Assembly: GCF_022436675.1 (NCBI RefSeq)
Contig: NZ_JAKUJZ010000003.1
Coordinates: 260,226 to 324,225, forward strand
Source: Rheinheimera hassiensis
GTDB taxonomy: Bacteria > Pseudomonadota > Gammaproteobacteria > Enterobacterales > Alteromonadaceae
Direction: 5' to 3'
DNA length: 64,000 nucleotides
Positions within the stretch are counted from its first letter, which is position 1. Each line of letters begins with the position of its first letter. Position numbers and translations under genes: made by a program. Under the pieces are notes generated by a model, which was given only the letters and a program-made list of their open reading frames with translations, searched no databases and was not told the DNA's origin. Shown here piece after piece: positions 1 to 64,000 of this stretch.

Positions 1-88
1 GACTGCGGGCACCGTAGTAACCTTTGGCCTGGTTTAACACCTTCTTATGGCGCGCGCGCGCCGTTACACCACGTTTAACTCTTGGCAT
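1..88 (-). CDS. rplT: 50S ribosomal protein L20, N-terminal part (cut by window edge)
   Basis: Only the first 29 codons lie in the window; the gene runs off the left edge. The protein begins [16 protein letters not shown] and continues through [12 protein letters not shown], the highly conserved basic N-terminal tail of L20, which binds 23S rRNA during early 50S assembly. It is the last visible gene of the thrS-infC-rpmI-rplT operon and starts 17 bases after the end of rpmI. In E. coli L20 represses rpmI and rplT translation; whether that holds here is inferred from the conserved order. Confidence 0.97.
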
Positions 89-105
89 GTCAGACTCCTA
101 ATTAA

Positions 106-303
106 TTATGCGTATGGCATGCAACGGACTAAGCCCGCGATGTCTACTTTAGCGACTAAGGTTTTTGGACCTAACTGACGCTTACGCTTAGAGGTCTTCT
201 TCGTCAGAATGTGGCGAAGGTGTGATTGCTTACGTTTAAAGCTACCAGAAGCGGTTTTTTTGAAACGCTTCGCAGCACCTTTATTGGTTTTCATCTTTGG
301 CAT
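106..303 (-). CDS. rpmI: 50S ribosomal protein L35
   Basis: This encodes a 65-residue, very basic protein starting [17 protein letters not shown], the signature N terminus of bacterial L35, and its length matches the usual 64-66 residues. L35 is a small structural protein of the large ribosomal subunit. It lies between infC and rplT in the conserved operon. A strong hairpin sits in the gap upstream, where E. coli has the L20-controlled rpmI leader. Confidence 0.98.
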
Positions 304-347
304 AGTTAAAAACTCGCATTGTTAAGTTACAACGAATAATAAGGCGT

Positions 348-375
348 TAACCCCACACCTTGCAGTGCGGGGTTA
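348..375 (-). promoter_or_regulatory. hairpin in the infC-rpmI gap, candidate L20-type leader
   Basis: TAACCCC (348-354) and GGGGTTA (369-375) are perfectly complementary, with an inner CAC/GTG pairing that extends the stem. The hairpin lies between the infC stop and the rpmI start. Ribosomal protein L20 represses rpmI in E. coli through RNA structure in this region, so a regulatory role is plausible. An attenuator or processing site would look the same; there is no long T run directly after the stem on the minus strand. Confidence 0.5.
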
Positions 376-391
376 CACTTGAAAGCACCTA

Positions 392-934
392 TTACTTCTT
401 ATTTGGGGCCAGCATCATGATCATCTGGCGACCTTCCACCCGTGAAGGGAAAGATTCGCACAAGGCAATGTCTGATAAATCTTCTTTAATCCGATTTAAC
501 ATATCAATACCAATGTCAAGATGCGCCATTTCACGACCACGATAGCGCAGCGTTACTTTAGCTTTGTCACCCTCTTCAATGAAGCGACGCAGGTTGCGTA
601 GTTTTACCTGGTAATCGCCTTCATCAGTTCCAGGCCGGAATTTTATTTCCTTAATCTGGATCTGTTTTTGCTTCTTCTTCTGCTCTTTAAGAGCTTTACT
701 CTTTTCAAACAGGAACTTACCGTAGTCCATCAACTTACATACTGGCGGTTCGGCTGTCGGGCTAATTTCTACTAAATCATTGCCACTGTCTTCGGCTAAT
801 TTAATAGCGTCAGCAATACTTACTACACCCAGTTGCTCACCTTCAACACCAATTAACCGTACCTCTGGCAGGTTAATTTCTTCATTGATCCTGTTAGGAC
901 GGTTTGCAGGTAATGTTTTCTTTCCTACTTTAAT
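392..934 (-). CDS. infC: translation initiation factor IF-3 with AUU start codon
   Basis: IF-3 binds the 30S subunit, prevents premature subunit joining and checks initiator tRNA and start codon. Extending the frame upstream of the internal ATG at 733 recovers the whole N-terminal domain, with [23 protein letters not shown] and the linker reaching [11 protein letters not shown]. The frame begins at ATT (932-934), preceded by a GGAGGAA ribosome binding site with 6-base spacing. This gives 180 residues, the same as E. coli IF-3. A start at the internal ATG would delete the N-terminal domain and is rejected. The AUU start is the classical basis for IF-3 autoregulation, because IF-3 discriminates against such codons. 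It is co-directional with thrS, 41 bases downstream. Confidence 0.97.
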
Positions 935-940
935 AGTATG

Positions 941-947
941 TTCCTCC
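941..947 (-). promoter_or_regulatory. strong Shine-Dalgarno of infC
   Basis: The minus strand reads GGAGGAA here, six bases before the ATT at 932-934. This strong site, together with the conserved IF-3 N terminus that follows, decides the non-AUG start. It also supports initiation at AUU being intended rather than a sequencing error. Confidence 0.85.
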
Positions 948-975
948 GAAAATTATTCTTATCGCTTAACTTGGT

Positions 976-2886
976 TTAAACCCGGGTTTTAATTTCTGTT
1001 GTCAGCTTTTCTACAAAAGCTGCAACCGACATTTTACCCAAATCTTCACCCTTGCGCGTTCTCAGTGCAATATCACCGGCTTCCATTTCTTTATCACCAA
1101 CGACAACAAGGTAAGGAATGCGCTTAAGCGTGTGCTCGCGAATTTTAAAGCCTATCTTCTCATTTCTCAAGTCACTTATGACTCTAATACCGTGAGATTT
1201 GAAAGTTTTTACTAAATTCTGAACATATTCGGCCTGATTATCGGTAATGTTCATCACTACCACCTGTGTTGGTGCCAACCAGGCAGGAAATAATCCGGCA
1301 TATTCTTCAATCAGAATACCGATAAAACGTTCAATTGAACCCAAAATGGCGCGGTGGATCATTACTGGTGTTTGCTTTTCGCCACTTTCAGCCACAAAAG
1401 TGGCACCTAAACGGCCCGGTAAGGCAAAGTCTAACTGCACAGTACCGCACTGCCAGGCCCGACCTAAACAGTCGTGCAGGGTAAATTCAATTTTAGGGCC
1501 GTAAAAGGCGCCTTCGCCGGGTTGCAGGTCATAAGCAATGTCATTGGCTTTTAACGCTTCGGTTAAGCCCTGCTCGGCGCGGTCCCACATTTCGTCGGTA
1601 CCGATACGCTGTGCCGGCCGGGTCGACAGTTTTACTGCGACGTTTTTAAAGCCAAAGGTGCTGTAGGTATCAAACACCATCTGGATACATTTGGTGACTT
1701 CAGCCTGCACCTGATCTTCCGTACAGAAGATGTGCGCATCGTCCTGGGTAAAGCCGCGCACCCGCATTAAACCGTGCAAGCCACCTGATGGCTCGTTACG
1801 GTGACAACAACCAAACTCGGCCATCCGTAGCGGTAAATCGCGGTAAGACTTTAAACCCTGGTTGAATATCTGCACATGGCCAGGGCAGTTCATCGGCTTG
1901 ATGGCGTACTCGCGGTGCTCTGACTGGGTAGTAAACATATTATCGGCATACTTTTCCCAGTGGCCGGATTTTTCCCACAGTACGCGGTCCATCATTAACG
2001 GGCCTTTTACTTCGTCGTAGTCGTATTCGCCCAGCTTTTCACGCACAAAACTTTCCAGCTCACGGAAGATAGTCCAGCCGTCGTTGTGCCAGAACACCAT
2101 GCCCGGTGCTTCTTCCTGCCAGTGGAATAAGCCCAGCGCCTTACCAATTTTACGGTGGTCGCGCTTTTCCGCTTCTTCCAACTGCAGCAAATAAGCCGCA
2201 AGTTGCTTTTTATCGGCCCAGGCGGTGCCGTACACGCGCTGTAGCATTTTGTTTTTCGAGTCGCCGCGCCAATAGGCACCGGCCACTTTCATAATTTTAA
2301 AGTGCTGGCAAAAACGCATATTCGGCACATGCGGGCCACGGCACATATCAATATATTCTTCGTGGTGGTATAAACCAGGCTGATCGTCTTTACTAACGTT
2401 TTGCTCAAGAATTTCCAGCTTGTAGCTCTCGCCACGCGCTTTAAAGGTGTCTACCGCTTCTTGCCAGCTGACCTTTTTCTTAATAACGTCGTATTCGGTT
2501 TTCGCCAATTGCTGCATGCGCTGTTCCAGCTTAGCTAAATCGTCGCTGCTAATCGGCTGGTCTAAATCAACGTCGTAGTAAAAGCCGTTATCAATTACCG
2601 GACCGATTGCCATTTTGACATTCGGCCACAGCTGCTTAATGGCATGGCCTAATAAGTGCGCGCAGGAGTGGCGGATAATTTCCAGGCCGTCCTGATCTTT
2701 ACTGGTAATAATGCTTAAAGTTGAGTCTGTGGTGATAGGATCACTGGCATCAACCAACTGGCCATTCACCTTGCCGGCGATGGTGGCTTTGGCTAAGCCC
2801 GGGCCGATGTCTTTGGCAACATCCATAACTGAAACAGCATGATCAAAAGCGCGCTGGCTGCCATCTGGCAGAGTAATAACTGGCAT
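976..2886 (-). CDS. thrS: threonyl-tRNA synthetase
   Basis: Cytoplasmic class II enzyme that charges tRNA-Thr. The 636 residues contain an N-terminal TGS domain (about 1-62, [16 protein letters not shown]), the editing/SAD domain with [10 protein letters not shown] near residue 73, the catalytic core with [10 protein letters not shown], whose Cys is a zinc ligand, and the C-terminal anticodon-binding domain from about 535. Length is close to the 642 residues of E. coli ThrS. ATG is preceded by AAGGATT. It is the first gene of the operon continuing into infC, rpmI and rplT; E. coli thrS represses its own translation through its leader. Confidence 0.98.
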
Positions 2887-3091
2887 GATAAATCCTTATA
2901 CAGTGGTGGCCCAAACCAAGGGTCACTTGTTTAGTTTTGTTGGGAGAGGCTTTACCACCCTGCACAACCAGTTAATGACTTACACGAAAAGTCATAAGAT
3001 TGTACCATTGGGGGAAAACGATAAAACAGCCGCTATAGTAGCAGTTGTCAGGATAAGCTTAAAGCGGCCAACTGGAACTAGTCTACAAATA
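2887..3091 (-). promoter_or_regulatory. thrS upstream region with potential leader stem
   Basis: This 205-base gap separates thrS from the 3' end of the EAL-HDOD gene and must hold the operon promoter. Close to thrS, GGTGG and CCCAA can pair with TTGGG and CCACC about 40 bases away, forming an imperfect two-part stem. ThrS autoregulation in E. coli uses tRNA-like stems in the leader, so a similar element is possible. I could not show a tRNA-Thr-like anticodon loop, and the promoter elements are not obvious. Confidence 0.3.
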
Positions 3092-4333
3092 TTACCGGCT
3101 AAAATTAGCAAACTTGTCCTGTATGCGATGTTGTTGCTGGTTATAAATAACAAAATACTCATCATCCATATCACCAGCACCACTTTTCATGGAGTACGCT
3201 TTTTCAATGCTTTTGATGATATCAATAGCAGTTGCCGCGTCACCACTGCGCAGGCAAATCGCATGCTTAATCTCATCAGATACGTTTAATTGGTTAACAA
3301 ACTCTGTGGGGGTAACACCAAACAAAATATCAACACCAGACAATACAGCCGTGAGAAAGAACTGATTTTGTTTTGCCTCGTCCGCATGCCATAACATCGC
3401 CAGCTGCTGTGCGGTGTAAGCTCTGGTTAACACCAAACCGGCAGCCGCGGGGCAGCAGCGATTTAATATTGAAAACATCAAGATCCATTTTCTGGCCAGG
3501 TCAAGTCCAAGCCGCATAGTCAGCTCTTTTACTGAGCTAACTTCGCGCGTCTTACGATATAAGGGGCTATTAGCAATACGTAACATGCCCATTACCAGAG
3601 CTGGTTCATCGGCAAGCTGTACTGATAACTTATTGATGTCAGGCTCGGCCTGAAATAGATTATTAATCAGCTCAGCTATTTTCAGGGCAGCCGGTGGTAC
3701 TGTTTTGCCAGTTACCACCTCAGGTCGCGCTAGAAAATAACCTTGAAACAAGCTAAAACCCAAAGCTTTATATTGCTCCAGTTGCTCAGGAGTTTCTACC
3801 CGCTCTGCCAGCCAGGTTAACTTATACCCCCGTAAGCGATGCATCTGTGACTTAACTTCGGCAATGCTATGTTGCAGAATATCCACTTTGATAATGTCAG
3901 CCAGAGCTATAAGCGGTTCCCAGTCGGCAGTAAACTCAAAATCATCCAATGCAAATCTGAAGCCACGCAGTTTCAGAGCAGCAACACTGGCAACAAACGC
4001 CGCATCGGGCGTAATACGTTCAACCAGTTCAATGACGACTTTGTCAGCTTCAAGAGGTAAAAAGCTGCCAGACAACAGAAAGTCAGCACAAACATTAATA
4101 AAAACCGGTGCATTATATTGCTCGCTTTGGGCCGAGATACCACTGCACAAGTTGTAAATCAGCTCCGTGGTAGCAAGATTGTCACCCAGCTCCAGCGCGG
4201 TAACCCCATTGTCACTGCGATACAATAGTTCAACGGCTACCCTGTTATTATTTCTATCAAATATAGGCTGCGCTGCAAATAAGCTCTGAGTGTCCTGCCC
4301 AACACTGACGCCACTACTGCTTTGTTGCCTCAT
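3092..4333 (-). CDS. EAL and HDOD domain protein (YuxH family), probably a degenerate sensor
   Basis: A 413-residue protein with an N-terminal EAL-like domain (about 15-210) and a C-terminal HDOD domain (about 210-400). The EAL motif is replaced by VELLYR, the usual DDFGTG is ALDDFEF, and LKID-like residues appear as IIKVDI. The metal-binding set of an active c-di-GMP phosphodiesterase is therefore incomplete, and the protein more likely binds ligand or partners than hydrolyses c-di-GMP. HDOD shows PALVMGMLRIANSPLYR. ATG at 4333 is chosen over the upstream in-frame GTG at 4345, because AAGGTGGAG, which contains that GTG, makes a well-spaced ribosome binding site. It is divergent from the fructosamine kinase gene. 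Confidence 0.85.
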   Translation of the reverse strand: MRQQSSSGVSVGQDTQSLFAAQPIFDRNNNRVAVELLYRSDNGVTALELGDNLATTELIYNLCSGISAQSEQYNAPVFINVCADFLLSGSFLPLEADKVVIELVERITPDAAFVASVAALKLRGFRFALDDFEFTADWEPLIALADIIKVDILQHSIAEVKSQMHRLRGYKLTWLAERVETPEQLEQYKALGFSLFQGYFLARPEVVTGKTVPPAALKIAELINNLFQAEPDINKLSVQLADEPALVMGMLRIANSPLYRKTREVSSVKELTMRLGLDLARKWILMFSILNRCCPAAAGLVLTRAYTAQQLAMLWHADEAKQNQFFLTAVLSGVDILFGVTPTEFVNQLNVSDEIKHAICLRSGDAATAIDIIKSIEKAYSMKSGAGDMDDEYFVIYNQQQHRIQDKFANFSR

Positions 4334-4561
4334 GAACTTCTCCACCTTAGGAATAACACAACAACAGGATATACACTGTTTAGCAAAGTCTCAGATAATA
4401 TTACCTGTTGCTTAAGTATAGGGGATATAAGACTATCGTCCACTGTCCGCAATAGCACGACAGCACAACGTACACTTATATACTCGCAACATCAGCTATC
4501 GATCAGTGATTTTTCTGCTTTATCAGCCATACTTCATATTAAGCGTTTACGGAGGCAGCAC

Positions 4562-5422
4562 ATGTGGCAGGCAATTGCTGAACATATTAGTGGCGAATTA
4601 GATGCAGACTTTCATATTGAACAAAAAACGCAGTTAACAGGTGGCAGTATCAACCTTGCCTGGCATATCAGCGGCCAGGGGCAGCATTTTTTTGTCAAAA
4701 TTAATCAGCGTGAGCAATTGGAACAATTTGAAACAGAAGCGCTTAGCTTACAAGCTTTGCAGCAAAGCCACAGTATTAGAGTGCCAAAGCTGATTTGCTC
4801 AGGCCAGACGTTGGATAAAGCCTTTCTGGTGCTTGAATATTTACCTCTGAGCGGACAAACCACAACCGGTTGGCATGATTTGGCCCGGCAACTGGCGCAA
4901 CTGCATAAGCAACATGATCAGGCAATGTATGGTTTTGACTGGGACAATATGCTTGGCAGCACGCCACAACCGAATAAATGGCAGGCAAACTGGAGTAGTT
5001 TTTTCTCAGAGCAGCGGCTGGGCTGGATCTTACAGTTGCTACTGGAACAAGGCTTCGGCTTTGGCAATATTGACCAGTTAGTAGAGCAATGCCGCCAACG
5101 CCTGCATCATCACCAACCCGCCCCCAGTTTACTGCATGGCGATTTATGGCGCGGTAATGTTGGCTTTACCGGTGATAACGCGACAGTATTTGACCCGGCC
5201 TGCTATTTTGGTGACAGAGAAACAGATCTGGCTTATAGCACTTTGTTCGGCCGCTTCCCGGAAGATTTTTATCACAGCTACCAGCGACACTACCCGCTGG
5301 ATGATGCTTACAGCGATCGTAAAGATCTTTATAATCTGTATCATATACTTAACCATGCTTATTTATTTCGTGGTGCATATCTGGTGCAGGCACAGGAGAT
5401 GATTAAGCAGTTATTCCACTAA
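4562..5422 (+). CDS. fructosamine kinase family protein (YniA-like)
   Basis: A 286-residue cytoplasmic protein of the fructosamine/ketosamine-3-kinase family, which phosphorylates sugar adducts on proteins or small amines so that they fall off (deglycation). The aminoglycoside phosphotransferase-like fold is visible: FFVKINQ carries the ATP-binding Lys, HGDLWRGNVGF (from residue 192) is the catalytic loop and DPACYFGDRETDLAYS the metal-binding loop. The start is the ATG at 4562, preceded by ACGGAGG; the frame is open upstream but lacks homology there. Length equals that of E. coli YniA. Confidence 0.9.
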   Translation: MWQAIAEHISGELDADFHIEQKTQLTGGSINLAWHISGQGQHFFVKINQREQLEQFETEALSLQALQQSHSIRVPKLICSGQTLDKAFLVLEYLPLSGQTTTGWHDLARQLAQLHKQHDQAMYGFDWDNMLGSTPQPNKWQANWSSFFSEQRLGWILQLLLEQGFGFGNIDQLVEQCRQRLHHHQPAPSLLHGDLWRGNVGFTGDNATVFDPACYFGDRETDLAYSTLFGRFPEDFYHSYQRHYPLDDAYSDRKDLYNLYHILNHAYLFRGAYLVQAQEMIKQLFH

Positions 5423-5482
5423 ATTTATTGCAACTGGTTATTTTAAAGCCAAAGCAGTACCTGACTTTACGGAAAACTATTT

Positions 5483-6244
5483 ATGCAAATAACCCAGCAA
5501 CCTGTGGCACTGATCACCGGCAGTGCCAAACGGCTTGGCCGGAAAATGATCGAAACCCTGCACGCTGATGATTACCGGGTAATAATACATTGCAACCATT
5601 CACGCTCAGAGGCAGATTCTCTGGCACTACAGCTAAACAAACACCGCCCTGACAGTGCCGCTGTGCTGCAGGCAGACTTACTGGATGAAACCTGCTGGCC
5701 AGAGCTGGCAAGGCAAGCGGTGGCGTGCTTTGACCGGTTAGATGTGCTGGTAAACAACGCATCAAGTTTTTACCCTACCCCGGTCGAAGACGCAAATACA
5801 GCGCAATGGCAGGATTTATTTGGCTCTAACGTTAAAGCACCGTATTTCTTAAGCCAGGCACTGGCGCCCGAGCTGGCGCGTAATAATGGTGCTATTGTTA
5901 ATATGGTCGACATTCATGCAAGCAAACCTTTAGCAGGCCACAGTATTTACTGTATGGCAAAAGCTGCACTGTTAATGATGACAAAGTCACTGGCGCTTGA
6001 GCTCGCACCGGCGATAAGGGTAAACGGTATAGCGCCTGGTGCTATTTTATGGCCTGGGGAACAATCTATCGTGCTAAAAGAGCAAGATAAAGCAGCGATA
6101 CTGGAACAAATTCCGTTGCAGCAACTGGGCACTGCAGCAGATATCGCCCAAACGCTGTTATTTCTGCTCAAAGCGCCTTATATCACTGGGCATATTATTA
6201 CGGTTGACGGCGGACGCAGTTTAAGTGGGGCCAGTAAAGCCTGA
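5483..6244 (+). CDS. pteridine reductase / FolM-like short-chain dehydrogenase
   Basis: A 253-residue NADPH-dependent short-chain dehydrogenase. The N terminus has the GSAKRLGRKM cofactor loop, NNASSFYPT follows in the middle, and the catalytic pair lies in SIYCMAKAAL (Tyr156, Lys160). The C-terminal GHIITVDGGRSL is typical of the family. The loop GSAKRLGR and the downstream NNASSFYPTP are characteristic of pteridine reductases and FolM, which reduce dihydromonapterin or dihydrobiopterin. It starts 60 bases after the fructosamine kinase, in the same orientation, and ends 34 bases before the next gene, so a small operon is likely. Confidence 0.87.
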   Translation: MQITQQPVALITGSAKRLGRKMIETLHADDYRVIIHCNHSRSEADSLALQLNKHRPDSAAVLQADLLDETCWPELARQAVACFDRLDVLVNNASSFYPTPVEDANTAQWQDLFGSNVKAPYFLSQALAPELARNNGAIVNMVDIHASKPLAGHSIYCMAKAALLMMTKSLALELAPAIRVNGIAPGAILWPGEQSIVLKEQDKAAILEQIPLQQLGTAADIAQTLLFLLKAPYITGHIITVDGGRSLSGASKA

Positions 6245-6278
6245 CCCTGAACAAACAAACCGCCCGGAGGAAGTTGCT

Positions 6279-6479
6279 ATGAGCGTACTGCAAAAAACTG
6301 TCAGGTGCCCGTTTTGCGGCCACCCTATGCATTTAAGTGTTGAGGTGACTGACGAAGATCAGGAATACACTGAAGATTGCAGCAACTGCTGCAACCCTAT
6401 CCATGTGCGGGTACATAAAGACGAGCTGCACCATTCAGTGCAGCTGTTTGTTGATGCAGACGATGAGCAGTATTACTAA
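6279..6479 (+). CDS. CPXCG motif-containing cysteine-rich small protein
   Basis: A 66-residue protein beginning MSVLQKTVRCPFCG, with a second Cys cluster DCSNCCNP and an acidic C terminus. The spacing CPFCG...CSNCC is a small zinc-ribbon arrangement of the CPXCG family; function is unknown. The ATG at 6279 follows CGGAGG with good spacing, so the longer open frame upstream is not used. Its 3' end overlaps the ribE stop by 4 bases on the opposite strand. It is likely co-transcribed with the pteridine reductase. Confidence 0.88.
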   Translation: MSVLQKTVRCPFCGHPMHLSVEVTDEDQEYTEDCSNCCNPIHVRVHKDELHHSVQLFVDADDEQYY

Positions 6480-7105
6480 CCCAGCGTCGCACTAAAACGC
6501 TCTGCCATAATACGCTCTACTGTTTGTACTATGGTTTGCGTTTGCTGGTCCAGTTCGATATTCAGCATATCGCCCGGCCGCTTTTGCCCTAAAGTAGTAA
6601 TGCTGAGCGTTTCGGGGATCAGATACAAACTAAAGCCATCAGCATAGGTTTCGCCCACAGTTAAACTGCAGCCCTCCACTGCGATAAAGCCTTTGCTGAG
6701 AATATAACGCATATATTCCGGCGCCAGTGTCAGGCGCATCGCACAGTTATTGATGCTTTTATCCACTGCCGTTATCGTCGCCGTGGTTTGAATATGGCCG
6801 GAAACAATATGGCCGCCCAGTTCACTGCCAAAGCTTAACGAACGTTCAAAGTTAACCGCATCGCCCACCTTTAAGCCGCCCAGGTTAGTTTTACTTAAGG
6901 TTTCGGCTATTACATCAAAACAAACCCAACCGGCGTTGCTATCAAAATCAGTTACCGTTAAACAAACGCCGTTGATAGCAATACTGGCACCACGGTTTAA
7001 GTTTTGCAGGTGTGCAGCGCCCGGCTGCAGGGTTAACTGACGAAATGCCGCTTTGTCGGCAACGGCTGTTAACTCAGCCTTAGTTTGAACTATTCCGGTA
7101 AACAT
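6476..7105 (-). CDS. ribE: riboflavin synthase, alpha chain
   Basis: A 209-residue protein that dismutates two 6,7-dimethyl-8-ribityllumazine molecules into riboflavin. Two lumazine-binding repeats are visible, the first starting MFTGIVQ and carrying ASIAINGVCLTV and SFGSELGGHIVSGH, the second carrying GFIAVEGCSLTV and LIPETLSITTLG. Length is normal (about 210). It is a single gene, divergent from the NorM-type exporter with 59 bases between starts. No FMN riboswitch fits in that gap. Confidence 0.95.
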   Translation of the reverse strand: MFTGIVQTKAELTAVADKAAFRQLTLQPGAAHLQNLNRGASIAINGVCLTVTDFDSNAGWVCFDVIAETLSKTNLGGLKVGDAVNFERSLSFGSELGGHIVSGHIQTTATITAVDKSINNCAMRLTLAPEYMRYILSKGFIAVEGCSLTVGETYADGFSLYLIPETLSITTLGQKRPGDMLNIELDQQTQTIVQTVERIMAERFSATLG

Positions 7106-7164
7106 AAGCCCTCATTTGTGCTACATTGCGCGCCATTATACGCTGCTGATACAACAAGCTTACT

Positions 7165-8523
7165 ATGTTACCTTTTTCCCGCTTCGAAGCCAGAACCATA
7201 CTAAAACTTTCCGGCCCCATAGTGCTGGCACAGCTGACACAAACGCTGATGTATTTTGTCGATACCGTCATGGCGGGTCGTTACAGCGCGGTTGATATGG
7301 CCGCGATAGCAGTGGCATCCGGTTTATGGTTTCCGGTGGTAATGACAATGCAGGGCCTGTTGCTTGCACTAACGCCAATAGTGGCGCAGTACTACGGCAG
7401 CAAACAAACCAAACCGGTCACTCACTTCACCGTGCAGGCAATGTATCTGGCCATGGCTCTGGCCGCCGCCATGTTTGTATTGATGCTGTATGTGAATGTG
7501 CCGATTGATCTGCTAAACATGGATGAAACGCTGCGGCAAAAATCGCTCGACTACTTATATTACGTTAGCTTTGGTTTATTTCCAGCTGCGGGTTACATGG
7601 TTGTGCGCAGTATGTTTGAAGGTATTGGTAATACCAAAGCCAGCATGTGGATCAGCTTTGTTGGTATTCTGGTGAATATTCCGGCCAACTATGTGTTTAT
7701 TTACGGCAAGCTTGGCATGCCGGCGCTGGGCGGCGCTGGCTGTGGTATCGCTACGGCGCTGGTGTTTTTTGCTATGTTTATCGCCATTTTAATTTACGGC
7801 TGGTTTAGCCGCACCACCAGGCGGTACCGGCTACACCCCGAAAGTTATCGTATTAACGTCAAAGACATCTGGCAAATTGTCTGCATCGGCACGCCTATCG
7901 CCTTTTCCATTTTCTTTGAAGTCACCCTGTTTGCCTGTATCCCACTGGCGATAGTACACCTTGGCCCTATTATGGTTGCCGGGCATCAAATTGCACAAAA
8001 TTACAGTGGTATAGTGTTTATGCTGCCGCTGTCGTTAGGCATGGCCACCACGATCCGTGTTGGCCATCTGGTAGGCCAGCAAAGCATTATGGAGCTGAAA
8101 AAAGCCGTATCGACGGCCATCATACTGGCGGTGCTGATGTCATTGGTTATTGCCAGCCTGACTTTTGTCCTGAAAAATAGTATTGCGGCACTGTATTCAC
8201 CCGACCCTACCGTTATAGCGCTGGCGGCGTCGTTATTAATTCTGGCCTGCTTTTATCAGGTGTCAGACGCCATACAGGTGGTGTCAGCTTGCGCGCTGCG
8301 CGGTATGAAAGTAACCAAACCGGTATTTTTTATTACCTTTATTGCTTACTGGCCAATCGGTTTTGGCCTGGGTGCCGTACTGGGGTTAACCAACTGGCTG
8401 GTACCGGCAATGGGGGCCCATGGTTTCTGGATTGGTATTATTGTTGGTTTAAGTGTGGCCGCCATATTGTTGGCTATTATCTTAAAACGCACACTGCTTA
8501 AGTTAGAACAGCAAGCAGGTTAG
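7165..8523 (+). CDS. norM: MATE family multidrug efflux transporter NorM
   Basis: A 452-residue inner-membrane protein with 12 predicted transmembrane helices in two MatE repeats. The N-terminal half contains QTLMYFVDTVMAGRYSAVD and the second half begins around SIFFEVTLFACI; the closing stretch WLVPAMGAHGFWIGI matches NorM proteins. NorM exports cationic drugs, dyes and fluoroquinolones using a Na+ or H+ gradient. ATG at 7165 is the first good start after the short ribE-norM gap. The DUF3080 gene follows after 21 bases, so co-transcription is possible. Confidence 0.92.
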   Translation: MLPFSRFEARTILKLSGPIVLAQLTQTLMYFVDTVMAGRYSAVDMAAIAVASGLWFPVVMTMQGLLLALTPIVAQYYGSKQTKPVTHFTVQAMYLAMALAAAMFVLMLYVNVPIDLLNMDETLRQKSLDYLYYVSFGLFPAAGYMVVRSMFEGIGNTKASMWISFVGILVNIPANYVFIYGKLGMPALGGAGCGIATALVFFAMFIAILIYGWFSRTTRRYRLHPESYRINVKDIWQIVCIGTPIAFSIFFEVTLFACIPLAIVHLGPIMVAGHQIAQNYSGIVFMLPLSLGMATTIRVGHLVGQQSIMELKKAVSTAIILAVLMSLVIASLTFVLKNSIAALYSPDPTVIALAASLLILACFYQVSDAIQVVSACALRGMKVTKPVFFITFIAYWPIGFGLGAVLGLTNWLVPAMGAHGFWIGIIVGLSVAAILLAIILKRTLLKLEQQAG

Positions 8524-8544
8524 AATATGAGGCCCGTTTAGACG

Positions 8545-9555
8545 ATGAAGTTATGGCTGCTACCACTGCTGCTGATTAGCCTTATTGCCTGCTCAGACAA
8601 TAACGGTACGAAAGCACTGCAAAACTACCAGCAACGTCTAAAAAGAGTGCTGGATATATCACAGAAAGATACCGCACTACCCGACGCTGCGCCCCTGGCA
8701 GCACAACGTGATTTAAAACAACCGCTGCCGGATTTACGGCTTGATCTTACCGATGCCTATGCTACACGTCGCTGCAGCCTGGATACCTTAATTGGTGAAC
8801 GTAATAGCAGTCTGGGCAAAGTATACAGTGCCAGCAAACAGCTAAGTTATGAGCTACGTTTTTTAAGCCAATTGCAACGCTGTCTGGAGCAAAGCTGGGA
8901 CGACACAACACTGCTAAACCAATTACAGCAGGTGTATCAGCAAAAACAGCTCAGCATTGATATTGCCTTTAATAATATGCTGTTAACCGATGATACGCTG
9001 CGCAAAGAACTGCTGGGTAAACGCGAAGCTCTGCCGCTAAAAGCAGCGCCCGGTTTTAGCGAAACCTGGCAAGCTTTAACCGAACTTAACCAGCTGCAGC
9101 AGTTTATAGCGCAGCAAAACTGGCAGGCTGCCAGTCAGATTGATATTGAACAACAACTGCAGCTGCTGTATCGCTATAACTTTATTGGCCGGCTGCAATA
9201 CAGCTTACGTACCGCCAGCCATCAGTTGGCACAGCTTAACCAACTCACCGAAGCCGTTGCGCCAACAGCGCTGTGCCCGCAGCAACGCGACAGCGAGCAG
9301 CTACAGATACTTGCTAATATATTTAGCAAATATTTTGTCACTGAAGTACAGCTGTACACCAGCGAGCTAAGCCGCTATCAGCAGCAGTTGTGGCCTTTAT
9401 TGCAACAGCTGTATCACGATACCGAGCTTAACACCCCGCTCACATTACGCTTTGAAACAACCTATCTGGATATGCGCACCAAGCTAAGCAGTCATGTAAA
9501 GTGGTGGCAAGCACTGAACCGCCAATGCCCACTTAACTTAACCGCACAGCAGTAA
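8545..9555 (+). CDS. DUF3080 family lipoprotein
   Basis: A 336-residue protein of unknown function. The N terminus MKLWLLPLLLISLIACSDN is a lipoprotein signal with lipobox LIAC, predicting an outer- or inner-membrane anchored periplasmic protein. The body is rich in Gln and Leu and is predicted to be helical, which with RRCSLDTLIGERNSSLGKV near residue 73 suits the DUF3080 family. The last 35 or so codons and the bases after the stop recur in decayed form at 15145-15267, beyond the pectin module. Confidence 0.82.
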   Translation: MKLWLLPLLLISLIACSDNNGTKALQNYQQRLKRVLDISQKDTALPDAAPLAAQRDLKQPLPDLRLDLTDAYATRRCSLDTLIGERNSSLGKVYSASKQLSYELRFLSQLQRCLEQSWDDTTLLNQLQQVYQQKQLSIDIAFNNMLLTDDTLRKELLGKREALPLKAAPGFSETWQALTELNQLQQFIAQQNWQAASQIDIEQQLQLLYRYNFIGRLQYSLRTASHQLAQLNQLTEAVAPTALCPQQRDSEQLQILANIFSKYFVTEVQLYTSELSRYQQQLWPLLQQLYHDTELNTPLTLRFETTYLDMRTKLSSHVKWWQALNRQCPLNLTAQQ

Positions 9556-9578
9556 AGCGCTAATACAAAAGAAATACA

Positions 9579-9618
9579 GGTATTGCCACAAATGTCAGAG
9601 CAGCAATACCTAATTTTT
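9579..9618 (+). terminator. rho-independent terminator after DUF3080
   Basis: GGTATTGC (9579-9586) pairs with GCAATACC (9603-9610) around a 16-base loop and is followed by TAATTTTTA. It sits 23 bases after the DUF3080 stop and at the 3' end of the convergent pectinesterase gene. The stem is only 8 pairs and the loop is long, so its strength is uncertain. Confidence 0.6.
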
Positions 9619-12139
9619 ATTTGCTATTTAGCAGTGCATAGTCGAAATCTGGCCAATAACGCTGCAAAATGGCCCGGCTATTTTTAAACGGCAACTCTTC
9701 TGCCGTAAGCACCCTGCCATACTTACGCCCGGTAAAATCCAATGGTTTGCCCTGCAAATCAACAGAACCATATTCACGCCAACCGGCATTGACTCCCGGC
9801 ATAACGGGGTTAGCCAGTGGTTCGTGGTTTACAGGCCCAGCCCAACCTTGTGCACCAATGTGGTTGTCCAGTTGATTATTTAGCATCAGTACGTTGTCCA
9901 CATACATTTCACGACCGGCACTTCTGGCAATAAAGGTACTGCCAGGGCGGATGCGGTTTCCAGTTGGCCCTGCGGCACTGGTAAAACGGTTATTAATAAA
10001 AATAAAACCAGGAGCATCCTCACTGATGGTGCGGGCCTGCAGTATATAGCTGCCTTCTGCGTACTCTGAGCCAGGGTTTTTAACAGAATTGCCAACAGAG
10101 CGGATTTCGTTCTGCTCAAACAGGCTTAGGTAGTTTTGTCCCCAAATAAAGTCTACATTGCCGGCAATAAGGCAGCGGTAAAAATACGACAAACCTTTTA
10201 ACATCAACGTATCTTGCTCGCTGACAAACACGCTGTCGGTCACAATCAGCTTACCATTGCTGTTAAAATACAATGTCTCTGCCTGATTACGCACACCTTC
10301 GCGCCGTTGGTGCAGGTTTTTAATACTCAGTTGCTTAAGTACTAACTGTGCCACATCTTCAACCATAAATACGCTGCGCCCACCGGCACTATGCCCGGCC
10401 ACAATATTAAACCCAAGGCCCAGCCCGCTATTTAGTGAGTCGTAATTAGTAAATTCAATGTGTGACTGCGAAGCACCTGCACCTTCGATGGTTAGGTTTT
10501 TAACCCCGTATAGATACAAAGGCTCATGATACACCCCCGCGGCGAGTTTAATTTTTTCTACCTTGTCGCCATCAGCCGCACTCATAACAAAATCCAATGC
10601 GCCCTGCAAAGTATTAAAGTCGGCTGAACCATCAGCCGCTACGTGCATTACGGCGTTGGCCGCCGGTGCCGGCTTTACCGAAAAGCGCCAGTCGGCATCG
10701 GCTCCTACCCCCAAAAACGGCGCCGTATCGTTATGATAACTAACTAAACCGGCCGACACCCGCACCTGATACTGTTTACCCGGTTCCAGCTTGCCACTGT
10801 GTGGTTTGATCAGCAGTGTATTGCCGCTGCTCCAAATCAGGCGGCGGTTTAAAGAACGGTATTTATTGTCGCGCAGGCTGCCAAAAGCATCTATTTCCGG
10901 CCCGGCCTTAATTTCATCTACCAGCGCGGTAGGCTTGCCATTTTCTAGCTGATAAATCCTCACGGCGCCGTTATCGGCCAGATTAATATCCTGCTCAAAT
11001 GTCAGCCGTAATAAAGTATCGGCCGACACGCGGCTGTTACGCGGCGGATAGGCAGAATCAAGTAGAGTTGCAGCGGTTTTAGCCGGAAACTGCAACGCCG
11101 GCAGCACCCTGATATGCAGTTGTTTAAAAATATGCGGCTGACTTTTACTTTGCAGTAGCACACTGCCCTGCCCTGGCTGCAAATACTGCAGGATAAAACT
11201 GCCATTCTGTGGTAACAGCTTTACGACGCTGGGGCTGAGGTTTTTTAGTACTATATCCTGCGCTGCACCGCCAGATACCTGCCATTGGACAGGCTGGCTT
11301 TGCTCATGCTGATAACCAACCAAGGGCTGATTTTCATGTTGCTGTAAATCGATATGTGGTGTGGTTAGCTCACCGTTGCCCACCTGCAGATAATCCAGTT
11401 CAAAAGATCGGTTGTAGCTCCAGATACCAGGCTGCTGCAAGCGCGTATCGCCAATGCTGTCATCGCTGAGCAGTAACTCACTGTTCAAATAAACCTTTAG
11501 CATGCCACCGCGCCGCTCCAGCCGCAGCAAATACCATTGCCCATCTACATCATCCTGAGCCCCCAGCACAATGGGTAACGCCTTTTCAGCTAATACCTGT
11601 ACCTTGTTGTCCTGCACAATGCCAAGCTCAAGTTTTGATGTATAAACACTGCTACCCACTTTTAAACCTGCGGCATAATAGCGATCGCTGTTGCTGTCTT
11701 TTAGCGTCAGGTAAAGCGTTTCTCTGTCAGTGGTGCTATTGGCATAAGGGCGCAGCAGAACTTCATAGAAAAAGTCATTCATGTCAACGTTATGCAGTGC
11801 TTTGGCATCCACCTGAAGCAAATGCCCACCAATACGCCCGGCCTTAAATTGTAAACTGTGCCGCTGCGAATGCACGGTCAGCTTTCCGTTTGGCTGCCCG
11901 GCCGGAGCGTCAGTTGCGCTGAAAAATGTCAGGCCGGTGGCTAGTTGCTCAAATGACTGGCAATAACCAGTGCTGCCCTGCTGACATTTATAGTCAGGAT
12001 ATTTATAGTCAGAATAGTGCTGCAGATTTTGTGGTTGCTCTGCACCAACAACAAAGCTACAGCACTGCGCCAGGAAAAAAAATACTAGCAATAGCCTATG
12101 TCGCGGTAATACATTTAAGCGAGACGGTTGCTCAGCCAT
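9617..12139 (-). CDS. secreted multidomain pectinesterase (CE8)
   Basis: An 840-residue exported protein. An N-terminal hydrophobic signal (RLLLVFFFLAQCCSFVVGA) is followed by a concanavalin/LamG-like region (about 45-265), a beta-sandwich region with an SbsA-like Ig segment (about 365-495), and a C-terminal pectin methylesterase beta-helix (about 510-835). Catalytic signatures are QAETLYF, SEQDTLMLKG and GNVDFIWG, which supply the Gln and two Asp residues; an Arg appears in ILQARTIS. It would remove methyl esters from pectin. ATG at 12139 with GGAGG in front is preferred over the start 7 codons upstream. It lies downstream of a TonB receptor on the same strand. Nearly all well-studied pectinesterases are smaller, so the N-terminal half probably binds carbohydrate. 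Confidence 0.9.
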   Translation of the reverse strand: MAEQPSRLNVLPRHRLLLVFFFLAQCCSFVVGAEQPQNLQHYSDYKYPDYKCQQGSTGYCQSFEQLATGLTFFSATDAPAGQPNGKLTVHSQRHSLQFKAGRIGGHLLQVDAKALHNVDMNDFFYEVLLRPYANSTTDRETLYLTLKDSNSDRYYAAGLKVGSSVYTSKLELGIVQDNKVQVLAEKALPIVLGAQDDVDGQWYLLRLERRGGMLKVYLNSELLLSDDSIGDTRLQQPGIWSYNRSFELDYLQVGNGELTTPHIDLQQHENQPLVGYQHEQSQPVQWQVSGGAAQDIVLKNLSPSVVKLLPQNGSFILQYLQPGQGSVLLQSKSQPHIFKQLHIRVLPALQFPAKTAATLLDSAYPPRNSRVSADTLLRLTFEQDINLADNGAVRIYQLENGKPTALVDEIKAGPEIDAFGSLRDNKYRSLNRRLIWSSGNTLLIKPHSGKLEPGKQYQVRVSAGLVSYHNDTAPFLGVGADADWRFSVKPAPAANAVMHVAADGSADFNTLQGALDFVMSAADGDKVEKIKLAAGVYHEPLYLYGVKNLTIEGAGASQSHIEFTNYDSLNSGLGLGFNIVAGHSAGGRSVFMVEDVAQLVLKQLSIKNLHQRREGVRNQAETLYFNSNGKLIVTDSVFVSEQDTLMLKGLSYFYRCLIAGNVDFIWGQNYLSLFEQNEIRSVGNSVKNPGSEYAEGSYILQARTISEDAPGFIFINNRFTSAAGPTGNRIRPGSTFIARSAGREMYVDNVLMLNNQLDNHIGAQGWAGPVNHEPLANPVMPGVNAGWREYGSVDLQGKPLDFTGRKYGRVLTAEELPFKNSRAILQRYWPDFDYALLNSK

Positions 12140-12195
12140 TGAACCTCCATTTAATAACAATAAGATTTGTTATGATTTTTCTAACATTAAAAGTG

Positions 12196-12221
12196 AACAG
12201 AGCTACCTTTGCAGCTCTGTT
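12196..12221 (-). terminator. hairpin between TonB receptor and pectinesterase
   Basis: AACAGAGCT (12196-12204) and AGCTCTGTT (12213-12221) form a perfect 9-pair stem with an 8-base loop, directly after the receptor stop codon. On the minus strand the stem is followed by CACTTTT rather than a clean T run. It may be a partial terminator that sets receptor mRNA above pectinesterase mRNA, or an mRNA-stabilising stem. Confidence 0.5.
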
Positions 12222-12252
12222 TAATTTCACTGCCTTAACAACAGGGGTAGCC

Positions 12253-14958
12253 TTAAAATGTGTAACGTGCTCCGAAGAAGAAATTGCGGCCGGTGTGGTT
12301 GTACTCGCGGGTTAAATCCATTGTGCCATCACCGTTACCATAAATACGCTCGTGCTCATCGGTCAGGTTGATCACTTCAAACGTCAATGTTAGATTTTCA
12401 GTAACGTTATAAAATGATGAGAAATCAATGTGCGTTGGGCCATATTTCATTTCTGCTAAATGGCCGTTGCCGCCAGGCACACTGAGTATATAGTCGTCAC
12501 GCATATTTGCTGACAGCCGCAAACCAAACGCATCCTGCTCGTAATAAACGGTAAAGTTATACGAGTTTTCCGATAAGCCGGTCATATCTTCAGCAGTTAC
12601 CCGGGTGTAATTGGTTACAACACCCAAGTTTGACAACCAACCGGGTAAAAAGCTAAACGGCTGCTGATACACCAGCTCATAGCCCTTAATGACAAAGCCG
12701 TCATCAGTGTTCACCGGAATATAATGGGTGTAAGGTACAGTTTGTGGGTCAGAATTATAAGTAGGGCTATACCGCGGATCAGCATAAATAGCGTCGTAGT
12801 AGGCCGGGTCTATCAGCTTTTCTACTATATCTGTTGTCAGCGACGACACCACATCTTTGCGAAACACAGTCGCGGATAACAGAGCTTCTTCGGCGAAGTA
12901 CCATTCAACACCTAAATCAAGATCATTTGATTTGTAGGGGGCTAAATCCGGGTTGCCCATACTCACCGTGCGGGTTTCATAGGTAAAATTTGGATTAGCA
13001 ATATTCAGCGAGTTTAAGCCAGCCCGCGTCATAGTGCGTGCGGCTGCAAAACGCACCAGCACATCGTCGGTAACTTCCAGCGCCAGATTCATTGACGGCA
13101 GAAAGTTGCTGTAATCATTTTTAACTTCTACTTCACTACCGTTCAAATAGCCGGTTGATGTTGTATCTGTTCTCACATAGCGTGCACCAAAATTAGTACG
13201 CAGTACCATTTGCGCAATATCAAAGCTAGCAGTAGCTTCGCCATAAGCAGCATAGGTTTTTTCGCCAACTATCCAGGCTGCACCTAGGTTGTCGGTATAT
13301 TGATGGCTTAACAGATCGCGGTTAGCCGCGCCAAACTCCACGACAGGAAATGGCAGCAGATCACCGTCCAGTCCCTTGCCAAAATCTGAATAGGGGAAGT
13401 CTTCAAAGTAGCCCACTGCAGAAACAGGGGTAAAATAATCACCATTGCCGCTGCGATATTCAACACTGCGATCGTTGTAAGCCACGCCGGTTTTAAGCTG
13501 AAATGCGGCAAATTCGTAAGTTAAATCAAGACGTGATGTCAGGTTCTCCCGGTTAACATCATGCGAGGTAATAGACGCAGGCCTGATTTCATAGTTCGCT
13601 GGGTCATAGTAGTTATAGCCTGAGCCAAAAGATACCGTCGGCACATTAGCATTGGCAGAGAAATCAAAGGAGTATATGTGCGGTACCGACACACTGTAGA
13701 GGCGATTCTCCTCCCGGTGGGCATCCGACGTTGCCGATCCCACCATTGCGTCTACCGTCATATTGTCGGTTAAACGGAATTTACCGGATAGAACAAACTG
13801 ACTAAAATTAGTGTCAGAGTCTTGCTGCCGGCTTTCAATCCAGGATTCAACATTGTCAAAGCTACCGGCAATAACTTGCTTGCCGTCCGGCGATATGGTC
13901 AACGCCAGTGGTGTAATGCTACCTGGCGTTAAAAACCATTCCATTGAGTTATAGCTGGTGCGTTGGTTCTCCAGTTTCGAGTGCAGCGCATCAAATGTAA
14001 TAAGCACATCACTGGATGGCCGGTACTGCAGTGCAGCTGTCATACCAACCCGCTTTTGTTCATTGCCAAAAAAGTCGGCTCTGGGCAAGCGTGGTAACCA
14101 TAAACAGTTAATTGCCGCCACTGAATTGTCTCCAATCTGACAATCACTTACCGCAGGGGTACCAGTGATCTCAGGTGTGGCAGATGCCGGAAAAGGCTGG
14201 TTAGCTAACTGAGGTGTAGTCCACCTTACCGTTCCAAAACCTTCCTGGCGCACTGTGCGCTCTGATGCCGCCACGGAAAACAGTGCACCCAACGTGTTAT
14301 CTGCAAAGGTATTACTTAGCATTAATGCCACCCGGGGATCATGCTCGCTGCTCAGAGAGTTATAGCCATCCTGCACAGACACCAGCGCTTTAAAACCATC
14401 GTAATCGAATGGTTTTGCAGAGTATAAGTCAACAGTACCGGCCATACCGCCTTCTTCAATTGAAGCCCGGCTGGTTTTTTGAATATCAACGCGGTTAAAT
14501 AATTCCGAAGCAAAAATATTGAAATCGAACGAGCGGCCGCTGTTAATACCACCACCGGAATCTAAACCATCGGTACTGGCGGGTACTTCCATGCCATTTA
14601 ATGTAGCCCGGGTAAAAGACGGGCCTAAACCACGCAGCGTAATTTGCCGCCCTTCACCGCCTTCGCGCGAAATAGCCACCCCCGGCACACGCTGAATAGC
14701 CTCTGCAATATTCAAATCTGGAAACTTGCCCATGTCTTCGGCCAAAATAGATTCTCTGGCGTTAACAGCATTACGTTTTTCGTCCAGCGCCTCATAAAGC
14801 GCCCCCCGAAACCCGCTTACCTGAATAACCTCAATGTCAGTACTTTCTGCGTCAGCTGTGTCAACGGCTTGCTGCGCCATAACAGGCAAAGCAGCAAAGG
14901 TACCCGCCGCTAACATACAGACAACAATTTTTTTTAACCGCAAGTGTTTTACACTCAT
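12253..14958 (-). CDS. TonB-dependent receptor of carbohydrate-uptake type
   Basis: A 901-residue outer-membrane protein. A signal peptide (to about residue 28, PVMAQQ) is followed by the TonB box region IEVIQVSGFRG, a plug domain with IQRVPGVAISREGGEG, ITLRGLGPSF and LNGMEVPAS, and a C-terminal 22-stranded barrel ending NFFFGARYTF with terminal Phe. This plug type (RGLGPSFTRATLNGMEV) is common in receptors of polysaccharide-utilisation loci. With the pectinesterase immediately downstream, pectin-derived oligogalacturonides are the likely substrate; that is inference. Two palindromic sites lie 45-90 bases upstream of the start. Confidence 0.92.
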   Translation of the reverse strand: MSVKHLRLKKIVVCMLAAGTFAALPVMAQQAVDTADAESTDIEVIQVSGFRGALYEALDEKRNAVNARESILAEDMGKFPDLNIAEAIQRVPGVAISREGGEGRQITLRGLGPSFTRATLNGMEVPASTDGLDSGGGINSGRSFDFNIFASELFNRVDIQKTSRASIEEGGMAGTVDLYSAKPFDYDGFKALVSVQDGYNSLSSEHDPRVALMLSNTFADNTLGALFSVAASERTVRQEGFGTVRWTTPQLANQPFPASATPEITGTPAVSDCQIGDNSVAAINCLWLPRLPRADFFGNEQKRVGMTAALQYRPSSDVLITFDALHSKLENQRTSYNSMEWFLTPGSITPLALTISPDGKQVIAGSFDNVESWIESRQQDSDTNFSQFVLSGKFRLTDNMTVDAMVGSATSDAHREENRLYSVSVPHIYSFDFSANANVPTVSFGSGYNYYDPANYEIRPASITSHDVNRENLTSRLDLTYEFAAFQLKTGVAYNDRSVEYRSGNGDYFTPVSAVGYFEDFPYSDFGKGLDGDLLPFPVVEFGAANRDLLSHQYTDNLGAAWIVGEKTYAAYGEATASFDIAQMVLRTNFGARYVRTDTTSTGYLNGSEVEVKNDYSNFLPSMNLALEVTDDVLVRFAAARTMTRAGLNSLNIANPNFTYETRTVSMGNPDLAPYKSNDLDLGVEWYFAEEALLSATVFRKDVVSSLTTDIVEKLIDPAYYDAIYADPRYSPTYNSDPQTVPYTHYIPVNTDDGFVIKGYELVYQQPFSFLPGWLSNLGVVTNYTRVTAEDMTGLSENSYNFTVYYEQDAFGLRLSANMRDDYILSVPGGNGHLAEMKYGPTHIDFSSFYNVTENLTLTFEVINLTDEHERIYGNGDGTMDLTREYNHTGRNFFFGARYTF

Positions 14959-15002
14959 TACATCACCCCCTGTTAATTTTTATCTTGGGCACTTCCCCAA
15001 AA

Positions 15003-15047
15003 TGCCACCGGTGGCAAAGGCAAGATAGATTACCGCCACCGGTGGCA
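15003..15047. promoter_or_regulatory. two palindromic operator-like sites upstream of the pectin TonB receptor
   Basis: TGCCACCGGTGGCA (15003-15016) is a perfect 14-base palindrome. CGCCACCGGTGGCA (15034-15047) differs at one outer base. The dyad centres are 31 bases apart, close to three helical turns, so two bound dimers would face the same side of DNA. An even palindrome with central CG is the usual shape of LacI/GalR-family operators. No LacI-family gene is in the window, so the regulator would be encoded elsewhere. The sites lie before the TonB receptor start at 14958 and probably control the whole pectin module. Confidence 0.75.
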
Positions 15048-15144
15048 AAGTTATAGACTAACTAAATTATCAGGTCAACATTTAAACAAATAGCCGGCTA
15101 ACTATTTTTTAGTTTATAGCTTTGCTGATACAGCTGGCACCATT

Positions 15145-15267
15145 TTACGCTTTGAGCCAGGTTATCTTGACATGCCCCCCCCCCCCCTACTAAGCCGCAA
15201 AGTAATGGCAAGCACTTAACAGCCAATGCCCGGTTAAACTTACCGCCCAGCAGTAAGCCGCTAATAC
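15145..15267 (+). pseudogene. decayed second copy of the DUF3080 3' end
   Basis: This stretch aligns in the same orientation with 9445-9566, the last codons of the intact DUF3080 gene plus the bases after its stop. Shared landmarks in order are TTACGCTTTGA, the codons for YLDM, GGCAAGCACT, GCCAATGCCC, CAGCAGTAA and GCTAATAC. The copy has a run of 13 C (15175-15187) in place of coding sequence and a premature stop, so it cannot make the protein. It lies at the far end of the pectin module, just before tRNA-Val. Confidence 0.8.
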
Positions 15268-15386
15268 GGTGAAAAATACACCAAACACACTGCCTTAGCA
15301 GAAAAACACTTGCCATTGCCCCAACAGCGCAATAACATAGCCGCCGTTGTCTGCCAAGCTACGCGCTGGCTTACAACAAAAAGTGT

Positions 15387-15463
15387 GCGTCCTTAGCTCA
15401 GCTGGTTAGAGCACTACCTTGACATGGTAGGGGTCGGTGGTTCGAGTCCACTAGGACGCACCA
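15387..15463 (+). tRNA. tRNA-Val (anticodon GAC)
   Basis: A 77-base cloverleaf including an encoded CCA end. The acceptor stem GCGTCCT pairs with AGGACGC, the D arm contains AGCTCAGCTGGTTAGAGC, the anticodon stem CTACC/GGTAG encloses TTGACAT with anticodon GAC, and the T arm is GGTTCGAGTCC. It reads the valine codons GUC and GUU and closely resembles E. coli tRNA-Val(GAC). A bidirectional terminator follows. Confidence 0.98.
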
Positions 15464-15475
15464 ACAAATTCAAAC

Positions 15476-15506
15476 AAAAAACGCCCCTCTTTGAGGGGCG
15501 TTTTTT
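15476..15506. terminator. bidirectional terminator between tRNA-Val and acetyl-CoA hydrolase
   Basis: ACGCCCCTC (15481-15489) and GAGGGGCGT (15493-15501) form a GC-rich 9-pair stem with a 3-base loop, with AAAAA before and TTTTT after. It can end the tRNA transcript on the plus strand and the acetyl-CoA hydrolase gene on the minus strand. Confidence 0.92.
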
Positions 15507-15514
15507 GTTATTTA

Positions 15515-17425
15515 TTACATAACCTGCGCCAGGGCCCAGCGTAACAGGCGGGCATATATCCTTTGCCGCAGCCCCTTGGGCTGTGCCAGCCCCATACGGG
15601 ATAACGCTTCAGGTGCATCAGGGCCGCCGCACAGCAACGCGCCCAGCGCTTGTAATTTTAAGTGTTTCAATCGTCGCAGGCGCTGCAACGCCGCCACCAG
15701 CTGTTGTTCCAGCTCAGTAAAATCACTGCCAAAAGGGTAACGGGGTAAGTTGCCTGTCAATCGAAGCGTATTTAAACGGGCCCCAAGGCTTGCAGGGGTA
15801 TTTGCAGCAGCAGCGGGAATAGTCCAGTTCGCATCCAGTTTACCGGCGGCCACTGCTTTAGTTCTTAGTTTTTGTTGGAAGCGGCCATCACTGATACAAA
15901 TCAGGGCTTTTATACACTCTTCGTCTGTCGCGCCACGTAAATCCGCAATACCGTATTCGGTAACAACAATATCCCGCAGATGGCGCGGAATAGTGCAATG
16001 CGGATATTCCCAGACAATACCGGATGTTAGCTTGCCACCACTTTCGCGGGTACTACGCAGCAGCAGGATCGAGCGACCACCCCGCATGGCATGCGCCATG
16101 GCCACAAAGTTGTATTGCCCCCCTACACCGGAGACCAGCTGATGGTCTTTCAGGCCATCAGACGTTGCCGCGCCGGTTAAACTTACCATCATGCAGGTAT
16201 TGATAAAGCGGGCTTTTTGCCGCTGTAATTTCTCCAACGTTGGGTTGCCACCATATAACTGGTTGATCCGGCCAACCGAGCTCATCCTGAAACGGGGCCA
16301 CTGCGCTTCAGTCAACTGACGTAACCAGCGATAAAAATCTTCAGAGCCGAGAAAAAATGCCGCGTCTAATAAAGCACCTTTGCCCTGGGCACCGGCGTGT
16401 TCAGCAATACGCCCGGCATTGGCCAGGCTCTGCAAGCGCTCGTCGTCGAATACTTCGCGCTTGAGGATCCCGGCTTCATGCAAATGCATAAAGCCATCGA
16501 GAAACATTTCACTGGCGCCATACAGCCCGGTGTCAAAGCTGTCATGGCCACCGATAGCATTAACTAGCGCCTGGCCGGGCAACGCCTGGTTAAAATAGCC
16601 GCGATAGGCTTCGTTGTTCTGCTGGCGCTGGATCAAACTGTACACCAGAGCATCGCTGAGTGAGCCAATACCAATTTGCAGCGTACCTCCGTCGGCCACC
16701 AGCGCGCTGGCGTTCATTCCGACACAGTAATCCTGGGTAGTAACAGGGCTACGGGGCAGCGCAAACAGCGGTTGCTGCGGATCATCGTTGATGATTTGGT
16801 GAAAAAAATCCTCGCCAACCAGCGCATCGCCGGCCATAAACGGTAAGTCCGGGTGCACCTGTGCCAATATCAGGCACTTTCTGTCAGGACGATGGCGCAG
16901 TTCTTCTGCCAGATCCAAGGTAACATCCGGGTTGCTGCTCAAACTGTACTGCCAGCCTGACTCTGTCGCCCGCCTGGCGACCAGTTGCAAAATCAGATTA
17001 ACCCCACGGTCGGCCAGATCCCTCGCTACATGGGTGTAGTTACTGGAAACATAGTGGCGCTGAGCATCAGCATTACCCAGCATGCTGCCCGACTGAAAAT
17101 AAAATTCGGTAACGGTAATATTGGCCGGTAGCTGTTGTGAAGCCAGCGCATCTGCATAGGCCAGCCGTGGATAGTCTTCACCAAAATGTCGTTTAACGAA
17201 GGGCTGTAAAAAGCGCTGTTCCAGTTCACTGCCGGCTTTAGGCGGATTAAGTGACAGCGCAGTGAAGATATCCAGCCGGATACTGTTGTCCTGACAGGCC
17301 CTATGGTAAAACGCATTGATTAAACGGTTAGGTTTACCCAGGCCCAGTGGCAGGCCAAGAACCACATGATTGCCAATTTGAGCTAAAACCTGATCAACGA
17401 TATCAGCATAATCATTATTGCTCAT
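15515..17425 (-). CDS. acetyl-CoA hydrolase/transferase family protein, extended
   Basis: A 636-residue cytoplasmic protein of the acyl-CoA:carboxylate CoA-transferase/hydrolase family. The conserved core is visible: HVVLGLPLGLGKPN near the N terminus, LVADGGTLQIGIGSLSDAL mid-protein, GVGGQYNFVAMAHAM, and the C-terminal VTEYGIADLRG that shapes the active site. Related enzymes are 430-520 residues, so this one carries extra sequence, including a basic C-terminal tail (LQRLRRLKHLKLQALG). Substrate cannot be read from the sequence; acetyl-CoA with acetate or succinate is usual. It stands alone between tRNA-Val and the NTF2-like gene. Confidence 0.87.
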   Translation of the reverse strand: MSNNDYADIVDQVLAQIGNHVVLGLPLGLGKPNRLINAFYHRACQDNSIRLDIFTALSLNPPKAGSELEQRFLQPFVKRHFGEDYPRLAYADALASQQLPANITVTEFYFQSGSMLGNADAQRHYVSSNYTHVARDLADRGVNLILQLVARRATESGWQYSLSSNPDVTLDLAEELRHRPDRKCLILAQVHPDLPFMAGDALVGEDFFHQIINDDPQQPLFALPRSPVTTQDYCVGMNASALVADGGTLQIGIGSLSDALVYSLIQRQQNNEAYRGYFNQALPGQALVNAIGGHDSFDTGLYGASEMFLDGFMHLHEAGILKREVFDDERLQSLANAGRIAEHAGAQGKGALLDAAFFLGSEDFYRWLRQLTEAQWPRFRMSSVGRINQLYGGNPTLEKLQRQKARFINTCMMVSLTGAATSDGLKDHQLVSGVGGQYNFVAMAHAMRGGRSILLLRSTRESGGKLTSGIVWEYPHCTIPRHLRDIVVTEYGIADLRGATDEECIKALICISDGRFQQKLRTKAVAAGKLDANWTIPAAAANTPASLGARLNTLRLTGNLPRYPFGSDFTELEQQLVAALQRLRRLKHLKLQALGALLCGGPDAPEALSRMGLAQPKGLRQRIYARLLRWALAQVM

Positions 17426-17585
17426 TGCTTTAACCCCATCTTCGTATTCTGTACCACAGCATTACTGCACTGTACTACATTGATCAAAAGATTGATTGAC
17501 CAAACATTGCGTTGCGCCAAAGATTGGGTTAGCCCAAAGCGCCAATAACCAGACACTACCAAACATTAGCAGACAATATTCCCCC

Positions 17586-18122
17586 CTAGGGGTGCTGTTG
17601 ATTATTCCCTTGCGTATCGCCTTGTTTATCAAGTGGAATACGATTAATAACGTCGTCATATTGGGTTAAATCGAGAAAGGCGATAACTTCAGTTGCGCGC
17701 AGATCCTGCATGCGGAAAATCCAGACAAAACTGTTGTTATAAGGCGCCCCGTCAGCGGCAACCCCTGCGCCATCCCAGTAAACCACAACGTCATTACCAT
17801 CCGCCCAGATGTCGTTCACTGTTGGCTTAACAAACGAAGAAAGACGTGCTGCAAATGGTGCTACTGCCTGCTTAATAAATACATCGCGGCCCCGGTAAGT
17901 ACCCGCGGCTGGGCTCGTGCCCTTGATAGTCCAAACCACATCGGGTGACAGCACATCCTGAAAAAATGTCCCGCCACCTTCAGCCCAGTGTTGAAATGCT
18001 TGCGCAATAAATTGCCTGTTTCGCTCGGTTATTGCAGCATCAGGCTTAGCTAATGCAAAATCACTGGTTATCAGGGCTAAAACCAACGCCACCGTGGTAA
18101 TAAAGCGTCTTGGCATTTTCAT
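17586..18122 (-). CDS. exported NTF2-like (SnoaL) protein
   Basis: A 178-residue protein with a signal peptide (MKMPRRFITTVALVLALITSDFALA) and one NTF2-like domain. Features are RNRQFIAQAFQHW, FFQDVLSPDVVWTIKG, YRGRDVFIKQ and the closing beta strands DVVVYWDGAG, NSFVWIFRM and EVIAFLDL. The fold is a cone-shaped alpha+beta barrel used by many unrelated enzymes and binding proteins, so no reaction can be assigned. The chosen ATG follows AGGAG. The 160 bases between its end and the acetyl-CoA hydrolase start contain no gene I can support. Confidence 0.8.
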   Translation of the reverse strand: MKMPRRFITTVALVLALITSDFALAKPDAAITERNRQFIAQAFQHWAEGGGTFFQDVLSPDVVWTIKGTSPAAGTYRGRDVFIKQAVAPFAARLSSFVKPTVNDIWADGNDVVVYWDGAGVAADGAPYNNSFVWIFRMQDLRATEVIAFLDLTQYDDVINRIPLDKQGDTQGNNQQHP

Positions 18123-18355
18123 ATCGGTTCTCCTGTTGTTGAATTTCTCTGCTGTTTCTCAATATGTTTTGTGCAAAACACACTTTGGCTCAACGAGAAT
18201 GGAGAGCGATAGCATAAAAGTCTTAAGTTATTGCATGATTATCTGAGCCGGGCACCTGATTAAGCCCAAACCTATACCTATGTATATCAATTGCATATGG
18301 CCGGAAACAAGCTTAGAGGATAAGCTAAGTAAAACACAGTAAATGGAGACAGTGT

Positions 18356-19378
18356 ATGCGATGGGGACAAACAGTAGTTGGTTTGGCAGTGCTCGTAGCA
18401 ACGGCCTGGGGTTGCCTGGCATTGTGGTTTCAACAACCCTATCAGCTTAGCCTTCTGAATTTGGTGGTACTGGCCGTGTGGGGCCTGCTGGGTGCGATTT
18501 CTGCTTTCACGCTTTTTTGGCGTTATCAAGCGCGCTACCGCCGCACTTTACTTGGCGCTTATATGCTGTCGGCGGCGCTGTTACTGGTTTGGTGGCATAA
18601 CATTACCCCTTCGCACAACCGGGATTGGGCCGATGATGTTGCTTATCTGCTTGAATCTGAAATACAAGGTAACGAGGTCACGTTACACAATGTACGTAAT
18701 TTCGAATGGCGTACTGAAACTGATTACACAGCGAACTGGGAAACCCGCAGCTACAACTTAAACCAGCTGGTTTCTGCCGATTTGGTTCTGTCCTACTGGA
18801 TGGGTCCGCATGTTGCGCATACGCTAGTCTCATTTGGTTTTGCCGACGGCCAGCAACTTGTATTTTCGCTGGAGATACGTAAAGAACGCCATGAGTCTTT
18901 TTCTGCTATCGGTGGTTTTTTTCGCCAGTTTGAGCAAGTGCTCATTGCCGCAGACGAACGTGACCTGATCCGCACCCGCAGTAATGCCCGGGGCGAAGAT
19001 GTTTATTTGTATCGCCTTGTCATCCCTCCTGAGCAACTACGCACGCTGTTTCTGGGTTATCTGGAAGCCGGCGAAGGGCTGCGCACCAAACCTGACTTCT
19101 ACCATACTTTAACCAGCAACTGCACAACAATAGTGTTTGATTTAGCCCGCCACATAGCACCGGGGATCCCCCTGGACTACCGGCTGGTATTATCAGGCCA
19201 CTTTGCCGAGTATGCGTATGATTTGGGTGCACTGGTACCGGAGCATAGCTATACGCAATTACAGCAACTGGGGCATATCAATACCCGCGCTAAAAGCAGC
19301 GATAACAATGATAAACACGACTTTTCCCGACTTATCCGCCTGGGTGTCCCAGGAGCGTCTGTTAACAACATTCCGTGA
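18356..19378 (+). CDS. DUF4105 (Lnb N-terminal periplasmic domain) membrane protein
   Basis: A 340-residue protein with three N-terminal membrane segments (up to about residue 83) and a periplasmic domain. The domain matches DUF4105: NVRNFEWRTETDYTANWETR, ADLVLSYWMGPHVAHTLVSF, EIRKERHESFSAIGGFFRQFE and SNCTTIVFDLARH. DUF4105 forms the N-terminal part of the lipoprotein N-acyltransferase Lnb, where conserved Glu, His and Cys act in acyl transfer; comparable residues are present here in KERHESF and SNCTTI. Whether this protein acylates lipoproteins is unproven. ATG follows GGAGACAGTGT. It converges with the LytTR regulator gene. Confidence 0.82.
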   Translation: MRWGQTVVGLAVLVATAWGCLALWFQQPYQLSLLNLVVLAVWGLLGAISAFTLFWRYQARYRRTLLGAYMLSAALLLVWWHNITPSHNRDWADDVAYLLESEIQGNEVTLHNVRNFEWRTETDYTANWETRSYNLNQLVSADLVLSYWMGPHVAHTLVSFGFADGQQLVFSLEIRKERHESFSAIGGFFRQFEQVLIAADERDLIRTRSNARGEDVYLYRLVIPPEQLRTLFLGYLEAGEGLRTKPDFYHTLTSNCTTIVFDLARHIAPGIPLDYRLVLSGHFAEYAYDLGALVPEHSYTQLQQLGHINTRAKSSDNNDKHDFSRLIRLGVPGASVNNIP

Positions 19379-19425
19379 GTTCAGATTGAAGTTTTGCTTG
19401 AAAAAATGCAGTACGTTCAACCACG

Positions 19426-20232
19426 TTAACCAGCTTTGTCGCCTGACAAGCTGAGCTTTAGCTGCCTGCTGTAGGTTCTGCTGACTTTCAGCGATTTACT
19501 GTTCACTAACGTCAGGTTGTACTCTGAATTGATTAACGGTTCGAGCCTGGCGACATGTTGCAGGTTAACAATGGTTGATTTGTGAATACGCAAAAAGCCA
19601 TCAGGCAACACGTCGTTGATCAGGCTTTTTAATCTGGCCCGCATCACAAAGGTATCATCCCGGGTGTGCACACACATATAGTCGCCGGCGGCATCTATCC
19701 ATAAAATATCGGCATAGGGGATCAATTGTGCCGGGTGGTGCCCGTCCTGAATCACCAGCTTTTCCTGTTCAATGCGATATGCGCTGCCAGGCTCAGTTTG
19801 ACGGGCGGTGTCACCATTTAGCAAAATGTCGCGTACTTCCAACATATGCTGTTTGTTGGCCGGGCTATCCAGCCTGGATGACACCCGGGCAATGGCTTCT
19901 GCCAAACGCTCTTTTTTTACCGGTTTAAGTAAATAATCCAGCGCCCGTACTTCAAACGCCTTAACGGCATATTGATGAAAAGCCGTAACAAAAATAATCG
20001 CCGGGCACGATTCCGGCTGCAGCTGTTTAATCAGCTCAAAGCCTGACTTACCGGGCATTTCAATATCGAGGAAAATTAAATCCGGCGCAGTTGCACTGAT
20101 TAATGTCATGGCTTCGTCAACACTGCGCGCATGTCCAACGATGCTGATCTGCGAAAATGCCGCCAGCCGAATGGCCAGCCCTTCAATAGCACTGTATTCG
20201 TCATCTACCAGCAAGGTTTTCAGCTGCTTCAT
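19426..20232 (-). CDS. LytTR-family response regulator
   Basis: A 268-residue regulator with an N-terminal receiver (LLVDDEYSAIEGL, phosphoacceptor Asp in LIFLDIEMPGKSG, LKPVKKERL) and a C-terminal LytTR DNA-binding domain (about 160-265, with ILWIDAAGDYMCVHT, FLRIHKSTIVNL and SRTYSRQLK). It resembles AlgR/LytR regulators. The start ATG overlaps the stop of the sensor gene by 4 bases, indicating translational coupling. The pair lies directly after the beta-glucan genes on the same strand, but a hairpin separates them, so control of those genes is only possible, not shown. Confidence 0.93.
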   Translation of the reverse strand: MKQLKTLLVDDEYSAIEGLAIRLAAFSQISIVGHARSVDEAMTLISATAPDLIFLDIEMPGKSGFELIKQLQPESCPAIIFVTAFHQYAVKAFEVRALDYLLKPVKKERLAEAIARVSSRLDSPANKQHMLEVRDILLNGDTARQTEPGSAYRIEQEKLVIQDGHHPAQLIPYADILWIDAAGDYMCVHTRDDTFVMRARLKSLINDVLPDGFLRIHKSTIVNLQHVARLEPLINSEYNLTLVNSKSLKVSRTYSRQLKLSLSGDKAG

Positions 20233-21290
20233 ATAGTGTTCTCTGACAATTCCAGCGGGATTGAAATGTTGATCCAGGCACCACCCTTTTCATCATTGCC
20301 CAGCTTAAAACAACTGGCCTGCGGATACATCAGCTGTAGTCTGTCCTGACAGTTTTTCATGCCAATGCCACGCGAGGCCGGCTCTGGCAGATTAAAACCA
20401 GTACCGCTATCACTAACACAAATATGTAACCGGCCGTCGTCACAGCTAAAATTAACGGCAATAGCAATATTATTCTTGTTGCCAATACCGTGTTTCAAGG
20501 CATTTTCAACCAGCGGCTGCAACAATAGCGATGGCATCAGCGCAGAATTACAGCCTTTGTCTGCACTGATCTGTACATTAAGTTCACTTTGAAAGCGGCA
20601 CTGCTCAATATCAATATAGGTTTGCAACAGCGTTATTTCTTCTTGTACCGTGATTTTTTCCAGCGGATCGGTATATAAGCTGTAACGCAAAAAATCACAG
20701 AGTTTTTCCAGCATAGTTATCGCATTGGCATTGTGCTGCTTCAAAATCAGGGTACAGATAGCATTGATACTGTTAAACATAAAATGCGGGTTCAGCTGGT
20801 AGCGCAACATTTTAAGCTGCGACTCTTTTGCCAGATGCAGCGCTTCAGCCGCTTTATGCTTTTGCTCGGCATTATCCAGATAGATTTTTATACCATAGTA
20901 ACCGGCGGTCCAGGTTGCCAGCATGGTTAACGACGCCGATGTCCAGGTGCCAAAGTCGAACCAGGTCATCTGCTGCCACCAACTGCCATAAAACCACTGC
21001 AAGCTATGCCATTTAAACTGGGTCCACAGCAGTGACGCTGCCAGTAAACAGATAATATGCAAGCAAACGCTTACCCCGACCGGTTCCTGCCTGAACCAGG
21101 CATATAGCCGCTTTAGCAGCAGAGTAATAAAAAAACCGCAGCAGGTATCCAATAGCAAATGCGGCAGATGAATGCTCCACGGCTCCTGGCCGGGCATTTT
21201 AATCATCAGTTCGGTAAGCACAGCGTAGGCTACCCAACCACAATATTGGCATAACCAGAACAGCTGTGTTTTTGATTCTAACTTTATCAA
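20229..21290 (-). CDS. LytS/YpdA-type sensor histidine kinase
   Basis: A 353-residue membrane kinase with four predicted N-terminal transmembrane helices (to about residue 150), a short coiled coil (AEQKHKAAEALHLAKESQ), the His_kinase domain LRYQLNPHFMFNSINAI with the phospho-His, and an HATPase_c domain with LLQPLVENALKHGI and GTGFNLPEPASRGIGMKN. It would phosphorylate the adjacent LytTR regulator. The start is TTG at 21290; no upstream start exists in frame because of a stop. The ribosome binding site is weak. Two direct repeats lie just upstream. Confidence 0.92.
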   Translation of the reverse strand: MIKLESKTQLFWLCQYCGWVAYAVLTELMIKMPGQEPWSIHLPHLLLDTCCGFFITLLLKRLYAWFRQEPVGVSVCLHIICLLAASLLWTQFKWHSLQWFYGSWWQQMTWFDFGTWTSASLTMLATWTAGYYGIKIYLDNAEQKHKAAEALHLAKESQLKMLRYQLNPHFMFNSINAICTLILKQHNANAITMLEKLCDFLRYSLYTDPLEKITVQEEITLLQTYIDIEQCRFQSELNVQISADKGCNSALMPSLLLQPLVENALKHGIGNKNNIAIAVNFSCDDGRLHICVSDSGTGFNLPEPASRGIGMKNCQDRLQLMYPQASCFKLGNDEKGGAWINISIPLELSENTI

Positions 21291-21297
21291 GTTACTT

Positions 21298-21318
21298 TCA
21301 CTTCACTATCACTTCACT
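21298..21318 (-). repeat. two direct repeats before the sensor kinase start
   Basis: TCACTTCACT occurs at 21298-21307 and again at 21309-21318, an 11-base period close to one helical turn, 8 bases upstream of the TTG start. LytTR regulators bind direct repeats, so this could be an autoregulatory site. It could also affect ribosome binding, since it overlaps that region. Confidence 0.45.
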
Positions 21319-21342
21319 GCCTTAGGCTTAGCGCTAAATATT

Positions 21343-21368
21343 GTGCCGGGCCTGTTATTACCCGGCAC
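21343..21368 (-). terminator. hairpin between GH3 gene and two-component system
   Basis: GTGCCGGG (21343-21350) pairs with CCCGGCAC (21361-21368) around a 10-base loop, 13 bases after the GH3 stop. The minus strand continues AATATTTAG, not a strong T run. It may end or reduce transcription from the glucan genes into the kinase gene. Confidence 0.55.
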
Positions 21369-21381
21369 GATATCACTGTAT

Positions 21382-23943
21382 TTACTGCGCGCAGTCAAGT
21401 ACCTGTGTGGTTTGCGCCACACTATTCACCAGCGCTATATCCGCCAGCGCCACGCTAAACGGCTGTTTTGTGCTTAGCCGCATGGCATCTTCTGCTACTT
21501 GTGGTGCCCCGGCACCTTCGCAATGCAGCGCCAGTGCGATAGTATGCCATTGACCGCGCTCAAGACCAGTTAAAAGCGGCAGCAGCGATTCTGAGCGCAG
21601 GCATGAGGACTGCTGACACATCAGCTCTATGCTGACATCTGCAGAGGGTGTTTGATCAAGCCGGATACTCATCTGCATAAATTTACTGTCACCAAGCACC
21701 GTTAATGGCTGCGCCGCGGTGTATCTCAGGCTGACTGTGGCGCTTGCACTTGCATTGGCATTGCCACCCTCAGTTTGCCAGACAAACTTACGGCCATCTT
21801 CCTGATAAGCCAAATTAACTGACTGCATTGATAAACTTTTACCATCGCCACTCACTGCAGCAGACGCATTAACCGTTTTTTGCCCTGTTGTACTGTCTGA
21901 TAATGCCCAGCTCAGGCCATCGGCCAGATTTCTGACAAACAGCGGCAGCTGCTCGCCACGGTTTTGTTTTGCCGCTGCGCGGGTAACTTCTGAAAATTGC
22001 GCCAGCCTGGTGTTGTCGGCATAGGTAAGGCCGTAGCCATAAGCAAACAACGGTTCATACTGCGCATCTTTGATATTAAGCAGGTACTGATCATCATACT
22101 TCGGCCAGGAGAAACTGAGCTTACCGCTAAAGTCATGCTGTATATTGCCCTTGCTGTCGGTCAACAACACATCAGCAATACCCTGCCCTTCAGAGCCCGG
22201 TAACCAGGCTGCCACAAAGGCCTCAGAGGCATTAAGCTCTTTATTTACCCACAACGGCCGGCCGCTTAAAAACACCGTTACCACAGGAATATTCTGCTGC
22301 TTTAAGCGTTGCAGCAGCGCTAAATCGCGTTTGTTGCCATGCTGATATTCCAGTAGCTGAATATCGCCAAACCACTCGGCATAGGGCTCTTCGCCAATAA
22401 CCACTATGGCAATATCGGGCTTGCTGCTGTATTGCCCCTCTTTACTCAGTTCTACCGTACCGCCGGCGGCTTCAATTTGCTGGCGTAAGCCGGCGTAAAC
22501 TGATGTGGCATTGGGAAAATCAGCATTGGTGTTATCAGTACCCTGCCAGGACACGCTCCAGCCACCGGCCTGTTTGGCAATATTGTCGGCGCCGTCACCG
22601 GCAATCAGTACCCGGCTTTTTGGCGAAATGGGCAGAATGTTGTCGTTGTTCTTCAGCAGCACCAGCGATTTTCTTACCGCTTCTCTGGCCAACTCACGGT
22701 GTTCCGGCGCATTAAACCACTCTGGCTTTAACGATTCCGGCCGCGTTGAGGGTTTACCACGCTTAAATACGCCCCAACGTATTTTGGCGCGCAAAAACCG
22801 CCGTACCGCATCATCCAGCCTTGTTGTTGCAATAACACCGTCTTTTACCTGCTGTACGGTATTGTGGTAAAAGGCTTCAAAGTGCTCCGGCACCATCATT
22901 ACGTCTACGCCGGCATTAAAGGCCGCGGCGCATTGTTCTAAATCGCAGCCATCAACAAATTTATGCGCGTTCCAGTCACTGATGACAAAGCCATCAAAGC
23001 CCATTTGCTGTTTCAATACTTTGGTCAGCAGGTAGTGATCACCATGCACCCGCTTGCCGTTCCAGCTGTTAAAGGATGCCATCACCGACTGCACCCCGCT
23101 ACTTATCGCCGTGTAGTAACCGGCAGCATGAATATCACGCAGGCTTTGCTCATCGGCCAGCGTATCGCCACGGTCAAGGCCGTTTTCGGTGCCACCATCG
23201 CCGATAAAGTGCTTGGCGGTAGCAATACGGTGGTAAAAGCTTAAAAAATCATCGCCAATATCGCCTTGCACCCCGGTTACCATCGGCCCGGCATAGGCCG
23301 CGACGACTTCAGGATCTTCAGCGTAACTTTCATAGGTGCGGCCCCAGCGATCATCTCTTACCACTGCAACGGTAGGGGCAAACATCCACTCAATACCGGT
23401 TGCCGCCACTTCTTTGGCTGTAGCCCGGCCAATGCGGTGAATTAAATCAGCATCTCTGGCGGCTCCCAGGCCAATATTGTGCGGAAACAGCGTAGCGCCA
23501 AACACATTGCTGTGGCCATGCATAGCATCGGTGCCCCAGATGGTTGGAATGCTGCTGCCATCTTCGCTGCTGTCGAGCGAGGCGGCATACATTTCATCGG
23601 CATACTTTAGCCAGGTTTTGGCATCGGCCTGCTTTTGGCCATAGGGTGCAGTGTTACCACCATTAAGATAAGAGCCAAAGCCGTACTTGCGCATTTGGGC
23701 AACACTCAGATAGCCAATTTCCGGCTGGACTATTTGTGCCACTTTCTGCTCTACGCTCATATTTGCCAGCAAGACATCCAGCTGTTGCTCTGTCGCCGCA
23801 TCGGTTTTTAACGCCGTGCCGGCCTTTGGCCAGCTAACTTTAGCTGTATCTGCGGCTGCATCTGCAGAGAGCCCGCTTAGCGGAAACAGCAGCGAGCCTA
23901 ACAAAAATGTTTTGCGAAGCACTGCATCTGATAGTGAAAACAT
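21382..23943 (-). CDS. glycoside hydrolase family 3 exo-beta-glucosidase
   Basis: An 853-residue exported enzyme that releases glucose from beta-1,3 or beta-1,4 glucans. An N-terminal hydrophobic signal (FLLGSLLFPLSGLSADA) precedes the GH3 barrel with IPTIWGTDAMHGHSNV, AKHFIGDGGT and the nucleophile Asp in GFVISDWNAHKF, then the second GH3 domain with KSLVLLKNNDNILPI and YAEWFGD. A C-terminal beta-sandwich (about 690-853) resembles that of ExoP-type glucohydrolases. ATG at 23943 with AAGGAA in front is preferred over the GTG 7 codons upstream. It follows the GH16 gene after 60 bases, so both are probably one operon. Confidence 0.93.
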   Translation of the reverse strand: MFSLSDAVLRKTFLLGSLLFPLSGLSADAAADTAKVSWPKAGTALKTDAATEQQLDVLLANMSVEQKVAQIVQPEIGYLSVAQMRKYGFGSYLNGGNTAPYGQKQADAKTWLKYADEMYAASLDSSEDGSSIPTIWGTDAMHGHSNVFGATLFPHNIGLGAARDADLIHRIGRATAKEVAATGIEWMFAPTVAVVRDDRWGRTYESYAEDPEVVAAYAGPMVTGVQGDIGDDFLSFYHRIATAKHFIGDGGTENGLDRGDTLADEQSLRDIHAAGYYTAISSGVQSVMASFNSWNGKRVHGDHYLLTKVLKQQMGFDGFVISDWNAHKFVDGCDLEQCAAAFNAGVDVMMVPEHFEAFYHNTVQQVKDGVIATTRLDDAVRRFLRAKIRWGVFKRGKPSTRPESLKPEWFNAPEHRELAREAVRKSLVLLKNNDNILPISPKSRVLIAGDGADNIAKQAGGWSVSWQGTDNTNADFPNATSVYAGLRQQIEAAGGTVELSKEGQYSSKPDIAIVVIGEEPYAEWFGDIQLLEYQHGNKRDLALLQRLKQQNIPVVTVFLSGRPLWVNKELNASEAFVAAWLPGSEGQGIADVLLTDSKGNIQHDFSGKLSFSWPKYDDQYLLNIKDAQYEPLFAYGYGLTYADNTRLAQFSEVTRAAAKQNRGEQLPLFVRNLADGLSWALSDSTTGQKTVNASAAVSGDGKSLSMQSVNLAYQEDGRKFVWQTEGGNANASASATVSLRYTAAQPLTVLGDSKFMQMSIRLDQTPSADVSIELMCQQSSCLRSESLLPLLTGLERGQWHTIALALHCEGAGAPQVAEDAMRLSTKQPFSVALADIALVNSVAQTTQVLDCAQ

Positions 23944-24003
23944 AACGGGTTCCTTCGTCTGCACAGACCACGCAATAAAATTGCCGCGGCAGACACTTGC
24001 TGT

Positions 24004-24783
24004 TTAATAGGGAATATATTCAATGAAGTCGTAATAGGCCCAGGCGTTACCGCCAAAGTACTGGCCGGGAAAGTAAAAGCCGTCTTGCGAGTTGTCACCG
24101 TGCCAGTGGTTAAGCATAATTTTGGTGTTATCTACCGGCCAGGCATAAGCCGGTATTTCATCAGCTGCCAGATAACCATCACCATTATCTTTATAAACCG
24201 TCCGGATAGTTTGCTCATTACCCGCAGCATCAAATACATACCAGCGAATTTGGTTTTCACGCCAGTCAAAGCCTATTGTCAGCAGGTCTTGCTGAATATT
24301 CAGTCCGTACTGGCCAAGATCGATGTCCTGCTCCCAACTTTGATAGGTACCGCCCTGTGGCTGGTAAATTACGTTGGTATGCACCACATTGCCAAGCGAG
24401 GGCAGAAACTCGATATCAATTTCCTGCCAGGCCCGGCCGGGCGCATCCCACCAGGAGGTATAGGTAAAAATTGATGCGACAGTACCGGGGGTATTACCGG
24501 TTTTCAGTGCGCCCTGCACTTTGCCGTAACCGTAACTGCTGCGGCTTTGCAGCTCTGAGCAACTGCCCTGGCTTAGTGCCAGCGTAATGCCATGCGAGCT
24601 GGGTGAAACCATGCCGGGTGTAAAGGTACAACCAAAAGGCGAGCCATTACTGCCCGTTCTGGCAGACCAGATACCGCTGTTAAAGCCCCAGCTAAAGTCG
24701 TCTTTAAAGTAGCCGGCGTGGGCCGACGTCGTGCTAACAAAACAAAAAGCAGCACAGATGAGGTTGGTAGTGTTTTTCATCAT
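24004..24783 (-). CDS. glycoside hydrolase family 16 beta-glucanase (licheninase-like)
   Basis: A 259-residue secreted enzyme with a signal peptide ending near AHAGYF. The GH16 catalytic motif appears as QEIDIEFLPS, giving the nucleophile and acid/base Glu with the Asp between, and the flanking SRSSYGYGKVQGALKTG and WYVFDAAG segments fit the jelly roll. It lacks extra binding modules. The size and motif suit endo-beta-1,3-1,4 or beta-1,3-glucanases; the exact bond is not decidable by eye. It sits between the TonB receptor and the GH3 enzyme, giving a complete external cleavage, uptake and trimming set. Confidence 0.92.
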   Translation of the reverse strand: MMKNTTNLICAAFCFVSTTSAHAGYFKDDFSWGFNSGIWSARTGSNGSPFGCTFTPGMVSPSSHGITLALSQGSCSELQSRSSYGYGKVQGALKTGNTPGTVASIFTYTSWWDAPGRAWQEIDIEFLPSLGNVVHTNVIYQPQGGTYQSWEQDIDLGQYGLNIQQDLLTIGFDWRENQIRWYVFDAAGNEQTIRTVYKDNGDGYLAADEIPAYAWPVDNTKIMLNHWHGDNSQDGFYFPGQYFGGNAWAYYDFIEYIPY

Positions 24784-24808
24784 GATGTCCTGTCTGTTGT
24801 GGGATAGA

Positions 24809-24841
24809 GCGCCCGCACCGAAAACGTGCTGATGCGGGCGC
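24809..24841 (-). promoter_or_regulatory. intercistronic hairpin between TonB receptor and GH16
   Basis: GCGCCCGCA (24809-24817) and TGCGGGCGC (24833-24841) form a perfect 9-pair GC stem with a 15-base loop. No T run follows on the minus strand. Such stems often protect the upstream receptor mRNA from 3' exonucleases while letting part of the transcription pass into the enzymes. Confidence 0.55.
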
Positions 24842-24861
24842 AGTATTACAGAAGGCCGCGG

Positions 24862-27552
24862 CTAGAAATTAAAACCGGCACGGATGCCGTAGTAACGTGG
24901 CATACCAAAGCTGCCTTTGTTGATGCCTTTGCCGGTGTTATTCCAGTACTGCACCATTTCATCAGTAGCATTATTAACAAACACTTCGGCGTACCAGGCC
25001 TGGCTTTGCGGTTCATATTTTAATGACGCATTAACCATGGTATAGGCGTCACGTTTATCGGTAATGTACTGCGCCGCTTCATCGCTTACCGCGAAGTCCA
25101 TGTCATCCAGATGTTTATCCAGGTTCCAGATGGTAGTGTAAGACTTATCTTTCCAGCTCAGATTAAACCAGCTGTGTACATAGCCAAAGCGGCCTAAATC
25201 AAAGCTGTGGGTATAGCTGATATTAGCGGTAAAGCGTGGCGTCATGGCCAGATCATTGCCTTTGAGGTTAGTAGTCAGCTGGGTATTTTCCGGGTCTATC
25301 GAGTCTTCATACGACAAGCCAAACAGGTATTCCGGGTCGTAATCCCACTTGGTGATCCAATCGTCGGTAACACGGGCATGGGTCCAGGTGGCATAACCGG
25401 TAATACGGCCATTCTGGTATGGCTTCCAGTCAAACTCAAACTCAATGCCCTTAATGGTAGAGCCCGGCACGTTTTGCGTGTAATAGGCAATAACCGGCTG
25501 GTTTTGGAAATCCAGCACCGGCATGCCGTTTTCATCAAGAATGGGCGCGCCGTTTTCGTCTTCAACGGGCGATAAACGCTCGACATTGCCGATTGAACCG
25601 ACTGAGGCATACTGCATATCGGTATAGTCGGTGTAGAAAAACGCTGCTTGCAGATTTAGCGAGTTATTCAGGAAGCTTGATTTGGCACCAAACTCTAACG
25701 TCAGCACTTTTTCCGGATCAAACTGAGTTTCAAACCGGCTTACCTCACCGGTTCTGTCGTTTACCACTTCAAATACATCACCGATACCGCCGGCTTTAAA
25801 GCCTGACGCCAGATAGCTGTACAACATGGTGTCCTGGCTCAGGTTATAATCCAGGCCAATTCTGAAGTCGTGGTTACGCCACTGGCCTTTATTATCGTTT
25901 TCAAAGTACGAGGCATACAGCGCCGGATCATTAAAATAATCCACCGGTAACTCATTAAGTACAGTGCGGTTTAACCAGCCCGGCGCACAGCCATCGGCAT
26001 TCGAGCAGCGATAAGTGCGGCCGCCTTTGTCTTGCTTGGTCTCATGGCTGTAACGGTAGCCAAAGGTGGCATGCAAGTCAGCAGTAATATTGTAAGTTGC
26101 CTGGCCAAACAGCGCATAAGCTGTGGTAGAGCGGTCTGGCTGATCCCAGAATGCTTTGTCATCCATCGGGTTATCGTAATAACCCAGTGTTGTCGTCTTC
26201 TCATAGAAGTAATTCACGCCGGTTATCCAGACCAGGTCGCCAAATTCGTCAGACTGCAGCTGAATTTCTGTCGAGTAAGATGTCGCACCGGTACCTTTGA
26301 GGAAATAGATAGCGCCATCCCAGGGGTCAAGGCCGGTTTCACTGTCCTGGGCAGACGATCTGTCCATGTCCTCATAGCCCACCTGCCACACCAGGCTTAA
26401 TTCATCATTAATGCTGTAGTTCAGTGTATTGCGCAGATAGGTGATATCCAGGTTCAGTTCACCCGGTACGTTAACCACTGCCTGATAGGTATTGTCGCTG
26501 GGTAAAAACGACGAACAATCACCGCCATATTCAGCCGGCCGGCCGCGTAGCTGATCGCAGTTAACCAAGTCGAGCGTGCCGGCACTGTTGTTCACATATT
26601 GCTGAAACACGGTATGGTTGCTAAAAAGCCCGTGTGCCGGTTGCCACAGCGTGCTGATGCGAAACGAGTGCTCGTTAGCATTATTATAAAAATCTGCTTT
26701 ATCGGCTGGTGTCAAAGCACGCACCCGCTGCGCCTCCGGATCGGTGCCGGCACCGTCTATCCACCAGTTTTCCCGCTGTGTCACGGTAGAGCCAATGCCC
26801 TGGTAAGAGTCTTCAGAAATCACCGGCGCGTTTAGCACATCCTCGCTAAGGCGGCGTATGTCGTACTGGTTTGGATCCCAGTAACCTTCCAGGTAAGAGT
26901 CACGTTTTAAGCCTTTTGCCGCAATACGCACAGCAAATTCGTCATTTAGCGGAATATTAATAAAACCGCCGAGGTTTTTGCTGTTAAATCTGCCCGCTTC
27001 AGCATTAATATTGCCAGCAAAACCAGTGAAATCAGGCTTGGCTGAAATAACATTAATACTGCCAACGGTTGAGTTGCGGCCAAATAAGGTGCCCTGCGGC
27101 CCGCGTAGCGCCTCAACCCTTTCAACGTCGTACATCAGTGCCAGCGCGCCCTGCATCCGCGGCGAGTAAATGCCATCTAAATGCACGCCAACAGCCGGGT
27201 CGCCCAGCTCGGTAATATTGGTAGAGCGCACACCCCGCATAGAAATAACCGGCGCTGCCTGATCTGTTGCAGTTGAAATATCAAGCCCCGGCACTAAATC
27301 GGCAATATCTTTTACGTTATTAACCCCGCTTTGCCTAAGCTGCGCTTCACTTAGCGCGGATATCGCCACAGGCGTTTCCATCAATCTGGTTTTACGCTTG
27401 GTAGCCGTAACCGAAATCACTTCAATTGCGGTGTCATTTTTTGCTGATGCTTGTTTTACTGCATCATCCGAAGCCTGTTCAGTTTCCTGTGCAGCCAGCG
27501 GCAATGAAAAAGCCATTACAATGGCCATGGTTATAGTATTAAGCTTTAGCAT
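24862..27552 (-). CDS. TonB-dependent receptor of the beta-glucan locus
   Basis: An 896-residue outer-membrane receptor. The signal peptide (MAIVMAFSLPLAAQ) is followed by the TonB box IEVISVTATKRKT, a plug with VPGLDISTATDQAAPVISM and LRGPQGTLFGRNSTVGSIN, and a barrel ending YGIRAGFNF with terminal Phe. The plug is of the type seen in SusC-independent, oligosaccharide or siderophore-like receptors. Because GH16 and GH3 genes follow on the same strand, import of beta-gluco-oligosaccharides is inferred. A 246-base gap upstream contains no gene and no palindrome I recognise. Confidence 0.91.
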   Translation of the reverse strand: MLKLNTITMAIVMAFSLPLAAQETEQASDDAVKQASAKNDTAIEVISVTATKRKTRLMETPVAISALSEAQLRQSGVNNVKDIADLVPGLDISTATDQAAPVISMRGVRSTNITELGDPAVGVHLDGIYSPRMQGALALMYDVERVEALRGPQGTLFGRNSTVGSINVISAKPDFTGFAGNINAEAGRFNSKNLGGFINIPLNDEFAVRIAAKGLKRDSYLEGYWDPNQYDIRRLSEDVLNAPVISEDSYQGIGSTVTQRENWWIDGAGTDPEAQRVRALTPADKADFYNNANEHSFRISTLWQPAHGLFSNHTVFQQYVNNSAGTLDLVNCDQLRGRPAEYGGDCSSFLPSDNTYQAVVNVPGELNLDITYLRNTLNYSINDELSLVWQVGYEDMDRSSAQDSETGLDPWDGAIYFLKGTGATSYSTEIQLQSDEFGDLVWITGVNYFYEKTTTLGYYDNPMDDKAFWDQPDRSTTAYALFGQATYNITADLHATFGYRYSHETKQDKGGRTYRCSNADGCAPGWLNRTVLNELPVDYFNDPALYASYFENDNKGQWRNHDFRIGLDYNLSQDTMLYSYLASGFKAGGIGDVFEVVNDRTGEVSRFETQFDPEKVLTLEFGAKSSFLNNSLNLQAAFFYTDYTDMQYASVGSIGNVERLSPVEDENGAPILDENGMPVLDFQNQPVIAYYTQNVPGSTIKGIEFEFDWKPYQNGRITGYATWTHARVTDDWITKWDYDPEYLFGLSYEDSIDPENTQLTTNLKGNDLAMTPRFTANISYTHSFDLGRFGYVHSWFNLSWKDKSYTTIWNLDKHLDDMDFAVSDEAAQYITDKRDAYTMVNASLKYEPQSQAWYAEVFVNNATDEMVQYWNNTGKGINKGSFGMPRYYGIRAGFNF

Positions 27553-27798
27553 GTCTTATCCTCCCCGGATCTACTTAGTTTTTTGCAGGCACAACTACCC
27601 TGCTGTTGTTATTTTTTAAGCACTTTAGTCGGGGTATCTAAGAGAAGGCTATATCATTTCGGTAAAGCGAACTGCTGGTAATACAACACGATATTTCTGC
27701 TATCAGAGGGCGTAGTTCTGGTGCAATAAGACGCAGCAATAAACCAATAATTTCAGCCGGCTGATAGCAACTGCAGTAAATTAAATTGAGCCGCGATG

Positions 27799-28386
27799 TT
27801 ACACCGGCTCAAGCACCTCATAATGGATTGGCTTGTATTTAAAATTGTTAGACTGCCCGGCAGAACACGCGGTTAAGCCGACGATCAAATCCATTTTTGC
27901 GGTAAAGATGGTGTAGTCGCCGGCTGTACTTTTCGGTGGCAGTACTGTAATGCGGCCGTCGGCGGCGATGCCTACATGCATAAAGGTATTAAACGTGGTG
28001 CCAATAACATGTTCAGGAATGCCAAAATCGGCAAAAGCGTTGGCTAAGTTGCCATAACAACCCGGCACCGCTGCTTCATCAGGATAAAAATGCCTGAACG
28101 TAGCTTTACTGCACGGCGTTAACAGAAAATCATGGCTTTGCACTGTGTCTTCGGTAATTTCAAACATCACATTGCTGAAATTCGAATATAACTTGCTGCC
28201 ACTGCGAAACTGCACGGATTCGTTATAGTCCAGTGACCGACCGGAGGACAGGTATTCGTGAAAATCATGCTGGTTAAAGCAATACAGATCGGCAACTTGC
28301 TCGCCAAGCGGATCTATCACTTTTAATAGTTGGCCCGCCTTCATGGTAAAGGCGACACCGCTGCGCGGTGGTATTACATTAGTCAT
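27799..28386 (-). CDS. DUF1989 (urea carboxylase-associated family) protein
   Basis: A 195-residue cytoplasmic protein beginning MTNVIPPRSGVAFTMKAGQ. The conserved DUF1989 positions are visible: GEQVADLYCFN, YLSSGRSLDYNES, LLTPCSKATFRHFY and FNTFMHVGI. Members occur with urea amidolyase genes and with heme-type N-hydroxylases; the biochemical role is not settled. The start overlaps the end of the YqcI/YcgG gene by 8 bases, so the two are translationally coupled and probably act together. Confidence 0.88.
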   Translation of the reverse strand: MTNVIPPRSGVAFTMKAGQLLKVIDPLGEQVADLYCFNQHDFHEYLSSGRSLDYNESVQFRSGSKLYSNFSNVMFEITEDTVQSHDFLLTPCSKATFRHFYPDEAAVPGCYGNLANAFADFGIPEHVIGTTFNTFMHVGIAADGRITVLPPKSTAGDYTIFTAKMDLIVGLTACSAGQSNNFKYKPIHYEVLEPV

Positions 28387-29047
28387 TATTATTCCTTACG
28401 GTAAAAGGACATTGCCATTCTTTTGCCACCGCCCTGCCACTGTACTGACGCGCTTCAGACTCGTCGCCATGGTCGGCCAATGCGGTATTTAACTTGCCGC
28501 AAAACACGGTATCGTTTTTGCGGATTTTATTTTTCATACTGTCAAACTTGTTTTCATCTTTAAGACGCTGAAACTGGCTGTGTAAATTAAACACCATAGC
28601 CGGGTAGCGAAACTTTCTCGAGCGGCGATTGCTGTATGGGTTTAAACCGACGATAAAGAAGCCTTCTCCACCGAGACTAAAGCTAAAGTCTGGATCAGCA
28701 GGACTATTGCTAACCCGCGCATCCCAAGCGTATTTTTCGCAGTCTTTGTCATGCAGCGCCTGCAACCGCGTCCACAACGCACGTTCAAACCCTGCTTCAC
28801 TGCCCACCTCACAATCGGTGAATACCGCTACAAAACTGAAAAACATCTGTTTCTGCCGATGGTAACGCGCAATGAAATCATATAGCCGTTCCAGCAACAA
28901 CGGGTCTTCGCTATCGTCGTAGATATTCTGAAAACTATGCAGCTCGATCCGGCCTTTATTATGCGCAATCCTTGCCCCGACACAGGGATAAGCCGCCCTG
29001 TTCATAAATTCGTTAAAACTGCTCATCACCTTTAAATCTGCGGACAT
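28379..29047 (-). CDS. YqcI/YcgG family protein, GntA-like heme N-hydroxylase candidate
   Basis: A 222-residue protein. Recognisable stretches are YPCVGARIAHNKGRIELHSF, FVAVFTDCEVGSEAGFERAL, SFSLGGEGFFIVGLNPYS and SRKFRYPAMVFNLHSQF. Family members include GntA, which N-hydroxylates an arginine derivative in guanitoxin synthesis, and DcsA, which makes N-hydroxyarginine for D-cycloserine; both bind heme. The conserved Cys in YPCVG and the His in FNLHSQF are natural candidates for cofactor contact, but I cannot confirm ligation. ATG follows GGAGG. Neither an arginase-like nor a PLP enzyme partner is beside it, so this is not a known toxin cluster. Confidence 0.85.
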   Translation of the reverse strand: MSADLKVMSSFNEFMNRAAYPCVGARIAHNKGRIELHSFQNIYDDSEDPLLLERLYDFIARYHRQKQMFFSFVAVFTDCEVGSEAGFERALWTRLQALHDKDCEKYAWDARVSNSPADPDFSFSLGGEGFFIVGLNPYSNRRSRKFRYPAMVFNLHSQFQRLKDENKFDSMKNKIRKNDTVFCGKLNTALADHGDESEARQYSGRAVAKEWQCPFTVRNNND

Positions 29048-29481
29048 TCAATAACCTCCGGATGGTAGTAATACCCAAACGCGTTGCGCGGCGCATCAGT
29101 AGGGACTCTTAAATTCATTAATACTTAAATTCATTAATACTTAAGCGAAATCTGTACCAGACGAAGAACGAGCGGTTATTTGTTGCCGGTAAGGTTATTT
29201 TGCGGTTTAGCAGCAATAACTTAAAAGCCGGCGGGGTTACGAAAACAGCGAGCATATCGCGGCTTTTGCACAGCGATAAAGGGTAAATTGTTCATGGACT
29301 TTGTAAGTTTTTCTTGCACACCGGTATAAAGATTTTGCCCCTGGTTTGCTGCGCCAGCGAGCGGCGCAGTCGGCAGTTTGCTACAGTGTCTTTTTTACGG
29401 CTAACTGCTTATACTTGCCCCCCTTTGGTGCAATTACCGGATTTAGCTTTGCAAACTAAAGTAAAACAGCTGTTTAGCGCC
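29048..29481. other. 434-base divergent gap with no supported gene
   Basis: The gap lies between the YqcI/YcgG gene (minus) and the HPP-CBS gene (plus) and must hold both promoters. It is AT-rich near 29105-29145, where a 16-base sequence is duplicated. The HPP-CBS frame is open back to 29314 without a convincing start codon or ribosome binding site, so part of the gap may be coding. Nothing else was recognised. Confidence 0.5.
29109..29140. repeat. two tandem copies of a 16-base AT-rich sequence
   Basis: TTAAATTCATTAATAC occurs at 29109-29124 and immediately again at 29125-29140, followed by TTAA. It lies about 62 bases upstream of the YqcI/YcgG start, a place for a promoter or regulator site. 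A replication-slippage duplication is the simplest origin. Confidence 0.7.
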
Positions 29482-30633
29482 ATGTTGGCACAACTTGGCC
29501 TGATAAAACGCGACAGCCAGCGGTTATCGGCTATCCCGCTAACCGAACGGCTAAAAGTGGCGTTATCTGCTTTTATGGCGTTATTTATCGTGACCTGGAT
29601 CAGCCTGCAACTGGCCGGCACCGGCGCCGATATAGTGTTGCTGGCGTCGATGGGAGCCTCAGCGGTGTTGCTGTTCGGCTTACCCAACAGCCCGCTGGCT
29701 AAGCCATGGTCTTTTGCCGGCGGTCATCTTATCTCTGCCACTGTGGGGCTTATTTGCTCGCATCTGTTTACCGATTTAGCCCTGATGGCTGCAGTAACTA
29801 TCGGCATAGTGCTGTTTGTGATGTATATCTTTGAATGTATGCATCCGCCTGGCGGAGCCACTGCGCTGGTACCGGTAATAGCGTCTACTGAGCAGGTGTT
29901 AGGCTATGATTTTTTGTTGTACCCGGTGGCGCTGAATGTATTTGTGCTGCTGGCGGTAGCGTTGTTGTTGCAAAAATTCTGGTTAAAGCGCGACGTGCAA
30001 AAACCGGCAAAACACTTTGATCCGCTGCATTTACATCAGGATCAATCCCCACTGAAGCGGCTGGGCCTGCAACCGGAGGACTTACTCAGCGCGTTAAACA
30101 GTTTTAATACGGTTGTGGATATCAGCGAGCAGGATTTAGAGCAGTTGTATCATCAGGCACAACTGCATGCTTACAAACGTAAAAGCGGCGAGATCCGCTG
30201 TGGCGATATTATGTCGCGCGACTTGCTCACCATTGGCCCCAACAGCGCCGTGGCTGCCGCCTGGCAGTTGCTGCGCAAGCACAACATCAGCATGCTGCCG
30301 GTAACTGATCCCCAACAGCAACTGCTGGGTGTGGTATCAACAACTGATTTTCTGAAAAACCTGCAGGTACCACATTACTGGGGGATGCTGCGTCATGTTA
30401 ATCAGCTGCTGTTGAAAAACCGCCACAATAAACAATACAAACGCAAAGTAGCGGAGATTATGCTGACTAAGATAAGCGTGGCGCATGAAGACGACCATAT
30501 CGCCGCACTGGTGCCAATGCTGTCAGATCAGGGCCTGCACCATATTCCGGTACTGAATACGCAGCAACAACTGGTGGGAGTAATAACCCAATCTGATCTT
30601 ATCGCTGCGCTGTTTAACAGCAAGCTGAGCTGA
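29482..30633 (+). CDS. HPP family membrane protein with paired CBS domains
   Basis: A protein of about 383 residues. The N-terminal HPP domain has four membrane helices with GADIVLLASMGASAVLLFG, SPLAKPWSFAGGHLISATVG and the namesake FECMHPPGGATAL. The C-terminal half holds two CBS domains (SRDLLTIGPNSAV... and KISVAHEDDHIAAL...), which bind adenosine nucleotides. HPP proteins have been linked to nitrite transport in plastids and cyanobacteria, so a small anion transporter is possible. The start is uncertain: ATG at 29482 is chosen, but the frame is open to 29314 and no clear ribosome binding site precedes any candidate. Confidence 0.85.
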   Translation: MLAQLGLIKRDSQRLSAIPLTERLKVALSAFMALFIVTWISLQLAGTGADIVLLASMGASAVLLFGLPNSPLAKPWSFAGGHLISATVGLICSHLFTDLALMAAVTIGIVLFVMYIFECMHPPGGATALVPVIASTEQVLGYDFLLYPVALNVFVLLAVALLLQKFWLKRDVQKPAKHFDPLHLHQDQSPLKRLGLQPEDLLSALNSFNTVVDISEQDLEQLYHQAQLHAYKRKSGEIRCGDIMSRDLLTIGPNSAVAAAWQLLRKHNISMLPVTDPQQQLLGVVSTTDFLKNLQVPHYWGMLRHVNQLLLKNRHNKQYKRKVAEIMLTKISVAHEDDHIAALVPMLSDQGLHHIPVLNTQQQLVGVITQSDLIAALFNSKLS

Positions 30634-30673
30634 TGCACCTACACCATTATTACCCCCCTCTTGCAGTACAGCA

Positions 30674-32209
30674 TCATTTTTTATTCTGCGGCTTTACCAG
30701 CGACAGCTGGTAAACGTCGTGGCGCCTGTCGCGCATGGTATGCACACTGCCATGGCTGTGCAGCTCTTTTAATAAATCGATATTCACATCTACTATCAAC
30801 AGCATTTCTGAGTTAGGCGTCGCTTCAGCTTTAATACCAGTAGTAGGAAAGGCAAAGTCTGACGGCGTAAACAGTGCCGACTGCGCATACTGAATATCCA
30901 TATTATTTACCCGCGCCAGGTTACCCACAGCGCCGGCAATGGCAACATAACATTCGTTCTCTATCGCCCGCGCCATAGCGCAGTGGCGCACCCTGGTATA
31001 ACCGTTTTGCGTGTCGGTTAAAAACGGCACAAACAGAATATTCATGCCCTGATCGGATAACAACCTGGCGTATTCGGGGAATTCAACATCGTAGCAAATC
31101 ATAATGCCGATTTTGCCGCAGTCAGTATCAAATACCTCAACCTTATTACCACCACTCATGGCCCAGTTGCGTTTCTCTGCCGGGGTAACATGCACTTTGT
31201 CGTACTGCTCCCAGGTGCCGTCGCGGCGGCATAGAAAGCCACTGTTATATAGCTTGCCATCAACCAGATACGGCATACTGCCGGTGATAATATTTATGTT
31301 ATAGGCAATGGCATACTCTACAAATTTATCGCGGATAGCTTCAGTATATTTTGCCAACTGGCGGATACTTTCAGTGACACTTAAATGGTTGTAATGCGCC
31401 ATTAACGGTGCCGCAAACAGCTCGGGAAACAAAATAAAATCGCTTTTGTAATCCGATACCGCATCGACAAAAAATTCCATGTGTTCAAATAGTTGCTCAA
31501 TGCCAGCCATGCTGCGCATTTGCCACTGCACCAAACCTAAGCGCACTTCTGCCTTAGGCGCATTAATCAGTTTTACTGATTTGGTGTAGTAAATATTGGC
31601 CCACTCCAGCAAGGTGGCATATTCCTGTGATTCGATATCACCGCGTAAATAGCCTTTAAGCAACTTGCGCACATGAAAACCGTTAGCCAGCTGAAAACTC
31701 AGCACCGGATCATGTACCTCTTTGCCTTTAACCTTTTCAATATATTGCTTAGCACTGAGCGTGCCTGCGTGCTGGTTATAGTTTGGCATGCGGCCACCAG
31801 CCATAATGGCGCGTAAATTCAGGTTTTCGCACAGCTCTTTGCGAGCATCGTACAAGCGGCGCGCCAAACGCAGACCGCGATACTCAGGGTGAATAAACAC
31901 CTCAATGCCGTATAACACATCGCCGTTAGGATCATGGTTTTTAAAGGAAAAACCGGTAACAATCTGTTCGTAGGTGTGTTCATCACTAAATTTGCTGTAA
32001 TCGATAATCAGCGAAAAAGCACAGCCGACTACTTTGCCGTCGACACACACGCAAAGCTGGCCATCAGGGAATTTAGTCAGCAGTGTATCTACCACTGGTG
32101 CTGTCCAGCTTAGTAAAGGGCCAGCCTGATAAACCTGCTCAGACGCTTCGCGCAGTTCAGTCATATCCTCACGGGTAAGGTGGCGCACTTCAACATGATT
32201 GGCTTCCAT
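30674..32209 (-). CDS. GNAT N-acetyltransferase fused to a nitrilase-family amidohydrolase
   Basis: A 511-residue two-domain protein. Residues 1-200 form a GNAT acyltransferase (VFIHPEYRGLRLARRLYDA is the acetyl-CoA loop). Residues about 225-505 form a carbon-nitrogen hydrolase with the Glu in LFPELFAAPL, the Lys in YDKVHVTPAEKRNW and the Cys in MICYDVEFPE. Both active sites look intact. Fusions of this kind are widespread in proteobacteria, but their substrate is unknown; a sequential acyl transfer and amide hydrolysis is inferred. Upstream is a gap of 494 bases holding a modC remnant. Confidence 0.93.
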   Translation of the reverse strand: MEANHVEVRHLTREDMTELREASEQVYQAGPLLSWTAPVVDTLLTKFPDGQLCVCVDGKVVGCAFSLIIDYSKFSDEHTYEQIVTGFSFKNHDPNGDVLYGIEVFIHPEYRGLRLARRLYDARKELCENLNLRAIMAGGRMPNYNQHAGTLSAKQYIEKVKGKEVHDPVLSFQLANGFHVRKLLKGYLRGDIESQEYATLLEWANIYYTKSVKLINAPKAEVRLGLVQWQMRSMAGIEQLFEHMEFFVDAVSDYKSDFILFPELFAAPLMAHYNHLSVTESIRQLAKYTEAIRDKFVEYAIAYNINIITGSMPYLVDGKLYNSGFLCRRDGTWEQYDKVHVTPAEKRNWAMSGGNKVEVFDTDCGKIGIMICYDVEFPEYARLLSDQGMNILFVPFLTDTQNGYTRVRHCAMARAIENECYVAIAGAVGNLARVNNMDIQYAQSALFTPSDFAFPTTGIKAEATPNSEMLLIVDVNIDLLKELHSHGSVHTMRDRRHDVYQLSLVKPQNKK

Positions 32210-32252
32210 AAGCTCTCCTGTAATTACTGTGTTGTATTAAGGGTAACACAAC

Positions 32253-32567
32253 CTGATGCAACACGGTTGTATTCACAGCCGGGGCCCGCTGCAACAGCAG
32301 TTACTGCAACCCGAACTCGCGGCTATCAGCGCCATGTCGCGTTAAGCCTTAAGCCTTAAGCCTCTTAGCGACAGCTCAGTCAGTAATCAGTTGCAAGTAA
32401 GCATTAGCGGCTTTAACAGCGCGCCCCACCCGGCCGAAACCCTGGTGCAGCTAACACTGGCAGGTCAGCCGCTGCAGGCATTGCTAACTAAACAATCGGT
32501 TGAGCGGCTGGGTCTACAAATTGGGCAGCCGGTATATGCGCAGATAAAGGCGGTGGCGCTGGATTAA
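32253..32567 (+). pseudogene. modC: remnant of the 3' end of modC (molybdate ABC transporter ATPase)
   Basis: One frame of 105 codons reads LMQHGCIHSRGPLQQQLLQ, a stop (TAA at 32343-32345), then a TOBE-type segment SNQLQVSISGFNS and GLQIGQPVYAQIKAVALD before the real stop at 32565. This matches the end of ModC: the last part of the ATPase domain followed by the molybdate-binding TOBE domain. The N-terminal ATPase core (Walker A, Walker B, signature) is absent. The stop falls in a triple 7-base repeat (TTAAGCC, 32342-32362). No modA or modB is in the window. Confidence 0.72.
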
Positions 32568-32703
32568 TAACCAACAATGCAGCGTTATATCCCCCGATAC
32601 GCCTCACTTTTCCGAATCAGGCGCCCCTGCAATCGCTTTAGCCGCTATAAGTGAATTGGCGACATTGTTTACAGGGCGTCTAAAGCAGGCTCTGATCTGG
32701 CGT

Positions 32704-33894
32704 TTACTGCGCCAATAGTTTAAGTAACCGCTCTTTTCGGGCCAGGTAAACGTCATAGCCATCATAGCCCTGCGCCGATAACGCGAGCGCTTTGTTGACC
32801 TGTGCGAGTGACTCTTCGTACCGCTCGCTCTGCTCGTAGCCATAAGCCAGACCGTTGTAGGCGTCTGGTTTGTCGGGATAGAGCGTTATGCCGTATTCAA
32901 ACAGCTTAATAGCTTGTTCAAGATTGCCGGTATTGACGAAGTGGTAACCCAGCTCCCGTACCAGCCATTCCGGCGGCGAAGTTTGTTCGCCATATTGCTG
33001 CGACAGCCGCTTGTAATAATCTGCAATAGAGCGGGTGTCGCCGGTATAGGCGCGTAGCGGCATGCGTAATGGTAAGAACAGATTATGATATGCATTAAAA
33101 ATGCCGGCAACTGATGTTAAGCCATGTGGCACAGTGTCGAACTCATCACTGATAAAGGTTAAGCCCTTGGGCGTATTGGACGACATGAAGTGTTGTAAAT
33201 CGTCATAGCGCTGTCGCATAAAGCCGCTTTCTTCACCAATGTTCATATATAAATAGTTGTCTAAGGCTTTTGTGTTAGCCATAAAGGCTTTTGTGCTTTT
33301 TGCCGTTGCGCCGTTATTCCACCAAACGGCTGCACTGTAGGCTAAATGCGCCTGAAAAAGCTCTGGCTTGGTTTGCAGAGCATAAAGTACGAATACGCCG
33401 CCGGCGGACGCCCCGGCAATAACTTTAAAGTCATGAGTACGGTATTTTTTGTCCACGAAAGGGATAAGTTCGTTTTCTATAAAAGTTAAGAACTTTGGCG
33501 CTCCCCCGCCGATACCGATCGGGCCCTGTGGCTCTTGATTAACGGTTGGAAATAAATCTCTCTGCCTGTCGGTATTTTCAATTGCAACAATGATCACCTC
33601 AGGCGCAGCGCTTGCGTCTTGCAGCCTTTCTAAAACCGCCGTAATAAGCGGGATATTGCCTTTACCATCAAGCCGATAGATCACCGGATACTTTTTGTTG
33701 GGCGTGGAAGCATAGCTTTTGGGAAGTTGTACTGTAATGGTTCGGCTCTCGTTGAGCACGGCAGAGTGCAGTGTCTCTGTCAGCAATGTGTAGTCACCAC
33801 TGGCACCTGACACCTGCTGCGCAAAAACAGATGGCGCCATCACTGAAAAAACGATAAACACAGCGATGCTTTTGGCAATATTCCTTTTTTTCAT
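32704..33894 (-). CDS. exported esterase (IroE/Fes-like alpha/beta hydrolase) with C-terminal TPR
   Basis: A 396-residue exported protein. Signal peptide KSIAVFIVFSVMAPSVFAQQ is followed by a putative esterase domain (PF00756 type, to about residue 275) with TITVQLPKSY, PVIYRLDGKG and the nucleophile elbow VIAGASAGGVFVLYAL, and two C-terminal TPR-like helix pairs (LEQAIKLFEYGITLYPDKPD, EESLAQVNKALAL). Similar proteins cleave siderophore or acyl esters; the substrate here is unknown. ATG at 33894 is taken; the open frame extends to 34101 but the added N terminus is out of character and crosses the gene remnants upstream. Confidence 0.85.
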   Translation of the reverse strand: MKKRNIAKSIAVFIVFSVMAPSVFAQQVSGASGDYTLLTETLHSAVLNESRTITVQLPKSYASTPNKKYPVIYRLDGKGNIPLITAVLERLQDASAAPEVIIVAIENTDRQRDLFPTVNQEPQGPIGIGGGAPKFLTFIENELIPFVDKKYRTHDFKVIAGASAGGVFVLYALQTKPELFQAHLAYSAAVWWNNGATAKSTKAFMANTKALDNYLYMNIGEESGFMRQRYDDLQHFMSSNTPKGLTFISDEFDTVPHGLTSVAGIFNAYHNLFLPLRMPLRAYTGDTRSIADYYKRLSQQYGEQTSPPEWLVRELGYHFVNTGNLEQAIKLFEYGITLYPDKPDAYNGLAYGYEQSERYEESLAQVNKALALSAQGYDGYDVYLARKERLLKLLAQ

Positions 33895-33964
33895 TATTTT
33901 TCCATTTATTTCAATATTTTTCATAACGTTAGCATACAAGCATATATATTGAAATGCTGAGTGA

Positions 33965-34051
33965 TTCAGACCTCTGCGCGTCAGTAACCGGCAGCGCTTG
34001 CTGATCCTGCGCAATGCTATCCCACAAATCTTCAACCAATTGCACACGTCG
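33965..34051 (-). pseudogene. truncated addiction-module antitoxin remnant
   Basis: Minus-strand codons read VQLVEDLWDSIAQDQQALPV followed by TDAQRSE. This is the hallmark of the small stabilising antitoxins of the Unstab_antitox (PF09720) family, which normally start about 20 residues earlier and continue past a conserved EQRAELDRRL. Here a stop (TAG) lies just upstream and the C terminus is lost after QRSE, so no antitoxin is made. No matching RelE-type toxin follows. The remnant abuts the argO fragment at 34069. Confidence 0.7.
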
Positions 34052-34068
34052 CTACAACTGTACATCAC

Positions 34069-34145
34069 GCAGCGCCAGGTTAAGCGCGATGGCGCCATCA
34101 AACAGCTGCCAGCGTTTGGCTGGGTTAAGCCAGATTTTCAGCTTT
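34069..34145 (-). pseudogene. second, partial copy of the argO 3' end
   Basis: This segment aligns with 34739-34834, inside the last third of the intact argO, in the same orientation. Shared landmarks are GCGCCAGGTTAA, GGCGCCATCAAACA, CTGCCAGCGTTTGGC and GTTAAGCCAGATTTTCAGC. It differs by about four substitutions and lacks 21 bases (CGAT to CGAT) that the intact gene has. It is not an expressed gene. The VOC gene lies between the two copies. Confidence 0.8.
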
Positions 34146-34213
34146 AGCGGCCAACAGGCAAATAGTAGCCTGCAATGAGTGGAAAAAAATCAGGCGCTGG
34201 ACAAAGAAATCCG

Positions 34214-34618
34214 CTAATCCGCAATTTCGTCATAACCCGCGCCAAGAAATTGCACAAAGCAGAAGCCGTGGCCAAAGGGGTCTGCCATTGGTGCCAACTT
34301 GCCCCAGTTTTGCGTTACGATTGGTTTCTCCAGCCGGGCGCCGGCATCAACCGCTTGCTCAACACTGGCTTCAATGTCTTCTACCACGAAGTCCAGATGC
34401 ACCGGTGTCCAATGTCGCTGGTAGTCCCGCAGTTGTGGCAATGTATCTACCGCGGCTGTGCCGGCGGCTTTGACCAGTAAATAAATGGGCGCCGAACTGC
34501 CAAGCATTTCTATGCCAAAACTGCCGAAGCGACGGCCAATGCGCAGGTCGAATGCCGCAATATAGAAACGCTCTGCACGCTCAAGATCATCAACATCGAT
34601 GTTTACCAGCATATTCAT
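34214..34618 (-). CDS. VOC superfamily protein (glyoxalase/bleomycin-resistance fold)
   Basis: A 134-residue protein with the paired beta-alpha-beta-beta-beta fold. It begins MNMLVNIDVDDLERAERFYI, has HLDFVVEDIEASVEQAVDAG mid-protein and ends with DPFGHGFCFVQFLG, the usual metal-binding positions being His and the Glu of IEMLG. Function could be a small dioxygenase, isomerase or drug-binding protein. It is flanked by the argO gene upstream and the degraded argO copy downstream, as if inserted there. Confidence 0.9.
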   Translation of the reverse strand: MNMLVNIDVDDLERAERFYIAAFDLRIGRRFGSFGIEMLGSSAPIYLLVKAAGTAAVDTLPQLRDYQRHWTPVHLDFVVEDIEASVEQAVDAGARLEKPIVTQNWGKLAPMADPFGHGFCFVQFLGAGYDEIAD

Positions 34619-34732
34619 GGTCTTGTTACCGGATTTGCTTCAAGCTCAATTAAAGTATATTGCAACTTTGGGCAGCGAACAGCTTGATAGTATTAATCCC
34701 CGACATTGCGCCCGCCATGCGCTTGGTCTAAA

Positions 34733-35329
34733 TCACTGCAGCGCCAGGTTAAACGCGATACCACCAAGCACAATGGCGATGGCGCCATCAAACAACTGCC
34801 AGCGTTTGGCCGAGTTAAGCCAGATTTTCAGCTTTGGAGCCAAAGCTGTCAGCGAGGAAAACCACACTAATGAAGCGATACAGGCGCCGGCCATAAACCA
34901 CAGTGGTGCCGCTTGCTGGTTTGCCACCCCGCCGATTAAAAATACCGTGTCCAGATACACATGCGGGTTTAATAACGTAATGGCCAGTGCCGTTAGCGCG
35001 GTTTTGCTGCTGCTCATTAACTGAGTGCCGGTATCGGTTTGCAAGCCTTTGCCACCGGCCCATGCGCGACTGCCCGCCTGCCATGCCAACCACAACAGCA
35101 ACGCTACACCCAGCCAAGTAAGCAGCGGCACCAGCGGCGGTACCAGTTGCTGCATTTGCTGCACGGCAAATACGCCGAGCACAATCAGCAGGCAATCACA
35201 GACAATACATACTGCGGCGATTACCAGCCGGTTTGCCCCGGCCATGCTTTGGCTGAGTACCCAGATATTTTGCGCGCCAATGGCGACAATTAAACTTAAC
35301 CCTACACCAAACCCTAATAAAAACGTCAT
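34733..35329 (-). CDS. argO: LysE/ArgO family amino acid exporter
   Basis: A 198-residue inner-membrane protein with six hydrophobic segments: N-terminal LLGFGVGLSLIVAIGAQNIW is diagnostic, with NPHVYLDTVFLIGGV in the fifth segment. Family members export arginine or lysine. It is divergent from a LysR gene with ArgP features, which is the classical argO/argP arrangement; ArgP activates argO when arginine is high. The last part of the gene is duplicated in degraded form at 34069-34145. Confidence 0.92.
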   Translation of the reverse strand: MTFLLGFGVGLSLIVAIGAQNIWVLSQSMAGANRLVIAAVCIVCDCLLIVLGVFAVQQMQQLVPPLVPLLTWLGVALLLWLAWQAGSRAWAGGKGLQTDTGTQLMSSSKTALTALAITLLNPHVYLDTVFLIGGVANQQAAPLWFMAGACIASLVWFSSLTALAPKLKIWLNSAKRWQLFDGAIAIVLGGIAFNLALQ

Positions 35330-35424
35330 GCTGCTAACTCAAATGGTAAAACCTGGTGCAGAACATACCCTTTAACACTATTATTAATCCAACGAATTAT
35401 TTTATATATAGATGAATTTAATTA

Positions 35425-36297
35425 ATGATTGATTATCGTTTATTGCAGGCGCTTTGTGCCGTAGTAGAACAAGGTGGCTTTGAGCGCGCGGCAAAACTGC
35501 TGTGCCTGACGCAGTCGGCGGTTAGCCACCGTATTAAGCAGCTTGAAGCCATTGCCGGCCAGCCGGTATTGCTGCGCACGACGCCACCTGTTGCCACACC
35601 TGCCGGACAACGGCTGCTGAATCACCTGCAGCAGGTACGGCAAATGGAAGCCTCGCTGGGGCTGGAAGCTACCAGTGTTACTACAGTAAGATTGGCGGTA
35701 AATGCCGACTCACTGGCAACCTGGCTGCCACAAGCACTGGTTATGCCGGACTACCCGCAGCTGTGTTTTGATTTTGTAGTGGAGGATCAATCAGTCGGTT
35801 TAAAACGGATGAAGCAAGGCGATGTTATGGCGTGTCTATGTGCCAGCAGCCAGGCGGTAAACGGTGCTAAGGTGCAGGCACTGGGTGCAATACGTTACCG
35901 CGCCGTGGCCAGCCCTGATTTTATCCGCCGCTACCGCTTAGAGCAGGACGTGCTGACACAACTGCCGCAGGCGCCGTGTTTGGTGTTTAATCAGGATGAT
36001 CAACTACAGCATCAGTACCTACAGCATATTTGCGGTAAACCACCGCAACAAACGCATTTATGCCCGTCGTCAGAAGGTTTTTTACGCGCCACTCTGGCAG
36101 GGCTGGGTTTTGGCCTGCTGCCGGAGCTGCAAATGCAGCCTTATCTGGAAAATAAGCAGTTGGTTGATTTAACGCCAAACTATCACCTGGATACGCCGCT
36201 GTACTGGCACTACTGGCAAAGCGAAAGCCCGTTAATGGCACAGTTGCGCCAGCAAATTACTGCCACTGCGCAACAACAACTGTATTGTGTTAGTTAA
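35425..36297 (+). CDS. argP: LysR-family regulator ArgP
   Basis: A 290-residue LysR-type regulator with an N-terminal winged HTH (YRLLQALCAVVEQGGFERAA, CLTQSAVSHRIKQLE) and an effector domain with LLRTTPPVATPAGQRLL and SLATWLPQAL. The ALCAVVEQGGFERAA helix and DSLATWLPQALV are close to ArgP/IciA. It is adjacent and divergent from argO, its expected target, with 95 bases between starts that should contain the ArgP site. Effectors are likely arginine and lysine. Confidence 0.93.
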   Translation: MIDYRLLQALCAVVEQGGFERAAKLLCLTQSAVSHRIKQLEAIAGQPVLLRTTPPVATPAGQRLLNHLQQVRQMEASLGLEATSVTTVRLAVNADSLATWLPQALVMPDYPQLCFDFVVEDQSVGLKRMKQGDVMACLCASSQAVNGAKVQALGAIRYRAVASPDFIRRYRLEQDVLTQLPQAPCLVFNQDDQLQHQYLQHICGKPPQQTHLCPSSEGFLRATLAGLGFGLLPELQMQPYLENKQLVDLTPNYHLDTPLYWHYWQSESPLMAQLRQQITATAQQQLYCVS

Positions 36298-36344
36298 ACA
36301 AACCGAGTTAGCCAAACAGGCTGGCAGCAATGGGCTTATGTTGC

Positions 36345-36632
36345 TTATTGCTGCCGCTCATTTTCCAGACTGTGCCAAACCCGCAAAATGATAATTGCGC
36401 TGCTATGCAGCGAATAGCGCACCACATAGTTGCCAAACACCATATCACGCAATGAATCTGGCACCGGTGCCATTGTGACCGGTACGCCGATGGCGGGAAA
36501 ATCGGCTAATAACTTAATTTTGGCGACTAACTCAGCGGCAATCCGGCGCGCTGCAGCAGGGTTATGCTCTGCAATAAACTGCCGCAGCCGCTTGAGATCT
36601 TCCACTGCTTCAACGGTGTAAACCAGTTTCAC
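36345..36632 (-). CDS. RelE/ParE family toxin
   Basis: A 95-residue protein of the RelE/ParE superfamily: KLVYTVEAVEDLKRLRQFIA, NPAAARRIAAELVAKI, LLADFPAIGVP and a C-terminal IILRVWHSLENE. RelE members cut mRNA on ribosomes, ParE members poison gyrase; the class cannot be decided here. The start overlaps the antitoxin stop by 4 bases. It is the second gene of an intact toxin-antitoxin pair. Confidence 0.92.
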   Translation of the reverse strand: MKLVYTVEAVEDLKRLRQFIAEHNPAAARRIAAELVAKIKLLADFPAIGVPVTMAPVPDSLRDMVFGNYVVRYSLHSSAIIILRVWHSLENERQQ

Positions 36633-36901
36633 TTCGTTAGATCCGGTGCGTCCTGCTCGTATTCCGTACCCCAGCTATCCAGCCAGTTATGCACCTCGCC
36701 GGCATCGACTACTTTCCCATCGGCCGCCGACGCCATTGCAGCCAGGGTTTGCTGCCAGCGAGCCTGCTCGCTGTGCTGTTTGGCAATATATTGCGCCAGG
36801 GCTTCGTTAATAACCCAACCTTTGCTGCGCTGCAGCTTGCTGGCAATGGCTTCCAGCTGTTGCTCTACTTCAGCTTGCAACCGCACCGTGGTAACACTCA
36901 T
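36629..36901 (-). CDS. ribbon-helix-helix antitoxin
   Basis: A 90-residue CopG/ParD-like protein. The N-terminal VTTVRLQAEVEQQLEAIASK with SKGWVINEALAQYIAK is a ribbon-helix-helix DNA-binding domain; the C-terminal half (about 50-90) would wrap the toxin. It would repress its own operon. ATG at 36901 precedes the toxin in one operon with 4-base overlap. Confidence 0.92.
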   Translation of the reverse strand: MSVTTVRLQAEVEQQLEAIASKLQRSKGWVINEALAQYIAKQHSEQARWQQTLAAMASAADGKVVDAGEVHNWLDSWGTEYEQDAPDLTK

Positions 36902-37022
36902 GGCAATACCTCTGACTAACTACAATGTATTACAGTATAGTCAGCCAAACTACAGCAAGCAATTTAACACTTAAAACCACCTGGATCGCTTACCGGCTAT
37001 TTCACTTCGCGCCTTCTGAAGG

Positions 37023-37577
37023 TTAATCAGCGGCGGCTTTGGGCGCACTGAAAGCTTTGCTGTAAAAGCCGGACGGGTCGAAACAACACACCCGCCGCTT
37101 GCCGTCTGCCAGCATGTTACAGGCATCACTGACCCGCTTTGCTCTGGTTTTCGCCTGTTTGGCTGAGGTTATCCAGTGGATCCAATCCAGCCGGGCAATG
37201 GTGGTGGTATCATGCCAGACTGCGCTGGCTTCAGCTGAAGCGGCCAGAGCCTGCTGCAAATCGGCGGGTAGCTCAGGTTCAGGCTCTTGCTCTACCGCCT
37301 TAATATCAAAGTTGGCAACACTGCCAATATCGGCGCCAGCAGCGTTAAGCAACTTATCATTTAAAGCTAACCAATGGCTTAGCTGGCCATCCGGCTCTAA
37401 CGTGGCCTGAAATGCCACGCCGTTGAAATGGCCTGTTACCGTGGTTCTGCCCCTTCTGGGCAGTTTTTCACTGGCTTCTTTAGGCAGCACTACAAAAGCC
37501 TGTAACAGAGCATCTCCCGGCTGCGCCGGACTAAGCACGGTTGCAATAAACTCAGAGTAGGTGTCATTTGAAATCAT
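37023..37577 (-). CDS. YdeI/OmpD-associated family protein with DUF1905 fold
   Basis: A 184-residue protein. The N-terminal half (EFIATVLSPAQPGDALLQAF, PRRGRTTVTGHFNGVAFQAT) is DUF1905-like. The C-terminal half has PADLQQALAASAEASAVWHD and LDWIHWITSAKQAKTRAKRV, the OmdA/YdeI repeat with conserved W and K/R residues. The family is poorly characterised and has been linked to osmotic and membrane stress. It lies 15 bases after the esterase-amidohydrolase gene on the same strand. Confidence 0.82.
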   Translation of the reverse strand: MISNDTYSEFIATVLSPAQPGDALLQAFVVLPKEASEKLPRRGRTTVTGHFNGVAFQATLEPDGQLSHWLALNDKLLNAAGADIGSVANFDIKAVEQEPEPELPADLQQALAASAEASAVWHDTTTIARLDWIHWITSAKQAKTRAKRVSDACNMLADGKRRVCCFDPSGFYSKAFSAPKAAAD

Positions 37578-37592
37578 GGTCAGTCCGGGGCC

Positions 37593-39815
37593 TTATTGTT
37601 GATTTTCTGCCAGCCGAGCTGCGGCGATATCGGCCAGTTTGCTATCCAGCGTTGCCCGGCTTAGCCACTGGCCCCGCACCATTACGCCGGCGGGCTGATA
37701 TAGCACCGATAAATCCTGCAAGGGGTTACCGTCAACCAGCAGTAAATCGGCACGCTGGCCGCTTTTTACCTGACCAAAGCGGTCTTTATCGGCAAAATAC
37801 TCGCCTACCAGCACGGTGCCGCTGCGTAAAATGTCGTAGTTACTGATGCCCGCTGCCGCCATTTGGGGTATTTCACGGCGCAGTGACAGGCCGGGTACAC
37901 TATATAACTGCGGCGCGTCGGTGCCCATTAAGATAGTGACACCAGCCTCATTTAACGCCCGCAGTAAACGTTGGCGGTTTTGCGCATGCAACGCAGCAGT
38001 GTCGCCACTGTAATAAGCCCCGCCCGGTTGTTGCACATAACGTTGCCAGCCGGAGATTACCCGCGCCGGCATATATTTCAGTTCATCATAGCTTTGCAAG
38101 TGCGCCGGATCAGAGGCGCCGATAATGGTTTGCCACAGCGCCTGAGTAGGCACTACGGCCACATTGTTGCTTTTTGTCAGCGCTACCAGCGGTGCCATAT
38201 CGGCGGCCGTCAGCTCTTTATCAAAACCGCCCAGTGCTGCCATATAACCATCCAGATGATCAATGGTGCGGCTACCAAGCAAAATAGCCTGCTCAATGCC
38301 TACGTCTTCCGGCACATGGCCGGCAAAGTCGATGCCTTGCTGTTTCGCCTCACCGGCTATGGTCTGATAGTGCTCCAGGCTTAAACCCGGATGAATTTTC
38401 AGTAAATCCCAGCCCTGTTGCTTGTGCTGGCGTACCCGCTCGCGCGCTTGTTCTGCTGATGTTACCGTATGCTGATTAAAGCTGGGTCCGGCCAGGTACA
38501 GCGTTGGCCCCAGCCGTTTACCACTGGCGATATCGTCTTTTAACAGCAATTGCTTATCATGCCCCAGCATACCGCGCACTGTGGTAACGCCACCGGCCAG
38601 ATACAGCGTTAACACATCATCTAAATAACGTGCCGGTGTGCCGCTAAAATCTGCCAACGGCGGCACATGGCCGTGCATTTCTGCCAGGCCCGGCATCAGG
38701 TAACGGCCCGCGCCGTCAATTACCGTAGCACCTTCCGGCAGCGCCAGTTCAGCCGCCGGCCCCACAGCAATAATACGATCGCCCTGTACCAGCACGCGCT
38801 GATTGCGTAGTACCTGGTCGGAGTCCATCGGTAACACATGCACCTGATCAAACACCGTAACAGCGGAATCGGCCGACTGCTTTTGCTGCGCCAGCAGCCA
38901 GCTGTACAAATCCTCACCGGCGTAAACCTGGCGCCAGGCGTCATGTTCAGCTTGCTCTAACATACTAAAACGCACATTGCTGTGGCCCAGTTGGCGCAAG
39001 GTTTCAATACCGGGGTAAAAGTAGTTTTTATTCACGGCAGAATCACGCCCCGCAGCAAACACCCACAGCGGCGTTTTAGCCCGGGCAATTGGCGGCATTA
39101 AATCCGGATGGCCCCAACCGACCACCGGCGCCACGGCGGCGAATAACTGCGGGTGCTGACTGGCCATAAACCAGCTGCCAAAACCGCCATAACTAATGCC
39201 GGTTAAATACAACCGGCTGGCATCGGTATTGTAGTTCGCCTGCACATTTTGCAGCATTGCCAACACATCCTGCTCTGCCCGCTCCCAGCCGTCGGGCAAC
39301 AGCGGTGGTACTGTGCTCATATCGCTCACTGGCTCAGCCGGTGCAATGGGTTTGGCGGAGGGAAACATGTCAGGGCGTGGCGGCACGCCATCAGTTAAGC
39401 GTTTGGGAATATCAGCAGCCGAGCGGTTAGCTATATAAGACAACTTACCCATATCAAACATCTGCAATTGCGGCACAACGATAATAAACGGCAGATCACG
39501 CTTTTGCACCCAGGCTTCATACAAAGGGCCATGAACTAAAGTGTAATCCAGCTCGTCCAGGCCATTACCCCGCTCGCCATTGCCGTGCAAAAACAGCATT
39601 ACCGGCCATTTTTTGCCACTGTTTTGCTGGTAACCTTTTGGCAAGTAAACAAAATACTGCCGTTTTGTATTGTCGATGCTGCTTTGATAATCCAGCCGCA
39701 ACAGTTGCGCAGCCGTGTTTGCTTGTGCTGAAGTACTGTCGCTGCTAACGCAAGCCGCCAGCAGCAATACCGTTAACACCACTAAAGATACGAATATACC
39801 AAACTGCTTTTTCAT
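37593..39815 (-). CDS. lipoprotein fusing an esterase and an amidohydrolase
   Basis: A 740-residue protein. A lipoprotein signal (FGIFVSLVVLTVLLLAACVS) puts it in the periplasm or outer membrane. Residues about 35-315 form an alpha/beta hydrolase (VMLFLHGNGERGNGLDELD, nucleophile in LTGISYGGFGSW, His near MLEQAEHDAWRQ). Residues about 330-735 form an imidazolonepropionase-like amidohydrolase: YLMPGLAEMHGHV gives the HxH metal site, DLLKIHPGLS, IDFAGHVPED and RTIDHLDGYM further ligands, and ILMGTDAPQL the last Asp. Both halves look intact. The fusion is unusual. A G-tract lies in its ribosome binding site. Confidence 0.87.
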   Translation of the reverse strand: MKKQFGIFVSLVVLTVLLLAACVSSDSTSAQANTAAQLLRLDYQSSIDNTKRQYFVYLPKGYQQNSGKKWPVMLFLHGNGERGNGLDELDYTLVHGPLYEAWVQKRDLPFIIVVPQLQMFDMGKLSYIANRSAADIPKRLTDGVPPRPDMFPSAKPIAPAEPVSDMSTVPPLLPDGWERAEQDVLAMLQNVQANYNTDASRLYLTGISYGGFGSWFMASQHPQLFAAVAPVVGWGHPDLMPPIARAKTPLWVFAAGRDSAVNKNYFYPGIETLRQLGHSNVRFSMLEQAEHDAWRQVYAGEDLYSWLLAQQKQSADSAVTVFDQVHVLPMDSDQVLRNQRVLVQGDRIIAVGPAAELALPEGATVIDGAGRYLMPGLAEMHGHVPPLADFSGTPARYLDDVLTLYLAGGVTTVRGMLGHDKQLLLKDDIASGKRLGPTLYLAGPSFNQHTVTSAEQARERVRQHKQQGWDLLKIHPGLSLEHYQTIAGEAKQQGIDFAGHVPEDVGIEQAILLGSRTIDHLDGYMAALGGFDKELTAADMAPLVALTKSNNVAVVPTQALWQTIIGASDPAHLQSYDELKYMPARVISGWQRYVQQPGGAYYSGDTAALHAQNRQRLLRALNEAGVTILMGTDAPQLYSVPGLSLRREIPQMAAAGISNYDILRSGTVLVGEYFADKDRFGQVKSGQRADLLLVDGNPLQDLSVLYQPAGVMVRGQWLSRATLDSKLADIAAARLAENQQ

Positions 39816-39820
39816 CTGTG

Positions 39821-39829
39821 CCCCCCCCC
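39821..39829 (-). repeat. run of nine G in the ribosome-binding region of the esterase-amidohydrolase
   Basis: Nine C on the plus strand (nine G on the coding strand) lie 5 bases before the ATG at 39815, exactly where a ribosome binding site belongs. No other Shine-Dalgarno is visible. Homopolymer tracts of this length slip easily and could change spacing and so expression. The length may also reflect sequencing error. Confidence 0.6.
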
Positions 39830-40046
39830 AATAGAAAAAAGTGCTTTAGCTTACTGTATCATCGGCCAGCCATCTGTGCAGCGCGTTTTTCCATTTCCGC
39901 TCCAGACACCTTGATAACATATATCTGACAGAATAGTCGTGAACCTTAAACAGCCCCCAGCTCACTGGAAGTTAACTTTAGGTAAGCTGAAATTAAAAGC
40001 GGTTTTAGTATAGTTAGCGTTCAGCGGCTTGGTTTAGCGGTAGTTT

Positions 40047-41009
40047 CTAGTCAATTAAAATGCCTAAAGTATGGTACAGATAGACATGCTGATGCTGCAG
40101 CTTAGGGTTAAACTCAAAGTCCCACAGTGCTTTACCAGGATCAAAATACTGCGCTACCGGCATGGTGTCGGTGCCATCAATATAGCGCATAAAAAAAGCC
40201 TGATAATCTAAACCACTACCGGCCTTTATCACCGCGATTATATCCGTATTATTGTACAGTTTTATATTGCGGGGATAATGCTGATACAGCCAGCGCATAA
40301 CCGTGTCTAGGCTATGTTTGTTGGCCGTTTTACTGCGAATATCATAATCCAGCAGCATGGCTGCTACCCAACCGCCGTGATACAGCAAAAAATAGTTATC
40401 AAGTTTTGACTGGTTGTCTTTGCCGGCATCACGCAGTGACAACTTTCCCAGTCCTTTTGCGCTGTGATAAAACCCGATTGGCTGCGCCGCTATTGCCAGC
40501 GCGTCACGCTTTGAGATATAGCCCAGTTGTGTAGCAGCTTTAAAGGCATAAAACTCAGCGAAACCTTCATTAAACCAGTGCTCGCGGCCATCCTGATAAC
40601 GGAACGATTCAGCACTCCATAAATGAAATATCTCGTGCAAAAACAGTGTTTGCCAGTTGTGAATACCAAACATCAGGCCATCAGACCAGGTTAGCAGCAG
40701 TAACTTCGGGTCGGCCTCACCGGACAGGTGTTTGCCATGACGAATGCGCACGGTGATATCGGTGTAGGGCTTACCGGTCAGATCTCTTGGATATCCGGCA
40801 AACAGTTGCTGATAGTAGCGAATACCGTCCGTGATAACTGCGGTAAACTCCCGCTGCTTTGCTAAAGACTGCGCATCAGCAAACTCATAGTGCAGAGTAA
40901 TATCTCCGGTTTGCACTGCTTGATGACTAAAAACACCGGTCTCGCCTGCAAATGCAGTGCTGGCTGCAATAAGCAAAGCGGCTGCCAGTAGCTGATAGGC
41001 TCTGAACAT
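40047..41009 (-). CDS. exported gluzincin-like metallopeptidase of unknown family
   Basis: A 320-residue protein with a signal peptide (YQLLAAALLIAASTAFAG). The zinc motif HEIFH (125-129) is followed 18 residues later by Glu148 in WFNEGFAEF, the exact HExxH-x18-E spacing of M1-type gluzincins. The surrounding GREHWFNEGFAEFYAFKAA fits peptidase MA-like domains. Flanking sequence does not match a well-known M1 enzyme, and it is much shorter than aminopeptidase N. It is a lone gene with 37 bases after the GlxA-type gene end... the two share orientation, so a joint transcript is possible. Confidence 0.75.
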   Translation of the reverse strand: MFRAYQLLAAALLIAASTAFAGETGVFSHQAVQTGDITLHYEFADAQSLAKQREFTAVITDGIRYYQQLFAGYPRDLTGKPYTDITVRIRHGKHLSGEADPKLLLLTWSDGLMFGIHNWQTLFLHEIFHLWSAESFRYQDGREHWFNEGFAEFYAFKAATQLGYISKRDALAIAAQPIGFYHSAKGLGKLSLRDAGKDNQSKLDNYFLLYHGGWVAAMLLDYDIRSKTANKHSLDTVMRWLYQHYPRNIKLYNNTDIIAVIKAGSGLDYQAFFMRYIDGTDTMPVAQYFDPGKALWDFEFNPKLQHQHVYLYHTLGILID

Positions 41010-41050
41010 ACATATTTCCTTGTCTAAGTTAAACGTTAACCAGCTAAGCT

Positions 41051-42010
41051 TTAGCTAAAGTGCCGTTTGTACTGGCCGGGCGTGCAGCCAAAGGCAGAAT
41101 TAAATAAGCGGATCAGGCTACGCGGTTCGTTAATACCCACCGCATTACAAATACGCTGCAGACTGTAGCCGTCGCAGAGCAACAGGCTGCGGGCTTTGTC
41201 CAACCGCAGTTGTTGCAAATACTGCACCGGTGCCATAGCAAAACGGGCGCGAAACACACGGCGAAACTGGCGCTCACTCAGCGCCACCTGCACCGCCATA
41301 TCGGCTACAGTAAGCGGTTGCGCTAAGTTTTCCAGCAGCCAGTGCTGTAGTTGAATAAAGCGCTGTTCGGCGCTGTGCTGAATTTTTAACGGGCTGGCAT
41401 ATTGTGATTGGTCACCACTGCGACGCAGGTACATAACTAACTCTTGCGCTACGGCCTGAGCAATTGCCACGCCCAGATCCTGCTCAATTACCGCCAGACA
41501 TAAATCAATACCCGCGGTCATACCACCGGAGGAATAAAATTTTCCGGCGTTAACATACAACGCTGCGGCACTGACCTGTACCTTGGGATACTTTGCTTGT
41601 AAATCAGCGGCGAAACGCCAATGCGTTGCCAACGGCAGGCCATCCAGCAGGCCACTGTGCGCCAGCAGATAGGCACCGGTGCAGATAGACAAAATCTTAT
41701 CCGCTGTGGACGCACGCTGCTGTAACCAGCGAATAAACTGCGGATTACTACTCAATACTCTGGCGCCGGCGCCACCGGGGATCACCAGATAATCCAGTGT
41801 CGGACAGTTATCCAACGTGTAGCCAGCACTAAGCTGCAAACCATTTTCGGCACTGATACTGTCGCGGCTGAGCCCAACGGTAAGCAGTTGGTAGTATGGT
41901 ACGCGCCCGACGGTGATCAGCTCCTGATTAGCCTGACCAAAACAATCCAGTGCGCCGGCAAGGTCCAGCGCCTGAATATCCGGGTAAATAACAATGCCGA
42001 TAGTAACCAT
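41051..42010 (-). CDS. GlxA-type regulator (DJ-1/PfpI domain plus AraC HTH)
   Basis: A 319-residue regulator. Residues 1-175 form a DJ-1/PfpI-like domain with LDYLVIPGGAGARVL and the Cys elbow ILSICTGAYLLAHSGLLDG. Residues about 215-315 form an AraC helix-turn-helix pair (TVADMAVQVALSERQFRRVF, LLLCDGYSLQRICNAVG, FGCTPGQYKRHF). Family members sense small metabolites such as arginine, glycine betaine or quaternary amines. ATG at 42010 initiates; the 240-base divergent gap to the PAS gene should hold its promoter. Confidence 0.9.
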   Translation of the reverse strand: MVTIGIVIYPDIQALDLAGALDCFGQANQELITVGRVPYYQLLTVGLSRDSISAENGLQLSAGYTLDNCPTLDYLVIPGGAGARVLSSNPQFIRWLQQRASTADKILSICTGAYLLAHSGLLDGLPLATHWRFAADLQAKYPKVQVSAAALYVNAGKFYSSGGMTAGIDLCLAVIEQDLGVAIAQAVAQELVMYLRRSGDQSQYASPLKIQHSAEQRFIQLQHWLLENLAQPLTVADMAVQVALSERQFRRVFRARFAMAPVQYLQQLRLDKARSLLLCDGYSLQRICNAVGINEPRSLIRLFNSAFGCTPGQYKRHFS

Positions 42011-42249
42011 AGTGCCCTCTGTAGTACTGATTCTGACTTACTGTAACAAACTTCATTGCGACCGAAAGGACATTAAATTCACCATTTCGGCCAAAATTGT
42101 AAAGTAAGTAGCTAAGCACTAGCGGCAATCACGCTTCGCAAGCGTATCCGCAAACCGCAGATTTTCAGTAAGCCAGCGCAGGTATTCAGTGTCTACCGTG
42201 CACTAATAGGCCTATACTGCAGCACACTATAATGTAAATGCAGGTTTGC

Positions 42250-42858
42250 ATGTCTGATCCGATCATTCCGCCGCAACTCACCACTGTGCTGCGCCAGCAA
42301 GCTGAACAACAACTCAGAACAGGCACGGCGCAGTTAAGCAATGCTTTTACAGCAAGTAGTGACGCGCTGGGCGTGCTGTACCGGCTTAGTAGTGTGGCCA
42401 GCACTGCCGCTGACGGCCTGAAACTACTGCATGAATTACAAATTCATCAGGTAGAGCTGGATTTACAGTTAGAGCAACTGAAACACAACGAACTTGAGTA
42501 CAGCCATGAACTTGCCTGTTATCGCCAGTTCTTTGATCTGGCACCGACAGGCTGCTTAATTCTCAGCCTTGACGGCATTATTACCCACTGCAATGCCGCA
42601 GCAATCCGCTTATTTGATGATGCAAAAGACTATCAGCCCGGGCAGCAACCCCAGCAGCTTTGCGGCCGCCCACTGCTGTCAATGTTTAGCGCCACATGCC
42701 AGCCTATGCTTAGCGCCGCTCTGGCCCGGGTACAGCGTAACCAACAAAGCGCTACGCTGATTGTCAGTACAGACGTGACAGTAGTAGAAACACGCACCTT
42801 GCACCTGAGCGCGCAGCTAAGCCAGGATCATAACGCTATATTGATTATGCTAACGTGA
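42250..42858 (+). CDS. PAS domain protein, no output domain
   Basis: A 202-residue protein. A helical N-terminal part (to about 85, LLHELQIHQVELDLQLEQLK) leads into a PAS domain (about 95-200, FFDLAPTGCLILSLDGIITH, NAAAIRLFDD). This arrangement is the typical start of PAS hybrid kinases, but no kinase or cyclase follows. The ATG at 42250 follows CAGG. The stop overlaps the GTG of the CheB-like gene by 4 bases, so the two are coupled. Confidence 0.75.
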   Translation: MSDPIIPPQLTTVLRQQAEQQLRTGTAQLSNAFTASSDALGVLYRLSSVASTAADGLKLLHELQIHQVELDLQLEQLKHNELEYSHELACYRQFFDLAPTGCLILSLDGIITHCNAAAIRLFDDAKDYQPGQQPQQLCGRPLLSMFSATCQPMLSAALARVQRNQQSATLIVSTDVTVVETRTLHLSAQLSQDHNAILIMLT

Positions 42859-43280
42859 ACACAGCCAGCACGGCCGCAGCCGGTGCCGTCCCCAAGACCA
42901 TAGTCGGCATTGGCGCTTCCGCCGGGGGATTACAGGCGCTGGAACAGTTTTTATCTCATACACCTACGGATTCCGGGCTGGCGTGGATAGTAGTACAACA
43001 TCTGGACCCGACACAAAAAGCCATGCTGGCAGAGCTGTTGCAACGCTCAACCAGCATGAAAGTGCAACAGGCGGCACAAGGCATGCCGCTGCGCGCAGAT
43101 CAAGTCTATGTGATCCCGCCCAATACCGAGCTCCGGGTACATAATGGCGTAATGAATCTGACAACACCACAACAGGCGCGCGGTTTACGCCTGCCGGTCA
43201 ATATCTTGTTCCAGTCACTTGCCGGTACATTCGTTTCCCCCCTTATCAACCCTCGCCAAGGAGCATCCGGTGGCCATTAA
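42855..43280 (+). pseudogene. CheB methylesterase N-terminal fragment
   Basis: A 141-residue product starting at GTG (42855) with TIVGIGASAGGLQALEQFL, VVQHLDPTQKAML and QGMPLRADQVYVIPPNTELR. These are the first two-thirds of a CheB catalytic domain of CheB-CheR-PAS fusion proteins. Ser22 and His49 of the catalytic triad are present. The Asp, in a GSDG segment about 95 residues later, is absent, and the sequence becomes unrelated after NILFQSLAG. It then stops. The whole CheR methyltransferase is missing. It is probably inactive as an esterase. See the PAS gene that follows. Confidence 0.75.
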
Positions 43281-44340
43281 TAAAACACCTTCATCCCAGG
43301 CTGACAACCTGCAAAGTGCTGCAGATCAGGTGCTGCTGCAAGTTTATGCCCCTGCGGCGGTAGTGCTGAACAATAGCGGCGACATTGTTTACATCAGCGG
43401 GCGTACCGGTAAATACCTGGAGCCGGCAGCGGGCAAAGCCAACTGGAACTTCCATGCCATGGTACGTGAAGGGCTACGCTCACCGCTGGCTGTCGCACTG
43501 CAACAGGCGGCATTGCAGCCTGCAGAAACCAAAGGTACGCCATTGCAATTACACCATTTACCCCTGTCAACCGGCGACAATGCCATGCTGGTGGATGTAA
43601 CAGTGCAGGCACTGCGGGAACCGGCGCCACTACAAGGTATGACAATGATCGTGTTTCGCGATGTTAGCGCTACCGGTGCTAAAGATGCGCCCAGCGGCAT
43701 CGATTTTTCTCTGGCAGCAGTGCAGCAACAGTATCTTGATGAAATTCAGGCGTTACGCGAAGAAACCCGCACCTCCAAAGAAGAGCTGCAATCTAGCAAT
43801 GAAGAGTTGCAATCGACCAATGAAGAGCTGCAGTCAACCAATGAAGAGCTGACCACATCGAAAGAAGAAATGCAGTCGATGAATGAAGAGCTGCAAACCA
43901 TTAATACTGAATTACAAACCAAACTGGACGACCTGGCCCTGGCGCAAAGCGATCTGCAAAATACGCTTAACAGTGTCGAAATTGCGATTTTGTTTTTAGA
44001 TCAGCAATTAAACGTGCGCCGCTATACCGATCGTGCGGCAAATATTATCAATCTGCGTGAAAGCGATTTAGGCCGGCCACTAAGCGACTTAACCAGCAGC
44101 CTGCGGTACCCATCCTTGCATGACGATGCGCTCGATACCCTGCGCACGCTGAAATTCTGTGAAAAACAAATTCCCACCACCGACGGGCGCTGGTTTTCGG
44201 TACGCATTATGCCGTACCGGCGGCTGGATAATGTTATAGACGGCGTGGTTATTACATTGGTTGATATCAGTGCCACCAAAAAGCTTGAGGCAGCGCTGCG
44301 CAAGCAGTCAGCAAACCCGGCTGCACCAAAAAGGCAATAA
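43270..44340 (+). CDS. coiled-coil PAS protein, C-terminal half of a CheB-CheR-PAS fusion
   Basis: A 356-residue protein. It contains an N-terminal PAS-like domain (VLNNSGDIVYISGRTGKYLE), a coiled coil (about 185-225, TSKEELQSSNEELQSTNEEL repeated) and a C-terminal PAS domain (LNSVEIAILFLDQQLNVRRY). These elements match the region downstream of CheR in CheB-CheR-PAS fusions. GTG at 43270, preceded by AAGGAG, gives a plausible own start, 11 bases inside the CheB fragment in another frame. No kinase or effector domain is present. It ends tail to tail with a trhP remnant. Confidence 0.72.
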   Translation: MAINKTPSSQADNLQSAADQVLLQVYAPAAVVLNNSGDIVYISGRTGKYLEPAAGKANWNFHAMVREGLRSPLAVALQQAALQPAETKGTPLQLHHLPLSTGDNAMLVDVTVQALREPAPLQGMTMIVFRDVSATGAKDAPSGIDFSLAAVQQQYLDEIQALREETRTSKEELQSSNEELQSTNEELQSTNEELTTSKEEMQSMNEELQTINTELQTKLDDLALAQSDLQNTLNSVEIAILFLDQQLNVRRYTDRAANIINLRESDLGRPLSDLTSSLRYPSLHDDALDTLRTLKFCEKQIPTTDGRWFSVRIMPYRRLDNVIDGVVITLVDISATKKLEAALRKQSANPAAPKRQ

Positions 44341-44706
44341 TAAAACCCCGGCACGGATACGACAGCTTAGCTGCCAGCTTTCAACGCAATACAATCTATC
44401 GGGCACACAGCGCAGTTTCACTTTTAATTGATAACATGCACCCGGCGCCAAAAGTACCTCTTTATCCTGCTTGTCCCGCAACTCGCCCACCAGCAATTGT
44501 TGGCCCACACTATGGCTGGTGTCATAGTTTTGCGTGTCCTGTGGTTTATGCCGGCGTAAAGTGCAGGCGCCCTGCGCCTGCCAGAACTTTACTGCCGCCC
44601 AGTTCACCGTATTGGTCTGCACCGATAAATGCAGTGCTATATGCGGAAACTGCTGCTTTAGCAGATAAACCACCCCGGGATCAGACACAATATTGATCTG
44701 ACGCAA
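44308..44706 (-). pseudogene. trhP: internally deleted remnant of trhP/yegQ (U32 peptidase-type tRNA hydroxylation factor)
   Basis: Minus-strand frame of about 130 residues. It opens SDPGVVYLLKQQFPHIALHL then VQTNTVNWAAVKFWQ, matching residues about 95-135 of E. coli YegQ. It then jumps directly to LRRHKPQDTQNYD with VGELRDKQDK, matching residues near 350-385. About 200 residues between are gone, including the catalytic Cys cluster. The first 90 are also missing, and a second jump reaches APGACYQLKV. The frame is kept through the deletions but the product cannot work. TrhP normally contributes to 5-hydroxyuridine formation in tRNA. Confidence 0.75.
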
Positions 44707-44755
44707 AGCACTGCTAGTCTGGTTTTAAAAAAACAGCAAGCTAAGTATTACGCCT

Positions 44756-44790
44756 ATAAAAAAACCGGCGTATAACGCCGGCTTTTTGTA
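44756..44790. terminator. bidirectional terminator
   Basis: CCGGCGT (44765-44771) pairs with ACGCCGG (44775-44781) around a 3-base loop, with an A run before and TTTTT after. It ends the MORN-repeat gene on the minus strand and could stop plus-strand transcripts from the PAS region. Confidence 0.9.
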
Positions 44791-44800
44791 CTGCCAGATT

Positions 44801-46501
44801 CTATTGACCGAACAACAGATCGTCTACATTTAACGAAGGCTCACCATTGTAATAACGCACCGAATCGCCTTGCTGTTGGTTATCAACAAACTCTTCAATC
44901 TGCAGCAGACTACCATCTTCCTTGAAACTGTAGCTTTTACCCTGCAGCCTGCCTTGATTGTCATACTGCATCTGTGCCAGCACATGGCCATTGGCTGAAA
45001 ACGCCTGCCAAGTCCCCACCTCATGCCCGGCTTTATAGCTGCCATGCCATAACTTAACCGAACCATAGCTGTACTCATCCTGCAGTTGCCAGGCGCCTTC
45101 GCGCTGGCCATTAACATATCGGCCTTTAGCTTGTAGTTCACGGCTATAGCCAAGGCGCAGATACTCACCATGCAACTTAGCATTTTTAAAGTGCTGCAGC
45201 AGTATTACCGTACCATCGGCGGCAACCTCTGTTTGCTTACCATCCTGCTGCCCTTGCTGGTCAAACTGCTCAGTAAGCGTGCTATTGCTGGTTTTTGTTA
45301 TCCATTTACCCACCTTGATACCCTGCCGGTATTGGCCGCTGATAAAGTTGCTGCCACCTTCAGCATCGACAGTATCTTCGCGATAAACGCCGTGTTTTTT
45401 ACCGTCAACATAGTGAGCGCGCTGCACACTGCCATTCCAGCCGGTGCTAATATAAAGCCCTTGATACTGCCCCTTAAGCGATTCCTCGCGTTCGGTCAGT
45501 TCACCGGCCGAATTAAAACTTTCACGTAAGCTAAAATCTTTTGTGGTGTCGTGCTGATACTTGTAGCTTAGCTTGCCTGCAGCGTCAAAACGCTGCTCAA
45601 TGGTAACCTTGTCATTGTCTTGATACTGCGTATCGGTTTGCGTAGTTATGTTGCCGCTGCTATCAAATTTAATGCTTTGTATTTCACGCCCGGCATTATC
45701 AAATTGTTGTTTCTCAACTAATATTTCCGGGCCGCTAAAATGCTGTTGCAGCCCTACCTGTTTGCCATGTTGATAGTTTTTAACTGAACTTAATACCCCT
45801 TCGGCCTGATAGTTCCGCTCTTCCCCGTGCAACTTGTCATCAAGATAGTTTTGCTGATAAATCAGCCAGCCGTCTTTACTCCAATACAACCGCTCACCCT
45901 GGCGTTTGCCGGCAACCATATTCACCTTTTGCTCTGGTTGGCCGTTATCGTAGTAGCTCTCTATCAGCCCTTCCAGACCATTTACACCGTAAGTTTTGCG
46001 CGATGCCAATTTGCCATTGTCGTAAAAGCTTTCTTCCACGCCAAGCTCTGCGCCATTAACATAGTACTCGTGACGATGCAGTTTGCCATTTTGATGATAG
46101 GTTTTCTGCTCACCGTCAAGCTGGCCGTGTTTATAGAGATATTCTCCTTTTAACGTGCCGTCTTCCCTGTAATGCAGATGTGCGCCATGATAATTGCCAG
46201 CTGCATCGCTGTTGCCTTTGCGCGACAATTGACCCGTATCATAGAAAAACTCAAAATAGCCTACAATATTGTGCCCGGCTAAATCAGGCCCGTTAAGGCT
46301 GCCGGTAAAGAACGGTTTATCTGTCGACAGGTAAAATAACTGCAGCGGCCAGACGCCGTTTTGCTCAGTAGCAGGTTGGGTAATGTAGTACATCGCCTCG
46401 CCGGGTTCATCGCTTGGCTGCCATTGTTGGTTCAGCGATATGCGCTCAGCCGACAGGTTAAACGATAACAACAGCGCCGCTATTATTAATAGTGGTTTCA
46501 T
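44801..46501 (-). CDS. exported MORN-repeat (YwqK-like) protein
   Basis: A 566-residue protein with a signal peptide (LLIIAALLLSFNLSAE). The body is a long chain of toxin-antitoxin YwqK/MORN-type repeats with a consensus like YxxNGxL, for example TYHQNGKLHRHEYYVNGAEL, SFYDNGKLASRKTYGV, WSKDGWLIYQQNYL and EEFVDNQQQGDSVRYY. The repeats form an elongated beta structure. Function is unknown; binding to envelope polymer or protein is likely. ATG at 46501 follows GGGAG. It lies 12 bases after the large lipoprotein gene, forming an operon. Confidence 0.85.
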   Translation of the reverse strand: MKPLLIIAALLLSFNLSAERISLNQQWQPSDEPGEAMYYITQPATEQNGVWPLQLFYLSTDKPFFTGSLNGPDLAGHNIVGYFEFFYDTGQLSRKGNSDAAGNYHGAHLHYREDGTLKGEYLYKHGQLDGEQKTYHQNGKLHRHEYYVNGAELGVEESFYDNGKLASRKTYGVNGLEGLIESYYDNGQPEQKVNMVAGKRQGERLYWSKDGWLIYQQNYLDDKLHGEERNYQAEGVLSSVKNYQHGKQVGLQQHFSGPEILVEKQQFDNAGREIQSIKFDSSGNITTQTDTQYQDNDKVTIEQRFDAAGKLSYKYQHDTTKDFSLRESFNSAGELTEREESLKGQYQGLYISTGWNGSVQRAHYVDGKKHGVYREDTVDAEGGSNFISGQYRQGIKVGKWITKTSNSTLTEQFDQQGQQDGKQTEVAADGTVILLQHFKNAKLHGEYLRLGYSRELQAKGRYVNGQREGAWQLQDEYSYGSVKLWHGSYKAGHEVGTWQAFSANGHVLAQMQYDNQGRLQGKSYSFKEDGSLLQIEEFVDNQQQGDSVRYYNGEPSLNVDDLLFGQ

Positions 46502-46512
46502 CGTTGAGCTCC

Positions 46513-48753
46513 CTAAGGTAAGGCCGGAAAGTGGTGTTGCCATTGCTTATTAACCGGCGCCCCAGTGGCTGTCATGTGTTCAATACGCGCCGTCCGGCCC
46601 GCTATCGCTAACCAGTGTCCATTCTGTAACACCTGCTGCAACGACTGCTGATAGTAATCGTCCTGGTTGATGTCGTCTGTAGACAGAGGCGCCAACGCTT
46701 TATCCTGAGCATTTAAAAAGCGGTAGCGCTGGACAAAATCTGCCACACTCTGCGTAGTATCAACGCCCGGCAGTTGCCGGATATCAATTAGCCAGCTTTG
46801 CTCTGGCTGGTAATCCACTGTTTGCCATTGTGGCGTGCCGGCGCAGGTTAAATTACTGGTCACACTAATATCGTAAAAATAACGGCGTATACCATCAGCA
46901 GTACTAAGTTGGTAGCTGACAGATTTATCCGGCGCGCCATTGAAATTATTACCGATGTTAACCCGGCTCCATAGCAATTTATGGCCGTTTACCTCAGGAG
47001 CATCAACAATGCTAATTGTACAAAGCGCAGCCTGTTCAGCAGTTAACTGCAGGCTTAAACCATATTTATCGACGATTTGTGGCTCAACTAAAGCGGGAGC
47101 TGTTTCAGTTATTCCCTCTGCATTGTCATAATAACCGCCATACATATCCTCACTGTAAAGCAGTCGCTGACGTGCCGGCGGATAGGCCACATTCGCCGCA
47201 TATTTCGCTTCCGGAATAAAGCGGATATCTTTGCTAAACACCGTGCTGTCAGACATAGAATTAACATACAAAGTAAGGCTTGGCGGTTCGGCGCTAAAGG
47301 TAAACTGCGTAACACTTTGGTATTGATCAGACGATGCCAGCGCCAGCATATTTTGCTCAGCTGCGCTAAGCCAGTCCGGCCCATCGTTATGCGGGTTCAT
47401 CAGTTGCACCATTGCACCTTCGGCACCGTCATAGCGCCGGTGTAACCAGTGTTTATTACCACTGCTGGCTTTAAGCTGATAAGTAAATGGCTGGCCCGGC
47501 ACCGGCGATAATTCCAGCTGTAAATCTTCATATTTCAAACTTACTGTTTTAGCCGGATCAGGTGCCAGGCTAAGCTGCACCAGTTTAGCGGCCGAGTAAT
47601 GCGCTGTCGCTCTGAATTCTGCAACCTGCTCCAGCAGCTGTGCCGGTGCATTCCAACCCGTAAGCAGACTTTGCCGCTCGGACTTATAAAAACCATCCTG
47701 GTCCGGATAACTTAAACCACCAATATCACTCAGTTGCAGCGGAATCTCGCTGCCATCAGCATTATGGGCGCTGACATTAGTTAAGCGAAACTCACCTTCA
47801 GGTAAAAAACCCGAAAAATCATGCTGATAAACCAAATTTAATTGGTTATCTTGCTGATAAAAATAACCGGCATCAAGCGGAAATACGGCGTCTTGTGTTA
47901 GTGGTTTGTTAGCATCACTGATTACCAGCTCTGGCTGTTTTTCATACTCGAAAGCCGGAAAGTCATAATCAAAATTAAAACGCCGGGTAATATCACCCAA
48001 CTGCCGCTTAAGCGGTAACATAATCACATTACTGCGCACAGTACCGTTATAGCCATAACGCTCAAAAGGCGCTTCGATAACCAGCGCCAGTTGCTCTAAC
48101 CAGCCACGCTCACGCTCCAGTAACATGTGACCATAAAACCGGCTTTCTGCCTGGCTGCTTTCCACCTTAGCCAGCAGCTGTGTATCGGTTACCTGCAATA
48201 CGGTCAGGGTAGCATCAGCTTGCCCCTGATAAGCCGGCAACTTTACTTTAGCGCCAACCTTAGCCGGTATGCTGCTGAGAAAAGCCGATGAGCTGAACAG
48301 CTTTTTCATTTCCTGCTCCAGCTCTGCACCACGCTCCGCCAGCAGCGCCTGCCATACCGGCTTATTCAATGCGCTAAAATCGGTTACGCTGCCACTGTTT
48401 AAATTAGCCGTAAACTCAAACCCTTGCGAAAAAATGGCGTGCATTTCAGGGTTACGCTCAGCCGCACGGGTACTACTGATACCGCTGCCCTGACCTTCAC
48501 GCATTTGCAGATAATCAATGTGTACTTCAAACCGGCTTTCAGGACCGGTATCAATAACTTTGTAACGCAGCAGTTGGTGCGAAGTTGTATTAAGTGTTTC
48601 AGTGCGCCGGCCTGTATCTACCGTTATTTTTGCCGTGCTGTATACCTGATAGCTGCGCTCCTCGCCCTTTTCAGGCTTAAACTCAACATCAGTATCAACA
48701 AAAGAGCAGGCTGATAAAACACAGCAAGCGAAGGCGCTAACGAGGTACTTCAT
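46513..48753 (-). CDS. large lipoprotein of unknown function
   Basis: A 746-residue protein whose start MKYLVSAFACCVLSACSFV has a lipobox (LSAC), so it is anchored in a membrane facing the periplasm. The sequence is beta-rich with many aromatic and Gln residues; no catalytic motif stands out. The N-terminal 250 residues (QVYSTAKITVDTG, LLRYKVIDTGPESRFEV) resemble DUF6263-like regions only loosely. I do not recognise it. It precedes the MORN-repeat gene in an operon and probably works with it at the envelope. Confidence 0.7.
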   Translation of the reverse strand: MKYLVSAFACCVLSACSFVDTDVEFKPEKGEERSYQVYSTAKITVDTGRRTETLNTTSHQLLRYKVIDTGPESRFEVHIDYLQMREGQGSGISSTRAAERNPEMHAIFSQGFEFTANLNSGSVTDFSALNKPVWQALLAERGAELEQEMKKLFSSSAFLSSIPAKVGAKVKLPAYQGQADATLTVLQVTDTQLLAKVESSQAESRFYGHMLLERERGWLEQLALVIEAPFERYGYNGTVRSNVIMLPLKRQLGDITRRFNFDYDFPAFEYEKQPELVISDANKPLTQDAVFPLDAGYFYQQDNQLNLVYQHDFSGFLPEGEFRLTNVSAHNADGSEIPLQLSDIGGLSYPDQDGFYKSERQSLLTGWNAPAQLLEQVAEFRATAHYSAAKLVQLSLAPDPAKTVSLKYEDLQLELSPVPGQPFTYQLKASSGNKHWLHRRYDGAEGAMVQLMNPHNDGPDWLSAAEQNMLALASSDQYQSVTQFTFSAEPPSLTLYVNSMSDSTVFSKDIRFIPEAKYAANVAYPPARQRLLYSEDMYGGYYDNAEGITETAPALVEPQIVDKYGLSLQLTAEQAALCTISIVDAPEVNGHKLLWSRVNIGNNFNGAPDKSVSYQLSTADGIRRYFYDISVTSNLTCAGTPQWQTVDYQPEQSWLIDIRQLPGVDTTQSVADFVQRYRFLNAQDKALAPLSTDDINQDDYYQQSLQQVLQNGHWLAIAGRTARIEHMTATGAPVNKQWQHHFPALP

Positions 48754-48871
48754 GGTGTTCCTATTACTTTACTCAAACAACAAAACGGCACAGTTTAACC
48801 GTTAAAGCACTGTAAATAAAATGCTTTATACGGTTAATTGCTGCGCCGTGTACACTTGGGTAACGTTATGG

Positions 48872-50749
48872 CTATATTTTGTGCTTACGCTGCTGGTATA
48901 CAAGCAGTGCAACAGCCGCTACCAGCAACAGTAACTGCGCCGCCAGCCCTTGCACGGTAGGATAAATACCCAACCAGCTTATGGTGGGCAGTTGAAGCGG
49001 GCTTATTGGCATAGTGCCGGCTTCCTGCAAGGCAACAACACCTTTACCCACCATCACCACAGCAAGCACTATCATCAGCACGGCGGTACTGCCAAAGAAG
49101 GTTTTTAACGGCAACTTCAGCGCAAATTTAAACATGGCGACACCCAATACTGAAAGCGCCACTAACGCCGCTACAATACCGGCGATAAAACTGGACTGGT
49201 GCACCGCCCCGCCCTGTAGCCACAAGGACTGATAAAACAAGATTGTTTCAAATACTTCGCGGTAAACCGCTAAAAACACCACCAGCCCAAGGCCAAAGTA
49301 AGCACCGGATTTAAGCGCTTTATTTACCTGTTGGCCAATAAACTGCTGCCACTGCGCTGCGGAAGTTTTGCTGTGCATCCAAAACCCCATATAAAACAGA
49401 ATAGCTGCAGCAGTTAATGCGGTATAACCTTCGGTAAGTTCGCGCGAAGCGCCGGATATAGTGATAACAAAACTGGCTACCACCCAGGTTACTGCCCCCA
49501 ACGCCAGCGCAGCCACCCAACCAACATGTACCGAGCGCTTTAACCGTGGTTGTTGTGTTTTTACTGCCACGCTGTATATGGCTGCAACAACCAGCAAGGC
49601 CTCCAGCCCTTCGCGCAGTAAAATAAGCAGTGCCAGTAAAAATACATTAAAAGGCGCTAATTCGGTTTCATCCAGTGCTTGCTGTGCTTGTTGCAGCTGC
49701 TGCTGTATTTCGCTGATCTCCGCCTGTAGTACCGCAGTTGCAGCCTGCTGTTTAATTAACTGGCGTAGCTGCAGCATACGCTGTTCAATCTGGTCTTTTA
49801 GCGTGCTGTCTACCGCGGCAAGATTGTTTTCTGCCAGTTCAAAACCATCGAGATATGCCGATACAGCAAGATCGTAAGCCTGCGTATAGTGCTGCTGTTG
49901 TAAAAGTGCGGGTAGTAAATCCAGCTTGTCGTGGGCTATCTGCAACGGCGATGCATCGGCAGCATTAAAAAATTGCTCTGGATGCTGGCGAAATAATGCC
50001 ATTAACGCGCCACCAAGCTCTGTGTATTGCTGTGCAACATCGTGTGGGGTAGCGGTTAACAAGTGCCCAATTGCAGTTTTGCTGACAAGCACCGATGGCA
50101 CGGCTTTAGCCGGTTTGGCCTCGCTGGCACCTATGTCAGCCTTGCTGGCAAGAGCACCGACATAAAACGCCAGATCCCAGCGGCTTTGCTCATCCAGATG
50201 CGAAAAGGCCACCATACCGGTATCGGCCACACCCAGGCTAATAGTGTTAAACAGACCGAATAAACTGCGGGCATTATAACGCTCAGTGTCATGAAAATCG
50301 GTTGGCGTCGGGTCCAGTGCTGTACCTGCCGGGCCATCGCCGTGGCCGTTATCACCGTGACAAGCCGCACAGTTTTGCTGATACAAAGCTTTACCACGAA
50401 TGCGGTCTGGCGCTTGCTGTGGCAGTGCAATGGCGGGCATGGCAGCAATAACCGCTTTGCGCATAGTAGCGGTTAATTGCTGAATGTCAGCTTCATCGGC
50501 ATGTGCCGCCACCAGTTGCTGCAGCAAAATGGCCTGTTGTTGTAACTCATGTTGCTCCGGCGGCAACTGGGCCGGGATCAGGCTGGCAAATTCCTGCATT
50601 TCAGCAAACTCGGCGGCGTTTACTACCTGCCCTTGCTGTACAGCCTCTTTGTAATCGGCGCCAATATATTCAATTAATTGGATCAGCTTGTCAGACGCCT
50701 GCCCAGGCAAGGTAACGAGCAATAAACACAACAACAGCAGTTTCTTCAT
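48872..50749 (-). CDS. cytochrome c fused to an FTR1-family iron permease
   Basis: A 625-residue inner-membrane protein. The signal peptide (LLLLCLLLVTLPGQA) is followed by a helical periplasmic part, a c-type heme site CAACH (Cys127, Cys130, His131) with GDNGHGDG, a helical linker with IQQQLQQAQQALDET, and an FTR1 permease from about residue 375. The two iron-binding motifs are present: LLREGLEALLV and REVFETILFYQ. Seven hydrophobic helices follow. The architecture couples iron oxidation on a heme to uptake of ferric iron. A Fur-like box overlaps its promoter. Confidence 0.94.
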   Translation of the reverse strand: MKKLLLLCLLLVTLPGQASDKLIQLIEYIGADYKEAVQQGQVVNAAEFAEMQEFASLIPAQLPPEQHELQQQAILLQQLVAAHADEADIQQLTATMRKAVIAAMPAIALPQQAPDRIRGKALYQQNCAACHGDNGHGDGPAGTALDPTPTDFHDTERYNARSLFGLFNTISLGVADTGMVAFSHLDEQSRWDLAFYVGALASKADIGASEAKPAKAVPSVLVSKTAIGHLLTATPHDVAQQYTELGGALMALFRQHPEQFFNAADASPLQIAHDKLDLLPALLQQQHYTQAYDLAVSAYLDGFELAENNLAAVDSTLKDQIEQRMLQLRQLIKQQAATAVLQAEISEIQQQLQQAQQALDETELAPFNVFLLALLILLREGLEALLVVAAIYSVAVKTQQPRLKRSVHVGWVAALALGAVTWVVASFVITISGASRELTEGYTALTAAAILFYMGFWMHSKTSAAQWQQFIGQQVNKALKSGAYFGLGLVVFLAVYREVFETILFYQSLWLQGGAVHQSSFIAGIVAALVALSVLGVAMFKFALKLPLKTFFGSTAVLMIVLAVVMVGKGVVALQEAGTMPISPLQLPTISWLGIYPTVQGLAAQLLLLVAAVALLVYQQRKHKI

Positions 50750-50769
50750 GATACAACCAACAACTTAAA

Positions 50770-50788
50770 GGGAATGATTCGCATTATA
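50770..50788 (-). promoter_or_regulatory. Fur box overlapping -10 of the cytochrome c-FTR1 gene
   Basis: GGGAATGATTCGCATTATA matches the Fur consensus in 13 of 19 positions, including the symmetric AATGAT and CATTAT halves. On the minus strand it overlaps TATAAT (50783-50788), a good -10 box, 34 bases upstream of the start codon. Fur with iron would block transcription. This fits an iron uptake gene. Confidence 0.8.
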
Positions 50789-50939
50789 CTCGCTTTATTT
50801 GCTGCTATGATACCCAACACTGCCAACCGCCGTAAGAAACGTGCCTTTTACCGTTTAGCCTTAGCCGCCTTAGTTCATTTGCCCGCAACAGGCTTTTATG
50901 AGTATGCTGTAGCCAAAGTGCTACCGTCGGAGAAACAGT

Positions 50940-51902
50940 ATGATTTTACTTAGCTATTTTGAACCTGAAACCAACAACTGGCGTGAATGCACCTTAACTC
51001 AGCTACCGACAAATTTACCGGCCGAAGCCCGCTTATGGATAAACCTGAACAACGCCAGCCAGGAAGAACAGCTGCAAGTTATGCAGCGTTTTGCCATAGG
51101 CCCCACCCTGGCTGAAGATTTCAGCCGGGAGCGTCATCCGCCTAAACTGGAAGCGCAAACCGACTTTACTTTACTGATTATGCGTGGCTATGCCGATACT
51201 GATTTTAGCGAATACAGTGGCAGCGCTCAGGTTAACTTGTTGTATTCAAAGCAAGTATTAATAAGCCGCATCCACTGCCACAATCCGCAGTTGCTAAAGC
51301 AACTTGAACCACAACTTAGCAGCGGCACCAACGCCACTATTGCCGATTGGGTAAAGCAGCTAACGTTAGCCGTGTCGGCAAGTTATCTGGAAAAACTGAT
51401 TAACTTTGAAGATGAACAGAGCGACTTGGAAGATGTTATGCTGCACCGTGGTAATGATGAGCATATGGCGCGCATAATGCGTTACCGCTCGGTGCTGCGC
51501 AAAATTAATCGTAACCTGGCCTATCAGAAAGACATTTTTTCTGACGCTTTATATGAAGACCAAAACCCGCTGCTGCGCCATTTTAACAGCGCGGATATTC
51601 GCGACTTCTACGAAAAATTTGAACGGCTGCACAGTATGACGGATATGTACTACGATCAGCTCAGCGATCTGGTGGAAGGTTATTTATCTACCACCTCGCA
51701 CCAGATTAACGAACGGATGAAAGTATTAACCATTGTCAGCACTATTTTCATCCCTCTGACATTTATTGCTGGCATATACGGCATGAACTTTATCAATATG
51801 CCTGAGCTGCAAATGATGGATGGCTATTTTATTGTGCTGATTGCTATGGCAATAGGCGGCATCGCAGGGCTGACATGGTTTAAGATACGCGGCTGGTGGT
51901 AA
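50940..51902 (+). CDS. corA: CorA-family magnesium/divalent cation transporter
   Basis: A 320-residue protein. The soluble N-terminal domain (to about 250) is followed by two transmembrane helices, TIVSTIFIPLTFIAGIYGMN with the YGMN selectivity motif and YFIVLIAMAIGGIAGLTWF. The YGMNFINMPE loop is canonical CorA. It forms a pentameric channel for Mg2+ and possibly Co2+ or Ni2+. GGAG precedes the ATG. The MgtE gene follows after 26 bases, so both Mg transporters form one operon. Confidence 0.93.
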   Translation: MILLSYFEPETNNWRECTLTQLPTNLPAEARLWINLNNASQEEQLQVMQRFAIGPTLAEDFSRERHPPKLEAQTDFTLLIMRGYADTDFSEYSGSAQVNLLYSKQVLISRIHCHNPQLLKQLEPQLSSGTNATIADWVKQLTLAVSASYLEKLINFEDEQSDLEDVMLHRGNDEHMARIMRYRSVLRKINRNLAYQKDIFSDALYEDQNPLLRHFNSADIRDFYEKFERLHSMTDMYYDQLSDLVEGYLSTTSHQINERMKVLTIVSTIFIPLTFIAGIYGMNFINMPELQMMDGYFIVLIAMAIGGIAGLTWFKIRGWW

Positions 51903-51928
51903 CACCACCACGGGCTAGGGAGTTGTAA

Positions 51929-53278
51929 ATGGCTGAAAACCAACCGCTGGATATTGAAGAAATAGTACGCGACAGCTTTAACGAAGATGAAGCGGAACAC
52001 CTGACCGGAAAGCTAAGCCAGCTGGAGCCGGAAGAAATTGCTATTGCGCTGGAAGCCATGCCGGTAGAGCAGCGGGTCAGCACCTGGCTAAGCCTGCACC
52101 CGGATGATCAGATAGCAGCACTGACCTATATGCGGGTAGACGCCCGCGACAATATTTTTAAACAGTTAGATGAAGCGCAGCTACGCAGCCTGGTTGAGGG
52201 CATGGAAGTTGATGATCTGATCGAGCTGCTTGATGAGCTGCCGCAACGGATTTACGACTACGCCTGCTCACGCCTTGATGAAAGCCAGCGCCGCTGGCTG
52301 GATACTGCATTGGCCTATGATGAAGACCAATGTGGCCGTTATGCTGATCACGATATGTTGATCATCAATAAAAATGCCAAAGTACGCGATGCTATCCGGC
52401 TGTTTCGCCAGTTGGCAGAAGACGCCGAATACCACGATGCACTGTTTGTGGTAGACCGCACCGGCCGCTACGCCGGCCTGGTTCATGCTACTCAGCTACT
52501 CGGCCTTGGCAGTCACTTACCGATTGAAACCGTTATTGATAACGAAGCACCGATAGTCGAAGGTGAAATGGAGTTGGATCAGGGCTCAGATATTGTTTCA
52601 CGCTCTGGCTATACTGCGCTGGCGGTTATTGACGACGAAGGCAAATTACTTGGCCGCCTATCTATTGGTGAAGCGCTGGAGAACGTGCGCCGCAGCCTGG
52701 AAAGCCAGTTTATGCACACCGCCGGTTTAGACGAAGAAGAAGACTTATTCGCCCCTATTTTTGGCAGCGCCAAGCGCCGCGCGCTGTGGTTGGGTATAAA
52801 CCTGCTAACCGCATTTTTAGCGGCCTGGACCATAGGCCTGTTTGAGGCCACCTTACAGCAGGTCGTGGCATTGGCGGTTTTAATGCCAATAGTGGCCAGC
52901 ATGGGCGGTATTGCCGGCAGCCAGACACTGACACTGATTATCCGCGGCCTGGCACTGGAGCAAATTACACCTAAAACCTATATGACATTGCTGCGCAAAG
53001 AGCTGGGGGTCGGAGCCATTAACGGAGTGCTGTGGGCGCTGGTGATAGCCGCTATTACTTATTTGTGGTTTGGTGACTGGATTATCGGCGGCATTATCGG
53101 TATGGCGATAGTGATTAATATCGTGGTCGCAGCCATCGCTGGGGTGCTGATCCCTATCTGGCTGGAAAAACTGGATATCGATCCGGCCTTGTCAGGCTCC
53201 GTAATACTGACCACAGTAACTGATGTGATCGGCTTTTTCGCCTTTCTCGGTTTAGGCTCACTGTTTTTGCTCTCCTAG
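51929..53278 (+). CDS. mgtE: MgtE-family magnesium transporter
   Basis: A 449-residue protein. The N-terminal superhelical domain (ISQ-like, LSQLEPEEIAIALEAMPVEQ), a CBS pair (about 135-255, HDMLIINKNAKVRDAIRLF and SRSGYTALAVIDDE) and five transmembrane helices with LAVLMPIVASMGGIAGSQTL (pore motif) are visible. MgtE is a gated Mg2+ channel whose CBS domain senses internal Mg2+. It lies directly behind corA. Confidence 0.95.
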   Translation: MAENQPLDIEEIVRDSFNEDEAEHLTGKLSQLEPEEIAIALEAMPVEQRVSTWLSLHPDDQIAALTYMRVDARDNIFKQLDEAQLRSLVEGMEVDDLIELLDELPQRIYDYACSRLDESQRRWLDTALAYDEDQCGRYADHDMLIINKNAKVRDAIRLFRQLAEDAEYHDALFVVDRTGRYAGLVHATQLLGLGSHLPIETVIDNEAPIVEGEMELDQGSDIVSRSGYTALAVIDDEGKLLGRLSIGEALENVRRSLESQFMHTAGLDEEEDLFAPIFGSAKRRALWLGINLLTAFLAAWTIGLFEATLQQVVALAVLMPIVASMGGIAGSQTLTLIIRGLALEQITPKTYMTLLRKELGVGAINGVLWALVIAAITYLWFGDWIIGGIIGMAIVINIVVAAIAGVLIPIWLEKLDIDPALSGSVILTTVTDVIGFFAFLGLGSLFLLS

Positions 53279-53412
53279 ATAGGCTGAGCAGGAGCGTTGC
53301 ACTAAAGCAGAAAAGCAACAAAATTATTTTGCCCAAACAGCAGTATTATTGCTGCCTGAAGGCGCAGACACTTTTACAATAGCGACTGATCTTACCTCTT
53401 ATTGGAGAGCGC

Positions 53413-54330
53413 ATGAAAATTGCGATTTTATCGCGCAATGCTGAACTGTATTCCACCAAACGTCTGGTGGAAGCAGCAACAAACCGTGGCCATCAGGTGC
53501 AGGTAATCGATCCGCTTACCTGTTATATGAACGTTAACCGCACCAATTCTTCTATTCATCATAAAGGCCAGGTGTTGGAAGACTTTGACGCCGTGATCCC
53601 GCGCATTGGCGCCTCTATTACCTTTTACGGCACGGCTGTACTGCGCCAGTTTGAAATGATGGGTGTTTACAGCTTAAACGAATCTGTTGCCATCAGCCGC
53701 GCTCGCGACAAATTGCGTAGCCTGCAGTTATTAGCACGCCAGGGTATCGGTCTGCCGGTTACCGGTTTTGCCGATAAACCGGGCGATATTCCCGACCTTA
53801 TTGAAATGGTAGGTGGCGCACCTTTGGTGATCAAACTGCTTGAAGGTACTCAGGGCATTGGCGTAGTGCTGGCTGAAACCCGCACCGCAGCAGAAAGCGT
53901 GATAGAAGCCTTTATGGGCTTAAATGCCAATATACTGGTGCAGGAGTATATCCGCGAAGCCAATGGCGCCGATATTCGCTGCTTTGTTGTCGGTAATAAA
54001 GTAGTCGCCGCAATGAAACGTCAGGCTAAAGCCGGTGAGTTTCGCTCAAACCTGCACCGCGGCGGCACAGCATCGGCCATACGGCTAAGCAAAGAAGAAC
54101 GCAGCACAGCTATTCGGGCAGCGAAAACTATGGGCTTAAATGTCGCCGGCGTAGATTTGCTGCGCTCTAACCATGGCCCGGTAGTGATGGAAGTAAACAG
54201 CTCACCGGGGCTTGAAGGCATTGAGGCTGCTACCAGCAAAGATATTGCTGATATCAGTATTGCCTTTTTGGAACAAAAAGTGGCCAGCCATAAAACCAGG
54301 CGCAAACTTAACACCAAAGGAACCGGCTAA
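53413..54330 (+). CDS. rimK: ribosomal protein S6--L-glutamate ligase
   Basis: A 305-residue ATP-grasp enzyme that adds glutamates to the C terminus of ribosomal protein S6. The N-terminal [20 protein letters not shown] and [20 protein letters not shown], the nucleotide loop [19 protein letters not shown] and the metal-binding [15 protein letters not shown] match RimK of E. coli (300 residues). GGAG precedes the start. The stop and next start share one base (TAATG), so translation is coupled to the next gene. Confidence 0.95.
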
Positions 54331-55385
54331 TGCAAAATGGCACAAGAGCACCTTTTATACTGGGCAACAGTAATATTCCGCCGGGCAGCCGCGCTGTAGT
54401 GGATATACCCTTTGGCAAGCTGTATACCCACACCGAACTAAACATTGGTGCTCATGTGATCCACGGCCGCAAAGACGGCCCGGTATTGCTGGTAACCGCG
54501 GCCCTGCACGGCGATGAAATTAACGGCGTGGAAATATGCCGCCGCCTGCTAAAACTGCCGCGACTGAATCAGCTTAAAGGTACGCTTATTATAGTGCCGA
54601 TAGTAAACACCTATGGCTTTGTGCAGCAATCGCGCTATTTGCCCGATCGGCGCGATTTAAACCGCAGCTTTCCCGGTAGCGAAAAAGGCTCACTCGGCAG
54701 CCGGATGGCATTTCAGTTTACCGATAAAATATTAAAAAACTGTACTCATGCCATTGACCTGCACACCGGCGCTATTCACCGCTCTAACCTGCCGCAGGTG
54801 CGAGCCAGCGCCAAAGATAAAGTGGCACTGCGAATGGCTGAAGTGTTTAACGCGCCCATTATTATTAAAGCGGCCAGCCGCGACGGTACTATGCGTGGCA
54901 CGGCCAATAATTTAGGCATTCCGCTTTTGCTCTATGAAGCAGGTGAAGCGCTGCGCTTTGACGAGCAATCGATTAATGTCGGCGTGCGCGGTATTTTAAA
55001 TGTGATGACCGATTTGGGTATGCTCAGGGCCATGCGGAAAAAGCCGACCACCAAATCGTTATTTTCTAAAAAGAGCAGCTGGGTGCGGGCCGAGCACGAC
55101 GGCATAGCACGCTACTATGTGGGCCTGGGCCAAACAGTAAAAACCGGCGATGTGCTGGCGCATATCTATTCACCCTACTCAGATTTTGAAGTGGCAGTGC
55201 CGGCCAGCTTTGACGGCATTGTTATTGGCCGTAACAACCTGCCACTGGTAAACGAAGGTGAAGCGCTGTTTCATGTCGCTGAAGTCAGCTCGCTTGATGA
55301 GGCAGAAAAAACGCTGGATGCCATTAATGACGAAGTAGACAACGCCATGCCACCGGTACTGGGTGAAGAATACGGTGTGGTATAA
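54330..55385 (+). CDS. succinylglutamate desuccinylase/aspartoacylase family protein
   Basis: A 351-residue zinc hydrolase. The metal motif is in ALHGDEINGVEICRRLL and the later AIDLHTGAIHRSN, the catalytic Glu probably in LLYEAGEALRF. The C-terminal 90 residues fold as a biotinyl/lipoyl-like beta domain (GIARYYVGLGQTVKTGDVLA). Family members deacylate aspartate or glutamate. Because it is coupled to rimK, it may trim or reverse glutamate modification; that is inference. Confidence 0.9.
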   Translation: MQNGTRAPFILGNSNIPPGSRAVVDIPFGKLYTHTELNIGAHVIHGRKDGPVLLVTAALHGDEINGVEICRRLLKLPRLNQLKGTLIIVPIVNTYGFVQQSRYLPDRRDLNRSFPGSEKGSLGSRMAFQFTDKILKNCTHAIDLHTGAIHRSNLPQVRASAKDKVALRMAEVFNAPIIIKAASRDGTMRGTANNLGIPLLLYEAGEALRFDEQSINVGVRGILNVMTDLGMLRAMRKKPTTKSLFSKKSSWVRAEHDGIARYYVGLGQTVKTGDVLAHIYSPYSDFEVAVPASFDGIVIGRNNLPLVNEGEALFHVAEVSSLDEAEKTLDAINDEVDNAMPPVLGEEYGVV

Positions 55386-55389
55386 CCCA

Positions 55390-56151
55390 CTACTGCTTTT
55401 GTGATACCACGTCGTAACGTTTCAGCTCAGGCAGGCGCTGTTGTAATTGTTTTTCAATTTCATCCAGTTCCTGCATGCGTTGGCAAAATAATGCCGATTT
55501 TTCTTCCAGCTCTACCGCTTTGGCATCCAACCCCAGATTAATTTTGTCTACCATTTGGCCAACTGACTGCCAATCCTGATTATCTGAACGCTCAAAGTTA
55601 CTATCTGAGTGGCGCAAGGCATCGCGCAATGCGCCCCATACCGCGCCAACCGTATGGCGGGCCAGGTTATCCAGTTGGGGTTTTAATTCGTCATGAAGAA
55701 AATAATCCAGCTCATTCAGGCTCTGCGGCGCCAGATAGAAGTGATCGTTACTGCGCACAAAGCGCGACATCCACTGAAAGGTAGTTTCCCGCACCAGTTC
55801 GCGCCATTCAGCCTGCTGCGCCTGGCTGCCAATACCGCTAAACATAGCTTCAATGCTGGATAATCCCAGCTCCACACCGTCTACCGCTATACTAACAATT
55901 TCGGGCACAAAACGGCGTAAACCCTGGCTGTACTGCGCCAGCAATAAGGTGTCGTCTTCTTCCAGTGTAACCCATTCACCACGAACAAACAGCTGATGAT
56001 CAGCGTTTATCTGCACATGGGTGCGGTTGTTTTGCATAATACGGATCTGATCAGGCGAGATAATAATACCGTGCGCAAATGCCATATTGCACTCATCTGC
56101 CGATAACAGCGGCGCAAACAACAGTATAAAAATAAAGAGAAAACGCTTCAC
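55390..56151 (-). CDS. DUF2884 (YggN) family exported protein
   Basis: A 253-residue exported protein with signal FLFIFILLFAPLLSADE. DUF2884/YggN features are MAFAHGIIISPDQIRIMQNN, LFVRGEWVTLEEDDTLLLAQ and YSQGLRRFVPEIVSIAVDGV. The C terminus is predicted coiled coil (LDEIEKQLQQRLPELKRYD). No function is known; the gene converges with the desuccinylase-family gene, with 4 bases between stops. Confidence 0.88.
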   Translation of the reverse strand: MKRFLFIFILLFAPLLSADECNMAFAHGIIISPDQIRIMQNNRTHVQINADHQLFVRGEWVTLEEDDTLLLAQYSQGLRRFVPEIVSIAVDGVELGLSSIEAMFSGIGSQAQQAEWRELVRETTFQWMSRFVRSNDHFYLAPQSLNELDYFLHDELKPQLDNLARHTVGAVWGALRDALRHSDSNFERSDNQDWQSVGQMVDKINLGLDAKAVELEEKSALFCQRMQELDEIEKQLQQRLPELKRYDVVSQKQ

Positions 56152-56278
56152 TGATAATTTACCCGGTCACTTCGTCAGACAAAGCCTACGTTAGCACAGC
56201 AAAAAACACATTACCCTGCATCGCAGGGCAGTTGCCACCTGTCGAAAATGCAGCCTGGTGTATATTACCAGGTCTGTA

Positions 56279-57937
56279 TTAATAGAAAGGTTCTATCGAC
56301 ACACTGCCGTCTACCAGCAGTATTTTTGACGGGCCGTATTCGCGGCGGCTGCGGATAATATCTTTGTCAAAATGCACCTCAACCGCAGAAAAAATCTGCT
56401 GATGCGCCACAATAAGTGCCTGCTCCAGTTTCTCTTTGCGTTGTACTTCCAGTGCTTTAACATCGTCAATTAATGCCAGTGCCACGGTTCTGTGATCATC
56501 AAATTCCCCCTGTAACTCCTGGCGGCGTAATTCTATCTGGGCATTACCTTCAATTTTCTTCAACTTTTCCAGTTGTTCGCGAATATCCAGCATATCTTTT
56601 TTCGCTGCAGCAATACTGGTGCGCAGTACGTCTTGTTTTTCCACTATCGGGTCGGTCAGCCGGTTCAGCTCAATATAAATATTGCTGCTGGAGGGCGCAC
56701 CAAGGTTACCTGTATGAATACCGTAGTCGAGATAATAATAGCCGCCGATAACCTTACCGTTAGGGTTGTCTTCAGGGCCGGCATACACTTTGGCGGCAGA
56801 CACCGCACAGTGCATTATTTGCTTTTTAACGTAGATATTGCCGTTAGCATTTAAGCGGGCATACTGGGCAATATTGCACTCTATATCACCCTGCGCTTTT
56901 AGCTCAGTGCTGTATTCAGTGTCTTTTTCTGCAGTGGCTATCTGATGGCCAATAATAGCGCCGCCAATTTTGATATCACCGCCGGCTTCTATCAGACTAC
57001 CTTCAACAAAGCCTTTTACAAAAATATTGCCACCGGCGATAACTTTCATACTTTCAGTCACATCGCCGTTAATCACAACTGAACCGCGAAAAATAATATG
57101 TCCGGTTGCCAGATCAACATTCTTTACGGTAAACACCTCATCAACGGTAGCACCGTTTTCGATTACCCGGGGTAAACCATCACGCGCGGCCAGCAATAAA
57201 TCGGTATCCTCTGCCGATAGCTCACTGCCCTCGCCCAAATTCCATTCCACAACCTGCCCCGGTGTAGCGGGCAGTAGGTTGCCGGTAACGGTCATACCAT
57301 CTACCCCGGCAGTAGGCGGATGCCGGCGCATTAAAGGTTCGGCAGCACGAATAGACGGAATAACACCAAAGTCGCGTAAGTCGGCTTTTTCTTCAGACTG
57401 CAGTAAGGGTTTGTTGCGCCGGCTTTCCATATCGGGGATCAATGCTTCAAAGCGGGAGTTAATCCCCTGCACGACCTGACGGCCACGCGCTATAACCAAT
57501 TTTACTTTGCTGCCTGGATCGGCTTTACTGGCATGAGTTACCAGCTTAATGATGTGCTCTTTACTAAAACCAAATACCACCCCGGCTTCCTGCGCAGCTT
57601 TAACCAGCATATTGGCCGACATCGGTGGCCCGCCCCAGGCCGAGGTAATAATAGCGGCTGCTGACATTTTGTCTTCGCTGATATCAAACTTAAGCTCTGC
57701 AGGGCGCATGTCGGCAATACGGTACGTTAATGGCGCACCTTCTGCTTGCAGCTTGTCTTTGATTTTTTGCTGAATTTGCTGATATTCCACCAGCAGGTTG
57801 GTGAGTTGATCCTGAATCAAAAAACAACGGCCATAGCCGGCTTCCTGTAACTGAGCGTTAACGTCCTGCGCCGTCAGCGCATTCAGAGTTACAGGCACGG
57901 TTATCTTTATACTACTATTGTGCTCGGTAAATTGCAT
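56279..57937 (-). CDS. FapA family protein (DUF342)
   Basis: A 552-residue protein. The N-terminal FapA-type region (to about 190, with AGVVFGFSKEHIIKLV) is followed by a right-handed beta-helix of short repeats (VVINGDVTESMKVIAGGNIF, VKGFVEGSLIEAGGDIKIGG) and a coiled coil (about 445-505). FapA/DUF342 proteins occur in polymer-assembly and flagellar contexts but have no assigned reaction. It starts at ATG 57937. Its promoter should lie in the 107-base gap before the small hypothetical gene. Confidence 0.88.
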   Translation of the reverse strand: MQFTEHNSSIKITVPVTLNALTAQDVNAQLQEAGYGRCFLIQDQLTNLLVEYQQIQQKIKDKLQAEGAPLTYRIADMRPAELKFDISEDKMSAAAIITSAWGGPPMSANMLVKAAQEAGVVFGFSKEHIIKLVTHASKADPGSKVKLVIARGRQVVQGINSRFEALIPDMESRRNKPLLQSEEKADLRDFGVIPSIRAAEPLMRRHPPTAGVDGMTVTGNLLPATPGQVVEWNLGEGSELSAEDTDLLLAARDGLPRVIENGATVDEVFTVKNVDLATGHIIFRGSVVINGDVTESMKVIAGGNIFVKGFVEGSLIEAGGDIKIGGAIIGHQIATAEKDTEYSTELKAQGDIECNIAQYARLNANGNIYVKKQIMHCAVSAAKVYAGPEDNPNGKVIGGYYYLDYGIHTGNLGAPSSSNIYIELNRLTDPIVEKQDVLRTSIAAAKKDMLDIREQLEKLKKIEGNAQIELRRQELQGEFDDHRTVALALIDDVKALEVQRKEKLEQALIVAHQQIFSAVEVHFDKDIIRSRREYGPSKILLVDGSVSIEPFY

Positions 57938-58044
57938 ATGGCTTCACACTTCAGGTTACTGCACGAAAGCTAGTCTAATGAAGCAAATAACCGGCCTTAA
58001 CACAAGCCCTTTTGGCAACGCAGGGCTTAGTTGTGGCTAATACA

Positions 58045-58380
58045 TCAGATATAGTTTTCCTGATGGATACGGATAAACAAATCTGTACCCGCTTTACTGT
58101 AATCAATTTTATATTCTTTGTTATTAATAGCCTGGACGAAAAGTAAGGTTTTCACTTCGCTAAAAACGTCTGAACTTGATATATCAACCACTTCCATATA
58201 GCGGTCTTTTGCATCAGCTTTATTAGCCGGTACCGTTTCACTGAAAACTTTCACGCCATGGCGTGTCACGATAACAACCGGGTCGTTATCATCATTCACC
58301 ACAACAAGGTCAAGCTTTTTATTTTTATGTATCAATGTGTTGCGACCACTAACTAAAAATGCTTTTTCGTAAGTATTCAT
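58045..58380 (-). CDS. small hypothetical protein
   Basis: An 111-residue protein beginning MNTYEKAFLVSGRNTLIHKN. I do not recognise a family. The composition is Lys/Asp/Val rich, unlike the Gln/Leu-rich neighbours, and the gene is more AT-rich, so it may be acquired. It has no signal peptide or transmembrane segment; AGTDLFIRIHQENYI closes it. A weak AGGG precedes the ATG. It is placed between FapA and DUF2982 genes on the same strand. Confidence 0.65.
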   Translation of the reverse strand: MNTYEKAFLVSGRNTLIHKNKKLDLVVVNDDNDPVVIVTRHGVKVFSETVPANKADAKDRYMEVVDISSSDVFSEVKTLLFVQAINNKEYKIDYSKAGTDLFIRIHQENYI

Positions 58381-58439
58381 TCATTGCCCTGCACAATATC
58401 TGGTAATGACAATATTATGATACAGTCAGTACCTAGTGT

Positions 58440-59102
58440 CTAGGTTACTGTATTCTGGATAAATTGTAACCTTGCCTGATTAATCTGCTTACACAGGTTA
58501 AGCGCATCTGCTTCGCTAAGTTCAACAGGCACAAAAATATCAAAGCCGGTAGCATCAACCAAACGCTGCATCCGGTGCGCAAAAGCCGCTTTAATACCGT
58601 TATATTGCTGTTGGGCTGTACTGTAGTTTTCGCCTTCAGCCAATAACTCACTGGCACACTGCCCGCTATTACAGCCTTGCCTTATGGCTTCTACATACAA
58701 GGCGCGTTGCTCTGTCATAATGCGTACAGCCAGCCGCAGTGGTAAGCCTTGTAAAAAGTTATCGTAATCGGTCAGTTTAAAGGCAATATAACTAAGTTTT
58801 TTTTGCTCAAGCTGCGGTACACCGCTGTATAAAAAACTGTTCCAGGGCAAAAACCAACTGCCGCGCCGGTGAAAATAACGTAAACCTTTTTCGTCGTACT
58901 GCAAAAAGTAGGCAGGCTCTGACAATTTGGCCCAACCAGCAAAAAGCCCCAGCGCAGCCATAACAAATGCCAGTGCATGCAGTACATTAAGTTGCTCCAC
59001 CCAAAGTAAGCTGAGCAACAGTAACAGCAATACGGCGCCACTGCCTAACATCAATGCTGCACCACCCCGGCTGGCACCACCCTGAATTTGATTCAGCTGC
59101 AT
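58440..59102 (-). CDS. DUF2982 family membrane protein
   Basis: A 220-residue protein with two adjacent N-terminal helices (MLGSGAVLLLLLLSLLWV, ALAFVMAALGLFAGW) and a cytoplasmic domain (YFLQYDEKGLRYFHRRGSWF, WNSFLYSGVPQLEQKKLSYI). The match to DUF2982 is by overall pattern. The ATG at 59102 follows GGAGGTGAT, a near-perfect ribosome binding site, so the in-frame upstream GTG is not the start. Function is unknown. Confidence 0.82.
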   Translation of the reverse strand: MQLNQIQGGASRGGAALMLGSGAVLLLLLLSLLWVEQLNVLHALAFVMAALGLFAGWAKLSEPAYFLQYDEKGLRYFHRRGSWFLPWNSFLYSGVPQLEQKKLSYIAFKLTDYDNFLQGLPLRLAVRIMTEQRALYVEAIRQGCNSGQCASELLAEGENYSTAQQQYNGIKAAFAHRMQRLVDATGFDIFVPVELSEADALNLCKQINQARLQFIQNTVT

Positions 59103-59304
59103 GTTGATCACCTCCGCTGCCGCTAATTATGGCCACTATGGCAGGCTTTGCCGCTTAGTTCAGCAGATATTGTTGAATTAAACCGCAATTGTACCCCGCT
59201 TAATCGACCAACGCCGCTACGACTGCGATAACGAGTAATCTAAACCTCTCTTTCTTCCATACAATAAGGCAGAAATTATTATTAAGCTGTTATCCGGGGT
59301 TATT

Positions 59305-60357
59305 GTGGCAAAATTACATTCAAAATTAATTTGGGTGATTCTCATCGCTCTGCTGGTATTTGTAGGCTATTTGTACTGGATACCCAGCCAGAAAGTGGAT
59401 GCGCGTCGCGATGCCGCTGTCGTAGCTGTAACTACCGCTAAAGTAGAAACCAAGCCAATGATCCGCAGCGTAAATTCGTTGGGTACCGGTATTTCTAACC
59501 ATTCTATTCAGTTAATTTCGCCCACCAGCGACTTTGTCACTGAGCTGAATATTCGTGAAGGTAAAGCGATTAGACAAGGCGAAGTGATTGCCCGTTTACA
59601 TGATGTGGAAGAGCGCGCGCGCGTAACCGAGCTGGAAGGCATACTGGAAGATCAAAAGCGCCAGTTAGACCGGCTGAAAAACCTGGCAACCACTCAGGCC
59701 ACTGCGCAATCGATGCTGGATGAGCAACAAACCCGGGTCAATACTACACTGGCACAACTGGATATTGCCAAAGCCCAGTTAGCGGAAATGACTATCCGCG
59801 CGCCTTTTAATGGTCACCTTGGCCTGCGCCAGGTTAGTGTTGGTGCTTATATTAATAGTGGCACTGTTATTACCACACTGGATGACTTAAATACCCTGCG
59901 CGTTGCCTTTAGCGTTGCCGAGCATTATCTGGCTGATATCAGTGTTGGTATGCCTTTAACCGTAACTAATGCCGCTTATGGCAATATCACCTTTAACGGT
60001 AAAGTCAGTGCGATTGATACGCGGCTTGACCCGGTTACCCGCACTGTCACAGTACACGGCGCTTTACCTAATGAAGATTTACGTTTGCGCCCCGGCATGC
60101 TGCTGCATGTAAAGCTGGAGCTGGACAACCGCGTGGCGATGCAAATTTCAGAAAAAGCCCTGGTGCCGCAGCAGCAAAAACAGTTTGTTTATAAAGTTGA
60201 TGCAGACAGCAAGGTGACTCAGGTTGAAGTCACCACCGGGCAGCGTGTGCCAGGCTGGGTAGAAATACTGGGTGGGCTGAAAGAAGGCGATGAAGTGGTA
60301 GTTGAGGGTATTCAGAAACTGCGCTCAGGCATTACCATTAACCGGGTTGGAGGCTGA
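59305..60357 (+). CDS. RND efflux periplasmic adaptor (membrane fusion protein)
   Basis: A 350-residue adaptor. It has an N-terminal membrane anchor (LIWVILIALLVFVGYLYWI), a lipoyl/barrel-sandwich domain (about 65-185), an alpha-hairpin (about 105-150, LEGILEDQKRQLDRLKNLA) and a beta-barrel. The GTG start at 59305 has a GGGG upstream. It bridges the permease downstream to an outer-membrane channel. Its stop codon ends 1 base before the permease start, so the two are coupled. Confidence 0.93.
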   Translation: MAKLHSKLIWVILIALLVFVGYLYWIPSQKVDARRDAAVVAVTTAKVETKPMIRSVNSLGTGISNHSIQLISPTSDFVTELNIREGKAIRQGEVIARLHDVEERARVTELEGILEDQKRQLDRLKNLATTQATAQSMLDEQQTRVNTTLAQLDIAKAQLAEMTIRAPFNGHLGLRQVSVGAYINSGTVITTLDDLNTLRVAFSVAEHYLADISVGMPLTVTNAAYGNITFNGKVSAIDTRLDPVTRTVTVHGALPNEDLRLRPGMLLHVKLELDNRVAMQISEKALVPQQQKQFVYKVDADSKVTQVEVTTGQRVPGWVEILGGLKEGDEVVVEGIQKLRSGITINRVGG

Positions 60358-60358
60358 T

Positions 60359-63300
60359 ATGCTGCTGTCCGATTTGTCGGTTAAAAGGCCGGTATTTGCC
60401 ACTGTTGTAAACCTGCTGCTGGTCGTATTTGGTATTGTCTGTTTTACCATGCTGCCGCTGCGCGAATACCCGGATATTGACACGCCTATTGTCAGTATCA
60501 GCACTAACTACCCTGGCGCCTCAGCCGAAATTGTTGAATCTAAAATTACCCAGTTACTTGAAGATCGCATCAGCGGGGTTGAAGGCATAAAGAATATTAA
60601 CTCGGTCAGCCGCAATGGCCGCTCGAATATTTCTATTGAGTTTGCCGTTGAACGCGACATAGATTCTGCCGCCAACGACGTACGCGACCGGGTGTCACGC
60701 GCGTTAAACAACCTGCCGGATCAGGCCGACCCACCTGAAGTATCTAAAGCCAGTGACGATGAAGATACTATTGCCTGGTTTGTATTAAACAGCGAAACCA
60801 TGACCTCGCTGGAGCTGACCGATTACGCCGACCGCTACATTGTCGAGCGTTTTTCAGTAGTGGACGGCGTAGCCCGTTTGCAACTGGGCGGTGCACGTGA
60901 TTACGCCATGCGTATCTGGCTTGACCGGGATGCCATGGCGTCTCGCGGCGTAACGGTACAGGACATTGAAAACGTATTACGGGCAGAAAACGTAGAACTG
61001 CCGGCCGGTAATATAAAATCTACCGATCGCGATTTTACTGTGCGCGTCGTGCGCACCTACAAATCACAGGACGATTTTCGCAAGCTGGTCATTAAACGCG
61101 GCGCTAATAATTATCTGGTACGGCTGGGCGAGGTGGCCGATGTACTGCTAACGGCAGAGAACGAAGAAAGCGAGTTTCGCGGCGACGGTAAAAACCTGCT
61201 TGGTATCGGTATTATTAAGCAGTCAAAAGCCAATACGCTGGAAGTGGTGCAGGCTGCCCGGGCAGAGATGGAGCGAATTAAGCCTACCCTGCCTGACGGT
61301 ACCACCATTGAGCCGGGTTACGATTCTTCACTGTTTATTGCCGAGTCGATCAAAGAAGTTTACAACACTCTGGCCATCGCGATGGCGCTGGTTATTGTAG
61401 TGATATTTCTGTTTTTAGGTAATATCCGCGCAACCTTTATTCCGGCCATTACCGTGCCAGTATCGCTGGTAGCGGCGGTTACCGTATTGTTTGCACTGGA
61501 TTTTTCGGTCAACCTGCTTACCCTGCTGGCCATGGTATTAGCCATCGGTCTGGTGGTAGATGACTCTATTGTGGTACTGGAAAACATTTACCGCCGTATT
61601 GAGCAAGGCGAGCATCCGCTGCTGGCCTCTTATCGCGGCGCACGCGAGGTTGGTTTTGCCGTTATTGCCACTACGCTGGTACTTATTTCGGTGTTTGTGC
61701 CGCTGGTGTTTATGCAAGGCCAGTTGGGTAAACTCTTTACCGAGTTTGCGCTGGCGATTGCTGCTGCGGTGGCGTTTTCCAGTGTTACCGCGCTTACGTT
61801 ATCGCCCATGCTATGCAGTAAATTACTGACGCACCAAAAACGTGAAAGCAAACTGGGCCTTTGGCTGCATGCTGCCTTTCATAAACTGGAAAATGCCTAC
61901 CGGCGCCAATTGGATGTTGTTTGCGCTACACGCTGGCCAGTGATCGTCGTGGTTGTGCTGTGCTTTTTAGCCAGTTATATGTTGGTAAAACTGTTACCCA
62001 GCGAACTGGCGCCAACAGAAGATCGCGGTACTTTCTTTGTCATGATGAGCCCGGCTGAAGGTGCCAGTTATGCCAGCAATAGCCGTAATATGCGGCTTAT
62101 TGAAGACGTATTGATGCCCTACTACCATGACGGCGAATTTAACCGCTTACTGGTACGGGTGCCTGGCTGGGGTAACAGTGGCGGTATTGCCATAGTCGGC
62201 ACTGAAAACTGGCATAACGGTAAACGCCGCACGCAGGACTTAATGGGCGAAGTGGGCACCAAGCTGAACGACATACCCGATGTACGTGCTTTCACCTTTA
62301 TGCGCAGCGGCCTGGGTGGCGGCGGTGGCGGTGGCCGGCCAATTCAGTTTGTATTGCAGGGTAATACCTATGAAGAGCTGGCACGTTGGCGCGACATTGT
62401 GATCAGTAAAGCGGCGGAGAACCCTAATATTCTGATGCTGGATCACGACTATAAAGAAACTGTGCCGCAGATACTGGTAGAAATTGACACCGAGCGCGCC
62501 GGCGATTTGGGTATTTCTGTCGGTGCCATTGGCCGGTCGCTGGAAGCTATGCTGGGCGGTCGCCGGGTCACCACCTTCTTAGATCGCGGTAAAGAATACG
62601 ATGTCATTATTGAAGGCCTGGATGACGATTTCAGCTCACCGGGCAGTATCAGCAATGTGTACCTGCGCTCGGATACGTCAAGCGAGCTAATCCCGCTGGA
62701 TAACCTGGTAACATTGCGTGAAGAAGCCACGTCATCCAGCCTGAACCGTTACAACCGGATGCGGGCCATTACGTTAACCGCCAGTATGGCACCGGGCTAC
62801 AGCCTGGGTGAAGCGCTGGAATATCTGGAGAACGTAGTTAAAACAGAAATTCAGGACACCGTTGGTATTGATTACAAAGGCGAATCGCTGCTGTATCAGG
62901 AAAGCGGCAGCTCTACCCTGATGGTATTTATTCTGGCCCTGCTGATCACCTATCTGGTGCTGGCTGCGCAGTTTGAAAGCTTTGTGCATCCGCTGGTTAT
63001 TATGATCACCGTTCCGCTTGGGTTAGTTGGCGCCTTGTCCGGCTTGTATTTCAGTGGCATGACACTGAATATCTACAGCCAGATTGGCCTGGTAATGCTG
63101 ATAGGCCTGGTAGCGAAAAACGGTATTCTGATTGTTGAATTTGCCAACCAGTTGCGCGATGCCGGCGTGGAATTTGTTGCCGCCATTCAACAAGCGGCAG
63201 CACAGCGGCTACGCCCTATTGTGATGACAGCTTTTACCACCGCAATGAGCAGTATACCGCTGATAGTAGCATCAGGCCCCGGCTCAGAAAGCCGGATGGT

Positions 63301-63484
63301 AATAGGTATGGTTATTTTCGCCGGGGTATCGCTGGCAACACTGATGACCATCTATGTTGTACCGGTAATGTATATAGCGTTAGCGCGAAATACCGGCTCA
63401 CCTAAACGGCTTGAACATAAACTACAGCAGTTGGAAAAAGAAGCACCAGACGAACATGCGGCAGATGAGGTGCACCCCAGCTGA
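60359..63484 (+). CDS. RND efflux permease (HAE1 family)
   Basis: A 1041-residue inner-membrane proton antiporter. The N-terminal MLLSDLSVKRPVFATVVNLL and the central GLVVDDSIVVLENIYRR (proton-relay Asp pair) are standard, with the second-half signature GLVAKNGILIVEFANQLRDA. A Gly-rich insertion (SGLGGGGGGGRP near residue 650) lies in the periplasmic docking region. The start ATG at 60359 follows GGAGG. No outer-membrane TolC-like gene is near, so a shared channel is likely. Drug range cannot be inferred. Confidence 0.95.
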   Translation: MLLSDLSVKRPVFATVVNLLLVVFGIVCFTMLPLREYPDIDTPIVSISTNYPGASAEIVESKITQLLEDRISGVEGIKNINSVSRNGRSNISIEFAVERDIDSAANDVRDRVSRALNNLPDQADPPEVSKASDDEDTIAWFVLNSETMTSLELTDYADRYIVERFSVVDGVARLQLGGARDYAMRIWLDRDAMASRGVTVQDIENVLRAENVELPAGNIKSTDRDFTVRVVRTYKSQDDFRKLVIKRGANNYLVRLGEVADVLLTAENEESEFRGDGKNLLGIGIIKQSKANTLEVVQAARAEMERIKPTLPDGTTIEPGYDSSLFIAESIKEVYNTLAIAMALVIVVIFLFLGNIRATFIPAITVPVSLVAAVTVLFALDFSVNLLTLLAMVLAIGLVVDDSIVVLENIYRRIEQGEHPLLASYRGAREVGFAVIATTLVLISVFVPLVFMQGQLGKLFTEFALAIAAAVAFSSVTALTLSPMLCSKLLTHQKRESKLGLWLHAAFHKLENAYRRQLDVVCATRWPVIVVVVLCFLASYMLVKLLPSELAPTEDRGTFFVMMSPAEGASYASNSRNMRLIEDVLMPYYHDGEFNRLLVRVPGWGNSGGIAIVGTENWHNGKRRTQDLMGEVGTKLNDIPDVRAFTFMRSGLGGGGGGGRPIQFVLQGNTYEELARWRDIVISKAAENPNILMLDHDYKETVPQILVEIDTERAGDLGISVGAIGRSLEAMLGGRRVTTFLDRGKEYDVIIEGLDDDFSSPGSISNVYLRSDTSSELIPLDNLVTLREEATSSSLNRYNRMRAITLTASMAPGYSLGEALEYLENVVKTEIQDTVGIDYKGESLLYQESGSSTLMVFILALLITYLVLAAQFESFVHPLVIMITVPLGLVGALSGLYFSGMTLNIYSQIGLVMLIGLVAKNGILIVEFANQLRDAGVEFVAAIQQAAAQRLRPIVMTAFTTAMSSIPLIVASGPGSESRMVIGMVIFAGVSLATLMTIYVVPVMYIALARNTGSPKRLEHKLQQLEKEAPDEHAADEVHPS

Positions 63485-63535
63485 TCACAGCCGCAAGCCC
63501 GGAGTGTTGACTAATAAACCGGTTGTTAACTAAAG

Positions 63536-63574
63536 AAAAACGCCCCGCAGGTTTAAACTGCGGGGCGTTTTTTT
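63536..63574. terminator. bidirectional terminator after RND operon
   Basis: CGCCCCGCAG (63541-63550) pairs with CTGCGGGGCG (63558-63567) with a 7-base loop, flanked by AAAAA and TTTTTTT. It ends the RND transcript and the convergent sec operon transcript. Confidence 0.95.
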
Positions 63575-63627
63575 AGCAACAGCACTTTTCCCTACGGCGC
63601 CACTTAGCTGCAGTATTGTGTTGTTAA

Positions 63628-64000
63628 TCAGAGTGCATCGGTGCTCTCGCCTTCTTTATCTACCGGCGGCGGTGGCAGCATATCTTCACGGCTTATGCCC
63701 AGAATCTCGGCAATAGCGCTGGCCACATAAATAGACGAGTAAGTACCTACCGCAATACCAAACAGCAATGCGGTGGCAAAGCCGTGTATTAACGCTCCGC
63801 CCATATAAAACAGCACTATTAACACTAAAACAGTGGTTAAAGAGGTAATAACAGTACGGTTTAGCGTAGAGGTAATCGCATCGTTGATGGTTTGGGCTAC
63901 TGTTGCTTCACGCAATTTGCGAAAACTTTCACGGATACGGTCAAATACTACAATGGTGTCATTAATCGAGTAACCTATCAGCGCCAGTATCGCTGCCAGC
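63628..64000 (-). CDS. secF: protein translocase subunit SecF, C-terminal part (cut by window edge)
   Basis: At least 123 C-terminal residues of SecF. The frame runs through the right edge: LAAILALIGYSINDTIVVFD then RIRESFRKLREATV, followed by STLNRTVITSLTTVLVLIVL and the final GTYSSIYVASAIAEILGISR. GYSINDTIVVFDRIRE is the conserved SecF signature. SecF works with SecD to use proton motive force during late export. The usual secD partner would lie outside the window. Confidence 0.97.
   Translation of the reverse strand, partial: LAAILALIGYSINDTIVVFDRIRESFRKLREATVAQTINDAITSTLNRTVITSLTTVLVLIVLFYMGGALIHGFATALLFGIAVGTYSSIYVASAIAEILGISREDMLPPPPVDKEGESTDAL

Follow-up and report, generated by a model that had tools for sequence, protein, structure and literature searches.

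How did a pectinesterase gene and a TonB-dependent receptor gene come to lie between a conserved DUF3080 gene and tRNA-Val, with a second DUF3080 end on their far side? The locus was analyzed within a 64-kb window, this being the whole stretch of DNA under study. The DUF3080 gene is intact (8545 to 9555, plus strand, 336 aa; PF11279, 2.7 × 10−66), and the sequence-only reading had claimed that the bases around its stop codon recur downstream in the same orientation. A direct repeat was indeed present, with the near copy at 9445 to 9566 and the far copy at 15145 to 15267, both on the plus strand and 5.7 kb apart. The repeat search returned it as two blocks, 9498 to 9566 against 15199 to 15267 (69 nt, 83% identity) and 9445 to 9480 against 15145 to 15180 (36 nt, 75% identity), which a single local alignment united with 93 of 126 columns identical and 7 gap columns. 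This alignment scored 82 versus a maximum of 32 among 1,000 dinucleotide-preserving shuffles, so that the identity is far above random, and at the settings used the pair was one of only two direct-repeat families of at least 45 nt in the window. The near-type tail has the sequence GCCCACTTAACTTAACCGCACAGCAG, and the match between the copies extends 11 nt beyond the DUF3080 stop codon, while the far copy contains a run of 13 C (15176 to 15188) and small indels, in agreement with the earlier description of a decayed copy that keeps matches past the stop.

The same reading had predicted that relatives lacking the module would join DUF3080 to tRNA-Val once, and this held for 20 of the 30 same-genus genomes that have DUF3080, where the gene leads directly to the tRNA (91 to 151 bp), has a single 3′ end, and is not followed by the module. 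The two genes are separated by ~3.1 to 3.2 kb in 8 of the 30, which are more distant genomes, and in the other 2 the interval ends at contig ends. No relative carrying both repeat segments without the module was found, a null result that is informative for the closer genomes only, since the DNA search matched in just 15 of 31 genomes (the host's own included). Thus, long direct repeats of the target around the insert and an empty site in relatives are both seen at DUF3080. An old tandem duplicate of DUF3080, since reduced to its end, with the module entering independently, would likewise yield a partial second copy, but each of the 31 genus genomes has one DUF3080 match, and the far tail runs colinearly into the spacer and tRNA of relatives; we regard this origin as highly improbable.

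On a coherent reading, the only open reading frames of at least 90 aa between the copies are those of the pectinesterase (9617 to 12160, minus strand, start codon uncertain; PF01095, 2 × 10−12) and the TonB-dependent receptor (12253 to 14958, minus strand, likely the first gene of the pair; PF00593 and PF07715), a gene content on which the domain searches agreed with the sequence-only reading. Neither these open reading frames nor the domain search revealed an integrase gene between the copies, as expected for the integrase-free arrival that had been suggested. Upstream of the receptor gene (15004 to 15046) lie two operator-like GCCACCGGTGGC palindromes, both exact, versus 0.21 expected with one mismatch allowed; in A. 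tuosuense and A. indicum, sequence upstream of the pectinesterase gene matches this region weakly (E = 0.008). Relatives of the pectinesterase at 62 to 64% occur in three other genomes of the genus, and the best match of the receptor is 41% within the genus and 56% in six other genomes of the order. The module does not stand out from the contig in composition: 71 of 81 same-size windows deviate at least as much, and composition is therefore no mark of foreign origin. Several candidate sources were rejected. The pectinesterase loci of R. aquimaris, A. tuosuense, and A. indicum have no receptor relative within their 8-kb flanks, the 27 pattern matches in viral contigs include no gene for a pectinesterase relative, and neither the DUF3080 end nor the left end of the G014 MATE island (see below) has a match in any plasmid record.

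Comparison with relatives indicated which tail is native. The far copy and the spacer behind it (15268 to 15386, plus strand) are colinear with the DUF3080 ends of relatives and continue into their spacer and tRNA, and at 15211 to 15267 only 4 of 57 sites differ from genome G024. The spacer itself differs by 9 to 16% from six relatives that average 7% among themselves, and in this respect the far side falls short of fully native. We read the far copy as the DUF3080 end that the host originally had, now displaced and decaying. The near tail at 9511 to 9566 differs by 21 to 25% from five close relatives, which differ by 7 to 16% among themselves, although this was measured on 56 bp and three of the differences could equal one pair of compensating 1-nt indels. 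Along the gene, the difference from G024 rises from 6.2% to 13% at about position 9243 (permutation P = 0.0004, in a test that takes no account of rate variation along the gene, bin 9245 to 9344 being fast in general), and sister-level similarity to the nearest genome is lost there. Seven other genome pairs also gave P < 0.01, every one with its break near the 5′ end. These statistics suggested that the near, functional tail is a newcomer, and that the 3′ part of the gene at 9243 to 9566 (plus strand, left limit approximate) was probably imported with the module. Both tails align with relatives over their full length and add no new domain. A search for the near-tail donor among the 31 genus genomes found none. 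A 38-nt second match on another contig of G021 was taken as chance.

We therefore favor, with a probability of roughly 0.6, a reading in which the pectinesterase-receptor pair arrived with a DUF3080 tail of foreign origin, entered the gene by recombination, and displaced the resident tail in the direction of tRNA-Val. The recombination at the DUF3080 end and the second 3′ end proposed from the sequence alone are thus supported, with the roles of the two ends reversed. In the order of events that we infer, the incoming DNA, linear or circular, would have carried the pair already fused to 3′ sequence from a related DUF3080 gene; homologous recombination within DUF3080 would swap the resident end for the incoming one, so that the gene stays whole; and the opposite end of the incoming DNA would join inside the old tail, moving ~120 bp to the far side, where the displaced piece would decay beside the tRNA. 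An integrase would not be needed, since RecA with one illegitimate joint, or RecA with a circular intermediate, would be enough. The presence of ComEC and DprA was counted for this reading, and the absence of Ku against it, as classical end joining would not be available.

Similar tail copies were found at other genes. In 1.69 Mb from six genomes, most of it not picked at random, 8 of 1,356 genes had a nonparalogous copy of their tail downstream, among them LysE twice, MATE twice, a MerR gene, a chemoreceptor gene, and a glyoxalase gene. G014:C11, G009:C29, and G024:C9 had been selected because they are syntenic with the window, G014:C11 and G009:C29 when MATE or LysE copies in them had already come to light, and the stretches not so chosen (G017:C8, G029:C1, and G000:C33 outside the window; ~1.2 Mb) gave 1 gene. 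Genes with protein coverage of at least 0.5 near the match were dropped as paralogues or remnants themselves, and a G024 pair (303576/304584) was left out of the count. The mirror scan at gene heads gave one match, which was discarded as an artefact, because a LysE remnant overlaps the start of an esterase open reading frame (PF00756). This contrast between tails and heads was counted for the favored reading of DUF3080.

The second case in the window involves an intact LysE-family gene (34733 to 35329, minus strand; PF01810, 4.9 × 10−28), an insert with a glyoxalase-family gene (34214 to 34618, minus strand; PF18029 and PF00903), and a far copy of the LysE 3′ end (34050 to 34154, minus strand, left limit approximate) with an internal 21-nt gap (69 nt at 90% and 60 nt at 95%). 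Over the ~1.5 to 2.1 kb downstream that was covered, seven of eight species showed no second LysE tail. Here a true target duplication has to be weighed, in which the host tail was copied as the module entered, by staggered or sister-chromosome bridging, and the copies diverged in place later. The LysE copies of the window are 95% alike over 60 nt versus about 85 to 87% to G024 in the main alignments, and in G014 the MerR gene copies are 98% alike and the MATE copies 97.3% over 410 nt, all of which speak for duplication; from these identities, both repeats are likely recipient derived at LysE and the MerR gene. At DUF3080, in contrast, the functional near tail, expected to be constrained, lies further from relatives than the dead far tail, a pattern that makes a recipient origin of both repeats unlikely, and duplication is accordingly an explanation to which we give a minor chance at this locus.

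The MATE gene of G002, likewise counted for the reading favored at DUF3080, has the same anatomy as that gene, with a sharp crossover placed within tens of bases. Its near copy equals its own far copy over nt 960 to 1199 (at most one difference per bin); after nt 1199 it matches G014 at 173 of 179 sites and differs from its own far copy, which includes a run of N in the assembly, at 40 of 160. The MATE cases in G009 and G014 probably share one origin. In G014-like strains the copies at LysE and MATE have 88 to 97% identity.

Some integrated elements use the 3′ end of a gene as their site, as e14 uses icd as its attachment site. An island that once inserted at the DUF3080 3′ end in this way by its own integrase, and later lost that integrase, would account for three features: an intact gene that has gained a new end on one side, the old tail on the other, and the location at the 3′ end of a gene. 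But no integrase was recognized in any of the inserts examined at these genes, the LysE far copies are of unequal length in two genomes, and the homology at DUF3080 extends over ~120 bp with indels and has no sharp core; we consider such a remnant improbable. The sequence-only reading had also pointed to the tRNA-Val just beyond the far copy. This tRNA-Val(GAC) is located at 15387 to 15463 (plus strand), but it has no visible role in the insertion and was rejected as an attachment site, as its last 20 to 30 nt occur once in 464 kb of contig.

Housekeeping genes with unrelated cargo are a variant of known precedents. In the account of rhs genes by Jackson et al. 2009 (PMC2935791), a new end arrives with cargo, the former end is left behind downstream as a dead remnant, and a circular intermediate is proposed; as at DUF3080, cargo and a dead copy of the 3′ end lie downstream of an intact gene, but the rhs tail described there is a variable toxin part, whereas the DUF3080 tail belongs to an ordinary conserved gene to which the cargo is unrelated. 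For Vibrio cholerae T6SS clusters, displaced effector ends and immunity arrays have been described and homology-facilitated illegitimate recombination proposed (PMC5361080), which, as outlined there, shares with the reading favored for DUF3080 the single homologous anchor, the illegitimate joining, and the old 3′ end kept downstream; unlike at DUF3080, the cargo is made up of effector-immunity pairs that belong to the system itself. Insertion with long target duplication at Helicobacter pylori restriction-modification genes (Nobusato et al. 2000, as cited in PMC1643837 and PMC3154945) likewise places long direct target repeats around an insert without a recognized transposase, but in those summaries the repeats are duplicated copies, whereas the DUF3080 copies look different in origin. 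In pneumococcal transformation, interchromatid integration pairs DNA at two places on sister chromosomes and gives direct duplications (PMC3784515), which in that description are large tandem duplications from repeated DNA, in contrast to the module insertion at DUF3080. Integrase-free hotspots hold variable modules between conserved genes and are favored in transformable species (Oliveira et al. 2017, PMC5635113); as presented there, they arise by double recombination in two flanking genes, whereas at DUF3080 one gene provides both flanks.

Many bacterial gene-gain hotspots have no integrase, and the case for how genes enter them is mostly statistical. At these loci the joints are still readable: one tail looks foreign, a native tail has been orphaned, and the crossover in G002 can be placed within tens of bases. 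Tentatively, and at somewhat less than even odds, we suggest that in Rheinheimera-type genomes accessory modules may move integrase-free, with a host-gene tail serving as a portable arm of homology that makes the gene whole again on arrival while the native tail is shunted downstream. The 3′ ends of conserved genes (DUF3080, LysE, MATE, MerR, chemoreceptor, and glyoxalase) would then serve as docking sites, and each repeat pair would permit later excision and redocking elsewhere. If this is general, integrase-free gene gains could be dated and oriented by searching for orphan gene tails, and the mechanism would explain why modules settle behind genes and not in front of them.

The intact DUF3080 gene occupies 8545-9555 on the plus strand, and its last 111 nt together with 11 nt beyond the stop (9445-9566, the near tail) recur on the same strand at 15145-15267 (the far tail), with tRNA-Val next. 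This same-orientation repeat, claimed by the sequence-only reading, was borne out by an alignment score of 82, compared with a maximum of 32 in 1,000 shuffles. A run of 13 C residues in the far tail (15176-15188), where relatives have mixed sequence, is a sequencing artefact or slippage. The tails enclose two minus-strand genes, for a TonB-dependent receptor and a pectinesterase, which are separated by about 90-100 bp and probably form one operon; two GCCACCGGTGGC palindromes stand ahead of the pair.

The same reading predicted that relatives free of this module would join DUF3080 directly to tRNA-Val, and this was found in 20 of the 30 same-genus relatives carrying DUF3080, with 91-151 bp from the stop to tRNA-Val (130 bp for the five closest relatives, G024, G014, G009, G029, and G017). 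In 8 of the 30, all more distant relatives, about 3.1-3.2 kb separates the two, and the interval of G010, the one read of these eight, is mainly a 954-aa minus-strand ORF; contig borders cut the interval in 2 of the 30. The module was found at this site in 0 of the 28 resolved relatives.

The far tail runs on into a spacer and tRNA-Val alignable with those of relatives, and its well-preserved part (15211-15267) shows only 4 differences from G024, the nearest genome, in 57 sites. In the near tail (9511-9566), 14 of 56 sites are different in G024, 3 of them explainable by one pair of compensating 1-nt indels, and the divergence from the other four closest relatives is 21-25%, while these five genomes differ mutually by 7-16%. 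Furthermore, DUF3080 is 6.2% from G024 in its first 600 nt and 13% from about 9243 on, a loss of closeness with a permutation p of 0.0004 in a test that ignores rate variation along the gene; for seven other genome pairs the breakpoint p was also under 0.01, the breaks falling close to the fast 5′ end. Given this divergence and the lost closeness to G024 past about 9243, the functional near tail looks imported and the dead far tail native. However, the far spacer differs by 9-16% from relatives whose mutual average is 7%, which speaks against this assignment. The tRNA-Val of the window (15387-15463) is identical to that of four other genomes of the genus group (G027, G015, G030, and G018) and, over its 77 sites, carries two changes relative to that of the five closest relatives; these changes appear to be paired.

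A symmetric search around 1,356 ORFs of 130 aa or more (six genomes, 1.69 Mb) looked up to 15 kb away for direct, non-paralogous copies of their tails and heads. This revealed tail copies downstream of 8 genes, with 0 tail copies upstream and 0 head copies downstream among these ORFs; the sole head-upstream match was an artefact. About 1.2 Mb not picked for synteny yielded one tail-copy case; rates are not to be extrapolated. Besides DUF3080 with its pectinesterase and receptor, the cases were a LysE-family gene in the window (followed by a glyoxalase gene and the LysE 3′ end copy, all within 34050-35329), MATE in G014 and in G009, G014's own LysE (enclosing a HipBA pair), a MerR gene in G014 (a PF00144 serine hydrolase and an AraC regulator), a glyoxalase gene in G024 (an acetyltransferase), and a chemoreceptor gene in G029 (G029:C1:45279-53126). 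Serial tail copies in the last, at 50.3 and 53.05 kb, look like the result of two modules joining in succession. The MerR far tail and flank are matched in one piece by G002, G029, G027, and G030, the empty site; the insert behind the MerR gene of the window's own genome (G000:C22:277080-280289) is about 2.7 kb long and a different one. No Pfam integrase match was obtained among the tested insert proteins, several of which lack any family.

MATE lies directly upstream of DUF3080 in 28 of 31 genus genomes, and islands separate the two in G009, G014, and G002. Each island runs from intact MATE through a common left end, cargo, and a common right end to a second MATE 3′ part, which begins near nt 860 in all three. 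The left end includes an additional MATE fragment that has diverged strongly, being 56-66% identical to the other copies and 78-79% alike among the three genomes. The cargo is an RT-Toprim gene of retron type I-C in G009 (L092 11423-18275), a type II DNA methyltransferase accompanied by two further genes in G002 (L090 1240-7826), and two genes without a family match in G014 (L068 1170-5173). In G002, near and far MATE copies differ at 0/100, 0/60, and 1/80 sites over nt 960-1199 and at 13/80 and then 27/80 sites beyond, where the near tail equals G014 at 173 of 179 sites. This visible crossover is the strongest evidence that an island of this type brings along a gene tail of its own, derived from a different species.

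The left crossover inferred for DUF3080 (about 9243) is upstream of the position, 9445 in gene coordinates, from which the old tail picks up again; thus, a single chromosome with one homologous anchor and one illegitimate joint would be enough, the same route as that proposed for T6SS arrays (PMC5361080). Alternatively, a circle could integrate via one crossover, as proposed for rhs (PMC2935791). Unlike DUF3080, G002 MATE has its host stretch at about nt 960-1199 truly in two copies and is a true duplication, as LysE and the MerR gene probably are. True duplications would require a circle with gap repair or sister-chromosome bridging, the latter shown in pneumococcal transformation (PMC3784515). 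The mechanism thus already has precedents. ComEC and DprA are present in the window's genome and Ku is absent; the former two are permissive only, since an E. coli control scores for both too. A search that covered subscription journals thinly, and is weak accordingly, found no published account of the DUF3080/pectin-pair locus, or of unrelated cargo displacing the tails of housekeeping genes.

Pectinesterase relatives occur at different places in three other genus genomes, and their 8-kb flanks contain no receptor relative. The pectinesterase matches of the named loci L052-L054 coincide with those of G026, G007, and G001, which leads us to infer that Rheinheimera aquimaris, Arsukibacterium tuosuense, and A. 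indicum belong to the genus group. For the receptor, the top match among the other genus genomes reaches 41%. Relatives at 56% occur in six genomes of the order, four of which also carry a pectinesterase relative, and two other genomes of the order have a pectinesterase relative without such a receptor. The co-occurrence in those four fits a role in pectin use.
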